Source: Gaiella occulta
Lineage (GTDB): Bacteria; Actinomycetota; Thermoleophilia; Gaiellales; Gaiellaceae
DNA length: 64,000 nt
Assembly (NCBI RefSeq): GCF_003351045.1
Contig: NZ_QQZY01000001.1
Span: forward strand, 186,001 to 250,000
Direction of reading: 5' to 3'
A program made the translations under genes and the position numbers. The notes below the pieces were generated by a model. That model was not told the origin of the DNA, did not search any database, and was given only the letters and a program-made list of their open reading frames with translations. Numbering within the stretch: position 1 is the stretch's first letter; each line of letters opens with the position of its first letter. This document shows, piece after piece, positions 1 through 64,000 of this stretch.

Positions 1-1
1 C

Positions 2-682
2 GAGCGCCCGGCGGCGCGCGTGTGGATCTCACGCGGCCTGCGCCGGAAGCCGTATGCCGAGGCCACGGCCCGTCTCGAGCGCATCGGCGTCCCCGGAGGC
101 GCCGCGGCCGACGCCGAGAGCATCTACGTCGTCTCGGTGCGCACGCCCGCGCCGGGCACGTACTGGCTGCTCGCCGAGCCTGTCGGGGGCAAGAGGATCC
201 AGGCGCTCGGCAACGTCGTCGTGAAGAAGGAGGCAGTCGCCCCGTCGATCGGCGACCGGGCGTTCCCGTCGCGCAACCCGACGCTCGCGGCCGGGGTCGA
301 CGCGAAGGCCGTGACGACGGCGCAGCCGCCCGACAGCGAGCTGTTGCGGACGACGGTCGCCGCCGCGCTTGCCGCGAAGCGGCCGTTCGTCGTCACCTTC
401 GCCACCCCGCTCTACTGCCAGACGCGCACCTGCGGACCGGTGGTGCAGGTCGTCCAGTCCGTCGCGAAGCGGTGGCGTGGCAAGGGCATCGACTTCATCC
501 ACGTCGAGATCTACGAGGGCAACGACCCCGCCAGGGGCACGAACCGCTGGGTGAACGAGTGGAGGCTTCCGACCGAGCCGTGGACGTTCGTCGTCGACCG
601 CACCGGCGTGATCCGGGCGCGGATCGAGGGGGCCTTCGGCGCCGGCGAGCTCGAGGCCGCCGTGGAGAAGGTCGCTCCGTAG
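2..682 (+). CDS. Thioredoxin-like protein, 5' end cut by window edge
   Basis: The frame is open from the first bases of the window, so the true start lies upstream. The visible part is about 226 residues. The C-terminal half looks like a thioredoxin fold: a beta strand (PFVVTFATPLYC), two cysteines five apart in CQTRTC, an alpha helix, and a strand near the end reading WTFVVDRTGVIRARIEG, as in TlpA/peroxiredoxin-like proteins. The N-terminal part is rich in beta strands and may be a carrier or surface domain. The cysteine spacing is not the classic CxxC, so disulfide reductase activity is uncertain. It ends 48 bp before argG, which has its own predicted promoter. Confidence 0.6.
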   Translation, partial: ERPAARVWISRGLRRKPYAEATARLERIGVPGGAAADAESIYVVSVRTPAPGTYWLLAEPVGGKRIQALGNVVVKKEAVAPSIGDRAFPSRNPTLAAGVDAKAVTTAQPPDSELLRTTVAAALAAKRPFVVTFATPLYCQTRTCGPVVQVVQSVAKRWRGKGIDFIHVEIYEGNDPARGTNRWVNEWRLPTEPWTFVVDRTGVIRARIEGAFGAGELEAAVEKVAP

Positions 683-2071
<1,389 letters not shown>

Positions 2072-2076
2072 CCCGG

Positions 2077-2757
2077 CTACACGTCCCCCCCGGCGCGCTC
2101 GATGACGACGACGGGCACGCGGGCGTGCGGGGACAGCCGCAGCAGCGCCCGCACGATCTCGGCGCAGTCCTGCGGCTGGATCATGGTGTTGCCCGGGACC
2201 CCCGACCATTCCGCCATCGGCGTGTCGACGAAGCCCGGGCAGAGGGCGCTCGCGCGCACGCCGTGGGCGGCCTCCTCGCGGTCGAGCGAGCGCGTGAGCG
2301 CGATCAGCGCCGCCTTTGCGGCGCCGTAGGCGGCGAGGCCGGGCGTCGGCAGGGTGCCGGCGATGGAGGCGAGGTTGATCACGTGCCCGCGCGTGGTGCG
2401 CAGGTGCGGCAGCGCCGCGCGCGTGACGAGGAAGGCGCCGCGCAGGTTCACGCTCTGCTGCAGGTCCCAGTGCTTCGTCTGCGTGTCGCCGACCAGCCCG
2501 GCGATACCTACGCCGGCCGAGTTGACGAGGACGTCGAGGTCGCCGTGGCGCTCGACGTGCTCGGCGACCATCCGCGTGCAGTCGTCCTCCGAGGACACGT
2601 CCGCCTGCACGATCGTGCAGGCGAGCTCCTCCTGCGCCGCCTCGAGCCGCTCCCGCCTGCGCGCGGCGAGCGTCAGCCCGTATCCCTCGTCACGCAGCAT
2701 GCGCGCGATCGCGAGACCGATGCCGGATGAGCCGCCGGTGACGAGCGCAGAGGGCAT
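2077..2757 (-). CDS. Short-chain dehydrogenase/reductase
   Basis: A classical SDR of 226 residues: NAD(P)-binding TGGSSGIG at residues 7-14, NSAG at 79-82, catalytic Ser near 131 and Tyr144-x3-Lys148 in YGAAK, then PGFVDTPM. The frame continues far upstream on this strand, but homology begins at the ATG at 2757. That start is preceded by GAGG eight bases upstream, a usable ribosome site. An arginine-rich stretch after strand 2 (AARRRERLEAA) suggests NADP preference. The substrate cannot be told; neighbours argG and selD give no hint. Confidence 0.85.
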   Translation of the reverse strand: MPSALVTGGSSGIGLAIARMLRDEGYGLTLAARRRERLEAAQEELACTIVQADVSSEDDCTRMVAEHVERHGDLDVLVNSAGVGIAGLVGDTQTKHWDLQQSVNLRGAFLVTRAALPHLRTTRGHVINLASIAGTLPTPGLAAYGAAKAALIALTRSLDREEAAHGVRASALCPGFVDTPMAEWSGVPGNTMIQPQDCAEIVRALLRLSPHARVPVVVIERAGGDV

Positions 2758-2780
2758 CTGCCGATCCTCGCACAGAAGGC

Positions 2781-2815
2781 ACGAGGGCCGCCAGAAGGGG
2801 GGTGGCGGCCCTCGT
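2781..2815. other. Perfect 12-bp inverted repeat between divergent genes
   Basis: ACGAGGGCCGCC is followed after 11 bases by its exact reverse complement. It lies between two divergently transcribed genes (SDR leftward, selD rightward), where a terminator would have no obvious purpose. A weaker pairing (GGAGAGA with TCTCTCC) follows at about 2822-2852. It could be an SDR leader hairpin, an operator, or a small RNA. Confidence 0.5.
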
Positions 2816-2911
2816 TCGTCAGGGGAGAGAGGGAAGGGGAACGAGTCTCTCCGCTCCCTCGCTTTCGGCGTGCGCTCGATCGCTCCTGCACCCCTGCCGT
2901 ACACTCGGACG

Positions 2912-3937
2912 GTGACCGAGATCCCGACGCTGACGTCGCTTGCCAAGGCGGGCGGCTGCGCCGCCAAGTACTCGGCCACGAGGCTCGAGACGCTGCTGGC
3001 GGGGCTCGTCCCCGTCGTCGCGGAGGATCTCCTCGTCGGCCTCGACCCCGCCGACGACGCGGCCGTGTACCGCCTCGACGCCGAGCGGGCGCTCGTCTTC
3101 ACCGTCGACTTCTTCCCCCCGCTCGTCGACGACCCGCGCGCGTTCGGCGCCATCGCGGCGACGAACGCGCTCAACGACGTGTTCGCGATGGGAGGCGCGC
3201 CCCTCCTCGCGCTCTCGATCGCCGCTTTCCCGGAGGAGCTGCCGACGGAGATGCTGGGCGAGATCCTCGCCGGCGCCGACGAGGCGGTGCGGGCGGCGGG
3301 GGCGATCCTCGCCGGCGGGCACACGATCCGGGACGTCGAGCCGAAGTACGGCCTTGCCGTCGTCGGCACCGTGCATCCCGGCGGCATCTGGCCGAAGAGC
3401 GGTGCCCGTGCCGGCGACGTGCTCTACCTGACGAAGCCGCTGGGAACAGGTCTCGTCCTCCAGGCGCAGCGCGAGGGGCGCGCTCCCCGCGGCGCGCTGG
3501 CGGCGGCGGTGGCGCAGATGCGGACGCTGAATCGTGAGGCGGCGGACGTGCTGCGCCCCTTCCAGCCGCACGCGGTCACCGACGTGACCGGGTTCGGCCT
3601 GCTCGGCCATGCGCACGAGATGGCATCGCGCAGCGGCGTCCGCGCGCTGCTCGACGCCGGGGCGCTGCCGGCGCTCCCGGGCGCGCTCGAGCTCGCGCAG
3701 GCGGGCGTGCGCACGGGGGGCGACCGGCGCAACCGCGAGTACGCCGGCCCGCACGTCGACAGCGCCGCCTCCGCCGTGGCGGAGGCGCTCGCCTTCGATC
3801 CCCAGACGGCCGGCGGCCTCCTCGTCGCCCTGCCGTCGCAGAAGGCCGCCGTCGCGGAGGCCGCGTTCGCCGTCGCCGGTCTGCCGTTCCATCGCATCGG
3901 ACGCGTCGAGCCCGGCAGCGGCGTCTCGCTACGGTAG
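2912..3937 (+). CDS. selD: Selenide, water dikinase (selenophosphate synthetase)
   Basis: Makes selenophosphate from selenide and ATP, the selenium donor for selenocysteine and selenouridine. It is 341 residues (E. coli 347). The N-terminal GGCAAK supplies the active cysteine (Cys16) and lysine (Lys19), so it is a Cys form without an in-frame UGA. AIRS-type features follow: NALNDVFAMGG, AGGHTI, TDVTGFGLLGH and DPQTAGGLL. The frame extends far upstream, but the GTG at 2912 was chosen because homology starts there and TACACT lies six bases before it. No selA, selB or selC is visible in the window. ctaA begins 4 bp after its stop. Confidence 0.93.
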   Translation: MTEIPTLTSLAKAGGCAAKYSATRLETLLAGLVPVVAEDLLVGLDPADDAAVYRLDAERALVFTVDFFPPLVDDPRAFGAIAATNALNDVFAMGGAPLLALSIAAFPEELPTEMLGEILAGADEAVRAAGAILAGGHTIRDVEPKYGLAVVGTVHPGGIWPKSGARAGDVLYLTKPLGTGLVLQAQREGRAPRGALAAAVAQMRTLNREAADVLRPFQPHAVTDVTGFGLLGHAHEMASRSGVRALLDAGALPALPGALELAQAGVRTGGDRRNREYAGPHVDSAASAVAEALAFDPQTAGGLLVALPSQKAAVAEAAFAVAGLPFHRIGRVEPGSGVSLR

Positions 3938-3941
3938 GAGC

Positions 3942-4919
3942 ATGCAGACTCCGGAGCCTCTGCTCGGGCGGAGCCCGGCCCGCTCGAACGGAGCGCTCGC
4001 CCGCCTCCGCGGCCGCTTCGGCCGCGAGGTCGCCCCCGCGCGGCTCGCCCGCATCGCAGCCGTCTCGGTCTTCTCCCTGTGGGTGGTCGTCACGGGCGGC
4101 GCCGTCGTGCGGCTGACCGCGTCCGGGCTCGGCTGCGACAACTGGCCTCGCTGCGGGGACAAGCCGTATCCCGAGAAGGGCGGCCACGCGGCGATCGAGT
4201 TCGGCAACCGCATGGTCGCGCTCGTCGGCATCGTCATAGCGGTCGTCACGTGGCTCGCCGCCCGGCGTGTCGGCGGGCTCCCCGGGCGCGTGCGTACCGT
4301 CGCGCTCCTGACCGCGCTGGGGACGGTCGCGCAGATCCCGCTCGGCGGGGTCACGGTGCTGCTGGAGCTGCACCCTCTCGCGGTGATGTCCCACTTCCTG
4401 CTCGCGCTGCTCGTGCTCGCCGGCGCGATCGTCGTCGCGCTCGAGGCGTGGGCGGGGCCGGTCGGGCCCGCGCCGCCGGTCGGCCCCGGGTGGCTGCGTC
4501 GTGCCGCGCTCGTCGGCGTTGCCGCCTGTGCCGTGCTCGTCGTCACGGGTGCCGTCGCCACCGCTTCGGGGCCGCACTCCGGCGGCCGCGACATCCGGCG
4601 CCTCGGGCTCGGGATCAGCGACACCGTGTACGTCCACGTGCGCGCGACGGCGGTCTTCGGCATCGGTGTGCTCGTCGTCGGTGTGTTCCTGTGGCGGCTC
4701 CGCCACAACTACCCCGGCATCGCGCGACTTGCGCTCGGGCTCGTCGGCGTGCTCGTCGTGCAGGCGGCCGTCGGTGAGATCCAGTACCGCAGCGCGCTCC
4801 CCTGGTGGCTCGTCGTCATCCACGTCTCGCTCGCGGCGACGATCTGGTCGCTCACGGTCGGCATCGCATACGCCCTCTGGCGGCCGCCGCCGGCTCTCGC
4901 CCGCGACGATGCCACGTGA
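3942..4919 (+). CDS. ctaA: Heme A synthase (COX15/CtaA family)
   Basis: Oxidises the C8 methyl of heme O to make heme A for aa3-type cytochrome oxidase; an integral membrane protein. It is 325 residues with about eight hydrophobic segments in two four-helix halves. The first loop holds TASGLGCDNWPRCG with the conserved cysteine pair. Heme-ligand histidines are visible in VMSHFLLALL, VYVHVRATAV and VIHVSLAATIW. The first bundle has EFGNRM where many CtaA have an H, a variant I recall from actinobacteria. The second loop lacks the second cysteine pair. It sits 4 bp after selD and may be co-transcribed with it. Confidence 0.88.
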   Translation: MQTPEPLLGRSPARSNGALARLRGRFGREVAPARLARIAAVSVFSLWVVVTGGAVVRLTASGLGCDNWPRCGDKPYPEKGGHAAIEFGNRMVALVGIVIAVVTWLAARRVGGLPGRVRTVALLTALGTVAQIPLGGVTVLLELHPLAVMSHFLLALLVLAGAIVVALEAWAGPVGPAPPVGPGWLRRAALVGVAACAVLVVTGAVATASGPHSGGRDIRRLGLGISDTVYVHVRATAVFGIGVLVVGVFLWRLRHNYPGIARLALGLVGVLVVQAAVGEIQYRSALPWWLVVIHVSLAATIWSLTVGIAYALWRPPPALARDDAT

Positions 4920-4942
4920 GAGATCCGGGCTAAGCTGCGCGG

Positions 4943-5836
4943 ATGGACGGCGAGCTGCGTATCAGCGAGCGGCCGCTGCTGCGGCGACCGGTCATGGTCG
5001 CCGCCTTCCGCGGCTGGAACGACGGCGGCCAGGCGGCGACGCTCGCCGGCGGCTCGCTGGCGGCGTCGTGGGAGGCAACCCGGTTCGCCGACATCGATCC
5101 CGAGGGATTCGTCGACTTCCAGGCGACGCGACCGCTCGTGACCCTGGACGAGGGACTGACGCGCCGCATCGACTGGCCGGAGACGGCCTTCTACTGCGCG
5201 CCGATCCCGGGCGCCGACCGTGACGCGGTGCTGCTCCTCGGCGTCGAGCCGAACTACCGCTGGCGCACGTTCACCGAGATCGTCGTCGGGCTCGCGCGCG
5301 ATCTCGGCGTCGAGCTCGTGGTCACGCTCGGCGCGCTGCTCGCGGACGTGCCGCACACCCGTCAGGCGCCCGTGACCGGCGCCGCGAGCGACCCGTCGCT
5401 CGTAGAGGAGCTCGGACTGCAGCACGCGCGCTACGAGGGGCCGACCGGCATCGTGGGCGTCCTCCACGACGCCTGCCGCGCGGCCGGCATCCCCTCCGTC
5501 AGCCTGTGGTCGGCCGTGCCTCACTACGTGTCGCTCGCTCCGAGCCCGCGCGCGGCCCGCGCGCTGTGCGAGCGGCTGGGCGAGCTGATCGGCGTGCCGA
5601 TCGACGTCTCCGAGCTCGCCGAGGCGGAGGCGGCCTACGCCGAGCAGGTGTCGCAGGCGGTCGCATCCGATCCTGACACGGCCGCGTACGTCGAGGAGCT
5701 GGAGCGGCGCGCGGATTCGCTCGAGGAGATCATGGACGAAGGCGAGTTGCCGACCGGGGAGTCGCTCGCAGCCGAGCTGAGCCGTTTCCTGCGTGAGCGG
5801 GAAGAGCCGCGCGACGGCGAGCAGCCGCCCGCGTAA
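4943..5836 (+). CDS. PAC2 family protein
   Basis: A 297-residue protein of the PAC2 (proteasome assembly chaperone 2-like) family, which is widespread in actinobacteria. Diagnostic segments are VAAFRGWNDGGQAAT near the N terminus, the LLGVEPNYRW strand, LVVTLGALLADVPHTR, and VSLWSAVPHYVSLAPSP. The C-terminal ~80 residues are acidic and helical (EELERRADSLEEIMDE). Biochemical function in bacteria is not settled. The ATG is supported by TAAGCT six bases upstream. It converges on the helicase gene with 3 bp between stops. Confidence 0.85.
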   Translation: MDGELRISERPLLRRPVMVAAFRGWNDGGQAATLAGGSLAASWEATRFADIDPEGFVDFQATRPLVTLDEGLTRRIDWPETAFYCAPIPGADRDAVLLLGVEPNYRWRTFTEIVVGLARDLGVELVVTLGALLADVPHTRQAPVTGAASDPSLVEELGLQHARYEGPTGIVGVLHDACRAAGIPSVSLWSAVPHYVSLAPSPRAARALCERLGELIGVPIDVSELAEAEAAYAEQVSQAVASDPDTAAYVEELERRADSLEEIMDEGELPTGESLAAELSRFLREREEPRDGEQPPA

Positions 5837-5839
5837 CGC

Positions 5840-8368
5840 TCAGGCGGCGTCGACGCCGGACACGGACACGGACGCGGCCGCGGCCGCCGGCTCGGGCGCG
5901 CGAGGCGCGACCTCGGTGCCGGCGCCGAGGTCGCGCTCCGCCGCGGCGGCCGCCGGCGATCCGTCGGCGGCCGCGACCTCCGACGTCGGGCCGGCAGGCT
6001 TCTTCTTCTTGCGCCGCCGCCGCGTCTTGCGTGCCGGCGCCTTCGGGGCGGGCAGGTTGTCGGCGAGGGCGGCGGCGATCTCCTCGATCGCCCCGAGCTC
6101 CTCGCGGGCGCGGTCGAGCAGCGCGTTCGCCCTCGGCGTGTAGCCCTCGGCGCTCGCGAGCAGCGCCGCGCCGCCCGTGAGCGGGAGCGCTCGCGCGACC
6201 TGCACGAGCTTTGCCACGTTCTCCTCGTGGCGATGCCCACGCGAGTTGGCGACGGCGCCGAGCAGGCGCTTCGCCTCGGGAAACTCCTGACTCGCGCGCC
6301 GATCCTGGGTCTTGCGGGTGGCGCGCGCGAGCTTCCACGTCCACCGTGCGAGGATCTGCTCGGGCGCGCTCGCCTTGCCCTCGCCGATGGCGCGCAGCAG
6401 GACGCGCACGCCTGCCGCGCGATCCTTCTCCCACGGGGGCGCCTGCGTCACGAGCGTCACCAGGTCGTCGAAGTCGGCGCGCTCGACCGGCGTGGCGACG
6501 CGGTCGGCGAGCGCGGTCATGCGCAGTCGCCGATTCGGGTTCTCGGCCGCGCAGATGGACAGGAACGTCTCCAGCGCGCCCTTGCCCGCACGCCCCTCGG
6601 TGAACTTGCGCGCGAACTCGGCCCGCTGGTCGAAGCGGATCTGGCGGCCCGCGATCGTCGCCCAGAAGCGCTGCTCCTCGTCGTCGAGGAACTTCGGGTC
6701 GATGCGCTGCCATTCGCGCTGGATCACGAGCAGCCGGCGCGTCACGTCCGGGGTCACGGGCACGAGCCACGGCACCGGTGAGAGGAGACGCCGCGCTCGG
6801 CGCTGCTGGCGGCGGCGCGGGGCGGGTGTGACGCGGGCGCCCTCGCGGTAGAAGTCGGCGTCGAGCAGCGAGTGCAGCGAGATCACGCGGTCGTTGTGCG
6901 TCGAGCTCTTCGTGACGAAGTCGACGACGATGCCGGCCTCCTTGCGCGGGTGCATGCGCATGATGCGTCCGATGCGCTGCTGGTAGACGCGGCGCGACGC
7001 GGTCGGCGCCAGGTGGAAGCACACGGTCGCCCGCGGCGAGTTCCAGCCCTCGGCGAGCAGCTGCGCATTGATGAGCACGTTGATCTCGCCGCGCTCGTAG
7101 GCGGCGAGCGTCTCGGCGAGCTTCACCGGCGGTGTGCGGCCCGAGACGGCCTCGGCCTTGATGCCGGCGGCGCGGAACTCCTGTGCGAGGTTGTAGGCGT
7201 GCTCGACCCCCGCCGCGTACACGATGCCGGGCGTCATGCCGAAGCGGTCGCGGTAGAGGCTCGCGGCGGCCTGGTTGAGCGCGGCGTGGTCGAGCGCGGC
7301 CGCGAGCGCGCGCTCCTCGAAGTCGCCGCCGACGATGGGCACCGAGTTGATCGCCGCGGCGGGCGGCACGCGCAGGCAGCGCAGCGGAGCGATGAGGCCG
7401 CGCCGCGCAGCGTCGGCGAGCGGCAGGTCGTCGACGGAGGCGGGGAACACGTCCGACACCTGCTTCGCGATCAGCTGCTCGGTCGCGGTCATGCCGATGT
7501 AGACCGGCTCGCTGAACGACCGGATCGCGGCGCTCGTCTTCTCGCCGAGGGCCGTGTGCGCCTCGTCGCAGATCACGAGCTGGTAGGCCGTGCGGGAGAT
7601 CTCGTCGGCATGGCGGGCGAACCACGCGTAGGTCTGGATCGTGATCGGGTCGTCGCGCAGCGGCTCGAGGCCGCTGCCGATCGCGTCGGCGAAGCGGCCG
7701 GCGTAGCCCTCGGCGGTGAGGTCGCGCTGGAACTGCGAGACGAGCAGGCGGCGGTGGGTGAGGATGAGGACCCCGAGGTGGCGTGCCGCCTCGACGAAGC
7801 CGGCCGCCGCGATCGTCTTGCCCGACGCGGTCGGATGGCGGAAGCGGTAGCGCCGCGCCGCGCCCGGGTCGTCGCCGCTGAAGGCGGCCTCGTCCGCGTC
7901 CTCGTCGATGACGCCGGCGTCGAAGTCGTCGTCCTCCTCGTCGAGCTCGGCGGCATCGGCTGCCTCGGCGCCGTGCCCGTCGCCGTTTCCGTTCTCCTCG
8001 GCGGCACGCTGATTGGCCGCGATCAGCTCGGTGAGCATGCCGGCGAGCGCGTCCACCTGGTGGCGGCGCAGCTCGGTGCCCGCGGCGGTCGCCGGCGTCG
8101 GCGAGGCGAGCACCCGCTCCAGCCCGAGCATGAGCCCGTAGCGGACGCGCCAGCGGCTCGACGGCGTGCGCCGGCCGGCCTCGATCTCCGCGAGCGCGCT
8201 GTCGAGCGCGCCACGGCGCGCCGTGCCGGGCGCGAGCGCGACCGCAGGGTTCTCGCCGGCATGGAGGAACGGCTCGCCGTACCAGGCCTGGGCGCGGAGC
8301 GCGGCGGCTTGCAAGCCCTCTGCCGGCTCCGACGACGGATGTGTCGGGATGAGATCGGTCTCGTGCAT
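5840..8368 (-). CDS. DEAD/DEAH-box SF2 helicase with acidic insert and basic tail
   Basis: A superfamily 2 helicase of 842 residues. Motif I HPTASGKT is at 178-185, motif II DEAH at 268-271, motif III TAT near 294, and motif VI QQRIGRIMR at 463-471 with the two arginine fingers. A strongly acidic, low-complexity insert (about 126-168) separates the upstream RRHQ motif from the Walker A loop. The C terminus (about 790-842) has a lysine/arginine run followed by an Ala/Pro-rich tail. The middle region (about 540-780) is helical and unassigned. The arrangement resembles XPB/type III-restriction-like helicases, but no nuclease or methylase partner is next to it. Function probably in DNA repair; not specifically known. 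Confidence 0.8.
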   Translation of the reverse strand: MHETDLIPTHPSSEPAEGLQAAALRAQAWYGEPFLHAGENPAVALAPGTARRGALDSALAEIEAGRRTPSSRWRVRYGLMLGLERVLASPTPATAAGTELRRHQVDALAGMLTELIAANQRAAEENGNGDGHGAEAADAAELDEEDDDFDAGVIDEDADEAAFSGDDPGAARRYRFRHPTASGKTIAAAGFVEAARHLGVLILTHRRLLVSQFQRDLTAEGYAGRFADAIGSGLEPLRDDPITIQTYAWFARHADEISRTAYQLVICDEAHTALGEKTSAAIRSFSEPVYIGMTATEQLIAKQVSDVFPASVDDLPLADAARRGLIAPLRCLRVPPAAAINSVPIVGGDFEERALAAALDHAALNQAAASLYRDRFGMTPGIVYAAGVEHAYNLAQEFRAAGIKAEAVSGRTPPVKLAETLAAYERGEINVLINAQLLAEGWNSPRATVCFHLAPTASRRVYQQRIGRIMRMHPRKEAGIVVDFVTKSSTHNDRVISLHSLLDADFYREGARVTPAPRRRQQRRARRLLSPVPWLVPVTPDVTRRLLVIQREWQRIDPKFLDDEEQRFWATIAGRQIRFDQRAEFARKFTEGRAGKGALETFLSICAAENPNRRLRMTALADRVATPVERADFDDLVTLVTQAPPWEKDRAAGVRVLLRAIGEGKASAPEQILARWTWKLARATRKTQDRRASQEFPEAKRLLGAVANSRGHRHEENVAKLVQVARALPLTGGAALLASAEGYTPRANALLDRAREELGAIEEIAAALADNLPAPKAPARKTRRRRKKKKPAGPTSEVAAADGSPAAAAAERDLGAGTEVAPRAPEPAAAAASVSVSGVDAA

Positions 8369-8502
8369 ATGCGCAGCACGCCGTGGCGGTGCTGCTCTCC
8401 TGAAGGATCAGCACGCTCACGCGTTTCCGGCGCGGCGAGCGCTGCTGTGGGGCTGACTGTACCGGAACGCAGCGGACGGTGGAGGTAATTCGCCGAGATC
8501 CG

Positions 8503-10479
8503 CTACGACCCGAGCGGCCTGCCGGACACCCGTACCGAGATTCCCTCCTGGTCGAGGTGCTTCGTGATACCGCCGCGGAAGAACGGGAACCCGGCGCCGA
8601 GTATCAGGCACGCGTCGATGTCGCCGGCGGAGGCGACGACCCCCTCGTCGAGGATGTGACGGCACTCGTCGGCGAGCGCCTCGAGGATCGCCAGGTGGAT
8701 CTCGTCGACGCTCCTGCGCCCGTCGCCGGTGCGCACGATCTCCATCTCGCCGTCGGCGAAGCTCTCGAGCGTGGGCGAGAGCGGGAAGCGGTCGGGATAC
8801 GCGTCGTGCAGGGTGTGGAGCACGTGGTTCGCAACGCGCGGGCCGACCATCGCGAGGAGCGCCGACGGTGGCATCGGGATCCCGATGCGGAGCGCCGCCT
8901 CGTCGGTCTCCTCGATCGTGTTCCCGTGCTCGAGCGCCTGCATGAGCACGCTCGATTGCCGCGTGAGCAGCCGGTTGACGACGAACGCCGGCGCGTCCGC
9001 CACGAGCACCCCGCGCTTGCCGAGCTTCTTCGTCACGTCCCATGCGGTTGCGAGCGTGACGTCGTCGGTAGCCCGGGTGCGCACGAGCTCGACGAGGGGC
9101 AGCACCGCGACCGGGTTGAAGAAGTGCATGCCGACGACGCGCTCGGGCCGGCGCAGGCCGGCGCCCATCGCGGTGACGCTGAGCGACGAGGTGTTGCTGA
9201 CGAGCAGGCACTCGTCCGGCACGATCGCCTCCAGCGCGCCGAACACCTGCTGCTTGACCGCGATCTCCTCGAACACCGCCTCGATCACGAGGTCGCAGCC
9301 GCTGTACGCCTCGGTGCCTTCGGCGCCGGTCACGATCGAGCCGAGGAAGCGCGCCTTGCCCTCGCCGATCCGTCCCTTCGCCGCCTGCTTCTCGAGATCG
9401 GCGCGGATCGCCGCGACGGCCTCCCCGACACGCTCGCAATCGACGTCGGTGATCACGAGCGGCACCTCGAGCCGGCGCAGGAACAGCGTCGCGAGCTGCG
9501 TCGCCATCAGGCCCGCGCCGACGACGCCGACCTTCCGGATCCGCCGCGGCGTGGCGTCGGGGATGCCGGCCCCGCGCTTCACCCGCCGCTCGACGAGATC
9601 GAAGGCGTAGACGCCCGCCTGCGCCTGGGGTCCGGGCAGCAGCTCGGCGAGCGCGTCCTCCTCGGCGGCATAGCCCTCGTCGATCGTCCACGCGGCGGCG
9701 CCGGCGATCAGCTCGAGCGCGCGGTAGGGCGCGAAGGCGGCCCCGTGCACGACATCGTCGACCGCATGGCGCGCCTTCTCGCACACGGCGGCCGCGTCGG
9801 ACAGGTCGACGGGCTCGCGCGGCCGGCGATCCTCCTCGATCGCTCGCGCGAGCCACTCGATCGAGTCGTCGAGGAGCTCGACGTCCTCGAGCAGAGCGTC
9901 GGCGAGGCCGATCTCGACCGCGAGGCCCGCGTCGATGAGCCGGTTCTGCTTGAGGGGGTTCGCGACGACGAGCTCGACGGCCTTCGCGGCGCCGACGAGG
10001 CGCGGCGTCAACTGGGTGCCGCCCCAGCCCGGGATGATCCCGAGGAACACCTCGGGGAAGCCGATGTGGCGTACCGAGCGGGCCACCGTGCGGAAGCGGC
10101 AGTGCAGGGCGATCTCGAGGCCGCCTCCGACGGCGGCGCCGTTGATCGCCGCGAGCGTCGGGAAGGGGAGATCGCGGACGGCGGCGAAGGCGCCGTGACC
10201 GGCCCTGGCGGCCGCACGCGCGAGATCGGGGTCGGTCATGTGCGGGAACTCGGCCAGGTCGGCGCCCGCCGCGAACACGAACGGCTTGCCGGTGAGCACG
10301 AGCCCGCGCCAGTCGCCCGTCTGCAGCCCCGGCAGCAGCTCCGCCAGCGACTCGAGCGCGGCGCGGCCGAACACGTTCGGCTTCTGCCAGTCCTCGCCGT
10401 TGTCCATCGTCACGACGGCGATCGGGCCGACGCGCGTCGAGACCCGCTGCAGGAGAAAGCGGGTGGGGCGATCAGGCAT
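8503..10479 (-). CDS. 3-hydroxyacyl-CoA dehydrogenase / enoyl-CoA hydratase (FadJ/FadB type)
   Basis: Carries out the hydration and NAD-dependent oxidation steps of fatty-acid beta-oxidation. It has 658 residues. The N-terminal crotonase domain (about 10-200) has oxyanion-loop residues in FAAGADLAEF and both catalytic glutamates, E122 in GGGLEIALHC and E143 in FPEVFLGIIPGWGG. The dehydrogenase domain starts with GAGLMA at 321-326 and carries SNTSSLSV and the catalytic His in GMHFFNPV. The ATG overlaps the 3' end of the upstream thiolase gene by 8 bp, so the two are one operon and probably one complex. Confidence 0.92.
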   Translation of the reverse strand: MPDRPTRFLLQRVSTRVGPIAVVTMDNGEDWQKPNVFGRAALESLAELLPGLQTGDWRGLVLTGKPFVFAAGADLAEFPHMTDPDLARAAARAGHGAFAAVRDLPFPTLAAINGAAVGGGLEIALHCRFRTVARSVRHIGFPEVFLGIIPGWGGTQLTPRLVGAAKAVELVVANPLKQNRLIDAGLAVEIGLADALLEDVELLDDSIEWLARAIEEDRRPREPVDLSDAAAVCEKARHAVDDVVHGAAFAPYRALELIAGAAAWTIDEGYAAEEDALAELLPGPQAQAGVYAFDLVERRVKRGAGIPDATPRRIRKVGVVGAGLMATQLATLFLRRLEVPLVITDVDCERVGEAVAAIRADLEKQAAKGRIGEGKARFLGSIVTGAEGTEAYSGCDLVIEAVFEEIAVKQQVFGALEAIVPDECLLVSNTSSLSVTAMGAGLRRPERVVGMHFFNPVAVLPLVELVRTRATDDVTLATAWDVTKKLGKRGVLVADAPAFVVNRLLTRQSSVLMQALEHGNTIEETDEAALRIGIPMPPSALLAMVGPRVANHVLHTLHDAYPDRFPLSPTLESFADGEMEIVRTGDGRRSVDEIHLAILEALADECRHILDEGVVASAGDIDACLILGAGFPFFRGGITKHLDQEGISVRVSGRPLGS

Positions 10480-11665
10480 GCCGCACGTTCTCCCACAGAA
10501 GCGCCGCGCCCATGCCCATGCCGATGCAGAGCGCCGTCAGCCCGTAGCGTGCGCGGCGCTGCCGCAGGCCGTAGGCGAGCTGCGCCATCAGCCGCACTCC
10601 GGTCGCCGCCAGCGGATGGCCGCATGCGATCGCGCCGCCGTAGGGGTTCAGGCGCGGGTCGTCCGCTGCGACGCCGACGCCGTCGCACCAGGTCAACACC
10701 TGGATCGCGAACGGCTCGTTCAGCTCGAACACGCCGATGTCGTCGATCGTCAGCCCCGCCTGCGCGAGCACGCGCTTCGTCGCGGGTACCGGCCCGACGC
10801 CCATCAGATGGGGTTCGACGCCGGCGTAGGCGAACCCGACGAGGCGCATGGCCGACTCCAGCCCGAGCTCGTCCGCCACGCTCTCGGCGGCGAGGAGGCC
10901 CGCCGTGGCGCCGTCGGTGAGCCCGGCGGAGTTCCCGGCGCTGACGCGGCCGCCCGCGCGGAACGGCGTCGTCAGCGAGGCGAGCCCCTCCATCGTCGTC
11001 TCGGGGCGCAAGAACTGGTCGCGGTCGGCGACCGTCCAGCCCTCGTCGGTGAACACGCTCATCGGCACGACCGTCTGCGCCATCACGCCGTCGGGGTCGG
11101 CCCAGGCGGCGGCGGCCTTCGCCTGCGAAGCGACGGCGAAGGCGTCCGCCGCTTCCTTCGTCAGGTGTGGGAAAGCGTCGTGCAGGTTCTCCGCGGTCTG
11201 CCCCATGACGGCCGCGCTGCGGTCGATCAGTCGCTCGCCGGCGAAGCGCGGGTTGAAGTCGACCTCCTCGCCCATCGGGTGGTGGCCCATGTGCTCAACG
11301 CCGCCGACGACGACGAGGTCGGCGGCGCCCATGGCGATCTCCCCGGCACCGGCGGTCGTGGCCGTGAGCGCGCCGGCGCACATGCGGTCGACGGAGAAGC
11401 CGGGCACGGAATGGGGGAGGCCCGCGAGCAGGCCGACGTCGCGGCCGAGCGTCAGTCCCTGGTCGCCGACCTGCGCCGTGGCGGCGATGATCACGTCCCC
11501 GATGCGCTCGGGCGGCACGTTCGGGTTGCGGCGCAGCAGCGCACGCACGGCCTTGACGGCCATGTCGTCGCCGCGCGTCTTCCAGAACCAGCCGCCGGGG
11601 CCGGCCTTGCCGAACGCGGTACGGACGCCGTCGACGAACACCACTTCGCGCAGCTCGCGTGCCAT
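10472..11665 (-). CDS. Acetyl-CoA acyltransferase (thiolase)
   Basis: Cleaves 3-ketoacyl-CoA with CoA to release acetyl-CoA, the last step of beta-oxidation. It has 397 residues with the full thiolase triad: Cys96 in DRMCAGAL, His350 in CGHPLAATG and Cys380 in CIGMGMG; NEPFA is also present. It is first in an operon with the hydratase/dehydrogenase that overlaps its end. The frame could start at 11701, but the ATG at 11665 is preferred: TATTCT ends seven bases before it, with TTGATC a further 17 bp upstream. This implies a leaderless mRNA whose promoter overlaps a palindromic operator. Confidence 0.92.
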   Translation of the reverse strand: MARELREVVFVDGVRTAFGKAGPGGWFWKTRGDDMAVKAVRALLRRNPNVPPERIGDVIIAATAQVGDQGLTLGRDVGLLAGLPHSVPGFSVDRMCAGALTATTAGAGEIAMGAADLVVVGGVEHMGHHPMGEEVDFNPRFAGERLIDRSAAVMGQTAENLHDAFPHLTKEAADAFAVASQAKAAAAWADPDGVMAQTVVPMSVFTDEGWTVADRDQFLRPETTMEGLASLTTPFRAGGRVSAGNSAGLTDGATAGLLAAESVADELGLESAMRLVGFAYAGVEPHLMGVGPVPATKRVLAQAGLTIDDIGVFELNEPFAIQVLTWCDGVGVAADDPRLNPYGGAIACGHPLAATGVRLMAQLAYGLRQRRARYGLTALCIGMGMGAALLWENVRHA

Positions 11666-11681
11666 CCGGGGGAGAATATCG

Positions 11682-11701
11682 TTGATTGACCGGTCGATCA
11701 A
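11682..11701. promoter_or_regulatory. Palindromic operator over the thiolase promoter
   Basis: TTGATTGACCGGTCGATCAA is a near-perfect 20-bp palindrome with one mismatched pair. It covers the predicted -35 (TTGATC on the minus strand, 11701-11696) and abuts the -10 (TATTCT, 11678-11673, minus strand). The TGACC/GGTCA core is typical of TetR-family operators of fatty-acid genes. No TetR gene is adjacent, so the regulator would act in trans. It lies in the 59-bp gap to a divergent gene. Confidence 0.65.
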
Positions 11702-11724
11702 CGGTGGGCGGCGATACTGCAGCG

Positions 11725-12384
11725 ATGGACTGGAACGCGCACCAGACGTGGGCGGAGGCGGAGCACGCGACCCGCTCGACGCGGCCGCTCGCCGACGGCG
11801 AACGCGAGGACTTCCATCTTGCCGCCGTCGCCGGCGCCTCCTGGGCCGCCGGTCTCGCCGCGCTCATGCGCGGCGCCGCAGACGAGGGGGCGGCATTGCT
11901 TCGCCGCGCGGCCGCCGAGTATCGCGTCAGCTGGGAGGCGGCTCCGCCGGGGAGCTGGGGCCGGCCGATCGCGGCTCTGCGCTGCCGGCTGCTGGCAGGG
12001 GACGTGCGCGGCGCCGCGGAGGACGGCCGGCTCACGCTCGAGGCCGGCGCCGCGTCGGCCGACGGGCCGATCGCGGCGTATGCGACGGTGCTCGCCCTGC
12101 TCGCGCTGGGACGCGACGAGGAGGCGCTCGCGCCCGCGCGTGGGCTCGTGGGGCGCGACGACTTCGTCGAGCCGGTGGCCGATGCGCTCGTCGCGCTCGC
12201 CGCAGGCGACGAGCCTGCCTACGACCGGGCCGTGCGGCAGGTGCTGCTCTCGTTCGAGGCGCGCGACGCGTTCCTGGAGCACACGCCTGTCGCGGATACC
12301 GTGCTCGTGCTCGATGCGCTTGCCCGCAGCCGGGGCTTCGCGACGGCGCCGCTCACCTCGCCGCTGCTTCCGGCTGCGGGCTGA
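11725..12384 (+). CDS. Hypothetical helical-repeat protein
   Basis: A 219-residue soluble protein, not recognised. It is Ala/Leu-rich and looks like stacked helix pairs of TPR style (GAALLRRAAAEYRVSWEAAP, then RLLAGDVRGAAEDGRLTLEA, then LALLALGRDEEALAPARGL). There are no signal peptide, membrane segments or metal motifs. The ATG at 11725 has GATACT six bases upstream, consistent with a leaderless transcript divergent from the thiolase operon across a shared operator. It may be co-regulated with beta-oxidation, but that is only positional. Confidence 0.65.
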   Translation: MDWNAHQTWAEAEHATRSTRPLADGEREDFHLAAVAGASWAAGLAALMRGAADEGAALLRRAAAEYRVSWEAAPPGSWGRPIAALRCRLLAGDVRGAAEDGRLTLEAGAASADGPIAAYATVLALLALGRDEEALAPARGLVGRDDFVEPVADALVALAAGDEPAYDRAVRQVLLSFEARDAFLEHTPVADTVLVLDALARSRGFATAPLTSPLLPAAG

Positions 12385-12416
12385 CAGCGACGCTCCCGTA
12401 TGTGACGATTGCGACC

Positions 12417-12443
12417 GGAGGCCGGCGGGCGGCGCCGGCCTCC
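12417..12443. terminator. Bidirectional stem-loop between convergent genes
   Basis: A perfect 10-bp inverted repeat (GGAGGCCGGC / GCCGGCCTCC) with a 7-base loop sits in the 84-bp gap between the convergent 11725-12384 gene and proC. There is no U-tract, as is common for GC-rich actinobacterial terminators. Confidence 0.6.
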
Positions 12444-12468
12444 CGCCGCTGCGAGTGGACGATCCGGG

Positions 12469-13299
12469 CTAGCTCGAGGCGTCGCCCGCGGCCAGCTCGC
12501 GTGAGCGCACCATCGCTGCCTGGATCGCGTTGAGGAACGCGGCGCGGACGCCCGCGATCTCGAGCTCGCGGATCGCGGCGATCGTGGTGCCCCCGGGCGA
12601 GGTGACCATCTCGCGCAGCTCGACCGGGTGCATCTTGCGGTCGCGCATCTGCTTCGCGGTGCCGAGCATCGTCTGGACGACGAGCTGTGTCGAGATCTCG
12701 CGCGAGAGTCCGAGGAGCAGGCCCGCTTCGATCATCGCCTCGGCGAGGAGCGCGAAGTACGCGGGGCCGGATCCGGACACGGCGGTGACCGCGTCCATCA
12801 GCTTCTCGGGTACGCGCACGACGGCACCGAGGTGTGCGAGCGCCTCCTCGGCCAGGGTGACGTGCGCGTCGCCGGCGTGCGCGCCCGCGCACAGCCCGGC
12901 GACGCCCTCGTGGACGACGGAGGGCGTGTTCGGCATCGCGCGCACGACCGGCACGCCGGGGGCGAGAAAGCTTTCGATCCTCGCGGTCGGGATCGCCGCG
13001 GCGACGGACAGCACCGTCTGCTCGTCGGTGATGACCGGGCCGATCTCGCCGAGGAGGGCCGCGATGTCCTGGGGCTTGACGGCGATGACGACGAGCGCGG
13101 CGCCCGCGGCGGCCTCGGCGTTGGAGAGCGTCGCGACGACGTCGTGGCGGGCCGCGAGCTCGGCGACCCGCTCCGCCCGGCGGCTCGACACGACGATGTC
13201 GGACGGGTCGCGCCAGCCGGAGGAGAGCAGGCCCGAGACGAGCGCCTCTCCGATCTTCCCCGCGCCCAGGACCGCGATGCGCCGCTCGTCGACTGCCAT
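12469..13299 (-). CDS. proC: Pyrroline-5-carboxylate reductase
   Basis: Reduces 1-pyrroline-5-carboxylate to proline with NAD(P)H. It has 276 residues. The N-terminal Rossmann motif is AVLGAGKIGEALVSGLL, followed by VVIAVKPQDI and VVRAMPNTPS, then the C-terminal dimerisation signature with AVSGSGPAYF and SPGGTTIAAI. The start is supported by TAGACT six bases before the ATG (13311-13306, minus strand). It stands alone, converging on the gene before it and diverging from the methyltransferase gene after it. Confidence 0.94.
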   Translation of the reverse strand: MAVDERRIAVLGAGKIGEALVSGLLSSGWRDPSDIVVSSRRAERVAELAARHDVVATLSNAEAAAGAALVVIAVKPQDIAALLGEIGPVITDEQTVLSVAAAIPTARIESFLAPGVPVVRAMPNTPSVVHEGVAGLCAGAHAGDAHVTLAEEALAHLGAVVRVPEKLMDAVTAVSGSGPAYFALLAEAMIEAGLLLGLSREISTQLVVQTMLGTAKQMRDRKMHPVELREMVTSPGGTTIAAIRELEIAGVRAAFLNAIQAAMVRSRELAAGDASS

Positions 13300-13430
13300 G
13301 CGCGGAGTCTATGCGGCGCGTCGAGAGCGCATGCGGGCAAGGCGGCCCGCATCGCCTCCGAATCATATCGTGCCAAAGCACACAAGTAGGGATGCGGCGC
13401 GCTGCCTCCCCACTCGCTACCGTCGGCCGC

Positions 13431-14048
13431 ATGAAGGTCGTCGATGCCGTCTCGCTGCGTTCCCGCCGTCGCAAGCTGCGACTCTTCCTCGACGAGATGC
13501 GCCCGACGCCGGAGACGACCGTGCTCGACGTCGGCGCCGACGAGGTCGGCTTCGGCGGCGAGGGGGGTGAATCCGGCTGTTCCACGCACAACTTCTTCGA
13601 GGAGCACTATCCGTGGCCCGGGCAGATAACGGCGCTCGGTCTCCATGACGGCGTGCGTTTCCGCGAGCGCCATCCCGCGATCGCCTACGTGCGGGGCGAT
13701 GCCTGCGCCCTCCCGTTCCCCGACGGCAGCTTCGACGTCGTGTTCTCGAACGCCGTCATCGAGCACGTCGGTGCGCGCGTGCGGCAGCAGGCGTTCGTCG
13801 AGGAGGCGGTCAGGGTCGGGCGCCGCGTCTTCATCACGACGCCGAACCGCCGCTTCCCGCTCGAGCTGCACACGCGGCTGCCGCTCGTGCACTGGTTGCC
13901 GGACGGAGCTGCCCATCGCGCCTACGATCTGGCCGGCAAGGGCTGGGCGAAGGAGAACCACCTGCTCGGCCCGGACGATCTGCGCTCGCTCTTCCCCGTG
14001 CCGGTCAGGATCGTCAACCTCGGCATGACCCTGGTCGCGATCACGTGA
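13431..14048 (+). CDS. Class I SAM-dependent methyltransferase
   Basis: A 205-residue methyltransferase with motif I TTVLDVGADEVGF near residue 28-40, an acidic loop (YVRGDACALPF), motif IV-like FDVVFSNAVIEHVG, and VFITTPNR. The small size and the partner gene (O-antigen-ligase-like membrane protein, overlapping by 4 bp) suggest it modifies a cell-surface glycan, lipid or polyprenyl intermediate. The substrate is not identifiable. TACCGT seven bases before the ATG supports the start. Confidence 0.75.
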   Translation: MKVVDAVSLRSRRRKLRLFLDEMRPTPETTVLDVGADEVGFGGEGGESGCSTHNFFEEHYPWPGQITALGLHDGVRFRERHPAIAYVRGDACALPFPDGSFDVVFSNAVIEHVGARVRQQAFVEEAVRVGRRVFITTPNRRFPLELHTRLPLVHWLPDGAAHRAYDLAGKGWAKENHLLGPDDLRSLFPVPVRIVNLGMTLVAIT

Positions 14049-15379
14049 CACGGTCGCTGCCGCGGATCGCGCTCGTCGCCTTCGTCGTCGGGCTCGCGCT
14101 CCACAACCTCGCGATGGCGGAGCTGTGGCAGCTCGGCGTGCGCGGGCCGGCGCTCGACGTGGTGGCGGCGTGGAAGGACGTGCTGCTCGTCGCCGCCGTC
14201 GCCGCAGCCCTGTGGGGATCCCGCTCGCTGCCGCTGTCGCTGTGGGCCGACCGCCTGGCGCTCTCCTTCGCCGGGATCGTCGTTCTCTACTGGCTGCTGC
14301 CGCAGTCGTGGCTCGGCGGCGGCGCGACGCCGCGTGGCGAGCTCTTCGCCCTCCGTCACGACCTGTTGCCCGTCGGCGCCTATGTCCTCGGGCGCCTGCT
14401 CGTGATCTCGTCGCACGAATGGCGGCGCGTCGCCGTCGCGCTCGTCGGCACGGCGGTGGCGGTCACGCTCTGGGGGCTGGTCGACGTCTATCTCGTGCCC
14501 TTGCAGTGGTGGCGCGACTCCGGTGTGCCGGGGTGGTTCGAGGAGCAGCTCGGGCTCGCCTACAGGGGGCTCTCGGGGCTCCCGGAGAACTGGGTGCTGA
14601 ACACGGGCGACGAGCAGAACCCGATCCGGCGGCTCGTCTCCGCATTCCTCAGCCCGCTTGCGAGCGCCTACCTGCTCGTCGTCGTGCTGCTCTACCTCGT
14701 CGCCCGGCGGGCGACCCGCTGGACCGTGGCGGCGTCCGGCATCGCCTACGCGGGGCTCCTGTGGACGCACACGCGCGCCGCCTACCTCGCGCTCGCCGCC
14801 GGCCTCGTCGTGCTCGCCGCCGTCCGCCGCCGCTGGATACCGCTCATCCTCGCGGCGGCATCGCTCGGCGCCGGCGTCGGCTTCGTGAAGGCCTTTCCTC
14901 ACATCGGCCCGTCGACGAGCTACACGCAGGCGGAGCTCGAGATCCTGCGCGAGCAAGGGCGTGCGAACCCGGACGTCGGCACGGATCCGCTCGGCGGCAG
15001 CGACGCCTCGACGGCCAGCCATCTGCGGAACCTGCGCGACGGGGTCGAGGCGGTCGTCCGCCACCCCCAGGGCTACGGGCTCGGCAACGCCGGCGTGAAC
15101 GCGTCTCGCACGGGAGTCCCACCGGTCGCCGGCGAGTCGACGTACACCGAGATCGGTGTCGACACCGGTCTCGCCGGGGCCGCAGCCTTCGTCGCCTGGA
15201 TGCTGGCGGTGCTCGCCGCGCTGCGGCGGCGCTCGGCGTGGATGACGGCGGTGTGGGCGGCCGTGCTCACGATCGCGGTGCAGACGGACGTGATCGGCGT
15301 GCACTGGATCGCCTACGTCGTGTTCGCGCTCGCGGGCCTCGCGCTCGGGCACGGGCTTCCGGACGAGGAGGGGACGTGA
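14045..15379 (+). CDS. O-antigen ligase / polymerase-like membrane protein
   Basis: A 444-residue polytopic membrane protein with roughly ten hydrophobic helices. A long extracytoplasmic loop (about 140-200 and 290-360) comes before the last helices, as in the Wzy_C / WaaL family. The hallmark segment LLWTHTRAAYLALAAGLVVL and the later YGLGNAG and ESTYTEIGVDTGLAG are typical of O-antigen ligase-like proteins. The GTG start overlaps the methyltransferase stop (GTGA). Likely role: ligation or polymerisation of a surface polysaccharide. No glycosyltransferases lie beside it. Confidence 0.75.
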   Translation: MTRSLPRIALVAFVVGLALHNLAMAELWQLGVRGPALDVVAAWKDVLLVAAVAAALWGSRSLPLSLWADRLALSFAGIVVLYWLLPQSWLGGGATPRGELFALRHDLLPVGAYVLGRLLVISSHEWRRVAVALVGTAVAVTLWGLVDVYLVPLQWWRDSGVPGWFEEQLGLAYRGLSGLPENWVLNTGDEQNPIRRLVSAFLSPLASAYLLVVVLLYLVARRATRWTVAASGIAYAGLLWTHTRAAYLALAAGLVVLAAVRRRWIPLILAAASLGAGVGFVKAFPHIGPSTSYTQAELEILREQGRANPDVGTDPLGGSDASTASHLRNLRDGVEAVVRHPQGYGLGNAGVNASRTGVPPVAGESTYTEIGVDTGLAGAAAFVAWMLAVLAALRRRSAWMTAVWAAVLTIAVQTDVIGVHWIAYVVFALAGLALGHGLPDEEGT

Positions 15380-15648
15380 AGGGCCTCGCCGGCCGCATCG
15401 GCCACTTCCGGGTCGCCGCCCTGCTCGTCGGCGCAGCCCTCGCGCTCGAGATCGTCCGGTCGCAGGCGCTCGCGCCCGGCTCGCCGTGGCGCGTCGCCTG
15501 CACGGTCGGCGAGATCGCGCTCCTGGTCGCGGCGTCCGTCCCCTTCGCTCTCGGCCGCAGGGCCGCCGCCGGCAGGCACGGAAGCCGCGAGCGGCGATCC
15601 GGCGCCGACTCCGGCGGAGAGGACGACCCGCCGTCGAGCCGCCCGTAG
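15376..15648 (+). CDS. Small two-helix membrane protein
   Basis: A 90-residue protein read from a GTG overlapping the preceding stop (GTGA), so translationally coupled to the ligase-like gene. It has two hydrophobic segments (about 12-27, VAALLVGAALALEIV, and about 44-60, GEIALLVAASVPFAL) and a charged, Arg/Ser/Asp-rich cytoplasmic tail. No known family. It is probably an accessory subunit of the polysaccharide ligase. Confidence 0.6.
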   Translation: MKGLAGRIGHFRVAALLVGAALALEIVRSQALAPGSPWRVACTVGEIALLVAASVPFALGRRAAAGRHGSRERRSGADSGGEDDPPSSRP

Positions 15649-15714
15649 CACGTGCGACCCGGAAGGTGGCAGGGAGCCCTCGCATCGTCGGCGAGAGACA
15701 TGGAGAATGCCGCC

Positions 15715-15948
15715 ATGGGCAAGGGATATGCAGAAGGGCCGGCGGCCGAGGAGGCAGAGCGGCGCCTCGAGGAGCTCGCGCAGGGTCCCGCCGCGGCGGC
15801 GCCGGAGGAGCGGCCTGCCGTCTACGGCTCGACCGAGGACGACCCGGAGCGCCACTTCCTCGGCTGGCTCGGCGACGTCGACCCGGACGAGCTGTTCGCG
15901 TCGGGAGCGGCATGGGGCATCTCGATCGTGCGGCGAGCCCGCACCTGA
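15715..15948 (+). CDS. Small hypothetical acidic protein
   Basis: A 77-residue soluble protein, not recognised: an acidic helix (AAEEAERRLEELAQGP), then PERHFLGWLGDVDPDELF and a short C-terminal strand ending in RRART. The ATG at 15715 was chosen because GGAG lies nine bases upstream; an in-frame ATG at 15700 would add five residues. Codon third positions are almost all G or C, as in neighbouring real genes. Confidence 0.55.
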   Translation: MGKGYAEGPAAEEAERRLEELAQGPAAAAPEERPAVYGSTEDDPERHFLGWLGDVDPDELFASGAAWGISIVRRART

Positions 15949-16115
15949 GCGGTGTGGAGAAGGGGGCGACCGCTCCCTCGCAGCCACGGTCCCCGACGTG
16001 TCCGTGCCGTCCTCGTGCCGTCGCCGCGCCGGCGCGGGCGGACCGCTTCGAGCCGCCGCGACGCCCCGCTCCGTCCGGCGGCCCCTCGCTCGGTAACATG
16101 ACACAGGCCGATGGC

Positions 16116-16121
16116 TAGAGT
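16116..16121 (+). promoter_or_regulatory. Predicted -10 element (TAGAGT) of leaderless korA mRNA
   Basis: TAGAGT ends six bases before the GTG at 16128. It favours that start over the in-frame GTG at 16122, which would sit directly after the hexamer. Confidence 0.45.
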
Positions 16122-16127
16122 GTGCAC

Positions 16128-17975
16128 GTGAGCAAGCCGGTCGAGCAGCTCGATCGCGTCATCATCCGTTTCGCGGGCGATTCCGGCGACGGCATGCAGC
16201 TCACCGGCGACCGCTTCACGAGCGAGACCGCCCTGATGGGCAACGACCTCGCCACGTTGCCCGACTTTCCCGCCGAGATCCGCGCGCCCGCAGGCTCGCT
16301 GCCCGGCGTCTCGGGCTTCCAGCTGCACTTCGCCGACCACGACATCCTCACGCCCGGCGATCAGCCGAACGTCCTCGTGGCGATGAACCCGGCCGCGCTG
16401 AAGGCGAACCTGAAGGACCTGCCCAAGGGGGCAATGGTGATCGTCAACACCGACGCCTTCAACGAGCGCAACCTGCAGAAGGCCCGCTATGCGTCGAACC
16501 CGCTCGAGGACGGCTCGCTCGAGGGATTCCACGTCCACGAGGTGGCGCTCACGTCGATGACCGTGGAGGCGCTCAGGGACGTCGACGGCATCACCTCGCG
16601 CGAGGCGGAGCGCTCGAAGAACTTCTGCGCGCTCGGCCTCATGTGCTGGCTCTACCACCGCCCCACGGAGGGGACGCTGGCCTTCATCGAGGAGAAGTTC
16701 GGCAAGCGCCCCGAGATCGCCGAGGCGAACACGAAGGCGTTCAAGGCGGGCTACAACTACGGCGAGACCTCCGAGGACTTCGCCGTCTCGTACGAGGTCG
16801 CACCCGCGAAGCTCGCCCCCGGCCGCTACCGCCAGATCACCGGCAACACCGCTATCGCCTACGGGCTCATCGCCGCTTCGCGTCAGTCGAAGCTGCCGCT
16901 CTTCCTCGGCGCCTATCCGATCACGCCCGCGTCGGCGATCCTCGAGGAGCTGGCCCGGCACAAGAGCTTCGGGGTCATCACCTTCCAGGCCGAGGACGAG
17001 ATCGCCGCCTGCGGCGCGGCGCTGGGGGCCTCCTTCGGAGGCGCGCTCGGCGTCACCACCTCCGCCGGTCCCGGCATCGTGCTCAAGTCCGAGACGGTCG
17101 GGCTCGGCGTCATGCTCGAGCTGCCGCTCGTGATCCTCGACATCCAGCGCGCCGGCCCCTCGACCGGCATGCCGACGAAGCCGGAGCAGACCGACCTGCT
17201 GATGGTGCTCTACGGCCGCAACGGCGAGAGCCCCGTGCCGGTCGTCGCCGCCTCGAGCCCGGCCCAGTGCTTCCACGCGGCGATCGAGGCGGCGCGCATC
17301 GCGCTCAAGTACCGCACGCCGGTGTACCTGCTCTCCGACGCGTCGCTCGCCAACGGCTCCGAGCCGTGGCTCATCCCGGACGTCGACTCGCTACCCGACA
17401 TCTCCACGCCGTTCGCGACCGCGCCTCGTGAGGGCGACCCCTTCCTCCCCTACAAGCGGGACGCCGCCACGCTCGCGCGGCCGTGGGCGGTGCCCGGCAC
17501 CGCCGGCCTCGAGCACCGCATCGGCGGCCTCGAGAAGGAGGACGTCACGGGTGCGATCTCGTACGACCCGGACAACCACGACCTCATGATCCGGCTGCGC
17601 GCGCAGAAGGTGGCGAACATCGCAGCCGACATCCCGGAGCTCGAGCTGGACGATCCGGACGGCGACGCGCGCACGCTCGTGCTCGGCTGGGGGTCGACAT
17701 ACGGACCGATCGGCGCCGCGGTCCGGCGCGTCCGCCGCGACGGCCGCAAGGTCGCGCGCGCCCACCTGCACCACCTCAACCCCCTCCCGCGCAACACGGG
17801 CGACGTGGTGCGCGGCTACGACAAGGTGCTGATCCCGGAGATGAACACGGGCCAGCTGCTGCAGCTCATCCGCGCCCAGTTCCTCGTCGACGCGGTCGGC
17901 TACAACCGGGTGCGCGGGCTGCCGTTCCGCTCGAGCGAGCTGGCGGAGGCGATCACCGCGATGGTGGACGCATGA
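16128..17975 (+). CDS. korA: 2-oxoglutarate:ferredoxin oxidoreductase, fused gamma-alpha subunit
   Basis: With KorB it converts 2-oxoglutarate and CoA to succinyl-CoA, CO2 and reduced ferredoxin, replacing or reversing the NAD-linked TCA step. It has 615 residues. The N-terminal gamma-type domain (about 1-190) starts with RFAGDSGDGMQLTGDRF. The alpha-type domain follows with GNTAIAYGLIAAS, YPITPASAILEEL and AEDEIAACGAALGAS. The C-terminal third has LVLGWGSTYGPI and the PEMNTGQL element. This fused form is the actinobacterial KorA layout. Its stop overlaps the korB ATG. Confidence 0.92.
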   Translation: MSKPVEQLDRVIIRFAGDSGDGMQLTGDRFTSETALMGNDLATLPDFPAEIRAPAGSLPGVSGFQLHFADHDILTPGDQPNVLVAMNPAALKANLKDLPKGAMVIVNTDAFNERNLQKARYASNPLEDGSLEGFHVHEVALTSMTVEALRDVDGITSREAERSKNFCALGLMCWLYHRPTEGTLAFIEEKFGKRPEIAEANTKAFKAGYNYGETSEDFAVSYEVAPAKLAPGRYRQITGNTAIAYGLIAASRQSKLPLFLGAYPITPASAILEELARHKSFGVITFQAEDEIAACGAALGASFGGALGVTTSAGPGIVLKSETVGLGVMLELPLVILDIQRAGPSTGMPTKPEQTDLLMVLYGRNGESPVPVVAASSPAQCFHAAIEAARIALKYRTPVYLLSDASLANGSEPWLIPDVDSLPDISTPFATAPREGDPFLPYKRDAATLARPWAVPGTAGLEHRIGGLEKEDVTGAISYDPDNHDLMIRLRAQKVANIAADIPELELDDPDGDARTLVLGWGSTYGPIGAAVRRVRRDGRKVARAHLHHLNPLPRNTGDVVRGYDKVLIPEMNTGQLLQLIRAQFLVDAVGYNRVRGLPFRSSELAEAITAMVDA

Positions 17976-18976
17976 CGACGGACGGGAACGGCGCGCCGAT
18001 CGAGCTGACGGCCAGGGACTTCAAGTCGGACCAGGAGGTGCGCTGGTGCCCGGGCTGCGGCGACTACGCGATCCTGAACGCGGTGCAGGGCTTCATGCCG
18101 GAGCTCGGCATCGCGAAGGAGAAGATCGTGTTCGTCTCGGGCATCGGCTGTGCGGCGCGCTTCCCGTACTACATGGAGACGTACGGGATGCATTCGATCC
18201 ACGGTCGTGCCGCCGCGATCGCGACGGGGCTCGCGACGTCGCGTCCCGACCTGTCGGTGTGGGTGATCGGCGGCGACGGCGACATGCTCTCGATCGGCGG
18301 CAACCACCTGATTCACGCGCTGCGGCGCAACGTGAACCTGACGATCCTGATGCTGAACAACCAGATCTACGGGCTCACGAAGGGCCAGTACTCGCCCACC
18401 TCCGAGCGCGGCAAGGTGACGAAGTCGACGCCGATGGGCTCTGTCGACCAGCCGTTCAATCCGCTCAGCGTGGCGATCGGCGCCGAGGCGACATTCGTCG
18501 CGCGGGCGATCGACACCGACAAGAAGGAGCTTGCGGAGGTGCTGCGCGCCGCCGCCGCCCACCGCGGCGCATCGTTCGTGGAGGTGCTGCAGAACTGCAA
18601 CATCTACAACGACGGCGCGTTCGACTTCGTCCGCGAGCAGAAGGAGAACCGGCTCTACCTGCGCGCAGGCGAGGAGGTGCGCTGGGGCGACAAGGGCGTC
18701 CGCATCGGCGCCGACGGCTCCGCCGAGGTGGTGGACGCCTCCGAGGGCGGGCTGCTCGTTCACGACCCCGGCCACGTCGAGCCGAGCGTCGCCTTCGGGC
18801 TCGCGCGGCTCACCTACGGCACGGTCGGCGCCGTCCCGCTCGGCGTCTTCCGCGACGTGCGGCGGCCGGTGTACGACGACTCGGTGGCGGAGCAGATCCG
18901 GGCAGCGCAGAAGCAGCGGGGCGAAGGCGATCTCGCGGCGCTCCTGCACGCGGGCGACACCTGGGAGATCGCCTAG
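17972..18976 (+). CDS. korB: 2-oxoglutarate:ferredoxin oxidoreductase, beta subunit
   Basis: The thiamine-diphosphate and [4Fe-4S] subunit of the KorAB complex. It has 334 residues. Cys26 and Cys29 in RWCPGCGDYA, Cys60 in SGIGCAARF and a later Cys in LQNCNIYND are the expected cluster ligands. The ThDP motif runs from IGGDGDMLSIGGNH to LNNQIYGLTKGQYSPTS. The ATG overlaps the korA stop by 4 bp (ATGA), so the subunits are translationally coupled. No ferredoxin gene is adjacent. Confidence 0.94.
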   Translation: MTTDGNGAPIELTARDFKSDQEVRWCPGCGDYAILNAVQGFMPELGIAKEKIVFVSGIGCAARFPYYMETYGMHSIHGRAAAIATGLATSRPDLSVWVIGGDGDMLSIGGNHLIHALRRNVNLTILMLNNQIYGLTKGQYSPTSERGKVTKSTPMGSVDQPFNPLSVAIGAEATFVARAIDTDKKELAEVLRAAAAHRGASFVEVLQNCNIYNDGAFDFVREQKENRLYLRAGEEVRWGDKGVRIGADGSAEVVDASEGGLLVHDPGHVEPSVAFGLARLTYGTVGAVPLGVFRDVRRPVYDDSVAEQIRAAQKQRGEGDLAALLHAGDTWEIA

Positions 18977-19047
18977 CCGGGGGCCGAGCCGGTGCCGTCG
19001 CGCCCGCCGTGCGCGCCGGTACGGCGAGGAGTAGGCTGACGCCTGAC

Positions 19048-19344
19048 GTGACCGTCTACACGATCGGCGTGTGGCAGGTGAAGCCCGGCCGCGAGGACGA
19101 CTTCCTCGCGGCGTGGGACGCGCTCGCGCAGTGGACGATCGACAGCGAGTTCGGGAGCCACGCCACGCTGACGCGCGACCGCGACGACCCGTCGCGGTTC
19201 GTCAGCTTCGGCCCATGGCCGAGCGCCGAGCACGTCGAGCGCTGGCGCGCCGATCCGGGCTTCGTGGAGCGCTTCGCCAGGCTCGACGAGGTGCTCGAGC
19301 GCTTCGAGCCCGGCACCTACGACGTCGTCGCCCGCATCGGCTAG
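19048..19344 (+). CDS. ABM-fold (antibiotic biosynthesis monooxygenase-like) protein
   Basis: A 98-residue ferredoxin-like-fold protein. It opens with the family pattern YTIGVWQVKPGREDDFLAAW and has a central strand (ATLTRDRDDPSRFVSFGPW) and a C-terminal FEPGTYDVVARIG. Members are cofactor-free monooxygenases, heme-degrading enzymes or mere dimeric folds, so the reaction cannot be named. The GTG follows TAGGCT by ten bases. It converges on the next gene with 11 bp between stops. Confidence 0.75.
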   Translation: MTVYTIGVWQVKPGREDDFLAAWDALAQWTIDSEFGSHATLTRDRDDPSRFVSFGPWPSAEHVERWRADPGFVERFARLDEVLERFEPGTYDVVARIG

Positions 19345-19355
19345 CCCGGCGCGAG

Positions 19356-19673
19356 CTATTCGGCGCGCTGCACGTCGACAGAGACGATTGCGCCCGGCCG
19401 GATGAACCGCTCGTCGACCTGCGGCCATTCGCCGCGCGTCGCCGCCTGCTCGATGTGCTTCACCATCTCGCGCGCGATCTGCACCGCCGGCTCGCGCCCG
19501 TCGGCACGGCCGACGACGATCTCCTCCCCGCCCTGCACCCGCAGCACGACACGGCGGGTGTGGGGCGCGAACGCGCGCGGGAGGACGACCGCTGCCTGCT
19601 CGGCCAGAGCTGTGTCAGCGGTGGCCGCCTGCGTCTCCCCGTGCCGGCAGTCGCGGTTCCCGAAGATCGTCAT
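19356..19673 (-). CDS. Hypothetical protein, 105 residues
   Basis: Not recognised. The N terminus has a Cys/His-containing start (MTIFGNRDCRHGE). It is followed by strands VVLRVQGGEEIVVGRA and a helix (PAVQIAREMVKHIEQAA), and ends in GAIVSVDVQRAE. It is probably a real gene: GAGGAG sits nine bases before the ATG, third codon positions are GC-rich, and it fills a gap between a convergent neighbour and the MFS gene. It is soluble with no signal peptide. Confidence 0.6.
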   Translation of the reverse strand: MTIFGNRDCRHGETQAATADTALAEQAAVVLPRAFAPHTRRVVLRVQGGEEIVVGRADGREPAVQIAREMVKHIEQAATRGEWPQVDERFIRPGAIVSVDVQRAE

Positions 19674-19706
19674 CTGCGGTCTCTCCTCGTGGGCATGCGG
19701 GCTAGA

Positions 19707-19718
19707 GCCGATATCGGC
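19707..19718. repeat. Perfect 12-bp palindrome
   Basis: GCCGATATCGGC lies in the 99-bp gap between the MFS stop and the small hypothetical gene, both on the minus strand. It could be an operator for the small gene or part of a terminator of the MFS transcript. Confidence 0.3.
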
Positions 19719-19772
19719 GCGCCGGCCGCACCCGCGCCTCCCTCGTTCGAGTGTGTGCGTCGCGTGCGGCGC

Positions 19773-21011
19773 TCAGGGTCGGGGCGCGGCGGGCCCGGCC
19801 CGCATCCGCGAGGCGGCGGCGAGCGCGGCGAGGCCCGTCGCGCCTGCGATCGAGAGCGCGAGCGCGGTGCCGCCGGCCTCGACGAGCAGGCCGGAGAGCA
19901 GCGAGCCGATCGGTGCGAGCCCGACGAACGCGAACAGGTAGAGCGCGATCAGCCGCCCGCGCAGGCGATCGGGGGCCGCGAGCTGCACGAGCGCATTCGC
20001 ATTGGCCGCGAACAGCGTGAACGAGAAGCCGACCCCGACGAGCAGCACGCCGGCGAGCCACGCCCGCTGCACGGGTGCGAGGGCGAGGAGCAGGAGGCTG
20101 AAGCCGATCAGGCCACCCGCGAAGGCGCGCCAGCTCGCGCGCCGGAGCGTCGCGGCGGCGAGCGCGCCGGCGAGGGCGCCGAGGCCGAAGGCGGCCGACA
20201 GCAGCCCGAACGTGCGGGCGTCCACGTGCAGCGTGTCGGAGGCGAGAAGGGGCACGAGCGTGTTGAAGTTCAGGCCGACGAGGCCGACGACCGCGACGGT
20301 CGCGAGCACCGCCCGGATCTCGCGCTGCCGCCAGGCGAAGCGGAGGCCCTCGCGCGTGCCGGCGAGGACGGTGACCGCCGGCCCGCGGTCGATCCGGTAC
20401 AGCTCGTCCTCCCGCATCAGCAGGAGCGCGGCGAGGACGGCGAGGAAGCTCGCGGTGTTGACGACGAAGCAGACGCCCGTGCCGGCGGATGCGATCAGCA
20501 CGCCCGCGAGCGCCGGCCCGATCACCCGCGACGCGTTCAGCAGCCCGGAGTTGAGCGCCACCGCGTTCGGGAGCTCGCGGGGGCCGACCATCTGGAAGGT
20601 GAGCGTCTGGCGGCCGGGGGCGTCGAGCACCAGCGTGACCCCGCCGAGCGCTGCGAGAGCGAGGACGACCGGGAGCGTCGCCGTGCCGGTGAGCGTGACG
20701 GCCGCGAGCCCGGCCGACACGAGCATCGCCGCGAGCTGAGTCACGAGCACGAGCCTGCGGGTGTCGAGCCGATCGACGATCGAGCCGGCGAACAGGCCGA
20801 GCGCGGTGTAGGGCGCGAAGCGGCAGAAGAGCAGCGCAGCGACGGCGAGCGGCGAGCGCGACAGCGACAGCACGAGCCACGCCAGCGCGACGTTCTGCAT
20901 CCACGAGCCTGCGAGCGAGACGACCTGCCCTGCGAAGAACAGACGGTAGTTGTGGTGGCGGCGCAGGCTCCGGAATGTGCGCGAGCGCAGCGCGAGCGTC
21001 ACCGTGCTCAC
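19773..21011 (-). CDS. MFS efflux transporter
   Basis: A 412-residue major-facilitator protein with 12 hydrophobic helices, of the MFS_3/EntS-like drug-exporter type. The N terminus reads RNYRLFFAGQ-style (HHNYRLFFAGQVVSLAGSWM). Motif A-like FAGSIVDRLDTRRLVL follows helix 2, then APGRQTLTFQMV and NAVALNSGLLNASRVIGPA. The GTG start overlaps the marR stop (GTGA), so it is translationally coupled to its likely repressor. The substrate is unknown; an amphipathic drug or a siderophore is plausible. Confidence 0.85.
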   Translation of the reverse strand: MSTVTLALRSRTFRSLRRHHNYRLFFAGQVVSLAGSWMQNVALAWLVLSLSRSPLAVAALLFCRFAPYTALGLFAGSIVDRLDTRRLVLVTQLAAMLVSAGLAAVTLTGTATLPVVLALAALGGVTLVLDAPGRQTLTFQMVGPRELPNAVALNSGLLNASRVIGPALAGVLIASAGTGVCFVVNTASFLAVLAALLLMREDELYRIDRGPAVTVLAGTREGLRFAWRQREIRAVLATVAVVGLVGLNFNTLVPLLASDTLHVDARTFGLLSAAFGLGALAGALAAATLRRASWRAFAGGLIGFSLLLLALAPVQRAWLAGVLLVGVGFSFTLFAANANALVQLAAPDRLRGRLIALYLFAFVGLAPIGSLLSGLLVEAGGTALALSIAGATGLAALAAASRMRAGPAAPRP

Positions 21012-21448
21012 GGTGCCTCGACGAGGCGCAGGAGCGGGGGGAGTGCAGCGTCGATCGCCTGCAGCTCGGCCGGCTCCAGTGCCCGCAGCCGCTCGGCCAG
21101 CCATGCGGTACGGCGCTCGCGCACGCGACGCAGCAGGCGCTCGCCGGCCGGCGTCACCTCGAGACCGACGCGTCTGCGGTCGACCTCCGAGCGCACGCGG
21201 GTGAGCAGGCCGGCGCGCTCGAGCCGGTCGACGTGCCCCGAGAGGGCCGGGGGCGAGATGCCCTCCTCCTCGGCGAGCGCGCGCAGCGTGAGACCGGGGT
21301 TGCGCTTGACGAGCCAGAGCAGCGTCACCTGCCGGCCCGTGACGCCGAACTGCTCGGTCTCCTTCCTCAGCTCGCGCGCCAGCCGCAGCAGCACCGGGCG
21401 AAGCTCGTTCGCGACGCCGAGCGGCGTTTGCGTAATGGGGCTAATCAT
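21008..21448 (-). CDS. MarR-family transcriptional regulator
   Basis: A 146-residue winged-helix regulator. The helix-turn-helix lies near 55-75 (TLRALAEEEGISPPALSGHV), followed by DRLERAGLLTR and the wing (SEVDRRRVGLEVTPAG), with dimerisation helices at both ends. It is first gene of an operon with the MFS exporter and probably represses it. Upstream on the minus strand lie TATAGT (21467-21462), a TCAT-n7-ATGA inverted repeat overlapping the start, and GAGG close to the ATG. This arrangement suggests autoregulation. Confidence 0.88.
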   Translation of the reverse strand: MISPITQTPLGVANELRPVLLRLARELRKETEQFGVTGRQVTLLWLVKRNPGLTLRALAEEEGISPPALSGHVDRLERAGLLTRVRSEVDRRRVGLEVTPAGERLLRRVRERRTAWLAERLRALEPAELQAIDAALPPLLRLVEAP

Positions 21449-21534
21449 TTACCTCATGAACTATAGCCGACACGACCGCCGCTCCACGTCCCGCGGCCGG
21501 GCTTCGAGGTCTGCGGCGCGAGCGCCCGCGGCCG

Positions 21535-22236
21535 CTACGTCTTCTTCGGCTCCGCTTCGAGCTTGTAGCCGACCCCGTAGCGCGTCTGCAGGAACGTGTG
21601 CGTCGAGGCGCGGTGGTCGATCTTCTCGCGCAGCTTGCGCACGAACACGTCCACGGTGCGGTCGCGGTGGGAGGCGCGGCGGCCCCACACCCGCTGCAGC
21701 AGCTCGTCCCGGGTGAGCACGCGGCCCATGTCGAGCGCGAGCGCGTAGAGGAGCCGGAACTCCGTGGGAGTGAGGTCCGCGCTCATGCCGTCGACGTACG
21801 CCTGCACGTTCTTCGTGTCCAGGCGCAGCTCCTCGACGACGATCTCGTCACCCCGCCGTGGATCCTGCGCGCGCGTGCCGCGGCGGGCGGCGGCGCCGAC
21901 CCGCGCGGTCAGCTCCTTCATCGAGAACGGCTTCACGAGGTAGTCGTCGGCGCCGATCTCGAGCGCGTGCACCCGGTCGTGCTCGGTGCCGCGGGCGGAG
22001 ACGACGACGATCGGCGTGCCGATGCCCTCGCTGCGTGCCTGCTCGATCACCTTCCAGCCGTCGAGCCCGGGCAGCATCAGGTCGAGCACGCAGACGTCGG
22101 GCCGCTCGAAACGGAGGCGGGCGAGGCCGGTCTCGCCGTTGGCGACGCCGACCGCGTCGAACCCGGCGGCCTGCAGGTGGCGCGCCATGCCCTGGGCGAT
22201 GACGTCGTCGTCCTCGATGATCAGGACTCTCGCCAT
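21535..22236 (-). CDS. phoB: PhoB-type OmpR-family response regulator
   Basis: A 233-residue regulator. The receiver domain has the acidic pocket (IIEDDD), phospho-acceptor Asp52 in LDLMLPGLDG, Ser80 and Lys102 in DDYLVKPF. The C-terminal winged helix reads LTPTEFRLLYALA, RVLTRDELLQRVWG and RTVDVFVRKLREKI. The gene is divergent from a PhoR-like kinase and next to pst genes preceded by Pho-box-like repeats, so the phosphate role is well supported. The ATG follows CATGAT by six bases, indicating a leaderless mRNA. Confidence 0.85.
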   Translation of the reverse strand: MARVLIIEDDDVIAQGMARHLQAAGFDAVGVANGETGLARLRFERPDVCVLDLMLPGLDGWKVIEQARSEGIGTPIVVVSARGTEHDRVHALEIGADDYLVKPFSMKELTARVGAAARRGTRAQDPRRGDEIVVEELRLDTKNVQAYVDGMSADLTPTEFRLLYALALDMGRVLTRDELLQRVWGRRASHRDRTVDVFVRKLREKIDHRASTHTFLQTRYGVGYKLEAEPKKT

Positions 22237-22281
22237 GCGGAGATCATGGACGGCCTCCGGTCGCACGGGGGCCGTCAACGT

Positions 22282-22297
22282 GTTACCGGATGGTAAC
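22282..22297. promoter_or_regulatory. Inverted repeat between divergent phoB and phoR
   Basis: GTTACC-GGAT-GGTAAC is a perfect 6-bp-arm inverted repeat in the 150-bp divergent region. Its head-to-head symmetry differs from the direct-repeat Pho boxes found at the pst genes, so it probably binds a different dimeric regulator. Confidence 0.45.
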
Positions 22298-22386
22298 GGA
22301 GTGGTGGCGCCGGCTACGCGGCCGGCGCGTCCGTGCCGGTGCTCTCGCCGTGGGCCTTCCACACGCAAGGGGTCTGTTAGAACAGC

Positions 22387-23322
22387 GTGAGCATGGATCT
22401 CGACGCCCGACGTGGCCGCACCCTGGTCGAGGAGAGCCGTGAGGCGGTCGTCGTGCTCGACGACGCCGGTACGGTCGTGCTGGCGAGCCGCAGGGCGCGC
22501 CAGTCGATCGAGGGCATCCGCGAAGGCGAGCCGATCCCGGACGGCCTGCTCTCGGGCGAGCGGGGGGTCGTGCCGCTCGTCGTCCCCTACGAGGTCGGGG
22601 GGCGCCGCGAGCGGCTCGTCTACCTCAGCCGGGCCGGCGACATGGCCGCGTACGAGGAGCTGCGCACCGGCTTCACGGCCGCCGTCTCGCACGAGCTGCG
22701 GACGCCGCTCGCCCGCCTGCTCTCCCTTCTCGAGACGGCGATGCTGCCCGGCGAGGACGTGCATGCGCTCGTCAAGCAGGCCCGCGGCGAGGTCGAGTCG
22801 GTGCGCGAGCTAATCGACGAGGTGCTGTTCCTGTCGGAGCTCGAGTCAGGCGGCCGCGTCGTCTCGCTCGGAGCGGTCGCTGTGCGCCCGGAGCTCGACG
22901 CCGTAGCGGCGGACATGGAGGAGCGGGCATCCCGCGCAGGTGTCGCCCTGCGCGTCGAGGGCGATCCCGCGATCGAGATCGAGATGCGTCCGCGGATGCT
23001 GCGCGTGGTGGCGCAGAACCTGGCCGAGAACGCGATCCGCTACGCGGGGCCGGGTGCCACGTTCACGCTCGCGGTCGAGCGCACGCAGGAAGGGGTGGTG
23101 CTGCGGGGGGCCGACGACGGCGTCGGCGTCGACGAGGACGTGCTGTCGCGCCTGTTCGAGCGCTTCTACCGCGCCGATCGCGCCCGCGCCTCCCGAGGCA
23201 CCGGCCTCGGGCTCGCGATCGTGAAGCACGTCGTCGACCAGGCGGGCGGCTCGGTCGAGGCGCGCGGCGGGCGAGGAGCCGGGCTCGAAGTGCGGTGCCT
23301 GCTGCCCGTTCGCGGCGCCTGA
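22387..23322 (+). CDS. phoR: PhoR-type sensor histidine kinase without membrane segments
   Basis: A 311-residue kinase. The dimerisation H-box AAVSHELRTPLARLL carries His102. The N-box is NLAENAIRYAG, G1 is DDGVGVDEDV, the F-box is FERFYRADRAR and G2 is GTGLGLAIVKHVV. The N-terminal ~90 residues resemble a short PAS-like region (VVVLDDAGTVVLASRRAR). There is no hydrophobic stretch long enough to cross the membrane, unlike usual PhoR. The kinase would have to sense Pst/PhoU from the cytosol. It starts at GTG 22387 or ATG 22393. Its stop codon overlaps the first Pho-box repeat. Confidence 0.8.
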   Translation: MSMDLDARRGRTLVEESREAVVVLDDAGTVVLASRRARQSIEGIREGEPIPDGLLSGERGVVPLVVPYEVGGRRERLVYLSRAGDMAAYEELRTGFTAAVSHELRTPLARLLSLLETAMLPGEDVHALVKQARGEVESVRELIDEVLFLSELESGGRVVSLGAVAVRPELDAVAADMEERASRAGVALRVEGDPAIEIEMRPRMLRVVAQNLAENAIRYAGPGATFTLAVERTQEGVVLRGADDGVGVDEDVLSRLFERFYRADRARASRGTGLGLAIVKHVVDQAGGSVEARGGRGAGLEVRCLLPVRGA

Positions 23323-23361
23323 TTCACCACTCTCTCACCGATCGTTCACCAACCGTGACCC
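23322..23361 (+). promoter_or_regulatory. Pho box: four direct repeats, 11-bp period, before pstB
   Basis: Heptamers ATTCACC (23322), TCTCACC (23333), GTTCACC (23344) and GTGACCC (23355) recur exactly every 11 bp with 4-bp spacers. This is the architecture known for PhoB/PhoP sites in enterobacteria and actinobacteria. The array lies 36 bp before the pstB start. Confidence 0.8.
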
Positions 23362-23397
23362 CACGCAGGCGGGGCCGGCCGGGACACTCCGCCCGGG

Positions 23398-24258
23398 TTG
23401 ATCACGGTGACGTCTCCGCACATCGACAGCTCCGCGCTCGGTTCGCTCGCGCAGACCTCGCCCCCCGACGGGCGTGGCCGCGAGGTCGTCTTCGACGTCA
23501 CCGATCTGAACGTCTCGTACGGCGGCAAGCTCGCCCTCAAGGACGTCTCGCTCGAGATCCGGAAGAACTTCGTGACTGCCTTCATCGGCCCGTCCGGCTG
23601 CGGCAAGAGCACGTTCATCCGCTGCTTCAACCGCATGAACGACCTCATACCCGGCGCGAAGGTGGACGGCACGATCCTCTACCACGGGCGCGACCTCTAC
23701 GCCTCGGGCGTCGACCCGGTCGAGGTGCGGCGCCGGATCGGGATGGTGTTCCAGAAGCCGAACCCGTTTCCGAAGTCGATCTACGACAACATCGCCTTCG
23801 GCCCCCGTGTGCTCGGGATGAAGAAGGGGCTCGACGACCGTGTCGAGCGCTCCCTCCGCGCGGCGGCCCTCTGGGACGAGGTCAAGGACAGGCTCGAGGA
23901 CAACGCGCTCGGCCTCTCCGGCGGGCAGCAGCAGCGCCTCTGCATCGCGCGCGCGCTCGCGGTCGAGCCGGACGTGATCCTGATGGACGAGCCCGCCTCG
24001 GCCCTCGACCCGATCTCGACCTCGCGCATCGAGGACCTGATCCACGAGCTCAAGAGCGAGTACACGATCGTGATCGTCACGCACAACATGCAGCAAGCGG
24101 CGCGCGTGGCCGACATGACCGCGTTCTTCAGCGTCGAGCTGCGCGAGGACCTCGGCGGCCGCCACGGGATCCTCGTCGAGCACGACAAGACCGCGAAGAT
24201 CTTCACCAACCCATCCGACCGGCGAACCGAGGACTACGTGACGGGGCGCTTCGGCTGA
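23398..24258 (+). CDS. pstB: Phosphate ABC transporter ATP-binding protein
   Basis: The ATPase of the high-affinity PstSCAB phosphate importer. It has 286 residues. Walker A is GPSGCGKST, the PstB-typical [10 protein letters not shown] follows, then the Q-loop [15 protein letters not shown], signature [15 protein letters not shown], Walker B ILMDEP and switch His in VIVTHNM. The start is TTG at 23398, or GTG at 23407. It overlaps phoU by one base. Its position apart from and upstream of pstSCA, behind its own Pho box, is unusual. Confidence 0.93.
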
Positions 24259-24923
24259 TGGCGCGCGTCGAGTACCAGCACAGCCTCGACGCTCTCGAGG
24301 CGAGCCTGCAGGAGCAGGGATCGCTCGTCCTCCGCGCACTGCGCGGGGCGGTGAGCGCACTCGAGTCGCAGGACACCGAGCTGTGTGACGAGGTGATCGC
24401 GTTCGACGACGAGATCGACACGCGCTACCACCGCATCGAGAAGCTGGTCGAGGAGATCCTCGCGCAGCAGTCCCCCGTCGCCACGGATCTTCGCCTGGTG
24501 CTCGCGGTGCTGCACGACTCGATCCACCTCGAGCGCATCGGCGACCAGTGCGTCACGGTCGCGAAGCTGACCAAGCTGGCGAGCGAGCTCGAGCCGCGCC
24601 ACGATCTGGCCGAGGGCCTGCGGGAGATGGGCGAGCGCGCCGAGGAGATGGTTCGCATCGCCCTCGACTCGTTCGCACAGCGCGACGTCGGGCGCGCGCG
24701 CGGGCTGGTCGAGCTCGACGAGCTGATCGACCGGACGAACCGGCGCGTCGCCGACAAGGTGCTCGCGCTGGCGCACGAGCCGGGCTCGCAGGAGTGGGGG
24801 ATGCGGATGGTCGTCGTCGCCCGCTGCATCGAGCGCGTGGGCGACAACGCCGTCGACATCGGCGAGCAGACGGCCTTCCTCGTGACGGGCGAGTTCCACG
24901 AGTTCAGCGACGCGTCCCACTAG
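24258..24923 (+). CDS. phoU: Phosphate signalling / uptake regulator PhoU
   Basis: A 221-residue all-helical protein made of two three-helix bundles. Each bundle carries a PhoU metal-binding type repeat: AVLHDSIHLERIGDQCVTVAKL in the first half and VVVARCIERVGDNAVDIGEQT in the second (E/D-xxxD pattern). PhoU links the Pst complex to PhoR and limits uptake when phosphate is plentiful. The ATG shares a base with the pstB stop. With a soluble PhoR here, PhoU is the likely physical bridge to the membrane transporter. Confidence 0.92.
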   Translation: MARVEYQHSLDALEASLQEQGSLVLRALRGAVSALESQDTELCDEVIAFDDEIDTRYHRIEKLVEEILAQQSPVATDLRLVLAVLHDSIHLERIGDQCVTVAKLTKLASELEPRHDLAEGLREMGERAEEMVRIALDSFAQRDVGRARGLVELDELIDRTNRRVADKVLALAHEPGSQEWGMRMVVVARCIERVGDNAVDIGEQTAFLVTGEFHEFSDASH

Positions 24924-24927
24924 CGCC

Positions 24928-24956
24928 GTTCACCGATGCGTCACCAGTCCGTCACC
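24928..24956 (+). promoter_or_regulatory. Pho box: three direct repeats, 11-bp period, before pstS
   Basis: GTTCACC (24928), CGTCACC (24939) and CGTCACC (24950) are spaced exactly 11 bp apart. They begin 4 bp after the phoU stop and about 105 bp before the pstS ATG, giving pstSCA its own PhoB-dependent promoter. Confidence 0.78.
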
Positions 24957-25061
24957 GCATCCGAGCCCACGAGGAGCGGCGAGGCCGCAAACCTTCCCGG
25001 CGAGCCTCCTCGTGCGCGAGGGGGTCGACCGAAATGCGATCGAAGGAAGGGTGGAAGGGCA

Positions 25062-26111
25062 ATGAAGAGAGCACTCGCAGTCGCGCTCGCGCTCGTTGGC
25101 GTCGTCGCGACAACCCTCGTCGGCGGGCGAGCCGAAGCCGCCCCCGCGACGACGGCCGGCACGTCGATCACGGGCACAGGCTCGTCGTTCGTGTTCCCGC
25201 TCGTCTCGAAATGGATCCCGGAGGTCGACAAGGCGTACGGGATCGCCCTCACGTACTCGCCCACCGGCTCCGGAGCGGGTATCGCGGGCGTCACGGCGCG
25301 CACGGTCGACTTCGGCGCATCGGATGCGCCGCTCTCGCCCGACCAGCTCGGCGCCTGCAAGGGCTGCGTCGTGATCCCGTGGGCCCTCTCGGCGACATCG
25401 GTGCCGTACAACCTGCCCGGGCTCAACGGTCGTGTGAAGCTCGACGGCGCCACGCTCGCGAACATCTACCTCGGCAAGATCACGAACTGGAACGACGCCG
25501 CGATCAAGGCGATCAACCCCGATCTCAGCCTGCCGGACAGGAAGATCACGCCGGTGTATCGCTCCGACGGCTCGGGAACGACCTACAACTTCACGGAGTA
25601 CCTCTCGTCCGTGAGCTCGGAGTTCAAGAGCAAGGTCGGCGTCAACACGAGCGTCAGCTGGCCTACGGGCATCGGCGCGCGCGGCAGCTCCGGCGTCGCC
25701 GGGGTCGTGCAGAAGACCGAGGGCGCCATCACGTACGTCGACGTCGCCTACTCGCTCAAGAACAAGCTCCAGTTCGCGCTGATCAGGAACCGCGCCGGCA
25801 GGTACGCGACCCCGGGACTCCGCGGCATCAAGGCCGCCCTTTCGCGGCTGCCGAACAAGGTCACCTCCCTCGACCAGCTCAGGATCGTCGATCCGCCGAG
25901 ATCGGCCGGGCCGCTCGCCTACCCGATCGTCACCTTCACGTACGTGATCGTGCCGACCAGCTCGCCGAAGGCCGCCGACCTGCGCAGGCTCGTCTACTGG
26001 GCGGTGACGCGAGGCCAGAAGTTCGGCCCGCCCCTGCTGTTCCAGCCGCTGCCGCAGCCCGTGCAGGCGTTCGCCTTCCGCGAGATCAGGAAGATCCGGG
26101 CGTCGACGTAG
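25062..26111 (+). CDS. pstS: Phosphate ABC transporter substrate-binding protein
   Basis: Binds phosphate outside the membrane for the Pst importer. It has 349 residues. The Sec signal peptide (MKRALAVALALVGVV...AEA, cleavage near residue 26) has no lipobox cysteine, unusual for a monoderm. Ligand-loop motifs are GTGSSFVFPL, ARTVDFGASDAPLS and YRSDGSGTTYNFTEYL. The ATG at 25062 follows a purine-rich GGAAGGG site. An in-frame ATG at 24936 would give an untypical arginine-rich leader and lie inside the Pho box. Confidence 0.92.
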   Translation: MKRALAVALALVGVVATTLVGGRAEAAPATTAGTSITGTGSSFVFPLVSKWIPEVDKAYGIALTYSPTGSGAGIAGVTARTVDFGASDAPLSPDQLGACKGCVVIPWALSATSVPYNLPGLNGRVKLDGATLANIYLGKITNWNDAAIKAINPDLSLPDRKITPVYRSDGSGTTYNFTEYLSSVSSEFKSKVGVNTSVSWPTGIGARGSSGVAGVVQKTEGAITYVDVAYSLKNKLQFALIRNRAGRYATPGLRGIKAALSRLPNKVTSLDQLRIVDPPRSAGPLAYPIVTFTYVIVPTSSPKAADLRRLVYWAVTRGQKFGPPLLFQPLPQPVQAFAFREIRKIRAST

Positions 26112-26133
26112 GCGCCGGAGGACGCAAAGCAGC

Positions 26134-27102
26134 ATGACATGGAGCTCACGCGACCCCGCGCTGCCGGGCCCCGTGCTCGAGCACCGGCGCATCCGCCTCG
26201 GAGACGTCGTCTTCCAGGGCATCTCGGTCGCCGCCGCGCTGGCGGCGACCGGGCTGCTCGGGCTGATCACGTTCAAGGTGATCGCGCAGGCGTGGCCGGC
26301 GATGCGGGGCTTCGGCATCGGCTTCGTCTGGACCGAGGCGTGGAACCCCGTCGCGGAGAGGTTCGGCGCGCTCACGTTCGTCTACGGGACCGTCGTGACC
26401 GCGCTGATCGCGCTCCTGCTCGCGACGCCGCTGTCGATCGCGATCGCGCTCTTCCTCGCCGAGGTGGCGCCCAGGAGGCTCGCGGCCCCGATCGCGACCG
26501 TGGTCGAGCTGCTCGCCGCGATCCCGAGCGTCGTGCTCGGTCTGTGGGGCATCCTCGTCTTCGGGCCCTGGGTGGCACAGCATCTGGAGCCCTGGCTGCT
26601 GAGCTGGCTCGGCTTCCTGCCGATCTTCTCCGGCGACCCGTCGCAGGCCGGGATCCTCCCCGCCGCGCTCGTGCTCACGATCATGATCGTGCCGATCACC
26701 TCCGCCATCTGCCGCGAGCTCTTCGTGCGCACGCCGCGTGACCTCATGGACGGCGCCATGGCGCTCGGCTCCACGCGGTGGGAGGCGATCCGCGGGGTGA
26801 TGTTCGCCTACGCGGCCCCCGGCATCTCCGCCGCGGTGCTCCTCGGCCTCGGACGGGCCTTCGGCGAGGCGATCGCGGTGACCCAGGTGGTCGGCGGCGC
26901 CGACTTCATCAGCGCATCGCTGTACGCCCCGGGCGACACGCTCGCGAGCCGGATCGCGTCCCAGTACCAGGGGGCGACGAGCAACCTGCAGGTCGGCTCC
27001 ATCCTCTACCTGGCGGCGATCCTGATGGTGATCTCGCTCGCCACGAACCTGGCCGCCCTGCTCGTCGTGCGCCGGTTCGAGAAGGCGCGGAGAGCCGCGT
27101 GA
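26134..27102 (+). CDS. pstC: Phosphate ABC transporter permease PstC
   Basis: A membrane-spanning subunit of the Pst importer, 322 residues with six to seven hydrophobic helices. The ABC-permease EAA loop reads MALGSTRWEAIRGVMFAYAAPG, and LGRAFGEAIAVTQVVGG follows, as in PstC. A large extracytoplasmic loop (WNPVAERFGALTF) is typical. It starts 22 bp after pstS, and its stop overlaps the pstA start (GTGA). Confidence 0.92.
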   Translation: MTWSSRDPALPGPVLEHRRIRLGDVVFQGISVAAALAATGLLGLITFKVIAQAWPAMRGFGIGFVWTEAWNPVAERFGALTFVYGTVVTALIALLLATPLSIAIALFLAEVAPRRLAAPIATVVELLAAIPSVVLGLWGILVFGPWVAQHLEPWLLSWLGFLPIFSGDPSQAGILPAALVLTIMIVPITSAICRELFVRTPRDLMDGAMALGSTRWEAIRGVMFAYAAPGISAAVLLGLGRAFGEAIAVTQVVGGADFISASLYAPGDTLASRIASQYQGATSNLQVGSILYLAAILMVISLATNLAALLVVRRFEKARRAA

Positions 27103-27989
27103 GCACCGTCCCGGCCGACCCTCACGACGTCACCGTCCGCTCGAACGGCCTTCGGCGCCGGCGGATCGTCGAGAAGGCCATGGGCAGCCTCGCCGCCCTC
27201 TCGGCTCTCGCCGCGGTCGGCATCCTCGCGCTCGTGCTGTTCAGCGTCCTGCTCAGGGGATTGAGCGCACTCGAGCCGTCGTTCTTCACGAAGCCCCGGC
27301 CGCTGTTCGGAGAGAAGGGCGGCATCGCGGATGCGCTCGTCGGCAGCGGCCTGATCGTCGCGATGGCGATGCTGATCGCGATTCCGGTCGCGGTGCTCGT
27401 CGCGGTCTACATGTCGGAGTACGCGCGACCCCGTATGGCGGCAACCCTTCGCATCGTCCTCGACGTGCTCAACGGCGTACCGGCGATCGTCGTCGGCATC
27501 TTCGTCTTCGGCCTGCTCGTCGTCGGGCACGGGCAGAGCGCCGTGTTCGGCGCCTTCGCGCTCGCGATCCTGATGCTGCCGATGGTGGCGCGCGCCACAC
27601 AGGAAGTGCTCGAGGTCGTTCCGCGCAGCCGGCGCGAGGCGAGCCTCGCCCTCGGGGTGACCAAGTGGCGCACGACCTGGAGCATCGTCCTGCCGAGCGC
27701 GATCGGCGGCATCCTCACGGGCGTCGTCATCGCCGTCGCGCGCGTCGCCGGCGAGACCGCGCCGCTCCTCTTCACGTCGTCGATCGCCGCCAACGCGATC
27801 TCGCTCGACGTCACCCGCGCGCTGCCGACCCTGCCGGTGGCGATCTTCGCCTTCTCCGAGTCGCCCGACCCGAACGACCAGGCCGCAGGCTGGGCGGCCG
27901 CACTCGTCCTGATCGCGTTCGTGCTGCTGATGAACGTGCTCGCCAAGCTCTTCGCGGGCCGCAAGCGGCGCTCGCTCGAAGGCAACTAG
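27099..27989 (+). CDS. pstA: Phosphate ABC transporter permease PstA
   Basis: The second permease of the Pst importer, 296 residues with six hydrophobic helices. Family signatures are LNGVPAIVVGIFVFGL, EVVPRSRREASLALGVTKWR (EAA loop) and VARVAGETAPLLFTS. The GTG start overlaps the pstC stop. It is the last gene of pstSCA. The decayed ArsR/aquaporin frame begins 68 bp downstream. Confidence 0.92.
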   Translation: MSTVPADPHDVTVRSNGLRRRRIVEKAMGSLAALSALAAVGILALVLFSVLLRGLSALEPSFFTKPRPLFGEKGGIADALVGSGLIVAMAMLIAIPVAVLVAVYMSEYARPRMAATLRIVLDVLNGVPAIVVGIFVFGLLVVGHGQSAVFGAFALAILMLPMVARATQEVLEVVPRSRREASLALGVTKWRTTWSIVLPSAIGGILTGVVIAVARVAGETAPLLFTSSIAANAISLDVTRALPTLPVAIFAFSESPDPNDQAAGWAAALVLIAFVLLMNVLAKLFAGRKRRSLEGN

Positions 27990-28056
27990 CGCCGGCCCGC
28001 CCACGGCCTCGTTCCGTGTCCGGCGCGCATCGATATCTCTCGACACGATCCCGCCG

Positions 28057-28561
28057 ATGAGCGAGCCGCGTCCCCTCGTAGCCTGCTGCAGCCCGGTTGC
28101 GCGCTCGACGCTCTCCGACGCGCAGGCGATCGAGCTCGAGACGCTGTTCAAGGCGCTCGCGGATCGGCACCGCGCGAGGCGCGGCAGCTTCGCGTACTTC
28201 CGGCTCGCAGGGCCAGTCGTTCCTCTGGGAGGCAATCCTCACGTTCTTCCTCATGTTCGTGATCATGGCCGTCGCGACCGACACCCGCTCGGCCGGCGAA
28301 GCCGCCGCGATCGCGATCGGGGGCACGGTCGGCCTCGATCCTCTCTTCGGCGGCCCGATCTCCGGCGCCTCGATGAACCCTGCGCGGTCGCTCGGCCCCG
28401 CCGTCGTGTCGGGAGACCTGCGCGCGCTGTGGATCTATCTCACCCCGCCGTTCCTGGGCGCCGCCCTGGCAGCGCACGCCTACCAGTTCGTCCGCGCTGA
28501 CCGGCCGGGTCCGGCCGAGCTCGCCGCCCGCAGGGCGGATACGGGCGCCGGCCCCTCGTAG
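28057..28561 (+). pseudogene. Fused remnant of an ArsR repressor and an AqpS-type aquaporin
   Basis: The first ~43 codons (28057-28190) read as the N terminus of an ArsR-family arsenic repressor: the CCSP motif, then LSDAQAIELETLFKALADRHR. At about 28200 this stops matching, and a different frame continues as the second half of a MIP channel: SFLWEAILTFFLMFVIMAVATDTR, then the second NPA box in SGASMNPARSLGPAV. The ArsR DNA-binding part and the first aquaporin half are missing. This looks like a deletion joining two genes of an arsR-aqpS arsenite operon, out of frame. Neither half should function. Confidence 0.75.
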
Positions 28562-28573
28562 GGCAACCGTGAC

Positions 28574-28593
28574 GCCGGCCGCCCGCGGCCGGC
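28574..28593. terminator. Stem-loop between convergent transcripts
   Basis: GCCGGCCGC-CC-GCGGCCGGC is a perfect 9-bp inverted repeat in the 69-bp gap between the aquaporin remnant and the convergent pit gene. It is probably a bidirectional terminator; in RNA the inner pairs would open to form the loop. Confidence 0.55.
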
Positions 28594-28630
28594 GCGGGCG
28601 CTCGCTCCGGGCACCCGTCGCGTCGGCGGT

Positions 28631-29722
28631 CTAGGCCTTGGCGGGCTGCAGCCGGCGCATCTCCCAGCGCCGCGCGGCGAACGCGCCGAACGCGATCACG
28701 GCGACGAGGAAGAACACGATCAGGTCGCCGCCCTCGATCCGCGTCACGAGCTCCATCACTCCGCCCACCAGGAAGGCCATCGGGATCGTGAACAGCCAGG
28801 CGAGCAGGATGTTGCCGGCGACGCCCCAGCGGACGGCCGAGAGGCCACGTGACGCCCCTGCGCCCATCACGGAGCCGGAGATCGTGTGCGTCGTCGAGAC
28901 CGGGAAGCCGTAGTGCGCCGTCGTCCACAGGATCGACGCGCACGCGGTCTGGGCGGCGAACCCCTGGGGCGGGTCGATCTTGGCGATGCGCTGCCCCAGC
29001 GTCTTGATGATTCGCCAGCCGCCGGCGTACGTGCCTGCCGCCATCGCGAGCGCCGCCGAGGCGATCACCCACGTCGGCGGGCGGTCGAAGTCGGCGCCGA
29101 GGTGGCCGGTTGCGACGAGCGCGAGCGCGATGATGCCCATCGTCTTCTGCGCGTCGTTCGTGCCGTGGGTGAACGCGACGAAGCCTCCCGAGACGAGCTG
29201 GAGTCGTCGGAACACGCGGTTCACGCGGGCCGGCGAGCGACGGGCGATCAGCCAGGTGATGGCGACGATCAACGCGAAGGCGATCGCGATGCCGAGGAAC
29301 GGGGCGAGCAGGGAGGGGATCAGCACCTTGCCCTTCAGCCCCTGCCACTGGACGACGTCCCAGCCCTCCGCGAACACGGCCGATCCCATGATGCCGCCGA
29401 TCAGCGCGTGGCTCGAGCTCGAGGGCAGGCCGAGGTACCACGTGACGAGGTTCCACGTGATGGCACCGGTGAGGCCTGCGAGGACGATGTCCAGCGTGAT
29501 CACGTCCGGGTTCACGATTCCCTTCGCGACCGTCGCCGCGACCGCGATCGACGCGAACGCGCCGACGAAGTTCAGCACCGCGGCCATCGCGACGGCGGCA
29601 CGCGGTGAGAGGGCGCGCGTCGAGACGCTCGTCGCGATCGCGTTTGCCGTGTCGTGGAACCCGTTCGTGAAGTCGAAGAAGAGGGCGACCGCGACGACTG
29701 CGGCAAGCGTCAGCTCGTCCAC
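28631..29722 (-). CDS. pit: Low-affinity inorganic phosphate transporter (PiT family)
   Basis: Imports (metal-)phosphate by cation or proton symport. It has 363 residues with about ten hydrophobic helices and the two inverted PiT signatures: DFTNGFHDTANAIATSVSTR near the N terminus and FTHGTNDAQKTMGIIALAL in the second half, plus LPSSSSHALIGG and VSTTHTISGSVMGAG. It is downstream of and nearly touching the DUF47 gene (3-bp gap), a conserved pairing. It complements the high-affinity Pst system in the same cluster. Confidence 0.92.
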   Translation of the reverse strand: MDELTLAAVVAVALFFDFTNGFHDTANAIATSVSTRALSPRAAVAMAAVLNFVGAFASIAVAATVAKGIVNPDVITLDIVLAGLTGAITWNLVTWYLGLPSSSSHALIGGIMGSAVFAEGWDVVQWQGLKGKVLIPSLLAPFLGIAIAFALIVAITWLIARRSPARVNRVFRRLQLVSGGFVAFTHGTNDAQKTMGIIALALVATGHLGADFDRPPTWVIASAALAMAAGTYAGGWRIIKTLGQRIAKIDPPQGFAAQTACASILWTTAHYGFPVSTTHTISGSVMGAGASRGLSAVRWGVAGNILLAWLFTIPMAFLVGGVMELVTRIEGGDLIVFFLVAVIAFGAFAARRWEMRRLQPAKA

Positions 29723-29725
29723 GGG

Positions 29726-30346
29726 CTACGCGTTCTTGACGACGATGTTCGCGATCACGTTCGCGGCCGTCTCGCAGGCGTCCAGCGCGCGTTCGAGCGC
29801 CTCGTAGATGTCCTTCCAGCGGATCACGATCAGCGGGTCGATGCGCTCGTCGCGGAAGAGCGAGGCGAGCGCGTCGCGCAGCACCCGGTCGCCCCGGTCC
29901 TCGAGCAGCTTCACCTCGATCAGCGCCTGCTGCACGCCCCGCATTCCCTTCAGGTTCTCGCAAGCCGTCGCCAGCTGCTCGACGGCCTTCACGAGGATCT
30001 GGCACTGCTCGACGGCGTGGCGCGTCGGCATCTCGACCCCGTACAGGCCGAGCAGATCGGACGCCTCCTCGAGGTAGTCGACGACGTCGTCGATCTCGGT
30101 TGCGAGCATGTAGATGTCGTCCCGGTCGAACGGCGTCAGATACTGGGTGTTGAGGAGCGTGATCAGGTCTCGGGTGACCCCGTCGCCGGCCGTCTCCGCC
30201 GCCTTCACCTGCTCCTGCGTGATGCCGGAGTTCGGGTGCTCGCGGAAGCGGCGCTCGACGAGCCGGGCCACCTCGAGCGCGTTCTCGCCCGCGCGTGCGA
30301 ACAGGACGAAGAACTCGCCCGTGCGCGGTGTGAGTGAGATCTTCAT
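29726..30346 (-). CDS. DUF47 (PhoU-like) Pit accessory protein
   Basis: A 206-residue all-helical protein of the COG1392/DUF47 family, distant relatives of PhoU that accompany PiT transporters and are thought to modulate them. Visible segments are FFVLFARAGENALEVARLV, NTQYLTPFDRDDIYMLATEIDDVVDYLEEA (the acidic metal-binding face) and RWKDIYEALERALDACETAANVI. The ATG at 30346 was chosen over the frame extension to 30442, which would overlap the divergent promoter. Operon with pit. Confidence 0.88.
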   Translation of the reverse strand: MKISLTPRTGEFFVLFARAGENALEVARLVERRFREHPNSGITQEQVKAAETAGDGVTRDLITLLNTQYLTPFDRDDIYMLATEIDDVVDYLEEASDLLGLYGVEMPTRHAVEQCQILVKAVEQLATACENLKGMRGVQQALIEVKLLEDRGDRVLRDALASLFRDERIDPLIVIRWKDIYEALERALDACETAANVIANIVVKNA

Positions 30347-30413
30347 CCCGACGGCGCACGATAGCCGTTCCGGGGCATCGGAGAACGACCCTCCCGAGTA
30401 GGCTTCGATGCGG

Positions 30414-31829
30414 ATGCGCGAGACGCTCGAGCGGGAGATCAAGCTCGCCCCCGGGGAGGGGTTCGTGCTGCCCGAGCTCGGCGGCGAGCGCCTGCCGCCG
30501 CGCGTGTTCGTGTCGACCTACCATGACACGCCCGAGCTCCGGCTCGCAGAGCACGGGGTGACGCTCCGCCACCGGGTCGAGGACGGGGCCGGCCTGTGGC
30601 AGCTGAAGCTGCCGGCGGGCGCGGCGCGGCTCGAGCTCGAGCTCACCGGCACGCCGGCGCGGCCTCCCGCCGAGATGCTCGTGCTGCTCACGGCCTACCT
30701 GCGCAGCCGCGAGCTCGTCCCCGTCGCGCGCCTGCGCACCCGGCGCGAGGGCGTGCGCGTGCAGGGCGCGGAGATCGTCGACGACGACGTCGCCGTGCTC
30801 GACGGCCAGCATGTCGAGCGCCGCTTCCGCGAGATCGAGGTCGAGCTGCGCGAGGGCGACGAGCGCACGCTGCGGCGGCTCGCGAAGGAGCTGCGGCGCG
30901 CGGGAGCGAAGCCCGCGCGCGAGCTGCGCCCGAAGCTCTACCGCGCGCTCGGCCTCGCCGGCCCGGCCGCGCCCGTCGCGATCGCCCCCGATACCGCGCC
31001 GCGCGAGGCGATCGGCCTTGCCTTCGAGCAGCAGTACCGCGCGCTGCTCGCCCACGATCCGGGCACCCGGCGCGGCGACGACGCCGAGGAGCTGCACCGG
31101 CTGCGGGTCGCGACGCGGCGCCTGCGGGCCTACCTGCGCGCGGCCCGCCCGCTGCTCGACCTCTCCTGGGCCGAGTCGCTGCGGGCCGAGCTCGGCTGGC
31201 TCGGCTCCTCGCTCGGCCCCGCCCGCGACCTCGACGTGCTGCTCGCGCACCTGCGCGTCGAGATCGCCGCGCTCGGAGAGGACGACGCCGCCTACCTGCA
31301 AGGGCTGCTCGACACGCTGGCGGCGGAGCGCGCCGCCGCCTACGTGGCGCTCGCCGGCGCGCTCGACAGCGAGCGCTACCTGGCCCTGCTCGACCGTCTC
31401 GAGGCCGCAGCGGCGCCGCCGCTCTCCGGCGTGGAGGTGCCGCTCGCGAAGCTGTGGCAGCGCGAGGCGCGGAAGACGCGCAGGGCGTTCGCCCGCCTCG
31501 GCGACGACCCCCGCGACGACGAGCTGCACGCGGCGCGCATCCGCGTCAAGCGCGCGCGCTATGCGGCAGACCTCGCAGCGCACGAGCTCGGCGCTCGTGG
31601 CGCGTCGTTCGTCTCCGCCGCCAGGCGCCTGCAGGACGTGCTCGGCGACCACCAGGACGCGGTCGTCGCCGAGGAGCGCATCCGCCGCTGGCTGCCGTCG
31701 GCTCCCGGCAGCGCGTTCGCGGCCGGACGCCTCGTGCAGCGCGAGCGAGAGCGCCGTGCCGCCGCGCGCGCGGCCTGGCCCGCGGCCTGGCGCCGGCTCG
31801 ACGAGGCGGCCCGCAGGGCGGCCCGCTGA
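30414..31829 (+). CDS. CYTH-CHAD domain protein
   Basis: A 471-residue protein in two parts. The CYTH (triphosphatase tunnel) domain covers about 1-190 with its ExExK signature EREIK at residues 6-10. The CHAD domain covers about 205-460, a histidine-rich helical fold that binds polyphosphate (ELHRLRVATRRLRAYLR, then DELHAARIRVKRARYA). Likely role: hydrolysing or sensing inorganic triphosphate/polyphosphate. The ATG at 30414 is preferred over 30408: it gives the usual CYTH start, and TAGGCT (30399-30404) would place the mRNA 5' end between them. Divergent from the DUF47-pit operon and close to ppk. Confidence 0.88.
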   Translation: MRETLEREIKLAPGEGFVLPELGGERLPPRVFVSTYHDTPELRLAEHGVTLRHRVEDGAGLWQLKLPAGAARLELELTGTPARPPAEMLVLLTAYLRSRELVPVARLRTRREGVRVQGAEIVDDDVAVLDGQHVERRFREIEVELREGDERTLRRLAKELRRAGAKPARELRPKLYRALGLAGPAAPVAIAPDTAPREAIGLAFEQQYRALLAHDPGTRRGDDAEELHRLRVATRRLRAYLRAARPLLDLSWAESLRAELGWLGSSLGPARDLDVLLAHLRVEIAALGEDDAAYLQGLLDTLAAERAAAYVALAGALDSERYLALLDRLEAAAAPPLSGVEVPLAKLWQREARKTRRAFARLGDDPRDDELHAARIRVKRARYAADLAAHELGARGASFVSAARRLQDVLGDHQDAVVAEERIRRWLPSAPGSAFAAGRLVQRERERRAAARAAWPAAWRRLDEAARRAAR

Positions 31830-31837
31830 GCGCCTGG

Positions 31838-32227
31838 GTGCGAGCGGCCGGCGGCGTCGTCGTGCGGGACGGCGCCCGCGGGCCCGAGGTGCTGCTCGTG
31901 CACCGCCCCGCCTACGACGACTGGACGTTCCCCAAGGGCAAGGCCGAGCCCGGCGAGAGCGACGAGGCGTGCGCGCTGCGCGAGGTGGAGGAGGAAACCG
32001 GCCTGCGCTGCGCGCTCGGCGCCGAGCTGCCGTCCACCGAGTACGCCGACGCGTGCGGCAGGCCGAAGCGCGTGCGCTACTGGCGCATGCACGTCGAGAG
32101 CGGCAGGCTCGTGTTCGCGCACGAGGTCGACGACGCGCGCTGGCTGCCGGCGGCCGATGCGGCACGGCTCTTGACCTACGCGCGGGACGTCGCCTTGCTC
32201 GCCGCGCTCGGGAGCGCCGGCGGGTAG
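31838..32227 (+). CDS. Nudix hydrolase, MutT1 N-domain-like
   Basis: A 129-residue Nudix protein with a complete box, G-x5-E-x7-REVEEETGL (GKAEPGESDEACALREVEEE). It is preceded by VRAAGGVVVRDG and HRPAYDDWTFPKGK, which closely resemble the Nudix half of mycobacterial MutT1. MutT1 carries an added histidine-phosphatase domain, absent here. Possible substrates are oxidised nucleotides, diadenosine polyphosphates or ADP-type products. The start is GTG at 31838, 8 bp after the CYTH-CHAD stop. The link with CHAD and ppk hints at polyphosphate-related nucleotides. Confidence 0.85.
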   Translation: MRAAGGVVVRDGARGPEVLLVHRPAYDDWTFPKGKAEPGESDEACALREVEEETGLRCALGAELPSTEYADACGRPKRVRYWRMHVESGRLVFAHEVDDARWLPAADAARLLTYARDVALLAALGSAGG

Positions 32228-32238
32228 CCTGCGCGGCC

Positions 32239-33912
32239 GTGAGCAGCGACTACGTCTACACGATGTACCGGGTCGACAAGTTCTACGGCCCGGACAGGCA
32301 GGTGCTGGCGAACATCTCCCTCTCCTTCCTGCCCGGGGCGAAGATCGGCGTGCTGGGCCCCAACGGCGCCGGCAAGTCGACGCTGCTGCGGATAATGGCG
32401 GGCCTCGAGGAGCCGTCGTCGGGCATCGCGGAGCTGCACCCGGGTGCCACCGTCGGCTTCCTGCAGCAGGAGCCGCTTCTCGACCCGGCCAAGGACGTGC
32501 GCGGCAACGTCGAGGACGGCGTGCGCCCGCTCCGCGACCTGCTCGACCGCTTCAACGCCGTCTCGGCCGCCTTCGCGGAGCCCGACGCCGACTTCGACGC
32601 GCTGCTCGCCGAGCAGGCGCAGGTGCAGGACGAGATCGACCGGCACGACGCCTGGGGGCTCGACGCCGCCCTCGACCACGCGATGGACGCGCTGCGCCTG
32701 CCCGACGGCGACCGCGACGTGACGACCCTCTCGGGCGGCGAGCGACGCCGCGTCGCCCTCTGCCGCCTGCTGCTCTCGTCCCCCGACCTGTTGCTGCTCG
32801 ACGAGCCGACGAACCACCTCGACGCCGAGTCGGTCGCCTGGCTCGAGCACTTCCTCGAGGCGTACCGGGGAACGGTGATCGCCGTCACCCACGACCGCTA
32901 CTTCCTCGACAACGTCGCCGGCTGGATCCTCGAGCTCGACCGCGGCAGGGGCATCCCGTTCCAGGGCAACTACTCGTCGTGGCTCGAGCAGAAGCAGGCG
33001 CGGCTGGCGCAGGAGGAGAAGCAGGAGTCCGCGCGCCGGCGCACGCTCGCCCGCGAGCTCGAGTGGGTGCGCATGAGCCCGAAGGCACGCCACGCGAAGT
33101 CGAAGGCGCGCATCGGAGCCTACGAGAAGCTGCTTGCCGGCGACGCCGACGTCAGGCTCGACCGCGTCGAGATCCACATTCCGGCGGGCCCGCGCCTCGG
33201 CGACGTCGTCGTCGACGCGGAGCACGTGTCGAAGGGCTTCGGCGACCGACTGCTCGTCGAGGACCTGTCGTTCTCGCTGCCTCCGGGCGGCATCGTCGGG
33301 GTGATCGGGCCCAACGGGGCCGGCAAGACGACCCTGTTCCGCATGATCGCCGGCGAGGAGCGACCCGACAGCGGCACGCTGCGCGTCGGTGACACGGTGC
33401 AGCTCGCCTACGTCGACCAGGACCGCGGCGGTCTCGACCCGGCCAACACGGTGTGGAAGGAGATCTCGAGCAACCAGGACGTCGTGCTGCTCGGCAAGCG
33501 CGAGGTGAGCTCGCGCCAGTACGTGTCCTGGTTCAACTTCCGCGGCGGCGACCAGCAGAAGAAGATCGCCGACCTCTCGGGCGGAGAGCGCAACCGTGTG
33601 CACCTCGCGAAGCTGCTCCGCTCGGGCGGGAACGTGCTGCTGCTCGACGAGCCGACGAACGACCTCGACGTGGACACGCTGCGCGCGCTCGAGGATGCGC
33701 TGCTCGACTTCGCCGGCTGCGCCGTCGTCATCACGCACGACCGCTGGTTCCTGGACCGTGTCGCCACGCACATCCTCGCCTTCGAGGGCGACTCGCAGGT
33801 GACGTGGTTCGAGGGCTCGTGGGGCGAGTACGCCGCCTGGGTGACCGAGACGCGCGGCTCCGAGGCCCTCGAGCCGCACCGGATCAGGTACAAGCCGCTC
33901 GTGCGCCCCTGA
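32239..33912 (+). CDS. ettA: ABC-F ribosome-associated ATPase (EttA-like)
   Basis: A cytosolic 557-residue protein with two ABC domains and no membrane part. Walker A is GPNGAGKST in the first half and GPNGAGKTT in the second. Signatures are LSGGERRRVAL and LSGGERNRVHL; Walker B segments are DEPTNHLD and DEPTNDLD. The linker between them (about 250-300, LEQKQARLAQEEKQ...KARIGAYEKL) is the tRNA-interaction arm. ABC-F EttA acts at the ribosomal E site and tunes translation to the ATP/ADP ratio. GTG start; TAGCCT lies eight bases upstream. Confidence 0.92.
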   Translation: MSSDYVYTMYRVDKFYGPDRQVLANISLSFLPGAKIGVLGPNGAGKSTLLRIMAGLEEPSSGIAELHPGATVGFLQQEPLLDPAKDVRGNVEDGVRPLRDLLDRFNAVSAAFAEPDADFDALLAEQAQVQDEIDRHDAWGLDAALDHAMDALRLPDGDRDVTTLSGGERRRVALCRLLLSSPDLLLLDEPTNHLDAESVAWLEHFLEAYRGTVIAVTHDRYFLDNVAGWILELDRGRGIPFQGNYSSWLEQKQARLAQEEKQESARRRTLARELEWVRMSPKARHAKSKARIGAYEKLLAGDADVRLDRVEIHIPAGPRLGDVVVDAEHVSKGFGDRLLVEDLSFSLPPGGIVGVIGPNGAGKTTLFRMIAGEERPDSGTLRVGDTVQLAYVDQDRGGLDPANTVWKEISSNQDVVLLGKREVSSRQYVSWFNFRGGDQQKKIADLSGGERNRVHLAKLLRSGGNVLLLDEPTNDLDVDTLRALEDALLDFAGCAVVITHDRWFLDRVATHILAFEGDSQVTWFEGSWGEYAAWVTETRGSEALEPHRIRYKPLVRP

Positions 33913-33929
33913 GGCCGGCGGGCTCGCCC

Positions 33930-36014
33930 CTACTTGCGCGTGCGCCCGTCCGTGAGGCGGCGCGAGCGCTGCTGCGCGCGGCGCATCAAGGCGGCCTGGT
34001 GGTCGAACGGCTTGCCGGGCCGTGCGGGCCGCAGGCGCGACCACGAGCCGTCGGCGGCGAGCGCCCACGATTGCGCGTCGTCGGCGAAGACGCTGTCGAG
34101 CACGGCGCCGAGCTCCTGGCGGGCGCGCGCGTTCTCGACGGGTACGAGCACCTCGATGCGGCGGTCGAGGTTCCGCGGCATGAGGTCGGCGCTGCCGATG
34201 AAGATCGTGCTCGACGCGCCGGCCTCGAACGAGTAGATGCGGCTGTGCTCGAGGAAGCGCCCGAGGATCGACCGTACGCGGATCCTCTCGGAGAGCCCTT
34301 CGACGCCGGGCCGCAGCATGCAGACCGAGCGTGCGCAGACCTCGACGTCCGCTCCCGCGGTGCTCGCCGCGTAGAGCTCGTCGATGATCGTCGCGTCGAC
34401 GAGGTTGTTGAGCTTGAGGCGGACGCGCGCGGGCCCGCCCGCGGCCGCGGCGGCCGCGACGCGCCGGATCTCGTCCACGAGCCGCGCCCGCATCCCGAAC
34501 GGCGCCACGAGCAGCTTGCGGAAACGCTGCGGCCTGCCGAAGCCGGTGACGTAGTTGAAGACGTCGGCGACGTCGGCCGCGATCTCCTCGTCGGCCGTGA
34601 ACAGGCCCACGTCCTCGTACAGGCGCGCCGTCGCCGCGTGGTAGTTGCCGGTGCCGATGTGCACGTAGCGCCGCAGTCCGCCCGCCTCGCGGCGCACGAC
34701 GAGGGTCATCTTCGCGTGGATCTTCATGTCGGGGAACCCGTGCACGACGTGCACCCCCGCCTGCTCGAGCTCGCGCGACCATTCGATGTTGCGCCGCTCG
34801 TCGAAGCGCGCCTTGAGCTCGACGAGGCACACCGACTGCTTCCCCTGCTCTGCGCAGTCGATCAGCGCGGACACGAGCGCGCTGTCGTCCGAGGTGCGGT
34901 AGACGGCCGTCTTCATCGCGATCACGTCGGGGTCGGAGGCGGCTGCGGCCGCGAACGCCTCGAAGCTCGTCCGGAACGACTCGTACGGCTGCTGTACGAG
35001 CAGGTCGCCGCGGCGGATCTCGTCGAAGAAACGTGCCCCGTCCTTGACGCGCGCGAGGCGCGGCTGCGTGACCGGCACCCACGGCTCGTGCTTGAGGTCG
35101 GGACGCTCCAGCCGTGTCAGCTGGATCAGGTCGGCCTGGTCGAGCGGCCCTTCGATCTCGTACACCTGGCTCGGAGCGACTGCGAGCCCGTCCTGCAGGC
35201 GCTCGAGCATGCCGGCCGACGCCGACGCCGAAACCTCCACACGTACGACGTCGCCGAAGCGCCGCCGCCGCAGCTCCGACTCGACGGCCTCGAGCAGGTC
35301 GTCGGCGTCGTCGGAGACCTCGAAGTCGGCGTCGCGCGTGACCCGGAACACCGCCCGCTCGCCGATCTCCATGCCCGGGAACAGCATCGGCAGGAAGTGG
35401 CCGATCACGACTTCGAGCGGGAGCAGGCGCTTGCCGGTGTCGACGAAGCGGTCGAGCCCTTCCGGGATCTTCACGCGGGCGAACCGCTCCTCTGCGGTCT
35501 CCGGGTCGACTGCGAGCACGCCCAGCGAGAGCGACAGCCCCGAGATGTAGGGAAACGGTTGCCCGGGACCGACGGCGAGAGGGGTCAGCACGGGGTAGAT
35601 CTCGCGCACGAAGCGCGTCTCGAGGCGCCGGAGCTCCTTCGCGCCGCACTCGTCGATCGTGCCGACGGGGATGCCCTCGGCGGCGAGCGCCGGGCGGAGC
35701 TCGCGCTTCCACAGCTTCGCCTGCCGGGCTGTGAGGTCGACGACGCGGTCGCGGATGCGGGCGAGCGCCTGCTGCGGCGTGAGCCCGTCGCTCGAGCGCA
35801 CGCCGAAGCCGGCCGCCTCCTGCCCCATCAGGCCGGCGACGCGCACCATGAAGAACTCGTCCAGGTTGGACGAGAAGATCGAGCAGAACCTGACCCGCTC
35901 GAGCAGCGGCTGCCCGGGGTCCTGTGCGAGGTCGAGCACGCGCGCGTTGAAATCGAGCCAGGAGAGCTCGCGGTTGAGCAGCCGCGGCTCCGCGACCTTC
36001 GTCTCCACGCTCAT
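33930..36014 (-). CDS. ppk: Polyphosphate kinase 1
   Basis: Reversibly polymerises the gamma phosphate of ATP into inorganic polyphosphate. It has 694 residues. The N-terminal domain opens LLNRELSWLDFNARVLDLA. The autophosphorylated histidine region is YVHIGTGNYHAATARLYED, and the second conserved histidine is in FLEHSRIYSFEAG. FDERRNIEW and MKTAVYRTSDDS are also family hallmarks. It converges on ettA with 17 bp between stops. In mycobacteria ppk1 is next to mutT1; here the Nudix gene is one gene away, so part of that neighbourhood is conserved. Confidence 0.94.
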   Translation of the reverse strand: MSVETKVAEPRLLNRELSWLDFNARVLDLAQDPGQPLLERVRFCSIFSSNLDEFFMVRVAGLMGQEAAGFGVRSSDGLTPQQALARIRDRVVDLTARQAKLWKRELRPALAAEGIPVGTIDECGAKELRRLETRFVREIYPVLTPLAVGPGQPFPYISGLSLSLGVLAVDPETAEERFARVKIPEGLDRFVDTGKRLLPLEVVIGHFLPMLFPGMEIGERAVFRVTRDADFEVSDDADDLLEAVESELRRRRFGDVVRVEVSASASAGMLERLQDGLAVAPSQVYEIEGPLDQADLIQLTRLERPDLKHEPWVPVTQPRLARVKDGARFFDEIRRGDLLVQQPYESFRTSFEAFAAAAASDPDVIAMKTAVYRTSDDSALVSALIDCAEQGKQSVCLVELKARFDERRNIEWSRELEQAGVHVVHGFPDMKIHAKMTLVVRREAGGLRRYVHIGTGNYHAATARLYEDVGLFTADEEIAADVADVFNYVTGFGRPQRFRKLLVAPFGMRARLVDEIRRVAAAAAAGGPARVRLKLNNLVDATIIDELYAASTAGADVEVCARSVCMLRPGVEGLSERIRVRSILGRFLEHSRIYSFEAGASSTIFIGSADLMPRNLDRRIEVLVPVENARARQELGAVLDSVFADDAQSWALAADGSWSRLRPARPGKPFDHQAALMRRAQQRSRRLTDGRTRK

Positions 36015-36081
36015 GCGCGGATCGTGCCAGACCCCGCCGCCGGGAGCGTCTCGATCCGGAGCACGAGAGCCGCGAGCGCCG

Positions 36082-37149
36082 TTACGCGTCCGCCGCGAGC
36101 GCGGCGACGAGCAGGCGCTCGAAGTGGGCGATCAGCCGCTCGGAGCGCGCTAGCAGCGCCCCCTCCGCGATCACGCCCGAGCGCATCCCGAGCTGGACGC
36201 GCTCGACGAGCGCCCGGTCCTCGGCGCCGACGCGGTCGTCGAGCTCGAGGTAGTCCGTCACCCACTCCTCGTCGATGCCGGGCTCGAAGAAGTAGTCGAG
36301 GAAGCGGTACGTGCGCTCGGCGCCGAGCGGCACGATCGGGCCGATCGAGAGGTTGCCGCGCCCCGGCATGACGTTGATCGCGGTGTTCGGGAAGAGCAGG
36401 TGGAACTGGCCGCGGCCGACCCTGCCGGCGGCGTCGTAGACGCCGCCGCCGCCGTTCTTCGGGGGCCCGTACTGGCTCGAGAAGGTCGGGTGCTCCTCGA
36501 GCGCGTACGCGCTCGCCGCCACGTCGATCGCCTTCGAGAAGCTCGGGTGCGCGACGGCGCAGTGGTAGCACTCGAGGTAGTTCTCTGCGCACACCTTCCA
36601 GTTCGCCTCGAGCTCGCTCTCGGCGCGACTGTGGAAGACGAGCCCGTCCACGTCCACGCCGCCGTCCTCGACGAGGCGCGGCAGCTCGCCGAGGTGCTCG
36701 GCGAGCGGGGCGGCCGCGGGATCCGGATTCACGAACACGAACGGCCCCCACGTGTCGACCTGCACCGGGACCAGCCCGAGCGCCGCACGGTCGAGGCCGG
36801 GCTCGTCGTCGCAGCGCGGCGCGGCGCGCAACGACCCGTCGAGGTCGTACGTCCACGCGTGGTACGGGCACTGCAGCGTCTCGCGCCTGCCGGCGCCCTC
36901 GCACAGCAGGTGGCCGCGATGGCGGCAGACGTTGACGAAGCCGCGCAGCTCTCCCGCCCCGTCGCGGACGAGCACGATCGGGATATGGCCCGCGCGCGTG
37001 ACGGCGAACGAGCCTGGCTCCGGCACGTCGCCGGTGTGGCCGGCGTACTGCCAGCTCATGCGGAAGATCCGCTCCTGCTCGAGCCGCAGCACGGCAGGAT
37101 CGGCGTACCAGTCCCACGGAATCGTGCGGGTGCTCTGGGCGCTCGCCAT
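36082..37149 (-). CDS. Rieske oxygenase alpha subunit, quaternary-ammonium type
   Basis: A 355-residue ring-hydroxylating-type oxygenase. Rieske ligands are Cys75, His77, Cys94 and His97 (VCRHRGH...CPYHAW). The mononuclear iron site is in NYLECYHCAVAH with His196 and His201. The residue bridging the two sites is Glu193, where most arene dioxygenases have Asp; Glu is typical of carnitine and betaine/choline oxygenases, so a quaternary amine is a better guess than an aromatic. No reductase or ferredoxin gene is nearby. The ATG at 37149 is chosen because TACGCT sits eight bases upstream; a TTG at 37158 would abut it. Confidence 0.82.
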   Translation of the reverse strand: MASAQSTRTIPWDWYADPAVLRLEQERIFRMSWQYAGHTGDVPEPGSFAVTRAGHIPIVLVRDGAGELRGFVNVCRHRGHLLCEGAGRRETLQCPYHAWTYDLDGSLRAAPRCDDEPGLDRAALGLVPVQVDTWGPFVFVNPDPAAAPLAEHLGELPRLVEDGGVDVDGLVFHSRAESELEANWKVCAENYLECYHCAVAHPSFSKAIDVAASAYALEEHPTFSSQYGPPKNGGGGVYDAAGRVGRGQFHLLFPNTAINVMPGRGNLSIGPIVPLGAERTYRFLDYFFEPGIDEEWVTDYLELDDRVGAEDRALVERVQLGMRSGVIAEGALLARSERLIAHFERLLVAALAADA

Positions 37150-37240
37150 CGAGGCCAAGCGTATCGCGCGGTCAGCCGAGGCACGCGCGCCGCACGCCGG
37201 GGCCAGGCCGCCCGGCGGTGCGCACCGCCGCCGCCCTGCG

Positions 37241-38626
37241 CTATGCCGTCAGGTCGTGCGCGAGCTCCTCGAACACCGCCACGAAGCGGTCGCACTCCGC
37301 GAAGGTGTGGGTGATCGACAGCGTCCATTCCTCCTCGCGGCCCGGCGTCATGAAGATGCCGCGGTTCATGTTGTAGAGCCAGGCGAGCTCGCAGAGCTCG
37401 GCGTCCTGGTTCGCCTTGAAGGACGCGTAGTCGCTGATCCTCTCGGGCGAGAACGTGACGCACCCCTTGGAGCCGACGCCGACCGCGTAGCCCGGGAAGC
37501 TGAACTTCTCGATCACCGCCTGGCAGCCCTGCATGAGGCGGTCGTTGAGCGTGTCGAGGTGCGCGTAGGCCGCGGGCGTCAGCACCTCGAGCAGGTTCGC
37601 GCGCGCGGCCGCCATCGAGAGCGGGTTGCCGTTGTAGGTGCCGACCTGCACGACCTTGCCCGCCTCGACGAGCTCGAATGCCTCCTCGGTACCGCCGATC
37701 GCGCCGGAGGGGAGGCCGCCGCCGAGCGCCTTCGCGAGCGTGACGAGGTCGGGCCTGACGCCGAAGCGCTCGACCGCGCCGCCGGCGGCGATGCAGAGGC
37801 CCGTCTTGACCTCGTCGAAGATGAGAAGGATCCCGTGCCTGCGCGTGATCTCCCGCACCGCCTCGAGGTAGCCGGGCTCGGGCAGCACGACCCCGAGGTT
37901 CATCATCGCCGCCTCCATGATCACGCAGGCGGGCGCCCGCCCCTCCTCGATCAGTCGCTCGATGCGGCGCTCCATCGCCTCTGCGTCGTTGAACGGCACC
38001 GCCACCGTCATCTCGGCCACCGCCCGGGGGATGCCCAGGCCGTAGGGCAGCGACGCCAGGTCGAAGCGGTCGCCGATCCTGTCGTACTCGACCCCGATCG
38101 AGACCATCACGTAGTCGTGGTGTCCGTGGTAGGAGCCGAAGATCTTGACGATCGTGTCGCGGCCGGTGGCCGCCCGTGCGATGCGGATCGCGTCCATCGT
38201 CGCCTCGGAGCCCGAGTTGACGTAGCGCCATTTCGGCAGCCCCCAACGTCGTGCAAGCTCCTCGCCGACGACGATGGCGTCCTCGGTCGGGGCGGCGAAG
38301 TGCGTTCCGAGCTCGATCCGCGCGTTCACGGCCTTCGTGATCGTCGGGTGCGCATGTCCCTGCACCATCGATCCGAAGCCGTTGTGGAAGTCGATGAGCT
38401 CGTTGCCGTCGACGTCCCACACGCGCGCGCCCTTGCCGCGCTCGAGGTAGATGGGCCACGGGTCGCGGGTCTGGTACGACGAGGCGACGCCGCCGGCGAG
38501 GCTGCGTCGCGCCCGCTCGTAGAACGCCCGGGAGCCCTGCGTGCGCTCGTCGAGCCTTCGCGCCTCGCGCTCGCTCAGCTCTCTGATGCGCGCGCGGTCG
38601 ATCTGGACGGGGACGTGAGTTGCCAT
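37241..38626 (-). CDS. Class III PLP aminotransferase (GSAM-like)
   Basis: A 461-residue fold-type I enzyme: VNSGSEATMDAIRIARAATGR, FGSYHGHHDYV, LIFDEVKTGL and the PLP lysine in TLAKALGGGLPSG. It resembles glutamate-1-semialdehyde aminomutase and omega-aminotransferases. The long N terminus and partnering with a Rieske oxygenase (same strand, 91 bp apart) argue for a catabolic aminotransferase, not heme synthesis. GGAG lies nine bases before the ATG. A palindromic operator is 28 bp upstream. Confidence 0.82.
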   Translation of the reverse strand: MATHVPVQIDRARIRELSEREARRLDERTQGSRAFYERARRSLAGGVASSYQTRDPWPIYLERGKGARVWDVDGNELIDFHNGFGSMVQGHAHPTITKAVNARIELGTHFAAPTEDAIVVGEELARRWGLPKWRYVNSGSEATMDAIRIARAATGRDTIVKIFGSYHGHHDYVMVSIGVEYDRIGDRFDLASLPYGLGIPRAVAEMTVAVPFNDAEAMERRIERLIEEGRAPACVIMEAAMMNLGVVLPEPGYLEAVREITRRHGILLIFDEVKTGLCIAAGGAVERFGVRPDLVTLAKALGGGLPSGAIGGTEEAFELVEAGKVVQVGTYNGNPLSMAAARANLLEVLTPAAYAHLDTLNDRLMQGCQAVIEKFSFPGYAVGVGSKGCVTFSPERISDYASFKANQDAELCELAWLYNMNRGIFMTPGREEEWTLSITHTFAECDRFVAVFEELAHDLTA

Positions 38627-38653
38627 CGTCTGGCTCCGTTTCGGCGGGTTCGG

Positions 38654-38671
38654 TCTGACCTTGCGGTCAGA
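38654..38671. promoter_or_regulatory. Palindromic operator upstream of the aminotransferase
   Basis: TCTGACC-TTGC-GGTCAGA is a perfect 7-bp-arm inverted repeat in the 119-bp divergent gap between the aminotransferase and the peptidase. The TGACC/GGTCA half-sites match the core of the operator at 11682-11701. It is followed by a short tandem repeat, ATTGTGGCG twice. Confidence 0.6.
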
Positions 38672-38745
38672 TTGTGGCGGATTGTGGCGATTTTCGCCCC
38701 GGCCTGCTCGCCGTTGCCGTCGTGAGCATCTCTACACTGCCGACC

Positions 38746-40314
38746 GTGACGCCCGCCCGGAGCATCGCAGACCGCATCGACGAGGAGCTCGCCCCGCTCC
38801 AGACCGCGGTCTCCCGCGCCTGGTGGGACCTGAACGTCGAGGCGACGGAGGAGAACGAGCGCCGGCGTGTCGCGCTCGAGAGGGAGCTTTCGGACTTCCT
38901 CGCCGACGCCGACCGCTTCGCGCAGATCGAGGCGGCGCTGCCCGGGGCGGAAGGGCTCGAAGCGCGCCGGCTCGGCCTCCTGCGCGACGCGCTGCTTCCG
39001 AGGCAGGTGGCGGCGGAGGTACGTCAGCGCATCATCGAGATCGAGGCGTCCGTCGAGATGCGCTTCTCGACCCACCGCGGTGAGGTCGGCGGCCGCGCCG
39101 TCGACGACAACGGCATCAAGGCGATCCTGCGCTCGAGCGACGACGTGGCAGAGCGGCGTGCGGCCTGGGAGGCGTCGAAGACCGTTGGCGCGTCGGTCGC
39201 CGACGATGTCCGCGCGCTCGCGCGGCTGCGCAACGAGGCGGCGCGCACGCTCGGATACCGCGACTGGTTCGCCCTCTCGGTGGCGACGTCCGAGATGGAC
39301 GAGCAGCGGCTGTTCTCCACGCTCGACGCCTGCGACCGCGCCACGGCCGAGCCGTTTGCACGCTGGAAGGCGGCGGTCGACGAGTGCCTCGCCGAGCGCT
39401 TCGGCTGCCCCGTCGCCGACCTGCGCCCGTGGCACTACGCGGACCCGTTCTTCCAGGAGGTGCCGGCGGAGGGCGGCGTCGACCTCGACCCGGTGTTCGC
39501 GGGCCGCGACCTCGTCGAGCTGAGCCGCGCCACGTTCGACGGCCTCGGGCTCGAGACCCGGGCGATCCTCGAACGCAGCGACCTCTTCCCGCGCGACGGC
39601 AAGTGCCAGCATGCGTTCTGCATCGACGTCGACCGCGCCGGGGACGTGCGCGTGCTCGCCAACATCGTGCCGGACGCCTACTGGATGGACACGATGCTGC
39701 ACGAGCTCGGCCACGGCGTCTACGACGCCGGCTTCGACCGTTCCCTGCCCTGGCTGCTGCGGGACTGCCACCTCGTCGTCACCGAGGGCATCGCGATCCT
39801 GATGGGCCGCCTCGCGAGCGACGCCGGCTGGCTCGAGCAGGTTGCAGGCGTCGGCGCGGCGGAGGCGGCGAGGCTCGCGGGGCCGTTGCGCGCCGCGCGC
39901 GCCGCCGAGCTGCTCGTGTTCACGCGCTGGGTGCTCGTGATGACGAACTTCGAGCGCTCGCTCTACGCCGACCCGGAGATGGATCTGGACGCGCGCTGGT
40001 GGGAGCTCGTGCAGCGCTACCAGCTCGTCGCGCCGCCCGACGGACGCCGTGCCCCCGACTGGGCGGCGAAGATCCACGTCGCCTGTGCGCCTGTCTACTA
40101 CCACACCTACCTCTACGGGCAGCTCGTCGCCTCGCAGCTCGCCGGCACCCTGTGCCGCGAGTGCGGCGGCATCGTCGGCCGTGAGGCGGCCGGGCGCCTT
40201 CTCCGCGACCGCGTCTTCGCGCCGGGGCTCTCGCTGCGGTGGGACCGGCTGCTCGAGCAGGCGACGGGGGAACCGCTCGATCCCGCCCATTTCGTTCGCG
40301 ACATCGCAGGCTGA
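38746..40314 (+). CDS. Zinc metallopeptidase, M3/M2-like gluzincin
   Basis: A 522-residue helical peptidase. The zinc site is HELGH (His319, Glu320, His323) with third ligand Glu347 in VVTEGIAILMG, 24 residues on. Substrate-side segments FCIDVDRAGDVRVLAN and YYHTYLYGQLVASQL resemble dipeptidyl-carboxypeptidases and oligoendopeptidases. There is no signal peptide, so cytosolic oligopeptide degradation is likely. The GTG at 38746 is preferred over an in-frame ATG at 38674: TACACT lies seven bases before it, and the extra N-terminal residues would overlap the divergent operator region. Confidence 0.82.
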   Translation: MTPARSIADRIDEELAPLQTAVSRAWWDLNVEATEENERRRVALERELSDFLADADRFAQIEAALPGAEGLEARRLGLLRDALLPRQVAAEVRQRIIEIEASVEMRFSTHRGEVGGRAVDDNGIKAILRSSDDVAERRAAWEASKTVGASVADDVRALARLRNEAARTLGYRDWFALSVATSEMDEQRLFSTLDACDRATAEPFARWKAAVDECLAERFGCPVADLRPWHYADPFFQEVPAEGGVDLDPVFAGRDLVELSRATFDGLGLETRAILERSDLFPRDGKCQHAFCIDVDRAGDVRVLANIVPDAYWMDTMLHELGHGVYDAGFDRSLPWLLRDCHLVVTEGIAILMGRLASDAGWLEQVAGVGAAEAARLAGPLRAARAAELLVFTRWVLVMTNFERSLYADPEMDLDARWWELVQRYQLVAPPDGRRAPDWAAKIHVACAPVYYHTYLYGQLVASQLAGTLCRECGGIVGREAAGRLLRDRVFAPGLSLRWDRLLEQATGEPLDPAHFVRDIAG

Positions 40315-40623
40315 GCGGCCGCTCGCGCGGGCAGGACGGCCCGGAGGAACACCGTCTCGCCGCCGGTCGCGAAAGTCTGCGACCGGCTCTGGCCGAGCAT
40401 TGCCTTCAGCGCAGGGCGGTTGCCGCCCTGCCCCGTGATCGTGAGCGACGGGCCCGACGTGGTCGTGCGCCGGCGCACGAACCGGTCCGTCATTCCGTCC
40501 TGGTGGGACGGTGGGCATACCCGGAACGTACGGCCGCCGTGTCGGCAGGTCTTCAGGGCCGGTAAGCCGCCCTTGCCGCACCCCCATGGCGGTCGTCGCG
40601 CGGATCGCAGCTACCCTCGCTGG
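40315..40623. other. 309-bp gap with a possible minus-strand small gene
   Basis: The right end holds the typA promoter (TACCCT, 40612-40617). On the minus strand a frame starts at an ATG (40493) and its first ~65 codons are strikingly G/C-rich at third positions, as in real genes here ([20 protein letters not shown] onward). The frame then runs on antisense to the peptidase gene to 40113. It may be a small or truncated gene; no homologue is recognised. Two inverted repeats lie inside: GCAGGGCGG/CCGCCCTGC (40411-40431) and CCGTCC/GGACGG (40495-40511). Confidence 0.3.
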
Positions 40624-42459
40624 GTGAGCGGCCGCGACGACATCCGCAACGTCGCGATCGTGGCGCACGTCGACCACGGCAAGACGACGCTCGTCGACGC
40701 GATGCTGTGGCAGTCCGGCTCGTTCCGCGCCAATCAGGACGTGGCCGAGCGCGTGATGGACTCGATGGACCTCGAGCGCGAGAAGGGCATCACGATCCTC
40801 GCCAAGAACACGGCCGTGCGCTACGGCGCGACGAAGATCAACATCGTCGACACCCCCGGCCACGCGGACTTCGGCGGCGAGGTCGAGCGCGGCCTGCGCA
40901 TGGTCGACGGGGTGCTGCTCCTCGTCGACGCGAGCGAGGGGCCGCTGCCGCAGACGCGCTTCGTGCTGCGCAAGGCGCTCGAGGCCGGGCTGCCCGTCAT
41001 CCTCGTCGTGAACAAGGTCGACCGCCCGGACGCGCGCGTGGAGGAGGTCGTGAACGAGGTGTACGAGCTGTTCCTCGACCTCGACGCCGACGAGAGCCAG
41101 ATCGAGTTCCCGATCGTCTACTGCAATGCCAGGGCAGGTCGAGCCGGCCTCGCCGCCCACGACCTCGCCGACGACCTGCGGCCCCTGTTCGAGCTCCTGC
41201 TCGAGGCGATTCCCGCCCCGACCTTCGAGGAGGGCCACCCGCTGCAGGCGCTCGTCACGAACCTCGACGCATCTCCCTACGTCGGCCGCCTCGCGATCTG
41301 CCGGGTGCGCAACGGCACGATCCGCAAGGGACAGCAGGTCGCCTGGTGCCGCGCCGGCGGCACCGTCGAGCGCGCCAGGGTGACGGAGCTGTACGTGACC
41401 GAGGCGCTCGACCGGGTCGACGCGGCCGATGCCGGGCCGGGCGACATCGTCGCCGTCGCCGGCCTTCCCGAGGTGACGATCGGCGAGACGCTCGCGGACA
41501 TCGACGACCCGCGCCCGCTGCCCGTCGAGCAGGTGGACGAGCCGTCGCTCTCGATGACGGTGGGAATCAACACCTCGCCGCTCGCGGGGCTCGAGGGCAC
41601 GAGGCTGACGGCGAGCCAGGTGAAGCGGCGACTCGAGGACGAGCTCGTCGGCAACGTCTCGCTGCGGGTGCTGCCGACGGAGCGTCCGGACAGTTGGGAG
41701 GTGCAGGGTCGTGGGGAGTTGCAGCTTGCTGTTCTTGTCGAGTTGATGCGCCGTGAGGGTTTCGAGCTCACGGTGGGGAAGCCGCGGGTCGTGACGAAGG
41801 AGGTTGACGGGAGGGTGTGCGAGCCGGTGGAGCGGCTTGCGATCGACGTCCCCGAGGAGTACATCGGCGTGCTCACTCAGTTGCTTGCCCTGCGCAAGGG
41901 GCGGATGGAGCAGATGGTCAACCATGGCACCGGCTGGGTGCGGCTCGAGTATCTCGTGCCGGCGCGGGGGCTGATCGGCTTGCGGACGGAGTTCCTCACG
42001 GAGACGCGCGGAACCGGCATCCTCCATCATGTCTTCGACCGCTACGAGCCCTGGCACGGTGAGCTGCGCACGCGGCCGAGCGGTTCGCTGGTTGCGGATC
42101 GGCGGGGTCCGACGACGGCGTTCGCGCTCGCGAACCTGCAGGAGCGGGGCACGCTCTTCGTCGGGCCGGGGGTTGTCGTCTACGAGGGCATGGTCGTCGG
42201 CGAGAACGCGCGCTGCGAGGACATGGACGTGAACGCGACGAAGGAGAAGAAGCTGACGAACATGCGTGCTTCGACGTCGGACGAGCTTGTGCGGCTGATC
42301 CCGCCGCGGCCGCTGTCGCTCGAGCAGGCGCTCGAGTTCATCCGCGAGGACGAGTGCGTGGAGGTGACGCCGGTGTCGATCCGGCTGCGCAAGGTCGAGC
42401 TCGCCGCGAACAAGCGGCAGCAGGCAGCGAGCCGCAAGGCCCGCGGCCTCGCCGGCTGA
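40624..42459 (+). CDS. typA: Translational GTPase TypA/BipA
   Basis: A ribosome-binding GTPase involved in stress adaptation and 50S assembly, 611 residues. G1 is AHVDHGKTT (15-22), then GITILAKN (G2), [11 protein letters not shown] (G3) and NKVDR (G4). Later come EF-G-like domains and the TypA-specific C-terminal domain (MNHGTGW-like [28 protein letters not shown]-like). The GTG start has TACCCT six bases upstream. From about 41,690 the codon usage changes visibly, with more TTG, CTT, GCT and GTT, although the protein continues normally. Confidence 0.95.
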
Positions 42460-42487
42460 GGCGCCGGAGGCGTCGCCGCCTTGCAGC

Positions 42488-42516
42488 TTGACACGCGGCG
42501 CCCGGCGTCAGATCGT
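42488..42516 (+). promoter_or_regulatory. Predicted promoter of the BMP-ABC operon
   Basis: A consensus -35 TTGACA (42488-42493) is followed after 17 bp by GATCGT as a weak -10. The leader to the ATG at 42558 is about 35 bases and includes GAGGAG six bases before it, so this operon uses a normal leadered mRNA. Confidence 0.45.
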
Positions 42517-42557
42517 TGCGGCTCAGATCTCCCTCACCGGACGTACGAGGAGCACAC

Positions 42558-43631
42558 ATGTCCAGAGCTCGAAAGACCAGCACTCCGCGCCGGTTCCGGC
42601 GCACGCCGCTTCTCGCCGCGCTTGCGGCGCTCCTCCTGGCCGCAGCCGTCCTCGGCGGCGGTGTCGCGTCCGCCGGCCAGACCGGGAGCAGCGCCAAGCT
42701 CAAGGTCTTCGGCGCGTTCGCAACGCCGATCGAGGAGCCGTGGGACGGGGTCATCCATGCCGCCCTCCTACGGGCGAAGAACGCCGGCGAGATCGACTAC
42801 TCGTTCGCCGATGACATCGGCTACTCGGGTGACATGGAGCGGGTGCTGCGCCAGGTCGCCGGAAAGAACAAGCCGGACATCATCATCGGCGACGCCTTCG
42901 GCAACGAAGAGGCCGTCCGTCGCGTCGCGAAGGCCTTCCCGCGCATCGCCTTCGTCTTCGGCTCGGGCGGCGGGCCTGCCGGACCGAATGTCTCCGTCTT
43001 CGACAACTGGATCCATGAGCCGGCCTACCTGCTCGGCGTGCTCGCCGGGTCGTTGACGAAGACGAACAAGGTCGGCATCGTCGCCGGCTTCCCGGTTCCC
43101 GAGGTCAACCGGCTCGCGAACGCGTTTACCGCCGGTGCCCACTCGATCAACAAGAAGGCTGTCGTCAAGGTGACGTTCATCAACAGCTGGTTCGACCCGG
43201 CCACGGCGAAGGAGGCCGCGCTGGCGCAGGTCGGGGCGGGCGTCGATGCCATCTATGCCGAGCGCGCAGGCGTGATCGAGGCCGCTGTGCAGAAGGACGT
43301 GTTCGCCTTCGGGAACATGTCCGATCAGCGGAAGATCGGCCCGCGGAACGTCGTCTCGAGCGCTGTCTGGAACATGTCGCCGACAGTCGAGTACGTGATC
43401 AAGCAGGTCAAGGCGGGCACGTACACGGCGCAGGACCTGAAGGACTTCTCGATGATGGGCAAGGGCGGAGCGAGCCTCGCTCCGATCAACGCCCGGGCCA
43501 AGGGCGGCGTTCCAGCCAGGCTCGTCGCGAAGGTCAACGGCCTGCGTGCGCAGATCAAGTCGGGCGCGCTTCGGGTGGACATCAACGAGGCGCAGCCGTC
43601 GGGCTCGGTCTCGGTCAAGGGCAAGCAGTAG
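42558..43631 (+). CDS. BMP-family ABC transporter substrate-binding protein
   Basis: A 357-residue extracytoplasmic binding protein of the BMP (basic membrane protein/Med/PnrA) family, whose members mostly bind nucleosides. The signal peptide has an arginine-rich start (TPRRFRRTPLLAALAALLL) and cleaves near ASA; there is no lipobox cysteine. Family features are DIGYSGDMERVLRQVA, IIIGDAFGNEEAVRRVA, FDNWIHEPAYLLGVLAG and VDAIYAERAGVIEAA. It heads an operon with one double ATPase, two permeases and a deaminase, so the ligand is probably a nucleoside or nucleobase. Confidence 0.88.
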   Translation: MSRARKTSTPRRFRRTPLLAALAALLLAAAVLGGGVASAGQTGSSAKLKVFGAFATPIEEPWDGVIHAALLRAKNAGEIDYSFADDIGYSGDMERVLRQVAGKNKPDIIIGDAFGNEEAVRRVAKAFPRIAFVFGSGGGPAGPNVSVFDNWIHEPAYLLGVLAGSLTKTNKVGIVAGFPVPEVNRLANAFTAGAHSINKKAVVKVTFINSWFDPATAKEAALAQVGAGVDAIYAERAGVIEAAVQKDVFAFGNMSDQRKIGPRNVVSSAVWNMSPTVEYVIKQVKAGTYTAQDLKDFSMMGKGGASLAPINARAKGGVPARLVAKVNGLRAQIKSGALRVDINEAQPSGSVSVKGKQ

Positions 43632-43653
43632 GTGTGACGGTAACGCAACCGCT

Positions 43654-45192
43654 GTGACCTCGGCCAACCTGGGTTCCACGGTGGGCGGGGACGACCCGCC
43701 CACCGTGGAGCTTCGCGGCGTTACGAAGCGCTTCGGGAACGTCGTCGCCAACGACGATGTCCATCTCTCCGTCAGGCGCGGCGAGGTGCACGCGCTGCTC
43801 GGCGAGAACGGCGCCGGCAAGACGACGCTGATGCGGATCCTCTACGGCCTCGCTCGGCCCGACGCCGGCGTCACCCTGATCGACGGACGGCCGCTGACGA
43901 TCCATTCGCCGAAGGACGCGATCGCCGCCGGCATCGGGATGGTGACCCAGCACTTCGCTCTCGTGAAGCCGATGACCGTCACCGAGAACGTCGTCCTCGG
44001 CGGTACCGACGGCGTCCGCGTGAGGCTGGACGTCGCCGCGAGGAGCGTCAAGGGGGCGTCGGAACGCTTCGGCATCCGGGTCGATCCGCTGGCGAGGGTG
44101 GGCGCGCTCTCGGTGGGGGAGCAGCAGCGCGTCGAGATCCTGAAGGCGCTCTACCGGGACTGCAGGGTGCTGATCCTCGACGAGCCGACGGCCGTCCTCG
44201 TGCCGCAGGAGGTGGAGGCGCTCTTCGCGACGCTGCGGCGTCTCTGCGCCGACGGCATCGCGGTGGTCTTCATCAGTCACAAGCTGCACGAGGTCCGCGA
44301 GATCAGCGCGCGCGTCACGGTGCTTCGGCGCGGGGCCGTCGTCGGCACCTACGCGACGGCCGACGTCGACGACCGGGAGCTCGCGACGCTGATGGTCGGC
44401 CGCACGATCCGGCCGCTGCAGCGCCCAGCAGCATCCGTCTCGGGCGCCACCGTGCTCCGCGTCGAGGGTGTCTCCGCCGAGGGCCGCCAGCGGCTTCCCG
44501 CCCTGCGCCGCGTGTCGTTCGAGGTGCGGCGCGGCGAGGTTCTCGGCGTCGCGGGCGTGTCGGGCAACGGCCAGACAGAGCTCGTGAACGTGCTCTGCGG
44601 CATGCAGCAGCCGACCGAGGGGGTCATAGCCGTCGACGACGTGGACATCACCGGGTCGACGCCGGCCGAGGTCGTGGACGCCGGCGTCGGCCGCATCCCC
44701 GAGGACCGCCACGCCGCCGTCGTCGGCGAGCTCAGCGTGGCGCAGAACCTCGCGCTCGAACATCTTGCGGAGTTCCGCCAAGGGATCCGGTTGGACGAGA
44801 GGCGAATGCGGCAGCACGCGGAGGCGCTGATCGACCGTTTCGCGATCAAGGCGCGCCCGGAGGATCCCGTCGACACCCTTTCCGGCGGCAATCTGCAGAA
44901 GGTCGTCCTGGCACGGGTGTTGTCGCGCGATCCGAAGGTGATCGTCGTCTCCCAGCCGACTCGCGGCCTCGATCTCGGCGCAACCGAGTACGTGCACGGC
45001 GAGCTTCTCGCCCAACGGCAGCGAGGGGCCGGCGTGCTGCTCGTGAGCGAGGACATGGACGAGATCCTGGCGCTCTCGGATCGGCTCATCGTGGTCTACG
45101 AAGGCGTGATCGTGGGTGAGGTCTCGGCGGCGCAGGCAGACCCCGAGCGGCTCGGCCTGCTGATGGCGGGGCTCGCCGGGCGGGCGGCGTGA
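43654..45192 (+). CDS. Nucleoside-type ABC transporter, double ATP-binding protein
   Basis: A 512-residue fusion of two ABC domains, as in the NupO/RbsA group. The first has Walker A GENGAGKTT, signature LSVGEQQRVEI and Walker B ILDEPTAVL. The second has a degenerate Walker A (GVSGNGQTEL) but an intact signature LSGGNLQKVVLAR. MVTQHFALVKPMTVTENVVLG is characteristic of nucleoside importers. It starts at GTG 43654, 22 bp after the binding-protein stop, and overlaps the next gene by 4 bp. Confidence 0.9.
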   Translation: MTSANLGSTVGGDDPPTVELRGVTKRFGNVVANDDVHLSVRRGEVHALLGENGAGKTTLMRILYGLARPDAGVTLIDGRPLTIHSPKDAIAAGIGMVTQHFALVKPMTVTENVVLGGTDGVRVRLDVAARSVKGASERFGIRVDPLARVGALSVGEQQRVEILKALYRDCRVLILDEPTAVLVPQEVEALFATLRRLCADGIAVVFISHKLHEVREISARVTVLRRGAVVGTYATADVDDRELATLMVGRTIRPLQRPAASVSGATVLRVEGVSAEGRQRLPALRRVSFEVRRGEVLGVAGVSGNGQTELVNVLCGMQQPTEGVIAVDDVDITGSTPAEVVDAGVGRIPEDRHAAVVGELSVAQNLALEHLAEFRQGIRLDERRMRQHAEALIDRFAIKARPEDPVDTLSGGNLQKVVLARVLSRDPKVIVVSQPTRGLDLGATEYVHGELLAQRQRGAGVLLVSEDMDEILALSDRLIVVYEGVIVGEVSAAQADPERLGLLMAGLAGRAA

Positions 45193-46292
45193 GCGGCGTG
45201 ATCCGCATCCGCCTCGAGCAGCGCCCGGCACCGGCACGGTGGCTCGGCCTCGCCGTGGGCCCCCTGACGATCGTGGTCACGTTCGTGCTCACGCTCGGAT
45301 TCGTGTTCGCCGCGGGCGCGAACCCGTTGACCGCGTATCGCACGTTCATCGTCGAGCCGCTGACGTCGCGCTTCACGCTGCTGGAGGTGCTCGTGTCGGC
45401 GACGCCGCTCCTCTTCACCGGGGCGGCGGTCGCGATCGCCTTCCGCGCCGGCTACTGGAACATCGGCGCGGAGGGTCAGCTGCTCGTCGGGGCGATCGCC
45501 GCGACGTGGGCCGGGACGCACGTCGGCGGCGCGCCGCGCGTCGTCGCGATCGCCGCCGTCGCCGGGGCCGGCGCCGTCGGCGGCGCCGTCTGGGCACTCG
45601 CTCCGGCGCTCATGCGCGTGCATCTCTCGATCGACGAGGTGGTGACGACGCTGCTCCTCAACCCGGTCGCGTTGCTGCTCGTGACCGGCCTGCTCAACGG
45701 CCCGTGGAGGAATCCGGAGACACACTTCCCCGAATCGAAGCGGATCTCCTCGAACGCGCAGTTTCCGCAGATCCTGCCGGACTCGCGGCTCCACCTGGGC
45801 TTCGTGATCGCGCTCGTCATCGTCGGCATCCTCTGGTTCGTGCTCGGGCGGACGGCGACCGGGCTGCGGCTGCGCGCCTCCGGGCTCAGCCCCGAGGCTG
45901 CGAGGTTCGCCGGCATCGGGGTGGGTCGCCTGCTTCTCGGCACCGCGCTCACGAGCGGCGCGATCGCGGGGATCGCCGGAGCGAGCGAGGTCGCCGGCAT
46001 CAACTACCAGCTCACGGACGGCATCTCGTCGGGGTTCGGCTACACGGGTATCGTCGTCGCCACGCTGGGAGGCCTGAGCATGCTCGGCGTCGTCGTCGCT
46101 TCACTCTTCCTCGGCGACCTCGTCGTCGGCGCCGATTCGGCGGGGCTCGAGCTCGGCGTCCCCTCCCAGCTCGCCGACATCGTCAAGGGGGCGCTCCTGC
46201 TCGTCGTGATCGCGCTGCTCGTTCTGCGCCGCTACCGCCTGTCCTTCCGTCGGCCGGCAGGCGGAGGAGTCGAGCCGGGGAGCAGCGCGTGA
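45189..46292 (+). CDS. Nucleoside-type ABC transporter permease 1
   Basis: A 367-residue membrane protein with about nine hydrophobic helices, BPD_transp_2 family (YufP/NupP type). Visible are ATPLLFTGAAVAIAFRAGYWNIGAEGQLLVGAI, the family signature, and GLRLRASGLSPEAARFAGI, the ATPase-coupling loop. The GTG start overlaps the ATPase gene stop; its own stop overlaps the next permease start. It forms the translocation pore with the following gene product. Confidence 0.9.
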   Translation: MSGVIRIRLEQRPAPARWLGLAVGPLTIVVTFVLTLGFVFAAGANPLTAYRTFIVEPLTSRFTLLEVLVSATPLLFTGAAVAIAFRAGYWNIGAEGQLLVGAIAATWAGTHVGGAPRVVAIAAVAGAGAVGGAVWALAPALMRVHLSIDEVVTTLLLNPVALLLVTGLLNGPWRNPETHFPESKRISSNAQFPQILPDSRLHLGFVIALVIVGILWFVLGRTATGLRLRASGLSPEAARFAGIGVGRLLLGTALTSGAIAGIAGASEVAGINYQLTDGISSGFGYTGIVVATLGGLSMLGVVVASLFLGDLVVGADSAGLELGVPSQLADIVKGALLLVVIALLVLRRYRLSFRRPAGGGVEPGSSA

Positions 46293-47191
46293 GCTTCGTC
46301 TCCGATGTCCTTGCGGCAACCCTGCGCAACGCGACCCCGCTCGTCTACGGCACGGTCGGCGAGACGTACTGCGAGCGGGCGGGGATCCTTAACCTCGGCA
46401 TCGAGGGGACGATGTACGCCGGGGCGTTCTTCGGCTTCCTCGCAGCACAGACCTCGGGCTCGCTCGTCGTCGGCCTCGTCACCGCGATCGCCGTCGGGCT
46501 CGGGTCGGGCGTCCTCATGGGCGTGCTGACCGTCACGTTCGGGACGAACCAGCACGTCGCGGGCCTCGGCACGACACTCTTCCTGATCGGCGCCGCGGAC
46601 TTCGCCAACCGTCTCCAGTTCCGTGGCAGCCAGGCGCAGGCGACGATCAAGCCGTTCGGCATCGTGGACGTGTTCGGCGTCGACGTGCTCTCGCAGTACG
46701 CGATGACGTATGTCGCCTTCCTTGTGATCGTGCCGCTCGCCTGGTGGGTGCTGATGCGGACGACCCTCGGCCTGAACATCCGCGCCGTCGGCGAGAACCC
46801 GGAGGCGGCGGACGCAGCGGGGGTCAGCGTCGCTCGTACCCGTTACCTCGCGCTCATGATCGGCGGCGCGTTGATGGGGGTCGGCGGCGCGTTCTTCACG
46901 CTGGCCGCCCTCGGCAGCTTCACGCTCAACATCATCGCGGGGCGCGGCTGGGTCTGCATCGCGCTCGTGATCTTCGGCCGCTGGCGCATCGGCCGCGGCG
47001 TCGTCGGCGCCCTCCTCTTCGCGTTCGTGTACGCCCTCCAGCTCCGCCTGCGGCTCATCCCCTCCCTTGCCGGCGTACCCTTCGAGTTGCTCCTCGCCCT
47101 GCCGTACGTCGTCGTCATCGCGGCCCTCGTCCTCTCCGGCCGCAACGTGGCGTACCCGGGCGCCTATCTGAAGCCGTACCGACGGGCGTGA
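46289..47191 (+). CDS. Nucleoside-type ABC transporter permease 2
   Basis: A 300-residue membrane protein with about eight hydrophobic helices (YufQ/NupQ type). The signature TPLVYGTVGETYCERAGILNLGIEGTMYAGAF appears near the N terminus, and the coupling loop is GLNIRAVGENPEAADAAGVSVARTRYLALM. The GTG start overlaps the permease 1 stop (GTGA). The deaminase gene begins 10 bp after its stop with a strong AAGGAG site, so import and deamination are one operon. Confidence 0.9.
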   Translation: MSFVSDVLAATLRNATPLVYGTVGETYCERAGILNLGIEGTMYAGAFFGFLAAQTSGSLVVGLVTAIAVGLGSGVLMGVLTVTFGTNQHVAGLGTTLFLIGAADFANRLQFRGSQAQATIKPFGIVDVFGVDVLSQYAMTYVAFLVIVPLAWWVLMRTTLGLNIRAVGENPEAADAAGVSVARTRYLALMIGGALMGVGGAFFTLAALGSFTLNIIAGRGWVCIALVIFGRWRIGRGVVGALLFAFVYALQLRLRLIPSLAGVPFELLLALPYVVVIAALVLSGRNVAYPGAYLKPYRRA

Positions 47192-47201
47192 AAGGAGACC
47201 G

Positions 47202-47645
47202 ATGAACGACCATGAGTTCCTCGAGACGGCGATCGAGCAGGCCCGGATCGGACGGGCCGAGGGCGGGGTGCCCGTCGGGGCGGCACTCGTGGCCGACGGC
47301 CGCGTGCTGGCGGTCGGTCGCAACCGCCGCGTGCAGATGGGCAGCACGATCAGGCACGGCGAAACCGACGCGCTCGAGCGCGCCGGCCGCCTGACCGCGG
47401 AGGTCTATCGGCGAGCCACGATGTTCACCACTCTCTCGCCCTGCGACATGTGCACGGGCGCGATCCTGCTCTACGGGATACCGCGCGTCGTCATCGGCGA
47501 CGACACGACCTTCCGCGGCCCCGAGGAGCTGCTCGCCGCGCGCGGCGTCGAGGTCGTCCACCTTCGGTCCGCGGAGTGCAGAGAGCTGATGGAGGGGTTC
47601 ATGGCGGAGTTCCCCACGCTCTGGAACGAGGACATCGGCGTGTGA
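47202..47645 (+). CDS. Cytosine deaminase-like protein (yeast Fcy1 type)
   Basis: A 147-residue zinc hydrolase of the CMP/dCMP-deaminase fold. Zinc ligands are His52 in RHGETDALE and Cys81/Cys84 in SPCDMCTGAI, with catalytic Glu54. The whole protein tracks yeast cytosine deaminase Fcy1 from memory: GRL...VY, TLSPCDMCTGAI, YGIPR, a C-terminal EDIG after a Trp. It is therefore more like Fcy1 than TadA or guanine deaminase. It would convert cytosine (or a related base) to uracil after import by the upstream ABC system. AAGGAG lies five bases before the ATG. Confidence 0.82.
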   Translation: MNDHEFLETAIEQARIGRAEGGVPVGAALVADGRVLAVGRNRRVQMGSTIRHGETDALERAGRLTAEVYRRATMFTTLSPCDMCTGAILLYGIPRVVIGDDTTFRGPEELLAARGVEVVHLRSAECRELMEGFMAEFPTLWNEDIGV

Positions 47646-47749
47646 CGGCCGTCGCTGCGAGCGAGCCGGCTTGAGGCGGGAATAGAGGAATAGAGGACCG
47701 CCCCGCGCCGGTAGGTGCATGAGCGTGCGCGTTGGGTCAGACTACGGGC

Positions 47750-48976
47750 GTGCCTGAGCGAGAGGCGGCTTTCGAGTTCCTGCGCGAGCAGCTTGGCGAC
47801 GGCGGCGTCGACGCCGACGGCGTTGTCGCCGAGCTGCGGCGCCTCGAGATCGAGACGCCCTCATGGGGCTACGGGAACTCGGGCACGCGGTTCCACGTGT
47901 TCCCCTGGCCCGGGGCGGCGAGGACAGTGTGGGAGCGGATCGCGGACGCCGCACTCGTTCACCGGCTCACGGGCACGTGCCCGAGCGTCGCGATCCACAT
48001 CCCGTGGGACCGGGTCGACGACTGGACGGCGCTGCGCGGGTACGCCGAGGGACAGGGAGTCCGCCTCGGTGCCGTCAACCCGAACCTCTTCCAGGACGAC
48101 GTGTACCGACTCGGGAGTGTCTGCCACCCGGACGCGGCCGTCCGGCGGCAGGCCCTCGACCACGTCCTCGAGTGCGTCGAGATCGCGTGCCGGATCGACT
48201 CGGGGATCCTCAGCCTCTGGCTCGCCGACGGCACGAACTACCCAGGCCAGGACGACTTCCGCGGCCGCTACCGCCGCCTGCTCGAGTCGCTCGGCGAGGT
48301 CTACGCGGCGCTGCCCGACGGCATGCGCCTGCTCGTCGAGTACAAGTTCTTCGAGCCGGCTTTCTACCAGACCGACCTGCCCGACTGGGGCACGGCGCTG
48401 CTCGTTTGCCGGCGACTGGGGCCGCAGGCGCAGGTTCTCGTTGACACCGGTCACCACCCGCAGGGGACGAACATCGAGCAGATCGTCGCGCTCCTCCTCG
48501 TGGAGGGGGCGCTCGGCGGGTTCCACTTCAACAACCGCAAGTACGCCGACGACGACCTGATCGTCGGCTCGGTCGAGCCGTTCGAGCTCTTCCTCATCCT
48601 CAACGAGATCGTCGCCGCCCGTCGCGACTCGGCGACGACGGCGACGGCTGAGACGATCGCGTTCATGATCGACCAAGCGCACAACGTCGAGGGGAAGATC
48701 GACGCGATGATCCAGTCGGTCGTCAACATCCAGACGGCCTACGCAAAGGCCCTCCTCGTCGACCGGCTCCGGCTGGACGAGGCGCGCCGCGCGGGCGACG
48801 TGCTCGGCGCGCACCGGGTCCTCCTCGACGCGTACGAGACGGACGTGCGGCCGCTGCTCGCGCACCTGCGCGCGCAGCTCGGTCTCGCGCCCGACCCGGT
48901 GCAGGCGTTCCGCGAGGGCGGCTACGCCGAGCGGCTCGCCGCCGAGCGCGGCGCGATCGCCTACGAGCCGCGATGA
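47750..48976 (+). CDS. rhaI: L-rhamnose isomerase (RhaI type)
   Basis: Converts L-rhamnose to L-rhamnulose; a TIM-barrel metal-dependent isomerase of the RhaI (Streptomyces/Pseudomonas stutzeri) subtype, unrelated in length to E. coli RhaA. It has 408 residues. Metal-site segments include [30 protein letters not shown] and [15 protein letters not shown]. It starts at GTG 47750, with CAGACT six bases before; an in-frame TTG at 47732 would lie before that element. Its stop overlaps the PfkB kinase ATG. Confidence 0.88.
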
Positions 48977-49908
48977 TCGCCTCCCTCGGGGAGGCGATCA
49001 TCGACTTCACGCCGTTCGAGCGTGACGGGCGCCTGGCGGGCTTCGAGCTCAACCCCGGCGGCTCGCCCTACAACGTCGCCCTCGCGGCCGCGCGGCTCGG
49101 CTACCCGACGTCCTTCGTCGGGCGCGTCTCCACCGACCTCTTCGGGCGCATCCTCGTCGAGCGGCTCGAGGCGGAGGGCGTCGACACGAGCCTGCTCCTC
49201 ACAGGGCCGGAGCCGACGACGCTCGCATTCGTCGCGTACGAGGGCGGCGAGGCGCGCTACAGCTTCCGCGGCGAGAACGCGGCGGACGCGCTGCTCGCGC
49301 CGGGCGCGATCGCCACCGGCGACCTCCGCCGCTTCGAGGCCGTCCACCTGGGCTCGATCAGCCTCTTGCGCGAGCCGGGCGCAAGCACGATCCTCGGGCT
49401 CGCGCGCGCGCTCGCGGGAGGCATGACGCTCTCCTTCGACCCCAACGTCCGGCCGGGCCTCGTCGCCGACTGGCACGCCTACCGCGCGCTGCTCGGCGAG
49501 ATCGCCCGGCTCGCCGGCCTCGTGAAGGTGAGCGAGGACGATCTCGAGCTCTGGGGCGAGGAGCCGGCGGCGCTGGCGGCATCCGGCCCCGGCGCCGTCG
49601 TCGTCACACGAGGCGCGGAGGGGAGCCGGCTCTACCGCCCGGGTCTCTCTCTCGACGTGCCCGCGCTGCCCGCGCGCGTCGTCGATACCGTCGGCGCGGG
49701 GGACGCCTTCACCGCCGGGCTGCTCGTCTCGCTCGGCCGGCGGGGCGCGCTGGCGCGGCCGGCGCTCGCCGCGCTCGCCGAGGAAGAGTGGCGCGCGGCG
49801 CTGATCTTCGCGTCGGCGGTGGCCTCGCTCACCTGCGAGCGGCGCGGCGCGAGTCCGCCGACGGCCTCGGAGGTCGAGCAGCGGCTCGCCGTCGCCGGGC
49901 GGGACTAG
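48973..49908 (+). CDS. PfkB-family carbohydrate kinase
   Basis: A 311-residue ribokinase-like sugar kinase. Signature 1 is [19 protein letters not shown], with [11 protein letters not shown]; signature 2 is [17 protein letters not shown] with the catalytic Asp and anion hole. The opening [12 protein letters not shown] is typical of fructokinase/KDG-kinase members. It is translationally coupled to rhaI (ATGA overlap). Since rhamnulose is phosphorylated by the separate RhaB, this kinase probably handles another ketose made from the same plant or bacterial polysaccharides. Confidence 0.88.
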
Positions 49909-49922
49909 GATTCGGGACACCA

Positions 49923-50789
49923 ATGGCCGCGACCGGGCTCCGCTACGCCGTCCACGCCTACGCGTGGACCTCGAGCTGGTCGAACGCCGACCTTCCGATC
50001 ATCGACCACGTCAGGGAGCTCGGGCTCGACGCCGTCGAGATTCCGCTCATGGAGCCGGACAAGGTCGACCCCGCGGCGATCGCGGCGCGGGCGCAGGCGT
50101 GCGGGCTCGAGGTGCTCACATCGCTGGCTCTGCCGGAGCACGCCGATCCGTCGAGCGAGGACAAGGACGTCCGGCGCCGCGGCCTCGAGCTCCTCACGCG
50201 CTGCATCGACCTGACGGCGAACATGGGCGCGTCGGTCTTCACGGGCGTCGTCTACTCGGCGATCGGCAGGCGCATCGACCGGCGCGTCGAGGAGGCCGAC
50301 TACGAGCGCGCCGCCGAGGTGCTGAAGGCGGCGGCTCGCCACGCGCAGGGGCGCAGCGTCACGATCGGGCTCGAGCCGATCAACCGGTACGAGACGTTCC
50401 TCGTCAACACGGCCGCGCAGGCGCGCCGACTGCTGGAGCTGATCGACGAGCCGAACGTCGGCATCCACCTCGACGCCTACCACATGAACATCGAGGAGGA
50501 GGACTTCTACGAGACGACGCTGTCGGTCGTCCCGCACCTCGTCCACTTCCACCTGAGCGAGAGCCACCGCGGCATCCCCGGCCGCGGCACGGTCGACTGG
50601 GACGCGATCATGCGCGCGCTCGCCGACGGAGGCTACGCCGGCTTCGTCGGCCTCGAGTCCTTCGTCGACATCGCCGAGGCGATGCGGGCGGCGACGTACG
50701 TCTGGCGTCAGCTCGCGCCCGACAGCGACACGCTCGTCTCCGAGGGCCTCGCCTACCTCAAGGGCCTCGAGGCGAAGTACGCAGCCTAG
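49923..50789 (+). CDS. Sugar 3-epimerase-like TIM-barrel protein (tagatose/psicose epimerase family)
   Basis: A 288-residue AP-endonuclease-2-type TIM barrel. The four metal ligands of ketose 3-epimerases are visible: Glu in TIGLEPINRYE, Asp in GIHLDAYHMN, His in HFHLSESHRG and Glu in VGLESF. It is probably a D-tagatose/D-psicose 3-epimerase relative that interconverts ketoses or ketose phosphates. It lies 14 bp after the PfkB kinase, suggesting epimerise-then-phosphorylate. TAGGAT lies 11 bases before the ATG. Confidence 0.8.
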   Translation: MAATGLRYAVHAYAWTSSWSNADLPIIDHVRELGLDAVEIPLMEPDKVDPAAIAARAQACGLEVLTSLALPEHADPSSEDKDVRRRGLELLTRCIDLTANMGASVFTGVVYSAIGRRIDRRVEEADYERAAEVLKAAARHAQGRSVTIGLEPINRYETFLVNTAAQARRLLELIDEPNVGIHLDAYHMNIEEEDFYETTLSVVPHLVHFHLSESHRGIPGRGTVDWDAIMRALADGGYAGFVGLESFVDIAEAMRAATYVWRQLAPDSDTLVSEGLAYLKGLEAKYAA

Positions 50790-50841
50790 CCGGCCGCCCC
50801 GTGCCGTCCGCCCGGCGCGCGTCGCCGCGCGCGAAACCGAA

Positions 50842-50877
50842 ATCCCTATTGACAGAAATCGAAAGGGATCGTAAGCT
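50842..50877 (+). promoter_or_regulatory. Promoter and operator of the DeoR-rha operon
   Basis: TTGACA (50849-50854), a 17-bp spacer and TAAGCT (50872-50877) form the best sigma-A-type promoter in the window. An inverted repeat ATCCCT...AGGGAT (50842-50847 and 50864-50869) flanks the -35, with GAAATC/CGAAA elements inside. This is a good candidate site for the DeoR regulator encoded immediately downstream. The leader is about 55 bases. Confidence 0.65.
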
Positions 50878-50936
50878 CCACCCGTTCGTGCCAGGTCATA
50901 CAAGAGTGACAGCGAGACGGGACGGGACGCGCGCCG

Positions 50937-51806
50937 ATGCCGAATCTCACGCCGGTTGAGCGTATGCAGCTCGTCCTCGAGCTCCTCGAGACCCGGGGCG
51001 GGATCCGTGTCTCCGAGCTTGCGGAAGAGTTTTCGGTTTCCGAGGTCACGGTGCGCAGCGACCTCGCCGAGCTCGCTCGCCAGGGCCTGGTCGCGCGCGT
51101 GCGCGGCGGCGTCCGGGCGCTCCAGCGCCCCCAGTCGGAGCTCGGCTTCGACATGCGGCTGCGCCTGCAGCCGGTCGAAAAGCGGGCGATCGCCAGGGCC
51201 GCGGCCGCTATGGTCGGCGACGGCGAGGCGATCGCACTCGACTGCAGTACGACCGCCTACTACACCGCGCTCGAGCTGAAGGGGAAGAAGGAGCTCGTCG
51301 TCGTCACGAACGGCCTCCTGATCGCGGCCGCGCTCGCCGAGGCGCCGGGCATCAGCGTCATCCTGACCGGCGGGATGCTGCGGCGGGCGGCGATGTCGCT
51401 CGTCGGCGACCTCGCCACCGACGTCCTGCGGACGACGCGCATCAACATGGGCTTCTTCGGCGCACGCGGTCTCAGCTTCGAGCGGGGGCTGATGGACCTG
51501 AACCCGGAGGAGGTGCGGCTAAAGCAGGAGCTGGCGAGCGCGTGCGAGCGCGTGATCGGGATCTTCGACCACACGAAGTGGTCCCGCTCGGCACTGCTCT
51601 CGTTCGTGCCGGCGGAGGGCGTCCACGCGATCGTCACCGATGCGGACGCCCCTGCCGACCTCGTCGAGGGCTGGCGCGACCGCGGCGTGGACGTGGTCGC
51701 GGTCGAACCGGGCGCGGGCCGGGAGGCCGGCCCCGGAGAGCCGCGCGGGCTCCACCGGCGCGCCCCGGACGCGCCCGCGCACCCGGCGGAGGCGAGGACC
51801 GCCTGA
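50937..51806 (+). CDS. DeoR-family regulator of the rhamnose operon
   Basis: A 289-residue repressor-type protein. The N-terminal winged helix is RVSELAEEFSVSEVTVRSDL followed by ARQGLVARVRGGV. The C-terminal sugar-phosphate sensor domain has EAIALDCSTTAYYTA, VVTNGL and ILTGGMLRRAAMSLVGD. The last ~35 residues are a Pro/Ala/Arg-rich tail absent from most DeoR proteins. It is first gene of a ten-gene operon and probably responds to a rhamnulose-phosphate-type ligand. Its stop overlaps the rhaB ATG by one base. Confidence 0.88.
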   Translation: MPNLTPVERMQLVLELLETRGGIRVSELAEEFSVSEVTVRSDLAELARQGLVARVRGGVRALQRPQSELGFDMRLRLQPVEKRAIARAAAAMVGDGEAIALDCSTTAYYTALELKGKKELVVVTNGLLIAAALAEAPGISVILTGGMLRRAAMSLVGDLATDVLRTTRINMGFFGARGLSFERGLMDLNPEEVRLKQELASACERVIGIFDHTKWSRSALLSFVPAEGVHAIVTDADAPADLVEGWRDRGVDVVAVEPGAGREAGPGEPRGLHRRAPDAPAHPAEARTA

Positions 51807-53338
51807 TGGCGACGATGGTCTCCGTCGACGTCGGCGCGCAGAGCGGGCGCGTCGCCCTCGGCCGCTTCGACGGCGAGACGCTCTCGGTCGCCGAGATCCA
51901 CCGCTTCCCGAACGTCCCGGTGTGCGTGCACGGCACGCTCCACTGGGACGCGCTCCGCCTCCACGACGGGATCCTCCAGGGGCTCCGCGCGGCCGCGCGC
52001 GAGGCGGGCGGCCGGATCGACTCCGTCGGCGTCGACACGTGGGGGCTCGACTTCGCGCTCCTCGACCGCGCCGGCCGGCTCGTGCAGAACCCCGTGCACC
52101 ACCGCGACCGCCGCACCGACGGCGCGATGGAGGAGGTGTTCGCGCGCGTCCCGGCGCAGGAGCTCTACGAGCGGACCGGCATCCAGCTGATGTCGATCAA
52201 CAGCGTCTTCCAGCTCTGGTCGATGGCCGCCGCCGGCGATCCGGCGCTCGAGGTCGCGGAGACCTTCCTGATGATGCCCGACCTCTTCCACTACTGGCTG
52301 AGCGGCGTCAAGGCATGCGAGTTCACCGCCGCGACGACGAGCCAGTGCTTCGACCCGCGGAAGGGGGTGTGGGCGCTCGACGTGCTCGAGCGGCTCGGGG
52401 TCTCCTCGCGGCTGTTCCCGGAGGTCGTCCCGCCCGGAACCGTCCTCGGCCCGGTGCGCGACGAGGTGGTCGAGGAGACGCGGCTCCAGGGTGCCGTCGT
52501 CGTCGCCCCGGCGAGCCACGACACCGGCTCCGCCGTCGCCGCGGTTCCGTTCCGGCACCCGGGCTCCGCCTACATCAGCTCGGGCACCTGGTCGCTCGTC
52601 GGCGTCGAGGTCGCCGCCCCGGTGATCGACGACCGCACCTTCTCGGCGAACCTGACGAACGAGGGCGGCGTCGGCGGCACGTTCCGGCTGCTCAGGAACG
52701 TCACCGGACTCTGGCTCCTGCACGAATGCCGGCGCGCCTGGGCGCTCGAGGGGCGGGAGTGGGAGTTCGCCGAGCTCGTCGCGATGGCCGAGCAGGCACC
52801 GCCGCCGCGCTCCTTCATCGACCCGAACGAGCCCGCCTTTCTGCCGCCGGGCGACATGCCCGCGCGGATCCGCGAGTTCTGCGTCCGCACCGGGCAGGAG
52901 GCGCCGGCGGAGCCGGCGGTCGTCGTCCGCTGCGTCCTCGAGAGCCTCGCGCTCAAGTACCGCCAGACGATCGGCCTGCTCGATGCGGCCACCGGCGTCG
53001 CGCCTGCCGAGATCCACGTCGTCGGCGGCGGCGCCATGAACCGGCCGCTCTGCCAGTGGACGGCCGACGCGACCGGCCTCCCGGTCATCGCAGGGCCGGT
53101 GGAGGCGGCGGAGATCGGCAACCTCGCCGTGCAGGCGATGGCGCTCGGTGAGCTCGCCTCGCTCGATGAGGCCCGTGAGGTCGTCCGCAACTCGTTCTCG
53201 CCCGCGGTCTACGAGCCGCACGACCGCGGCCCGTGGGAGGACGCGTACGGGCGTTTCGACGCTCTTGTCCAGGCTCCGGCGACTCGGCCGGAGCCGCTCG
53301 TCGGTGGGAGGGGGGTGATCGAACCGGCGCAACGGTAG
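51806..53338 (+). CDS. rhaB: Rhamnulokinase-type FGGY kinase
   Basis: Phosphorylates L-rhamnulose to rhamnulose-1-phosphate. It has 510 residues in two actin-like ATPase domains. The N-terminal phosphate loop is SVDVGAQSGRVALGRFDG, then VDTWGLDFALLD and YHHRD-like VHHRDRRTDG, all typical of RhaB. ASHDTGSAVAAVPF and SSGTWSLVGVE follow, and the C-terminal adenosine motif is VVGGGAMNRPLCQWTADATG. Co-transcribed with the DeoR regulator and the rhamnose importer. Confidence 0.88.
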   Translation: MATMVSVDVGAQSGRVALGRFDGETLSVAEIHRFPNVPVCVHGTLHWDALRLHDGILQGLRAAAREAGGRIDSVGVDTWGLDFALLDRAGRLVQNPVHHRDRRTDGAMEEVFARVPAQELYERTGIQLMSINSVFQLWSMAAAGDPALEVAETFLMMPDLFHYWLSGVKACEFTAATTSQCFDPRKGVWALDVLERLGVSSRLFPEVVPPGTVLGPVRDEVVEETRLQGAVVVAPASHDTGSAVAAVPFRHPGSAYISSGTWSLVGVEVAAPVIDDRTFSANLTNEGGVGGTFRLLRNVTGLWLLHECRRAWALEGREWEFAELVAMAEQAPPPRSFIDPNEPAFLPPGDMPARIREFCVRTGQEAPAEPAVVVRCVLESLALKYRQTIGLLDAATGVAPAEIHVVGGGAMNRPLCQWTADATGLPVIAGPVEAAEIGNLAVQAMALGELASLDEAREVVRNSFSPAVYEPHDRGPWEDAYGRFDALVQAPATRPEPLVGGRGVIEPAQR

Positions 53339-53407
53339 GAGGAGAGACGCAACGCGGAACAGGCCGGCCGTCCAGGCCGGGCCGGAGAACACACGACTGG
53401 AGGACAG

Positions 53408-54424
53408 ATGTTCACGAAGAAGAGAGGGTTGGCCGCGATCGTGCTGGCGCTCGCCGCGACTCTCGTCGCCGTCGCCCTTCCCGGCGGCAGCAGCGGCGCC
53501 GCGCAGAAACGCTACAAGATCGCGTTCGTGCCGAAGCTGATCGGCATTCCGTACTTCAACGCGATGCAGAAGGGCGGCCAGGCGGCCGCGAAGAAGCTCG
53601 GCGTCGACTTCATCTACCAGGGCCCGACGACCGCCGACTCGGCGAAGCAGATCGAGATCATCGACTCGCTGATCTCGCGGCGCGTCGACGCGATTGCCGT
53701 GGCGCCCAACGACGCGGTCGCCGTCAAGCCGATCCTGGCGCGCGCGAAGGCCGCGGGCATCAAGACGCTCTCGTCCGACACCGACGCGGCCGGCAACCGC
53801 GAGGTGTGGGTGAACCAGGCGAGTGGCGAAGGCATCGGCGTCGCCGTCAGCGAGGCGCTCGCGTCGCAGATGGGCGGCAAGGGCAAGTGGGCAATCGTCT
53901 CGTGCGGCCCCACGGCCCAGAACCTCAACTCCTGGATCGCGGTGCAGAAGAGGTACATCGCGAAGAAGTACCCGAAGATGAAGCTCGTCACGGTCGTCTA
54001 CGCCGGTGAGGACCAGGCGCAGGCGGTGAAGCTCGCCAAGGACCTGATGACGGCCAATCCCGACCTCAGTGGCCTCGTCGGCCAGTGCTCGGTCTCCGCG
54101 CCGGGCGTCGCGCAGGCGATCACCGAGATGAAGAAGATCGGCAAGGTCTTCTCGACCGGCATCAGCACGCCGACGGTGATGGCGCCGTACATCAAGAGCG
54201 GCGCGCAGGCCAAGGTCGTGCTCTGGAACCCGGTCAACCTCGGCTACTTGACCGTCTGGGCGGCCAAGTACCTGGCTGACGGCAAGACGTTCAAGCCGGG
54301 CAAGTACAACGTTGGCGGCCCGGTCGGCACGGTGACGTACTACTCGGCGAAGCAGGAGCTCCGGCTCGGTCCGCCGACCGTGTTCACAAAGGCGAACATC
54401 GCCAAGTACGAGGGTCTGTTCTAG
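53408..54424 (+). CDS. rhaS: Rhamnose ABC transporter substrate-binding protein
   Basis: A 338-residue periplasmic-type sugar-binding protein (PBP1 fold) of the RhaS branch. The Sec signal peptide (MFTKKRGLAAIVLALAATLV) lacks a lipobox cysteine. Ligand-side segments are FVPKLIGIPYFNAMQKGGQ, AVAPNDAVAVKPILARA and SSDTDAAGNREVWVNQA; NSW and FSTGISTP follow. GGAGG sits just upstream of the ATG. Its stop precedes the ATPase start by one base. Confidence 0.88.
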   Translation: MFTKKRGLAAIVLALAATLVAVALPGGSSGAAQKRYKIAFVPKLIGIPYFNAMQKGGQAAAKKLGVDFIYQGPTTADSAKQIEIIDSLISRRVDAIAVAPNDAVAVKPILARAKAAGIKTLSSDTDAAGNREVWVNQASGEGIGVAVSEALASQMGGKGKWAIVSCGPTAQNLNSWIAVQKRYIAKKYPKMKLVTVVYAGEDQAQAVKLAKDLMTANPDLSGLVGQCSVSAPGVAQAITEMKKIGKVFSTGISTPTVMAPYIKSGAQAKVVLWNPVNLGYLTVWAAKYLADGKTFKPGKYNVGGPVGTVTYYSAKQELRLGPPTVFTKANIAKYEGLF

Positions 54425-54425
54425 C

Positions 54426-55991
54426 TTGGCCGCAGGCCCGGCAGTCGCCGAGAGGGAGAGGAGCCACGCGCTCCTCTCCCTTCGCGGCATCGACAAGCGC
54501 TTCTTCGGCGTCCAGGCGCTGCGCAAGGTCGACTTCGACGTGCACGAGGGCGAGGTGCACGCGCTCGTCGGAGAGAACGGCGCCGGGAAGTCGACCCTGA
54601 TCAAGATCATCGCCGGGGCGGAGCAGCCGGACGCGGGCGAGATCCACATCGACGGCGAGCGTGTCGAGATCACCTCGACGCAGCAGGCCTTCCGGCTCGG
54701 TGTCGTGACCGTCTACCAGGAGCCCCAGATCTTCCCCGACCTCTCCGTCGTCGAGAACGTCTTTCTCGGCCGCGAGCTGCGCGACCGCTTCGGCAGCGTC
54801 GACATGGGGGCGCAGCGGGAGCGAGTCCGCGAGCTGCTCTCGAGCCTCTATCTCGACCCCTCGCTCGACGGGCAGCGAATGGGCGACCTCAGCCTGGCCG
54901 AGCAGCAGCTCGTCCTGATCTGCAAAGCGCTCGCGCAGGACGCGCGCGTGATCATCTACGACGAGCCCTCTGCGATCCTGACGCAGCGCGAGACGGAGAC
55001 GCTGTTCGGCGTCATCCGTCAGCTGCGCGAGCGCGGCGTGGCGACGATCTACATCAGCCACCGCCTCGAGGAGATCTTCGAGATCGCCGACCGCGTGACG
55101 ATCCTCAAGGACGGCCAGGTGGTCGCAGCGCAGCCGCGCGGCGAGCTGACGGTCGGCCGGGTCGTCGAGCTGATGGCCGGCCGCAAGCTGCACGCCGCGA
55201 TCCCGCGCAAGCGGCCGGAGGGGGCCGACGTCGTCCTCCGCGTCCGCGGCCTGACGCGCGACGGGAAGTTCGAGGACGTGTGCTTCGAGGTCGCCCGCGG
55301 CGAGATCGTCGGCTTCTTCGGCCTGATCGGCTCGGGCGCGACCGATGTCGCGCACGCCCTCTACGGGATCGAGCCGCCCGACAACGGGACGATCGAGCTC
55401 GAGGGTCGCCCGGTCAGGGTCGGCAAGCCGCGCGACGCAGTCAGCCACGGCCTCGCCCTGCTCCCGAAGGATCGCAAAACGCAGGGGCTCTTCGCCCCGC
55501 TCTCCATCACCTACAACATCTGCGTCGGCAACTACCGGCTGCTCAGCCGGTTGCGGGTGCTCGTCTTCGCCGGCCGGGAGCGCGCCGTCGCCGGCCGGCT
55601 GATGAAGGCGCTCGCGGTCAAGGCGCCGAGCGCTGCGACGAAGGTGGGCGCGCTCTCGGGCGGAAACCAGCAGAAGGTCCTGCTCGCGCGCCAGCTCGTC
55701 GGCCGACCGAAGCTCATCATCCTCGACGAGCCGACGCGGGGCGTCGACGTCGAGACGAAGGGGGAGATCCACCGCCTGATCTTCGAGCTCGCCGACGGTG
55801 GCACCGCGGTCGTCGTGCTCAGCTCGGAGCTGCCCGAGGTGATGAAGCTCGCCGACCGGGTCCTCGTCGTGCGCAGCGGGCGGATCCACAGCAGCTACGC
55901 GCGCGGCGAGGCCGAGTCCGCCGTCGTCCTGCGCGCCGCGATTGGCGACAACGGCGCTGCAAACGGAGGGAGCCCCGATCGCGGTGCCTGA
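54426..55991 (+). CDS. rhaT: Rhamnose ABC transporter, double ATP-binding protein
   Basis: A 521-residue sugar-type double ATPase (RbsA/XylG/RhaT group). The first domain has Walker A GENGAGKST, signature LSLAEQQLVLI and Walker B IIYDEPSAIL. The second has a degenerate Walker A (GLIGSGATDV) with intact LSGGNQQKVLLARQL and DEPTRGVD. The start is TTG at 54426, directly after the rhaS stop, with no better start nearby. The C terminus overlaps the first permease gene. Confidence 0.88.
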   Translation: MAAGPAVAERERSHALLSLRGIDKRFFGVQALRKVDFDVHEGEVHALVGENGAGKSTLIKIIAGAEQPDAGEIHIDGERVEITSTQQAFRLGVVTVYQEPQIFPDLSVVENVFLGRELRDRFGSVDMGAQRERVRELLSSLYLDPSLDGQRMGDLSLAEQQLVLICKALAQDARVIIYDEPSAILTQRETETLFGVIRQLRERGVATIYISHRLEEIFEIADRVTILKDGQVVAAQPRGELTVGRVVELMAGRKLHAAIPRKRPEGADVVLRVRGLTRDGKFEDVCFEVARGEIVGFFGLIGSGATDVAHALYGIEPPDNGTIELEGRPVRVGKPRDAVSHGLALLPKDRKTQGLFAPLSITYNICVGNYRLLSRLRVLVFAGRERAVAGRLMKALAVKAPSAATKVGALSGGNQQKVLLARQLVGRPKLIILDEPTRGVDVETKGEIHRLIFELADGGTAVVVLSSELPEVMKLADRVLVVRSGRIHSSYARGEAESAVVLRAAIGDNGAANGGSPDRGA

Positions 55992-56988
55992 GCGGTCGGA
56001 GGCTGTCGCGACCGAGGGCGTGCTCCTGCCGCGCCTGCGCCGGCCCGGCTGGAGGCGGGCGATCGAGACGCGCGAGGCGTCGATCGTCGCCGTGCTCCTC
56101 GTGCTGGGGACGGTTCTCAGCATCGCCTACCCGCAGTTCCGTACCCTCGACAACGTCAACAACATCCTGCTCGCCGTGGCGCAGGTCGCCATCGTCGGCG
56201 TCGGCATGACGATGGTGATCGTCACCGGCGGGATCGACGTGTCCGTCGGCTCGGCGCTGGCCGTCTGCGCGGTCGTCGTCGGCCAGCAGGTCCAGGACGG
56301 CGCCGGCGTCCCGGGGGCGATCGCGGTCGGTGTCGCCGTCGGCACGGCGATCGGGCTCGTCAACGGCCTCCTGATCGCGTTCGGCCGCGTCCACTCGATC
56401 ATCATCACCTTCGGGATGCTGAACATCCTGCGGGTGGTCAGCTTCAAGGTCACCGGCGGGAGGTGGCTCTCGGGCCTGCCGGACACGCTCGGCTACTTCG
56501 GCAGCGGACGGCTCGCCGGTCTGCCCTTCGCCTGGTGGATCGCGATGGCGCTCGCCGCCGTGGCGACGTACTACCTGCGCTGCCGTCCGACGGGGCGGCA
56601 CCTCTACGCGCTCGGCGGCAACGCCGAGACCGCGCGGCTCGCGGGCGTCTCGGTGCTCAAGCGCACGATCTTCGTCTACACGATCACCGGCACGCTCGTC
56701 GGCGTCGCGTCCATCGTCTTCGTGGGCGGGACCGGCGTCGTGCAGACGAACGTCGGCGTCGGGTTCGAGCTCGACGTGATCGCCGCCGTCGTCATCGGCG
56801 GCACGAGCATCCTCGGCGGCAAGGGCACGGTGATCGGGACGCTGCTCGGGGCGCTGCTCGTTGGCACGATCCGCAACGCGCTCGTGATCGTCAACCTGTC
56901 GGCCCTCTACACGGGCCTGATCCTCGGCGCCCTGATCCTCGCGACGGTGGCGCTCGACCTGCTCCGGCGACGAAGGGTTGAGCAATGA
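55984..56988 (+). CDS. rhaP: Rhamnose ABC transporter permease 1
   Basis: A 334-residue membrane protein with eight to ten hydrophobic helices of the RbsC/RhaP type. Signatures are MVIVTGGIDVSVGSALAVCAVV, GLVNGLLIAFGRVHSIIITFGML and the coupling loop GNAETARLAGVSVLKRTIFVYT. GTG at 55984 gives a length close to E. coli RhaP. An in-frame TTG at 55942 would add 14 residues and overlap the ATPase gene more deeply. The stop overlaps the next ATG. Confidence 0.85.
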   Translation: MPERSEAVATEGVLLPRLRRPGWRRAIETREASIVAVLLVLGTVLSIAYPQFRTLDNVNNILLAVAQVAIVGVGMTMVIVTGGIDVSVGSALAVCAVVVGQQVQDGAGVPGAIAVGVAVGTAIGLVNGLLIAFGRVHSIIITFGMLNILRVVSFKVTGGRWLSGLPDTLGYFGSGRLAGLPFAWWIAMALAAVATYYLRCRPTGRHLYALGGNAETARLAGVSVLKRTIFVYTITGTLVGVASIVFVGGTGVVQTNVGVGFELDVIAAVVIGGTSILGGKGTVIGTLLGALLVGTIRNALVIVNLSALYTGLILGALILATVALDLLRRRRVEQ

Positions 56989-57992
56989 TCCAGGCGCGTG
57001 CGGGGCGGCGTCCCCGTGTCGACCTGAGCCCGTCCGCGCTCCTGCGCTTCCTGCTCGTCGAGCGGACGGCACTGCTGTTGATCCTGCTCGGCGGCCTGGT
57101 CGCGTTCAACGCGAGCTTCGTCGTCGAGTTCTTCACCTACAACAACCTCGTCGGCAGCACCGCCTTCGCGGTCGAGGTCGGGATCCTCGCGCTCGCGCAG
57201 CTGATCGTGATCGTCACCGGCCGCGGCGCGATCGACCTCTCCGTCGGCTCGGCGGTGAGCCTCGCGAGCGTCTTCTTCGGCGAGCTCGTTGCGAGCCACC
57301 GGGTCGGTCTCTGGCCGGCGGTGCTCCTGACCGTGCTCTTCGGCACCTTCCTCGGCGCGATCAACGGTTTCTTCGTCGCCGTCGCGGGCCTGCCCGCGCT
57401 GATCGTGACGCTGGCGACGCTGTTCGCGTACGGCTCGCTCGCGGTTGTGATCACGAACACGGTGCCGATTTCCGACCTGCCGCCGCGGCTGTACGACCTC
57501 GCGCTCTACTGGCAGGGGATCCCCCGGCAGACGCTCCTCGTCTACCTGCCGGCTATCGTGACGGTCTGGTTCATGCTCCGTTTCACCGTCTTCGGGCGGC
57601 ACCTGTACGGGCTCGGCACGAACGCCCTCGCCGCTCGCTTCGCGGCGGGACCGGTCGTGCTCGGGCGCTTCTCGGCGTTCGCGATCTCCGGAATGCTGGC
57701 CGCGATAGTCGCGATCGTGACCTCGGCCCGCTTCGCGAGTGCGCGTCCGGACGCCGGCTTCGGCCTCGAACTCCAGTCGATCACGATCGCCGTCCTCGGC
57801 GGCGTCGCGATCACCGGCGGCGCCGGGGCGGTGCCGCCGGTCGTGATCGCCACGGTGTTAATCACGCTCGTCAACAACGGCATGAACCTCGCTAGCATCG
57901 ACCCGATCTGGCAGCAGGCGGCGCTGGGCGGAATTCTCGTCGGGAGCGCGCTCCTCAACAGCTTCGCGCAGCGGCGCTACGGAGCGTCATGA
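56985..57992 (+). CDS. rhaQ: Rhamnose ABC transporter permease 2
   Basis: A 335-residue membrane protein paired with RhaP. It shows LIVIVTGRGAIDLSVGSAVSLASV, INGFFVAVAGLPALIVTLATLFAYG and the coupling loop GTNALAARFAAGPVVLGRFSAFAISG. Two related permeases in tandem is the usual rhamnose importer layout. The ATG overlaps the rhaP stop (ATGA), and its stop overlaps the next gene in the same way. Confidence 0.88.
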   Translation: MIQARAGRRPRVDLSPSALLRFLLVERTALLLILLGGLVAFNASFVVEFFTYNNLVGSTAFAVEVGILALAQLIVIVTGRGAIDLSVGSAVSLASVFFGELVASHRVGLWPAVLLTVLFGTFLGAINGFFVAVAGLPALIVTLATLFAYGSLAVVITNTVPISDLPPRLYDLALYWQGIPRQTLLVYLPAIVTVWFMLRFTVFGRHLYGLGTNALAARFAAGPVVLGRFSAFAISGMLAAIVAIVTSARFASARPDAGFGLELQSITIAVLGGVAITGGAGAVPPVVIATVLITLVNNGMNLASIDPIWQQAALGGILVGSALLNSFAQRRYGAS

Positions 57993-58783
57993 GCGGGGCG
58001 GGGAACAGCGGCGCGGCGCGGCTCGAAAAGCTGGTCGCCCTTTCGCGCGCGCTCGGCCGGCCCGAGCGCGACTACGTCATCCTCGCCGAGGGAAACACGT
58101 CGGCGCTGCTCGAGGACGGCTCCTTCCTCGTCAAGGCGAGCGGCGCCCGGCTCGACGGCATCGAGGCCCGCGACTTCGTGCGGCTGCGGCTCGCGCCGCT
58201 GCTCGAGGCCGTGCTCGACGATGGTGAGCTCGCCGAGACGGAGGTGCGGGAGCTGCTTCGCGCCGCGCGCGTCGAGCCCTCGCCGGGGCCCGGCGAGCCG
58301 TCGATCGAGACGTTCGTGCACGTGGTCGCGCTCGGGCTCGGCAGTGGGCGCTACGTCGCGCACACCCATCCGACCGTCCTCAACGGTCTTCTCTGCGCAG
58401 CCGCCGCGGAGGAGATCTTCTCCGGCCCCCTCTTCCCCGACGAGGTCGTCGTGTGTGGCCCGGCGTCCCTCTACGTTCCTTACTTCGAGCCGGGGCTCGC
58501 GGTCGCCCGCGCCCTTGCGCCGCGGCTGCGCGCGTTCGTCGACCAATACGGCGAGCCTCCGCGGGCGATTCTGCTCGGCAACCACGGCCTCGTCGCTCTC
58601 GGGCAGTCGGTCGCGGAGGCAGAGGCGGTGACGGCGATGGCGGTCAAGGCGGCGCGGATTCGCGCGGGTGCGATTGCCGCCGGCGGCGCCCGCACGCTGG
58701 CGGCCGTGAGCGTGGCGGAGCTCGCCGGCCGCGCCGACGAGCTCGAGCGGCGCGCCCGGCTCGCTGGTGAGCAGGTGCCGTGA
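57989..58783 (+). CDS. Class II aldolase/adducin-family protein
   Basis: A 264-residue zinc aldolase-fold protein: N-terminal LAEGNTSALLEDGSFLVKASG (phosphate-binding type), a zinc His pair in YVAHTHPTVLNGL, and the third His region GNHGLVALGQSV. Relatives are fuculose-1-phosphate aldolase, ribulose-5-phosphate 4-epimerase and decarboxylating versions. The operon already encodes a rhamnulose-1-phosphate aldolase at 60956, so this one probably acts on a different phosphorylated ketose. Overlaps both neighbours by 4 bp. Confidence 0.82.
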   Translation: MSGAGNSGAARLEKLVALSRALGRPERDYVILAEGNTSALLEDGSFLVKASGARLDGIEARDFVRLRLAPLLEAVLDDGELAETEVRELLRAARVEPSPGPGEPSIETFVHVVALGLGSGRYVAHTHPTVLNGLLCAAAAEEIFSGPLFPDEVVVCGPASLYVPYFEPGLAVARALAPRLRAFVDQYGEPPRAILLGNHGLVALGQSVAEAEAVTAMAVKAARIRAGAIAAGGARTLAAVSVAELAGRADELERRARLAGEQVP

Positions 58784-59454
58784 GCAGGCGGCGGGAGATT
58801 GTGTTCCTGGACGTGGGCGGGCCGATCTACGACGACGTCTGGTATGCGCGTGCTCTGCTCGGGGCGCTGCGCGAGCTCGGTGCCGAGGTCACCGAGGAGG
58901 ACTTCTGGCGCGAGTACGACGGCTGTCGGCGGGCGCAGGCCGGGATTCGGCGGGCGCTTGCGGCGCGGTTCCTCGGAGCGGGCGCCGATGTCGTGGAGCT
59001 CTCCGCGCGCGCGAGGCGGCGGTGGCGCTATCCGCCCGAGGCGCTCTACGCCGACGTCCGTCCGGCCCTCGAGCGGCTCGCTTCGCGTTATCGGCTCGGC
59101 GTGCTCGCCAACCAGCCGGACACGACGCGCTCGGCGCTCGAGCGCGACGGCATCGCCCTCCTCTTCGACGTCTGGGTCATCTCCGACGAGATCGGGCGCG
59201 AGAAGCCGGACCCCCGCATCTTCGCCCACGCGCTCAGCGTGGCCGGGTGCGAGGCGGGCGAGGCGACGTACGTCGGCAACCGGCTCGACATCGACATCCG
59301 GCCCGCGAAGTCGGCGGGTCTGCGGTCGGTCTGGATCCTCCGCGGCGAGGCGCCGCCGGAGCCGACGGCCGAGCAGCTCGCCGAGCCGGACGCCGTCATC
59401 CGCTCGCTCGCTGAGCTCCCGGACGCGCTCGAGCGACTGGCGGTGGCGCGATGA
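58780..59454 (+). CDS. HAD-superfamily hydrolase with atypical motif I
   Basis: A 224-residue HAD protein. Motif I is FLDVGGPIYDD: the nucleophile Asp is present, but the second Asp of DxD (the acid/base of phosphatases) is Gly. Motif II VLANQP, motif III Lys in GREKPDPRIF and motif IV YVGNRLDIDI are conserved. A helical cap (about 20-85) follows motif I. It may be a phosphatase using an alternative acid, a dehalogenase-like or a non-catalytic member. It is embedded in the operon between the aldolase and the second kinase, with 4-bp overlaps. Confidence 0.8.
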   Translation: MSRRREIVFLDVGGPIYDDVWYARALLGALRELGAEVTEEDFWREYDGCRRAQAGIRRALAARFLGAGADVVELSARARRRWRYPPEALYADVRPALERLASRYRLGVLANQPDTTRSALERDGIALLFDVWVISDEIGREKPDPRIFAHALSVAGCEAGEATYVGNRLDIDIRPAKSAGLRSVWILRGEAPPEPTAEQLAEPDAVIRSLAELPDALERLAVAR

Positions 59455-60944
59455 GCGAGGCGGTGCGCTCGGGGATCGCGGCCGGCGTCGACGTGGCGAC
59501 GCAAGGCGTCCGCGTCGCTTGCGTCGACGAGCGAGGGCGGACGGTCGCCTCGGCGGCCGTCGCGCTGCCTCCGCCGCGGCGCCCGGCGCCCGGCTGGGCC
59601 GAGCAGGACGCGCGGGCCTGGTGGCCGGCCGCCGCGGAGGCGCTCCGGCGCGCCACCGGCGCGCTCGGTCCCGACCGCGGGCGGATCGTCGCGGTTGCCG
59701 CCGCGACGACGTCCGGCACGGTCGTGCTCGCCGACAGCGCCGGCGAGCCGGTCGGCCCGGCGCTCCTCTACGACGACCGACGCGCGGCCGTCGAGGCCGA
59801 GCGTGCGCAGGAGCTCGGCCGGGAGCGCTGGGAGGCGCTAGGTCTCCGCATCGGCCCGTCGTTCACGATCGCCAAGCTCGCGTGGCTCGCGCGGCGGGGA
59901 GCCCTTGTCGGCGTGGCACATGCCTGGGGCGAGTCCGATCTCGTCGTCGCCAGGCTGCTCGGCGAGCCACCGCCGACGGACTGGAGCCACGCGCTGAAGA
60001 GCGGCTACGACCTGCTGCGGCGCGAGTGGCCGTCCGAGGTCTACGAGGCCCTCGGGGTGCCGGCGCGTCTGCTGCCGCGGGTGCAGCCGCCGGCGAGCCT
60101 CGCCGGCCGCGTCTGCGCGGCGGCCGCGCGCGAGACGGGGCTGCCGGAGGGCTGCGAGGTTCGGCTCGGGATGACGGACGGCTGCGCCGCGCAGCTCGCG
60201 GGTGGCGCCGTGTCGCCGGGCCGGTTCGTCAGCGTGCTCGGGACGACGCTCGTGATCAAGGGCGCCACGAGAGAGCTCGTCCGCGATCCGGCCGGCGTCG
60301 TCTACAGCCACCTCCACCCGGACGGCTGGTGGCTGCCGGGCGGCGCCTCGAACACGGGCGGCGAGGCGCTCGCCGCGCGTTACGCCGGCGCCGACCTGGC
60401 CGCGCTCGACCGCGCGGCCGCCGCGCGCGGCCCGGCGGCCTGCCTCTCCTACCCGCTCGTCCGCTCGGGCGAGCGCTTTCCCTTCCTCGCGCCGACGGCC
60501 GAGGGCTTCGTCGTCGGCGAGCCCGTGGACGAGGTCGAGGCCTACCGGGCCGCGCTCGAGGGCGTCGCCTTCCTCGAGCGCCTCGCCTACGATCACCTGA
60601 GCGCGCTCGGGGCGTCCCCCGAGGGACCGATCGCGACCGCCGGCGGCGCGAGCAGAAGCCGCGTCTGGAACCGCATCCGCGCCACCGTGCTCGGCCGGCC
60701 GCTCGCCGTCCCCGCGAGCCCGACGTCGGCATTCGGCGCGGCCCTGCTCGCCGCCGCCGGGACGATGCACGAGAACCTGACCGCGGCCGCGGCTGCGATG
60801 GTCGAGATCCGGGAGGAGGTCGCGCCCGAGGAGCGCGAGGAGGCGGCACTGCGCGAGAGTTACGCTCGCTTCGTCGAGGAGCTGCGCGGTCGTGGCTGGC
60901 TCGGCGGGACGGCGGTACGGGAACCCGCGACAAGCGCGATCTGA
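59451..60944 (+). CDS. FGGY-family sugar kinase (xylulokinase/ribulokinase-like)
   Basis: A second FGGY kinase in the operon, 497 residues. The N terminus GVDVATQGVRVACVDERGRT is the phosphate loop, followed by PGWAEQDARAWW, LYDDRRA, MTDGCAAQLAGGAVSPG and SVLGTTLVIKG. GGASRSRVWNRIRATVLG is the adenosine segment. It is closer to xylulokinase-like members than to RhaB; the usual D of the substrate site (YDDRR) is kept. The substrate is unknown; it may feed the class II aldolase two genes upstream. ATG overlaps the HAD stop. Confidence 0.82.
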   Translation: MSEAVRSGIAAGVDVATQGVRVACVDERGRTVASAAVALPPPRRPAPGWAEQDARAWWPAAAEALRRATGALGPDRGRIVAVAAATTSGTVVLADSAGEPVGPALLYDDRRAAVEAERAQELGRERWEALGLRIGPSFTIAKLAWLARRGALVGVAHAWGESDLVVARLLGEPPPTDWSHALKSGYDLLRREWPSEVYEALGVPARLLPRVQPPASLAGRVCAAAARETGLPEGCEVRLGMTDGCAAQLAGGAVSPGRFVSVLGTTLVIKGATRELVRDPAGVVYSHLHPDGWWLPGGASNTGGEALAARYAGADLAALDRAAAARGPAACLSYPLVRSGERFPFLAPTAEGFVVGEPVDEVEAYRAALEGVAFLERLAYDHLSALGASPEGPIATAGGASRSRVWNRIRATVLGRPLAVPASPTSAFGAALLAAAGTMHENLTAAAAAMVEIREEVAPEEREEAALRESYARFVEELRGRGWLGGTAVREPATSAI

Positions 60945-60955
60945 GAGGTGGGGAG

Positions 60956-63091
60956 ATGACCAACCAGTCGGAGAGGAGGGTCGAGAGCGGCGCGAGCACC
61001 GGCGGCATCCCGAGTCCCGCCGATCTGTGGGATGCGGCCGCCGCCGCGGGCCTGAGCGGCGTCGAGGAGGTCGTGTACCGCTCAAACCTGCTCGGCGCCG
61101 ACCGCGCGCTCGCCAACCAGGGCGGCGGGAACACGTCGGCAAAGGGCGTCACGGTCGACCACGCCGGCCGTGAGACGCGGACGCTGTGGGTCAAGGGGTC
61201 GGGCACCGACCTCGCGACGATCACCGCTGTCGGCTTCGCCGCGCTGCGCGTGGACGAGATCCTGCCGCTCCGCGCGCGCGCGCGCATGGACGACGGGGAG
61301 ATGGTCGACCACCTGCGGCGCTGCGCGCTCGCGCCCGACCAGCCCCGACCGTCGATCGAGGCGCTCCTGCACGCGTTCGTCCCGGCCGCTCACGTCGACC
61401 ACACCCATCCGGACGCGATCATCGCCCTCACCTCGTCGCCGAACGGGCACCGGCTCGTCGAGGAGGCCTTTGGTGACGAGGCGGTCTGGCTCGGGTATCA
61501 GCGGCCGGGCTTCGACATGTCGAGGCGGATCGCCGAGCTCCTCGAGGCGAGCCCGAGTGCGCGCGCCGTCCTGCTCGAGAAGCATGGCCTCGTCACGTGG
61601 GGCGAGACGAGCGAGGAGGCCTACCACAACACGCTCGAGTTCGTCGCGCGCGCGGCCGAGGCGCTCAACGCTGCCGCGGGCGACCGCTTCGGCCTGGGTG
61701 GGCAGCGCGTACGATCGCTCGACGACCGCGAGGCCGAGGACCTGCTCGCCGCATCCCTGCCGGCGCTGCGTGGCGCGCTACTCGCGGACACTGACGGCCT
61801 CGTGCTCGAGGTCGACCGCAGCGCCGCGTCCGTCTCCTTTGTCTCGTCCCAGCGCGGCCCCGCGGTCAGCCAGGTGGGTGCTCCCTGCCCCGACCACCTC
61901 ATCAACACCAAGCACAAGCCGCTCGTCGTGGACTTCGACCCCGACCGGCACTCGGCCGCGGACCTGGCGGAGGCGTTCCGGCGCGGCGTCGAGGAGTACG
62001 CGGCCTGGTACCGCGAGTACTACGAGCGGAACCTCACCGACGAGAGCCGGCCTTTCCCGATCGACCCGGCGGGCCCGCGCGTCGTCCTCGTCCCCGGGGT
62101 CGGGATCGTGGCGAGCGGCGCCGACGCCGGCAGGGCACGGTTCTCGCGCGACCTCTACCAGCGGGCCGTCGTCGTCGAGGCCGCGGCCGAGGCGGCGGGC
62201 GGCTTCCGCTCGCTGAGCGAGGCGGAGGCGTTCGCGGTCGAGTACTGGCCGCTCGAGCGCTACAAGCTTACGCAGGCGCCGCCGCGCGGCGAGCTCGCCG
62301 GCAAGATAGCCCTCGTCACGGGCGGTGCAAGCGGGATCGGCCGCGCGGCGGCGCGGCGGCTCGCGGAGCTCGGCGCGCACGTCGTCGTGGCCGACCTGAA
62401 CGTGGAGGGCGCTAGCGCGGTGGCGCAGGAGATCTGCGAGCGCCGGGGCGGGCGTCGCGCGCTCGCCGTCCCCGTCGACGTGACGAGCGAGGAGGCGGTC
62501 GCCGAGATGGTGCGGCAGGCTGTGCTCTCCTACGGCGGCCTCGACATTCTCGTCTGCTCCGCCGGGATCTCCACGAGCGCGGCGATCACCGAGACGACCG
62601 TGGCCGACTGGGAGCGGAACTACTCGATCCTCGTCCGCGGCTATTTCCTGGCCGCGCGCGAGGCCTTCCGCGTGCTCATCGAACAGGGCGCCGGCGGATC
62701 GATCGTCTTCGTCGGGTCGAAGAACGCGCTCGTCGCTGGCAAGAACGCAGCCGCCTACTCGTCCGCCAAAGCGGCGACCCTGCACCTCGCGCGCTGTCTG
62801 GCCGAGGAGGGCGGGTCGTGCGGGATCCGCGTCAACACGGTGAACCCCGACGCGGTGATCGAGGGCTCGAGCATCTGGTCCTCGGACTGGCAGGCCGCGC
62901 GCGCGAGGACGTACGGCGTGAGCGAGGAGGAGCTGCCCGCGTTCTACCGCGCGCGGACGACGCTCGGCGTCAACGTCGACGCCGAGGACGTGGCCGAGGC
63001 GATCGTCTTCTTCGCCAGCAACCGCTCGTCGAAGTCGACGGGCAACGTCGTCAACGTGGATGGGGGGGTCGCCGCCGCCTACCCGCGCTGA
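60956..63091 (+). CDS. rhaEW: Bifunctional rhamnulose-1-phosphate aldolase / lactaldehyde dehydrogenase
   Basis: A 711-residue fusion. The aldolase half (about 1-420) has RSNLLGADRALANQGGGNTS, zinc-site VDHTHPDAIIAL and EKHGLVTWG. The dehydrogenase half (about 440-711) is an SDR with TGGASGIGRAAARR near residue 454 and a YSSAK catalytic pair near 601. Together they split rhamnulose-1-phosphate to DHAP and L-lactaldehyde and oxidise the latter. The frame stays open for over 2 kb upstream, but homology and a purine-rich GAGAGGTGGGGAG leader fix the ATG at 60956. Last gene of the operon. Confidence 0.9.
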   Translation: MTNQSERRVESGASTGGIPSPADLWDAAAAAGLSGVEEVVYRSNLLGADRALANQGGGNTSAKGVTVDHAGRETRTLWVKGSGTDLATITAVGFAALRVDEILPLRARARMDDGEMVDHLRRCALAPDQPRPSIEALLHAFVPAAHVDHTHPDAIIALTSSPNGHRLVEEAFGDEAVWLGYQRPGFDMSRRIAELLEASPSARAVLLEKHGLVTWGETSEEAYHNTLEFVARAAEALNAAAGDRFGLGGQRVRSLDDREAEDLLAASLPALRGALLADTDGLVLEVDRSAASVSFVSSQRGPAVSQVGAPCPDHLINTKHKPLVVDFDPDRHSAADLAEAFRRGVEEYAAWYREYYERNLTDESRPFPIDPAGPRVVLVPGVGIVASGADAGRARFSRDLYQRAVVVEAAAEAAGGFRSLSEAEAFAVEYWPLERYKLTQAPPRGELAGKIALVTGGASGIGRAAARRLAELGAHVVVADLNVEGASAVAQEICERRGGRRALAVPVDVTSEEAVAEMVRQAVLSYGGLDILVCSAGISTSAAITETTVADWERNYSILVRGYFLAAREAFRVLIEQGAGGSIVFVGSKNALVAGKNAAAYSSAKAATLHLARCLAEEGGSCGIRVNTVNPDAVIEGSSIWSSDWQAARARTYGVSEEELPAFYRARTTLGVNVDAEDVAEAIVFFASNRSSKSTGNVVNVDGGVAAAYPR

Positions 63092-63360
63092 GCTCCGGCC
63101 TTGCCGAGGTCGATGTCGAGGAGTCCGGCCGGGCCCGACGACGACGTCCCGGGCGCGCGCGGTACTCGCCGAGCGCGACGCACTCCGGCGTCCAGACGAC
63201 GCCGCGAACCTCGCCTCCGGCGGGGCGGCGACGGCGACCGTCGCGAGCAGGAGGTCGAGCGGTCGGACCGGCTCCATCCGCACGATCCTGCGCCCGAGAG
63301 CCGGTGCGGGTGAAGCAGGGGTTGCCCCTCCGGTCGAGGCCGTCGGGACGAGCATGTGTG
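63079..63360 (-). pseudogene. Probable decayed coding frame, downstream of phosphoribulokinase
   Basis: The 326-bp gap between rhaEW and the phosphoribulokinase has no intact gene. On the minus strand, coding-like stretches with G/C-rich third positions continue one another in different frames: ALGRRIVRMEPVRPLDLLLA, then GEVRGVVWTPECVALGEYRA, then GPAGLLDIDLGKAGAQRG to a TAG at 63081-63079. At least two frame changes are needed to join them. No family is recognised. It could be a young pseudogene or an assembly indel artefact; its end overlaps the rhaEW 3' end by 13 bp. Confidence 0.35.
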
Positions 63361-63417
63361 CTCCCTCATGCCCGAACCGGAAGCGCAGGCGGATCCGCGC
63401 GCCCGAGTCGGCACCCG

Positions 63418-64000
63418 TCAGGTGTGGACGGCCTCCGGAATCCCGGACGGCGCTCGAGTCCCGTCGCCGCCGAGTGCGAGGCTCGCCTTCGCGGTGATCA
63501 GGTGGTAGAGGATCAGCACCTGGATCACGGCGAGCGATTCCGAGCGATGGAGGTCGGTGCCGATCGTGAACTCCCCGAGCCGCTCCGAGCGGAGATGGCT
63601 CGCGAAATGCATCCGCTCCCAGATCGCCTCCTCGATCTCCGCGGCCGTCTCGGGCTCGACCGAGCCCGAGACACGGAGGATCACCTCGTCGCTGCGCTCG
63701 CTCAGGGTGATCCCGGCGTCGCCGTCGACGAGCCCGCTCAGATCGGGGTGACGCAGGCTCGAGCGGAGCACGAGCTCCGCGTCGAGGTGCTCCTGGTCGC
63801 GGTCGCCGCTCGGCAGGTAGCGCACGACGATGTCGGCGTACCGCTCCTGCGGCCGGATGAACGCCTCCGAGTCGGCCTCGCGCCGGTCGAGCTCGGCGAG
63901 CACCTGGTCGGTCGTATACCCGCGGCGCGAGCAGTCGCGCCGCACCTTCCAGGCGCGGCGCAGCTCCTCGGGCGGGGAGAGGAAGACGCGGACGTCGTAG
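63418..64000 (-). CDS. Phosphoribulokinase / uridine kinase family, 5' end cut by window edge
   Basis: Only the C-terminal ~193 residues are in the window. YDVRVFLSPPEELRRAWKVR, then RRDCSRRGYTTDQVLAELDR and READSEAFIRPQERYADIVV are the hallmark middle region of phosphoribulokinase-like P-loop kinases; the Walker A half lies beyond the right edge. The C terminus (VIQVLILYHLITAKASL) matches the dimer-interface part of bacterial phosphoribulokinases. Function would be ATP-dependent formation of ribulose-1,5-bisphosphate, unless it is a specialised uridine kinase relative. A partner RuBisCO gene cannot be seen here. Confidence 0.8.
   Translation of the reverse strand, partial: YDVRVFLSPPEELRRAWKVRRDCSRRGYTTDQVLAELDRREADSEAFIRPQERYADIVVRYLPSGDRDQEHLDAELVLRSSLRHPDLSGLVDGDAGITLSERSDEVILRVSGSVEPETAAEIEEAIWERMHFASHLRSERLGEFTIGTDLHRSESLAVIQVLILYHLITAKASLALGGDGTRAPSGIPEAVHT

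Follow-up and report, generated by a model that had tools for sequence, protein, structure and literature searches.

Genes at the locus

The stretch of DNA analysed here (the window, 64,000 bases) comes from the type strain Gaiella occulta F2-233T, which is deposited as CECT 7815 and LMG 26412. The assembly consists of 34 contigs with 3,028,529 bases, and the genome is 97.92% complete. Two neighbouring genes of the minus strand had been paired in a first-pass annotation, and both open reading frames proved to be real in position and strand. The upstream one (37241–38626), hereafter A, is intact and encodes a class III PLP aminotransferase of 461 amino acids that resembles glutamate-1-semialdehyde aminomutases (GSAMs). 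The downstream one (36082–37149), hereafter R, encodes a Rieske oxygenase of 355 amino acids when read from the ATG at 37149. The start listed for R is an in-frame TTG at 37158, which gives 358 amino acids, and the ATG is the codon that aligns with the start positions in close relatives. The intergenic segment of the same strand (37150–37240) measures 91 bases to the ATG or 82 bases to the TTG, and no promoter-like (sigma-70-like) or terminator-like site was found in it; neither was any terminator-like site found across 35900–38900.

The original description of R as partnered only with the aminotransferase was incomplete. On the 3' side of R, after a gap of 67 bases and on the same minus strand, lies a gene (33930–36014) whose product, judging from its sequence, is presumably polyphosphate-kinase-like, and this gene is also the neighbour of R in several relatives. 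On the other side, divergent from A, the plus strand carries a gene (38674–40314) whose product we take, in the same way, to be a HELGH metallopeptidase-like protein. Elsewhere, the metallopeptidase-like gene adjoins A (G138, G150), adjoins R (G289, G003) or stands one gene away from R (G277), where G-numbers denote the genomes compared and L-numbers, used below, the places of R or A in relatives.

Residues, phylogeny and fold of the oxygenase

The product of R matches the Pfam families Rieske (4.7e-19) and Ring_hydroxyl_A (9.2e-27). The glutamate expected at the bridge between both metal centres is present, encoded at 36571–36573 of the minus strand within the motif ENYLECYHC, where a pair of Cys flanks it and a Tyr at position −2 (Tyr191) corresponds to Y203 of CntA. 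It is residue 193 when counted from the ATG, as had been noticed at the outset, and E196 from the TTG, and it is identical in 18/18 aligned rows (R and 17 relatives). According to the parts consulted of two papers (PMC7948474, PMC10952381), group V Rieske oxygenases have a Glu bridge, with a Cys pair in some members, and residue 203 divides the group into Va (carnitine, choline, benzalkonium), with an aromatic residue, and Vb (GbcA, Stc2), with Asn. R carries the hallmark of the group, that is, the Glu bridge replacing Asp and a Cys-x-x-Cys beside the mononuclear iron. Glu and both Cys equivalents are found in 36/36 clustered R rows, in which both Fe histidines and the Asp are likewise conserved. 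In NdoB and BenA, Asp replaces Glu and the Cys pair is absent.

At the CntA-203 position R has Tyr, as corresponds to group Va, and the clustered R rows have either Tyr (15) or Phe (21), so all 36 are aromatic; in the MAFFT alignment with R, Asn occupies this column in Stc2 and in three related references. This marker is not clean. Eleven actinobacterial rows that carry Phe are placed beside GbcA-like/Stc2 in the tree (99/99), and inside the clade of R itself there are two exceptions, L189 with Asn and an R. erythropolis plasmid protein with Ala. It should be considered as well that three references called GbcA-like or Stc2-like were named by their neighbours, without a family cut-off (a hybrid-cluster oxidoreductase in 3/3 and a glycine-betaine binding protein in 2/3). 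Regarding the carnitine pocket of CntA, R keeps Y225 and N270; the equivalent of F258 is kept in the HMMER alignment and lost in the MAFFT one, a disagreement of one column. Y295, Y315 and F319, three of the six named pocket residues, are not kept, which makes carnitine an unsafe guess as the substrate of R.

In a maximum-likelihood tree of 80 rows, in which long branches were flagged, R falls within a clade of 58 rows (96/91) that is apart from both CntA/YeaW and GbcA-like/Stc2, with CntA and YeaW together on another branch. NdoB and BenA separate at 100/99, these being the only two arene rows and both long branches. R belongs to an uncharacterised clade, which is here mainly from Thermoleophilia. 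The AlphaFold model of R (pLDDT 91.5) has CntA as its top match in Foldseek as well as in VIA (Z 39.2, rmsd 2.6, 350 aligned); the next family in VIA is terephthalate dioxygenase (TPADO, Z 37.1), and several arene dioxygenases score near CntA on fold (Z 33–37). The best PDB sequence match is also CntA (7e-52). R scores 149 bits against the GbcA model NF058607, whose cut-off is 670, and equivalence to GbcA was ruled out on this basis. An arene dioxygenase identity was rejected on the Glu bridge, the Cys pair and the tree position away from NdoB/BenA; a grouping with arene dioxygenases, named beforehand as an outcome that would speak against the first proposal, did not occur. The prediction that R is an amine-type (group V) Rieske oxygenase is well supported by its residues, its tree position and the best fold match of its model, and related Rs are found in neighbourhoods of amine catabolism.

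The aminotransferase, gene neighbourhoods and electron supply

The assignment of A to the class III aminotransferases stands, with a match to Aminotran_3 at 1.9e-62 (211.7 bits, cut-off 30.5). Its K299 and D271, presumably the PLP residues as is usual in this family, are invariant in 28 aligned rows. In the PDB as in NCBIfam, A is matched best by GSAMs; a HemL identity was nevertheless rejected, as A reaches 351 bits in the hemL model TIGR00713, under the cut-off of 527.3, and a separate gene (C11:11589-12815) passes that cut-off with 561 bits. Compared with 27 aligned relatives, A shows 64–85% identity to 25 of them and 40 and 44% to the other two, whatever the neighbours, which speaks for an old and well-kept enzyme. 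Within three genes of A, DAO-family FAD enzymes occur at 6/42 A-cluster places, compared with 0/518 background genes, and S58 peptidases at 3/42. Both kinds of neighbour fit amine or amino-acid breakdown.

The presence of the two genes was compared with thresholds of E 1e-30 or better for R and 1e-120 for A. Out of 299 genomes of the class, 105 have an R match and 91 an A match, many of the latter without R. Within the family, R is found in 60 genomes, A in 16 and both in 14, hence 46 of the 60 R-bearing genomes are without an A match; the presence of A is not associated with that of R (Fisher p 0.33, assuming as family genomes without R the 20 listed). Among the matches listed, 40 genomes hold both genes, and at most one gene separates them in three (G. 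occulta, G135, G284); weak R-like places in two of the 40 (G041 and G256) were left out of this comparison, and contig ends hide neighbours in some drafts. In G135, about 30 bases separate R and A, which share a strand, and a gene for a Pot-type ATPase lies about 10 bases upstream of A. In G284, a DAO gene lies between them, A and the DAO gene are on the strand opposite to R, and A is cut by the contig end. In G207, R is present beside A as a fragment only, and in G138 both genes lie on the same contig about 9 kb apart. Adjacency is therefore not kept among relatives that hold both genes, and within the genus it is direct only in G. occulta among four such genomes. The two genes are sometimes together, which disposes of the possibility that they never are. 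The amine part of the originally proposed pair holds for R, as a prediction; a conserved pair does not hold, and a dedicated R–A operon, or a dedicated two-gene pathway, is not supported by adjacency or by co-occurrence in the family.

Some linkage is seen nonetheless when chance is estimated, in all cases by rough Poisson calculations in which gene and copy numbers are assumed. Outside G. occulta, R and A are linked in 2/39 genomes with about 0.12 expected (P 0.006). A class III aminotransferase stands within two genes of R at 5/44 R places, with about 0.6 expected (P 0.0005, or P 0.02 without the window and L104, the latter having been fetched because of its R/A adjacency). These 44 places (36 + 8) are mostly best R matches and not a random sample; tblastn added L065, L068, L097, L101 and L103, in which the gene finder had missed R, and L092, in which R was called and not clustered. 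The subfamily is that of A in the window, L104 and L074, and the PRK06541 type in L067 and L071. The PRK06541-type gene touches R in G219 (598 bits, cut-off 574); in G039 it is a 71%-identical piece at a contig end followed by an aldehyde dehydrogenase and then R, each about 10 bases from the next, and the order aminotransferase, aldehyde dehydrogenase, R is that of L071. Transamination thus recurs beside R, not always with A. A wider count of aminotransferases within five genes of R gives 7/36 places (p 0.03) and includes argD-like genes, those of arginine clusters (L075, L077) having been left out of the 5/44. We think that a loose partnership of R and A in amine breakdown is plausible. A search of titles and abstract openings in open-licence PMC, with the terms used, gave no group V Rieske oxygenase paired with an aminotransferase.

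Other adjacencies are more frequent. R and the polyphosphate-kinase-like gene are neighbours again in L085, L086, L088 and L094, more often than R and A. In the genus, this adjacency and that of A with the peptidase-like gene are better kept than R/A, so the closeness of R and A in G. occulta may reflect a shortened locus. Moreover, where g2 relatives lack an A match (L093, L094), R adjoins the peptidase-like gene, which makes A look like an insertion between these two in the genus.

Amine-related genes are also neighbours of R in a sister clade. At L075, L076, L077 and L084 the genes near R encode a Pot-type ATPase, flavin amine oxidases and a regulator of the TetR family whose C-terminus is of the BetI type. 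The sister R of G069 has among its neighbours a GcvT/DmdA-like gene (298 bits, cut-off 410), and another protein there has histamine dehydrogenase as its best solved relative and also matches trimethylamine dehydrogenase. In G135, G265 and G205, R is part of an island together with genes for a Pot-type ABC importer and a HisC-like PLP enzyme. The island also includes a homologue of trimethylamine dehydrogenase and a TPP enzyme, which in G265 is truncated by the contig end; A occurs in only one of the dehydrogenase islands. Of the 13 sampled family genomes that have both R and a trimethylamine/histamine-dehydrogenase homologue, four (G069, G265, G135, G205) carry them within 10 kb on one contig and two directly adjacent, where chance would give roughly 0.17 for a distance of up to nine genes and 0.02 for direct adjacency (Poisson sketch). 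These links sit in the sister R clade, and G. occulta gave no such homologue at 1e-80. Where binding proteins stand beside R, those examined belong to the amino-acid or sugar type, without amine specificity, and a polyamine-type reading of the ABC genes that follow R in g5 genomes was dropped, the binding protein being best matched by sugar-binding structures.

Regarding the electron supply, the expectation that the reductase is encoded elsewhere agreed with the window, where no reductase homologue was found among 58 called proteins; an FNR-type reductase was not found in the rest of the genome either. The FNR-type domains PF00175 and PF00970 had no match at 1e-3 in the G. occulta genome (97.92% complete), nor was a reductase of the CntB type (FMN/2Fe-2S) found in it, which makes a CntB-like partner unlikely. 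A search for PF00175 was likewise negative in G132, G138 and G150, the remaining R-bearing genomes of the genus. The domain is present in 59/81 genomes of the family, including G079, G306 and G307 of the genus, of which G079 is without an R match and the other two lie outside the R search. The Fer2 matches of G. occulta are presumably, judging from their sequences, a RamA-type protein, small subunits of molybdopterin hydroxylases and NuoG. On the other hand, homologues of GR-type ferredoxin reductases are present, with candidates at C1:627893-629074 and C1:156100-157215, and thus the donor of R is most likely other than CntB. A small Rieske protein is encoded near C1:18342.

Proposed function and comparison with known systems

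We tentatively favour, with somewhat less than even confidence and because of the imperfect 203 marker less than we otherwise would, the reading of R as a group V N-alkylamine monooxygenase, probably cleaving a C–N bond, with A as a loosely tied helper. It builds on the residues, clade and fold match of R, the kept PLP residues of A, the negative search for an FNR-type reductase and the neighbourhoods of relatives; from these we infer the substrate class, the breaking of the C–N bond, a connection of R with A in G. occulta and the route of the electrons. R would bind a cationic N-alkylated amine, most likely a quaternary one, by means of the Tyr that corresponds to Y203 of CntA. A GR-type ferredoxin reductase with a Rieske-type or other ferredoxin may be the donor, and electrons would cross the subunit interface to the iron of R through Glu193. 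Hydroxylation of the carbon beside the nitrogen would then break the C–N bond, giving a smaller amine and an aldehyde. The most likely role of A would be to interconvert an amino acid and this (semi)aldehyde, or an amino-aldehyde related to it; elsewhere an aldehyde dehydrogenase or another class III aminotransferase may take that role. The N-dealkylation followed by transamination that had been envisaged is thereby modified, since the Tyr points to CntA-like C–N cleavage rather than to demethylation of the GbcA/Stc2 kind, as far as a marker that is not clean can tell.

The main doubt concerns the aminotransferase. It is possible, and somewhat less probable in our judgement, that R is an amine oxygenase to which A is unrelated, a widespread old aminotransferase of Thermoleophilia that became its neighbour by rearrangement of the locus. 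The 91 class genomes with A, many without R, the high identity of its orthologues regardless of neighbours, and the A-less g2 genomes with R beside the peptidase-like gene would all be explained in this way; the two class III subfamilies within two genes of R and the R–A linkage outside G. occulta, both above chance expectation, would not. A second doubt concerns the reaction. Demethylation by R, with release of formaldehyde from N-CH3 as in GbcA/Stc2 and subsequent deamination of the freed primary amine by A, is a real alternative, if an unlikely one. The Tyr or Phe at 203 in 36/36 clustered R rows, none with Asn, and the 149 bits in the GbcA model argue against it, and so do the sister Rs beside trimethylamine-dehydrogenase homologues, which would use released methylamine. 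However, the Phe-203 rows that group with GbcA-like/Stc2 indicate that an aromatic residue there is compatible with demethylation, and the DAO-type FAD enzymes near A, or between R and A in L074, could strip further methyls. Demethylases are among the group V members in the part consulted of one paper (PMC7948474).

Two further explanations deserve little weight. R as an arene or other non-amine ring hydroxylase, with A acting on an aromatic amino acid, is very improbable: the nearness of arene dioxygenases on fold and the default annotation of some relatives as 'aromatic ring-hydroxylating dioxygenase' are outweighed by the Glu bridge, the Cys pair and the tree, and a search of the 58 called proteins of the window gave no match to NdoC or BenB, the beta subunits. 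Hardly credible is the view of A as HemL of the haem pathway with R as a chance neighbour; the GSAM matches invite it, and the bit score of A, together with the gene on C11 that does pass the cut-off, contradicts it.

Beyond the preferred reading of R as an N-alkylamine monooxygenase helped by A, one may speculate, at a distinctly low level of confidence, about a so far undescribed pathway by which Gaiellaceae would degrade trimethyllysine-like cationic betaines of amino acids, and of which G. occulta would have retained a reduced form made up of R and A. In the islands, the alpha-amino acid would be transaminated and decarboxylated by the HisC-like PLP enzyme and the TPP-dependent decarboxylase-like enzyme to an omega-ammonio aldehyde or acid; R would then cleave the C–N bond, the methylamine would be burned, and the semialdehyde would be recovered by a class III aminotransferase or an aldehyde dehydrogenase. 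In the reduced form of G. occulta, R would be fed by a GR-type ferredoxin reductase and not by a CntB-like one. Carnitine-splitting Rieske enzymes are known mainly from Proteobacteria. A related clade in the hardly cultured Thermoleophilia of soil and water (60 genomes of one family at E 1e-30) would widen the sources of methylamine. In addition, a cultured type strain in which no CntB-type reductase was found raises the question of where R takes its electrons from.

The comparison with known systems places both proteins beside, and not within, the families that they resemble. A has its best sequence matches in the GSAM family and keeps the Lys and the Asp, but it scores under the family cut-offs and a distinct HemL is encoded elsewhere in the genome. 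R shares the Glu bridge and the Cys pair with GbcA/Stc2; in contrast, it has Tyr and not Asn at 203, is shorter, forms a separate clade and remains far under the GbcA cut-off. The putative ring-hydroxylating protein of Rhodococcus rhodochrous pNit is 44% identical to R, lies in the same 58-row clade and has the Glu/Cys signature; it differs in the Phe at 203 and in a cluster with a reductase and aldehyde dehydrogenases. The annotation around it gives BetT, two aldehyde dehydrogenases, a PDR/VanB reductase and an FAD oxidoreductase, with no aminotransferase among the annotated genes of the 19-kb stretch. As for CntA/YeaW, a CntB-like reductase accompanies the carnitine-splitting Rieske enzyme in both loci examined, and the 58 called proteins of the window include none that is CntB-, BetT- or SSADH-like. 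For CntA, turnover by way of a peroxide shunt is described (PMC10952381). R is 31–34% identical to CntA/YeaW, stands in a separate clade and has not conserved Y295, Y315 and F319, but it has in common with them the Glu bridge, the Cys-x-x-Cys, the Tyr at 203 and the equivalents of H208/H213/D323, Y225 and N270.

Reductases and oxygenases in the genus Gaiella

The FNR-type reductase domain (PF00175), which is the domain type of CntB-like electron donors for CntA-like oxygenases, gave no match in the whole G. occulta genome, nor in the other three genomes of the genus that carry the oxygenase (G132, G138 and G150); these same four genomes all encode a group V-like Rieske oxygenase.

A putative Rieske-P450 fusion outside the window

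Elsewhere in G. occulta, at C1:147214-148899 (L247:7214-8899), a 561-aa protein joins an N-terminal Rieske-type domain to a part that looks like a cytochrome P450. An APC-permease-like gene directly precedes it, and the surrounding run includes genes for an ALDH, a luciferase-like monooxygenase, a GR-type ferredoxin reductase and a PLP decarboxylase. The Rieske domain, ALDH and reductase are matches, while the other names, that of the permease included, come from sequence only. The run resembles a set of amine or amino-acid breakdown genes.

Neighbouring genes in the window and in other genomes

Within the window, a single plus-strand run (42558-49908) holds genes for a BMP-type binding protein, an ABC ATPase and two permeases, together with one deaminase-like gene and others that resemble sugar isomerases. 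These names are likewise assigned from sequence, and the run has the appearance of a locus for nucleoside or base uptake and use. Among the relatives, an S58 (DmpA-type) peptidase gene lies immediately upstream of the oxygenase gene in L087 (G132) and adjoins the class III aminotransferase gene in three further loci (L109, L127 and L130). An island common to L104 (G135), L262 (G265) and L263 (G205) combines the oxygenase gene with Pot-type ABC genes, a HisC-like PLP enzyme, a TPP-dependent enzyme and a trimethylamine-dehydrogenase homologue.
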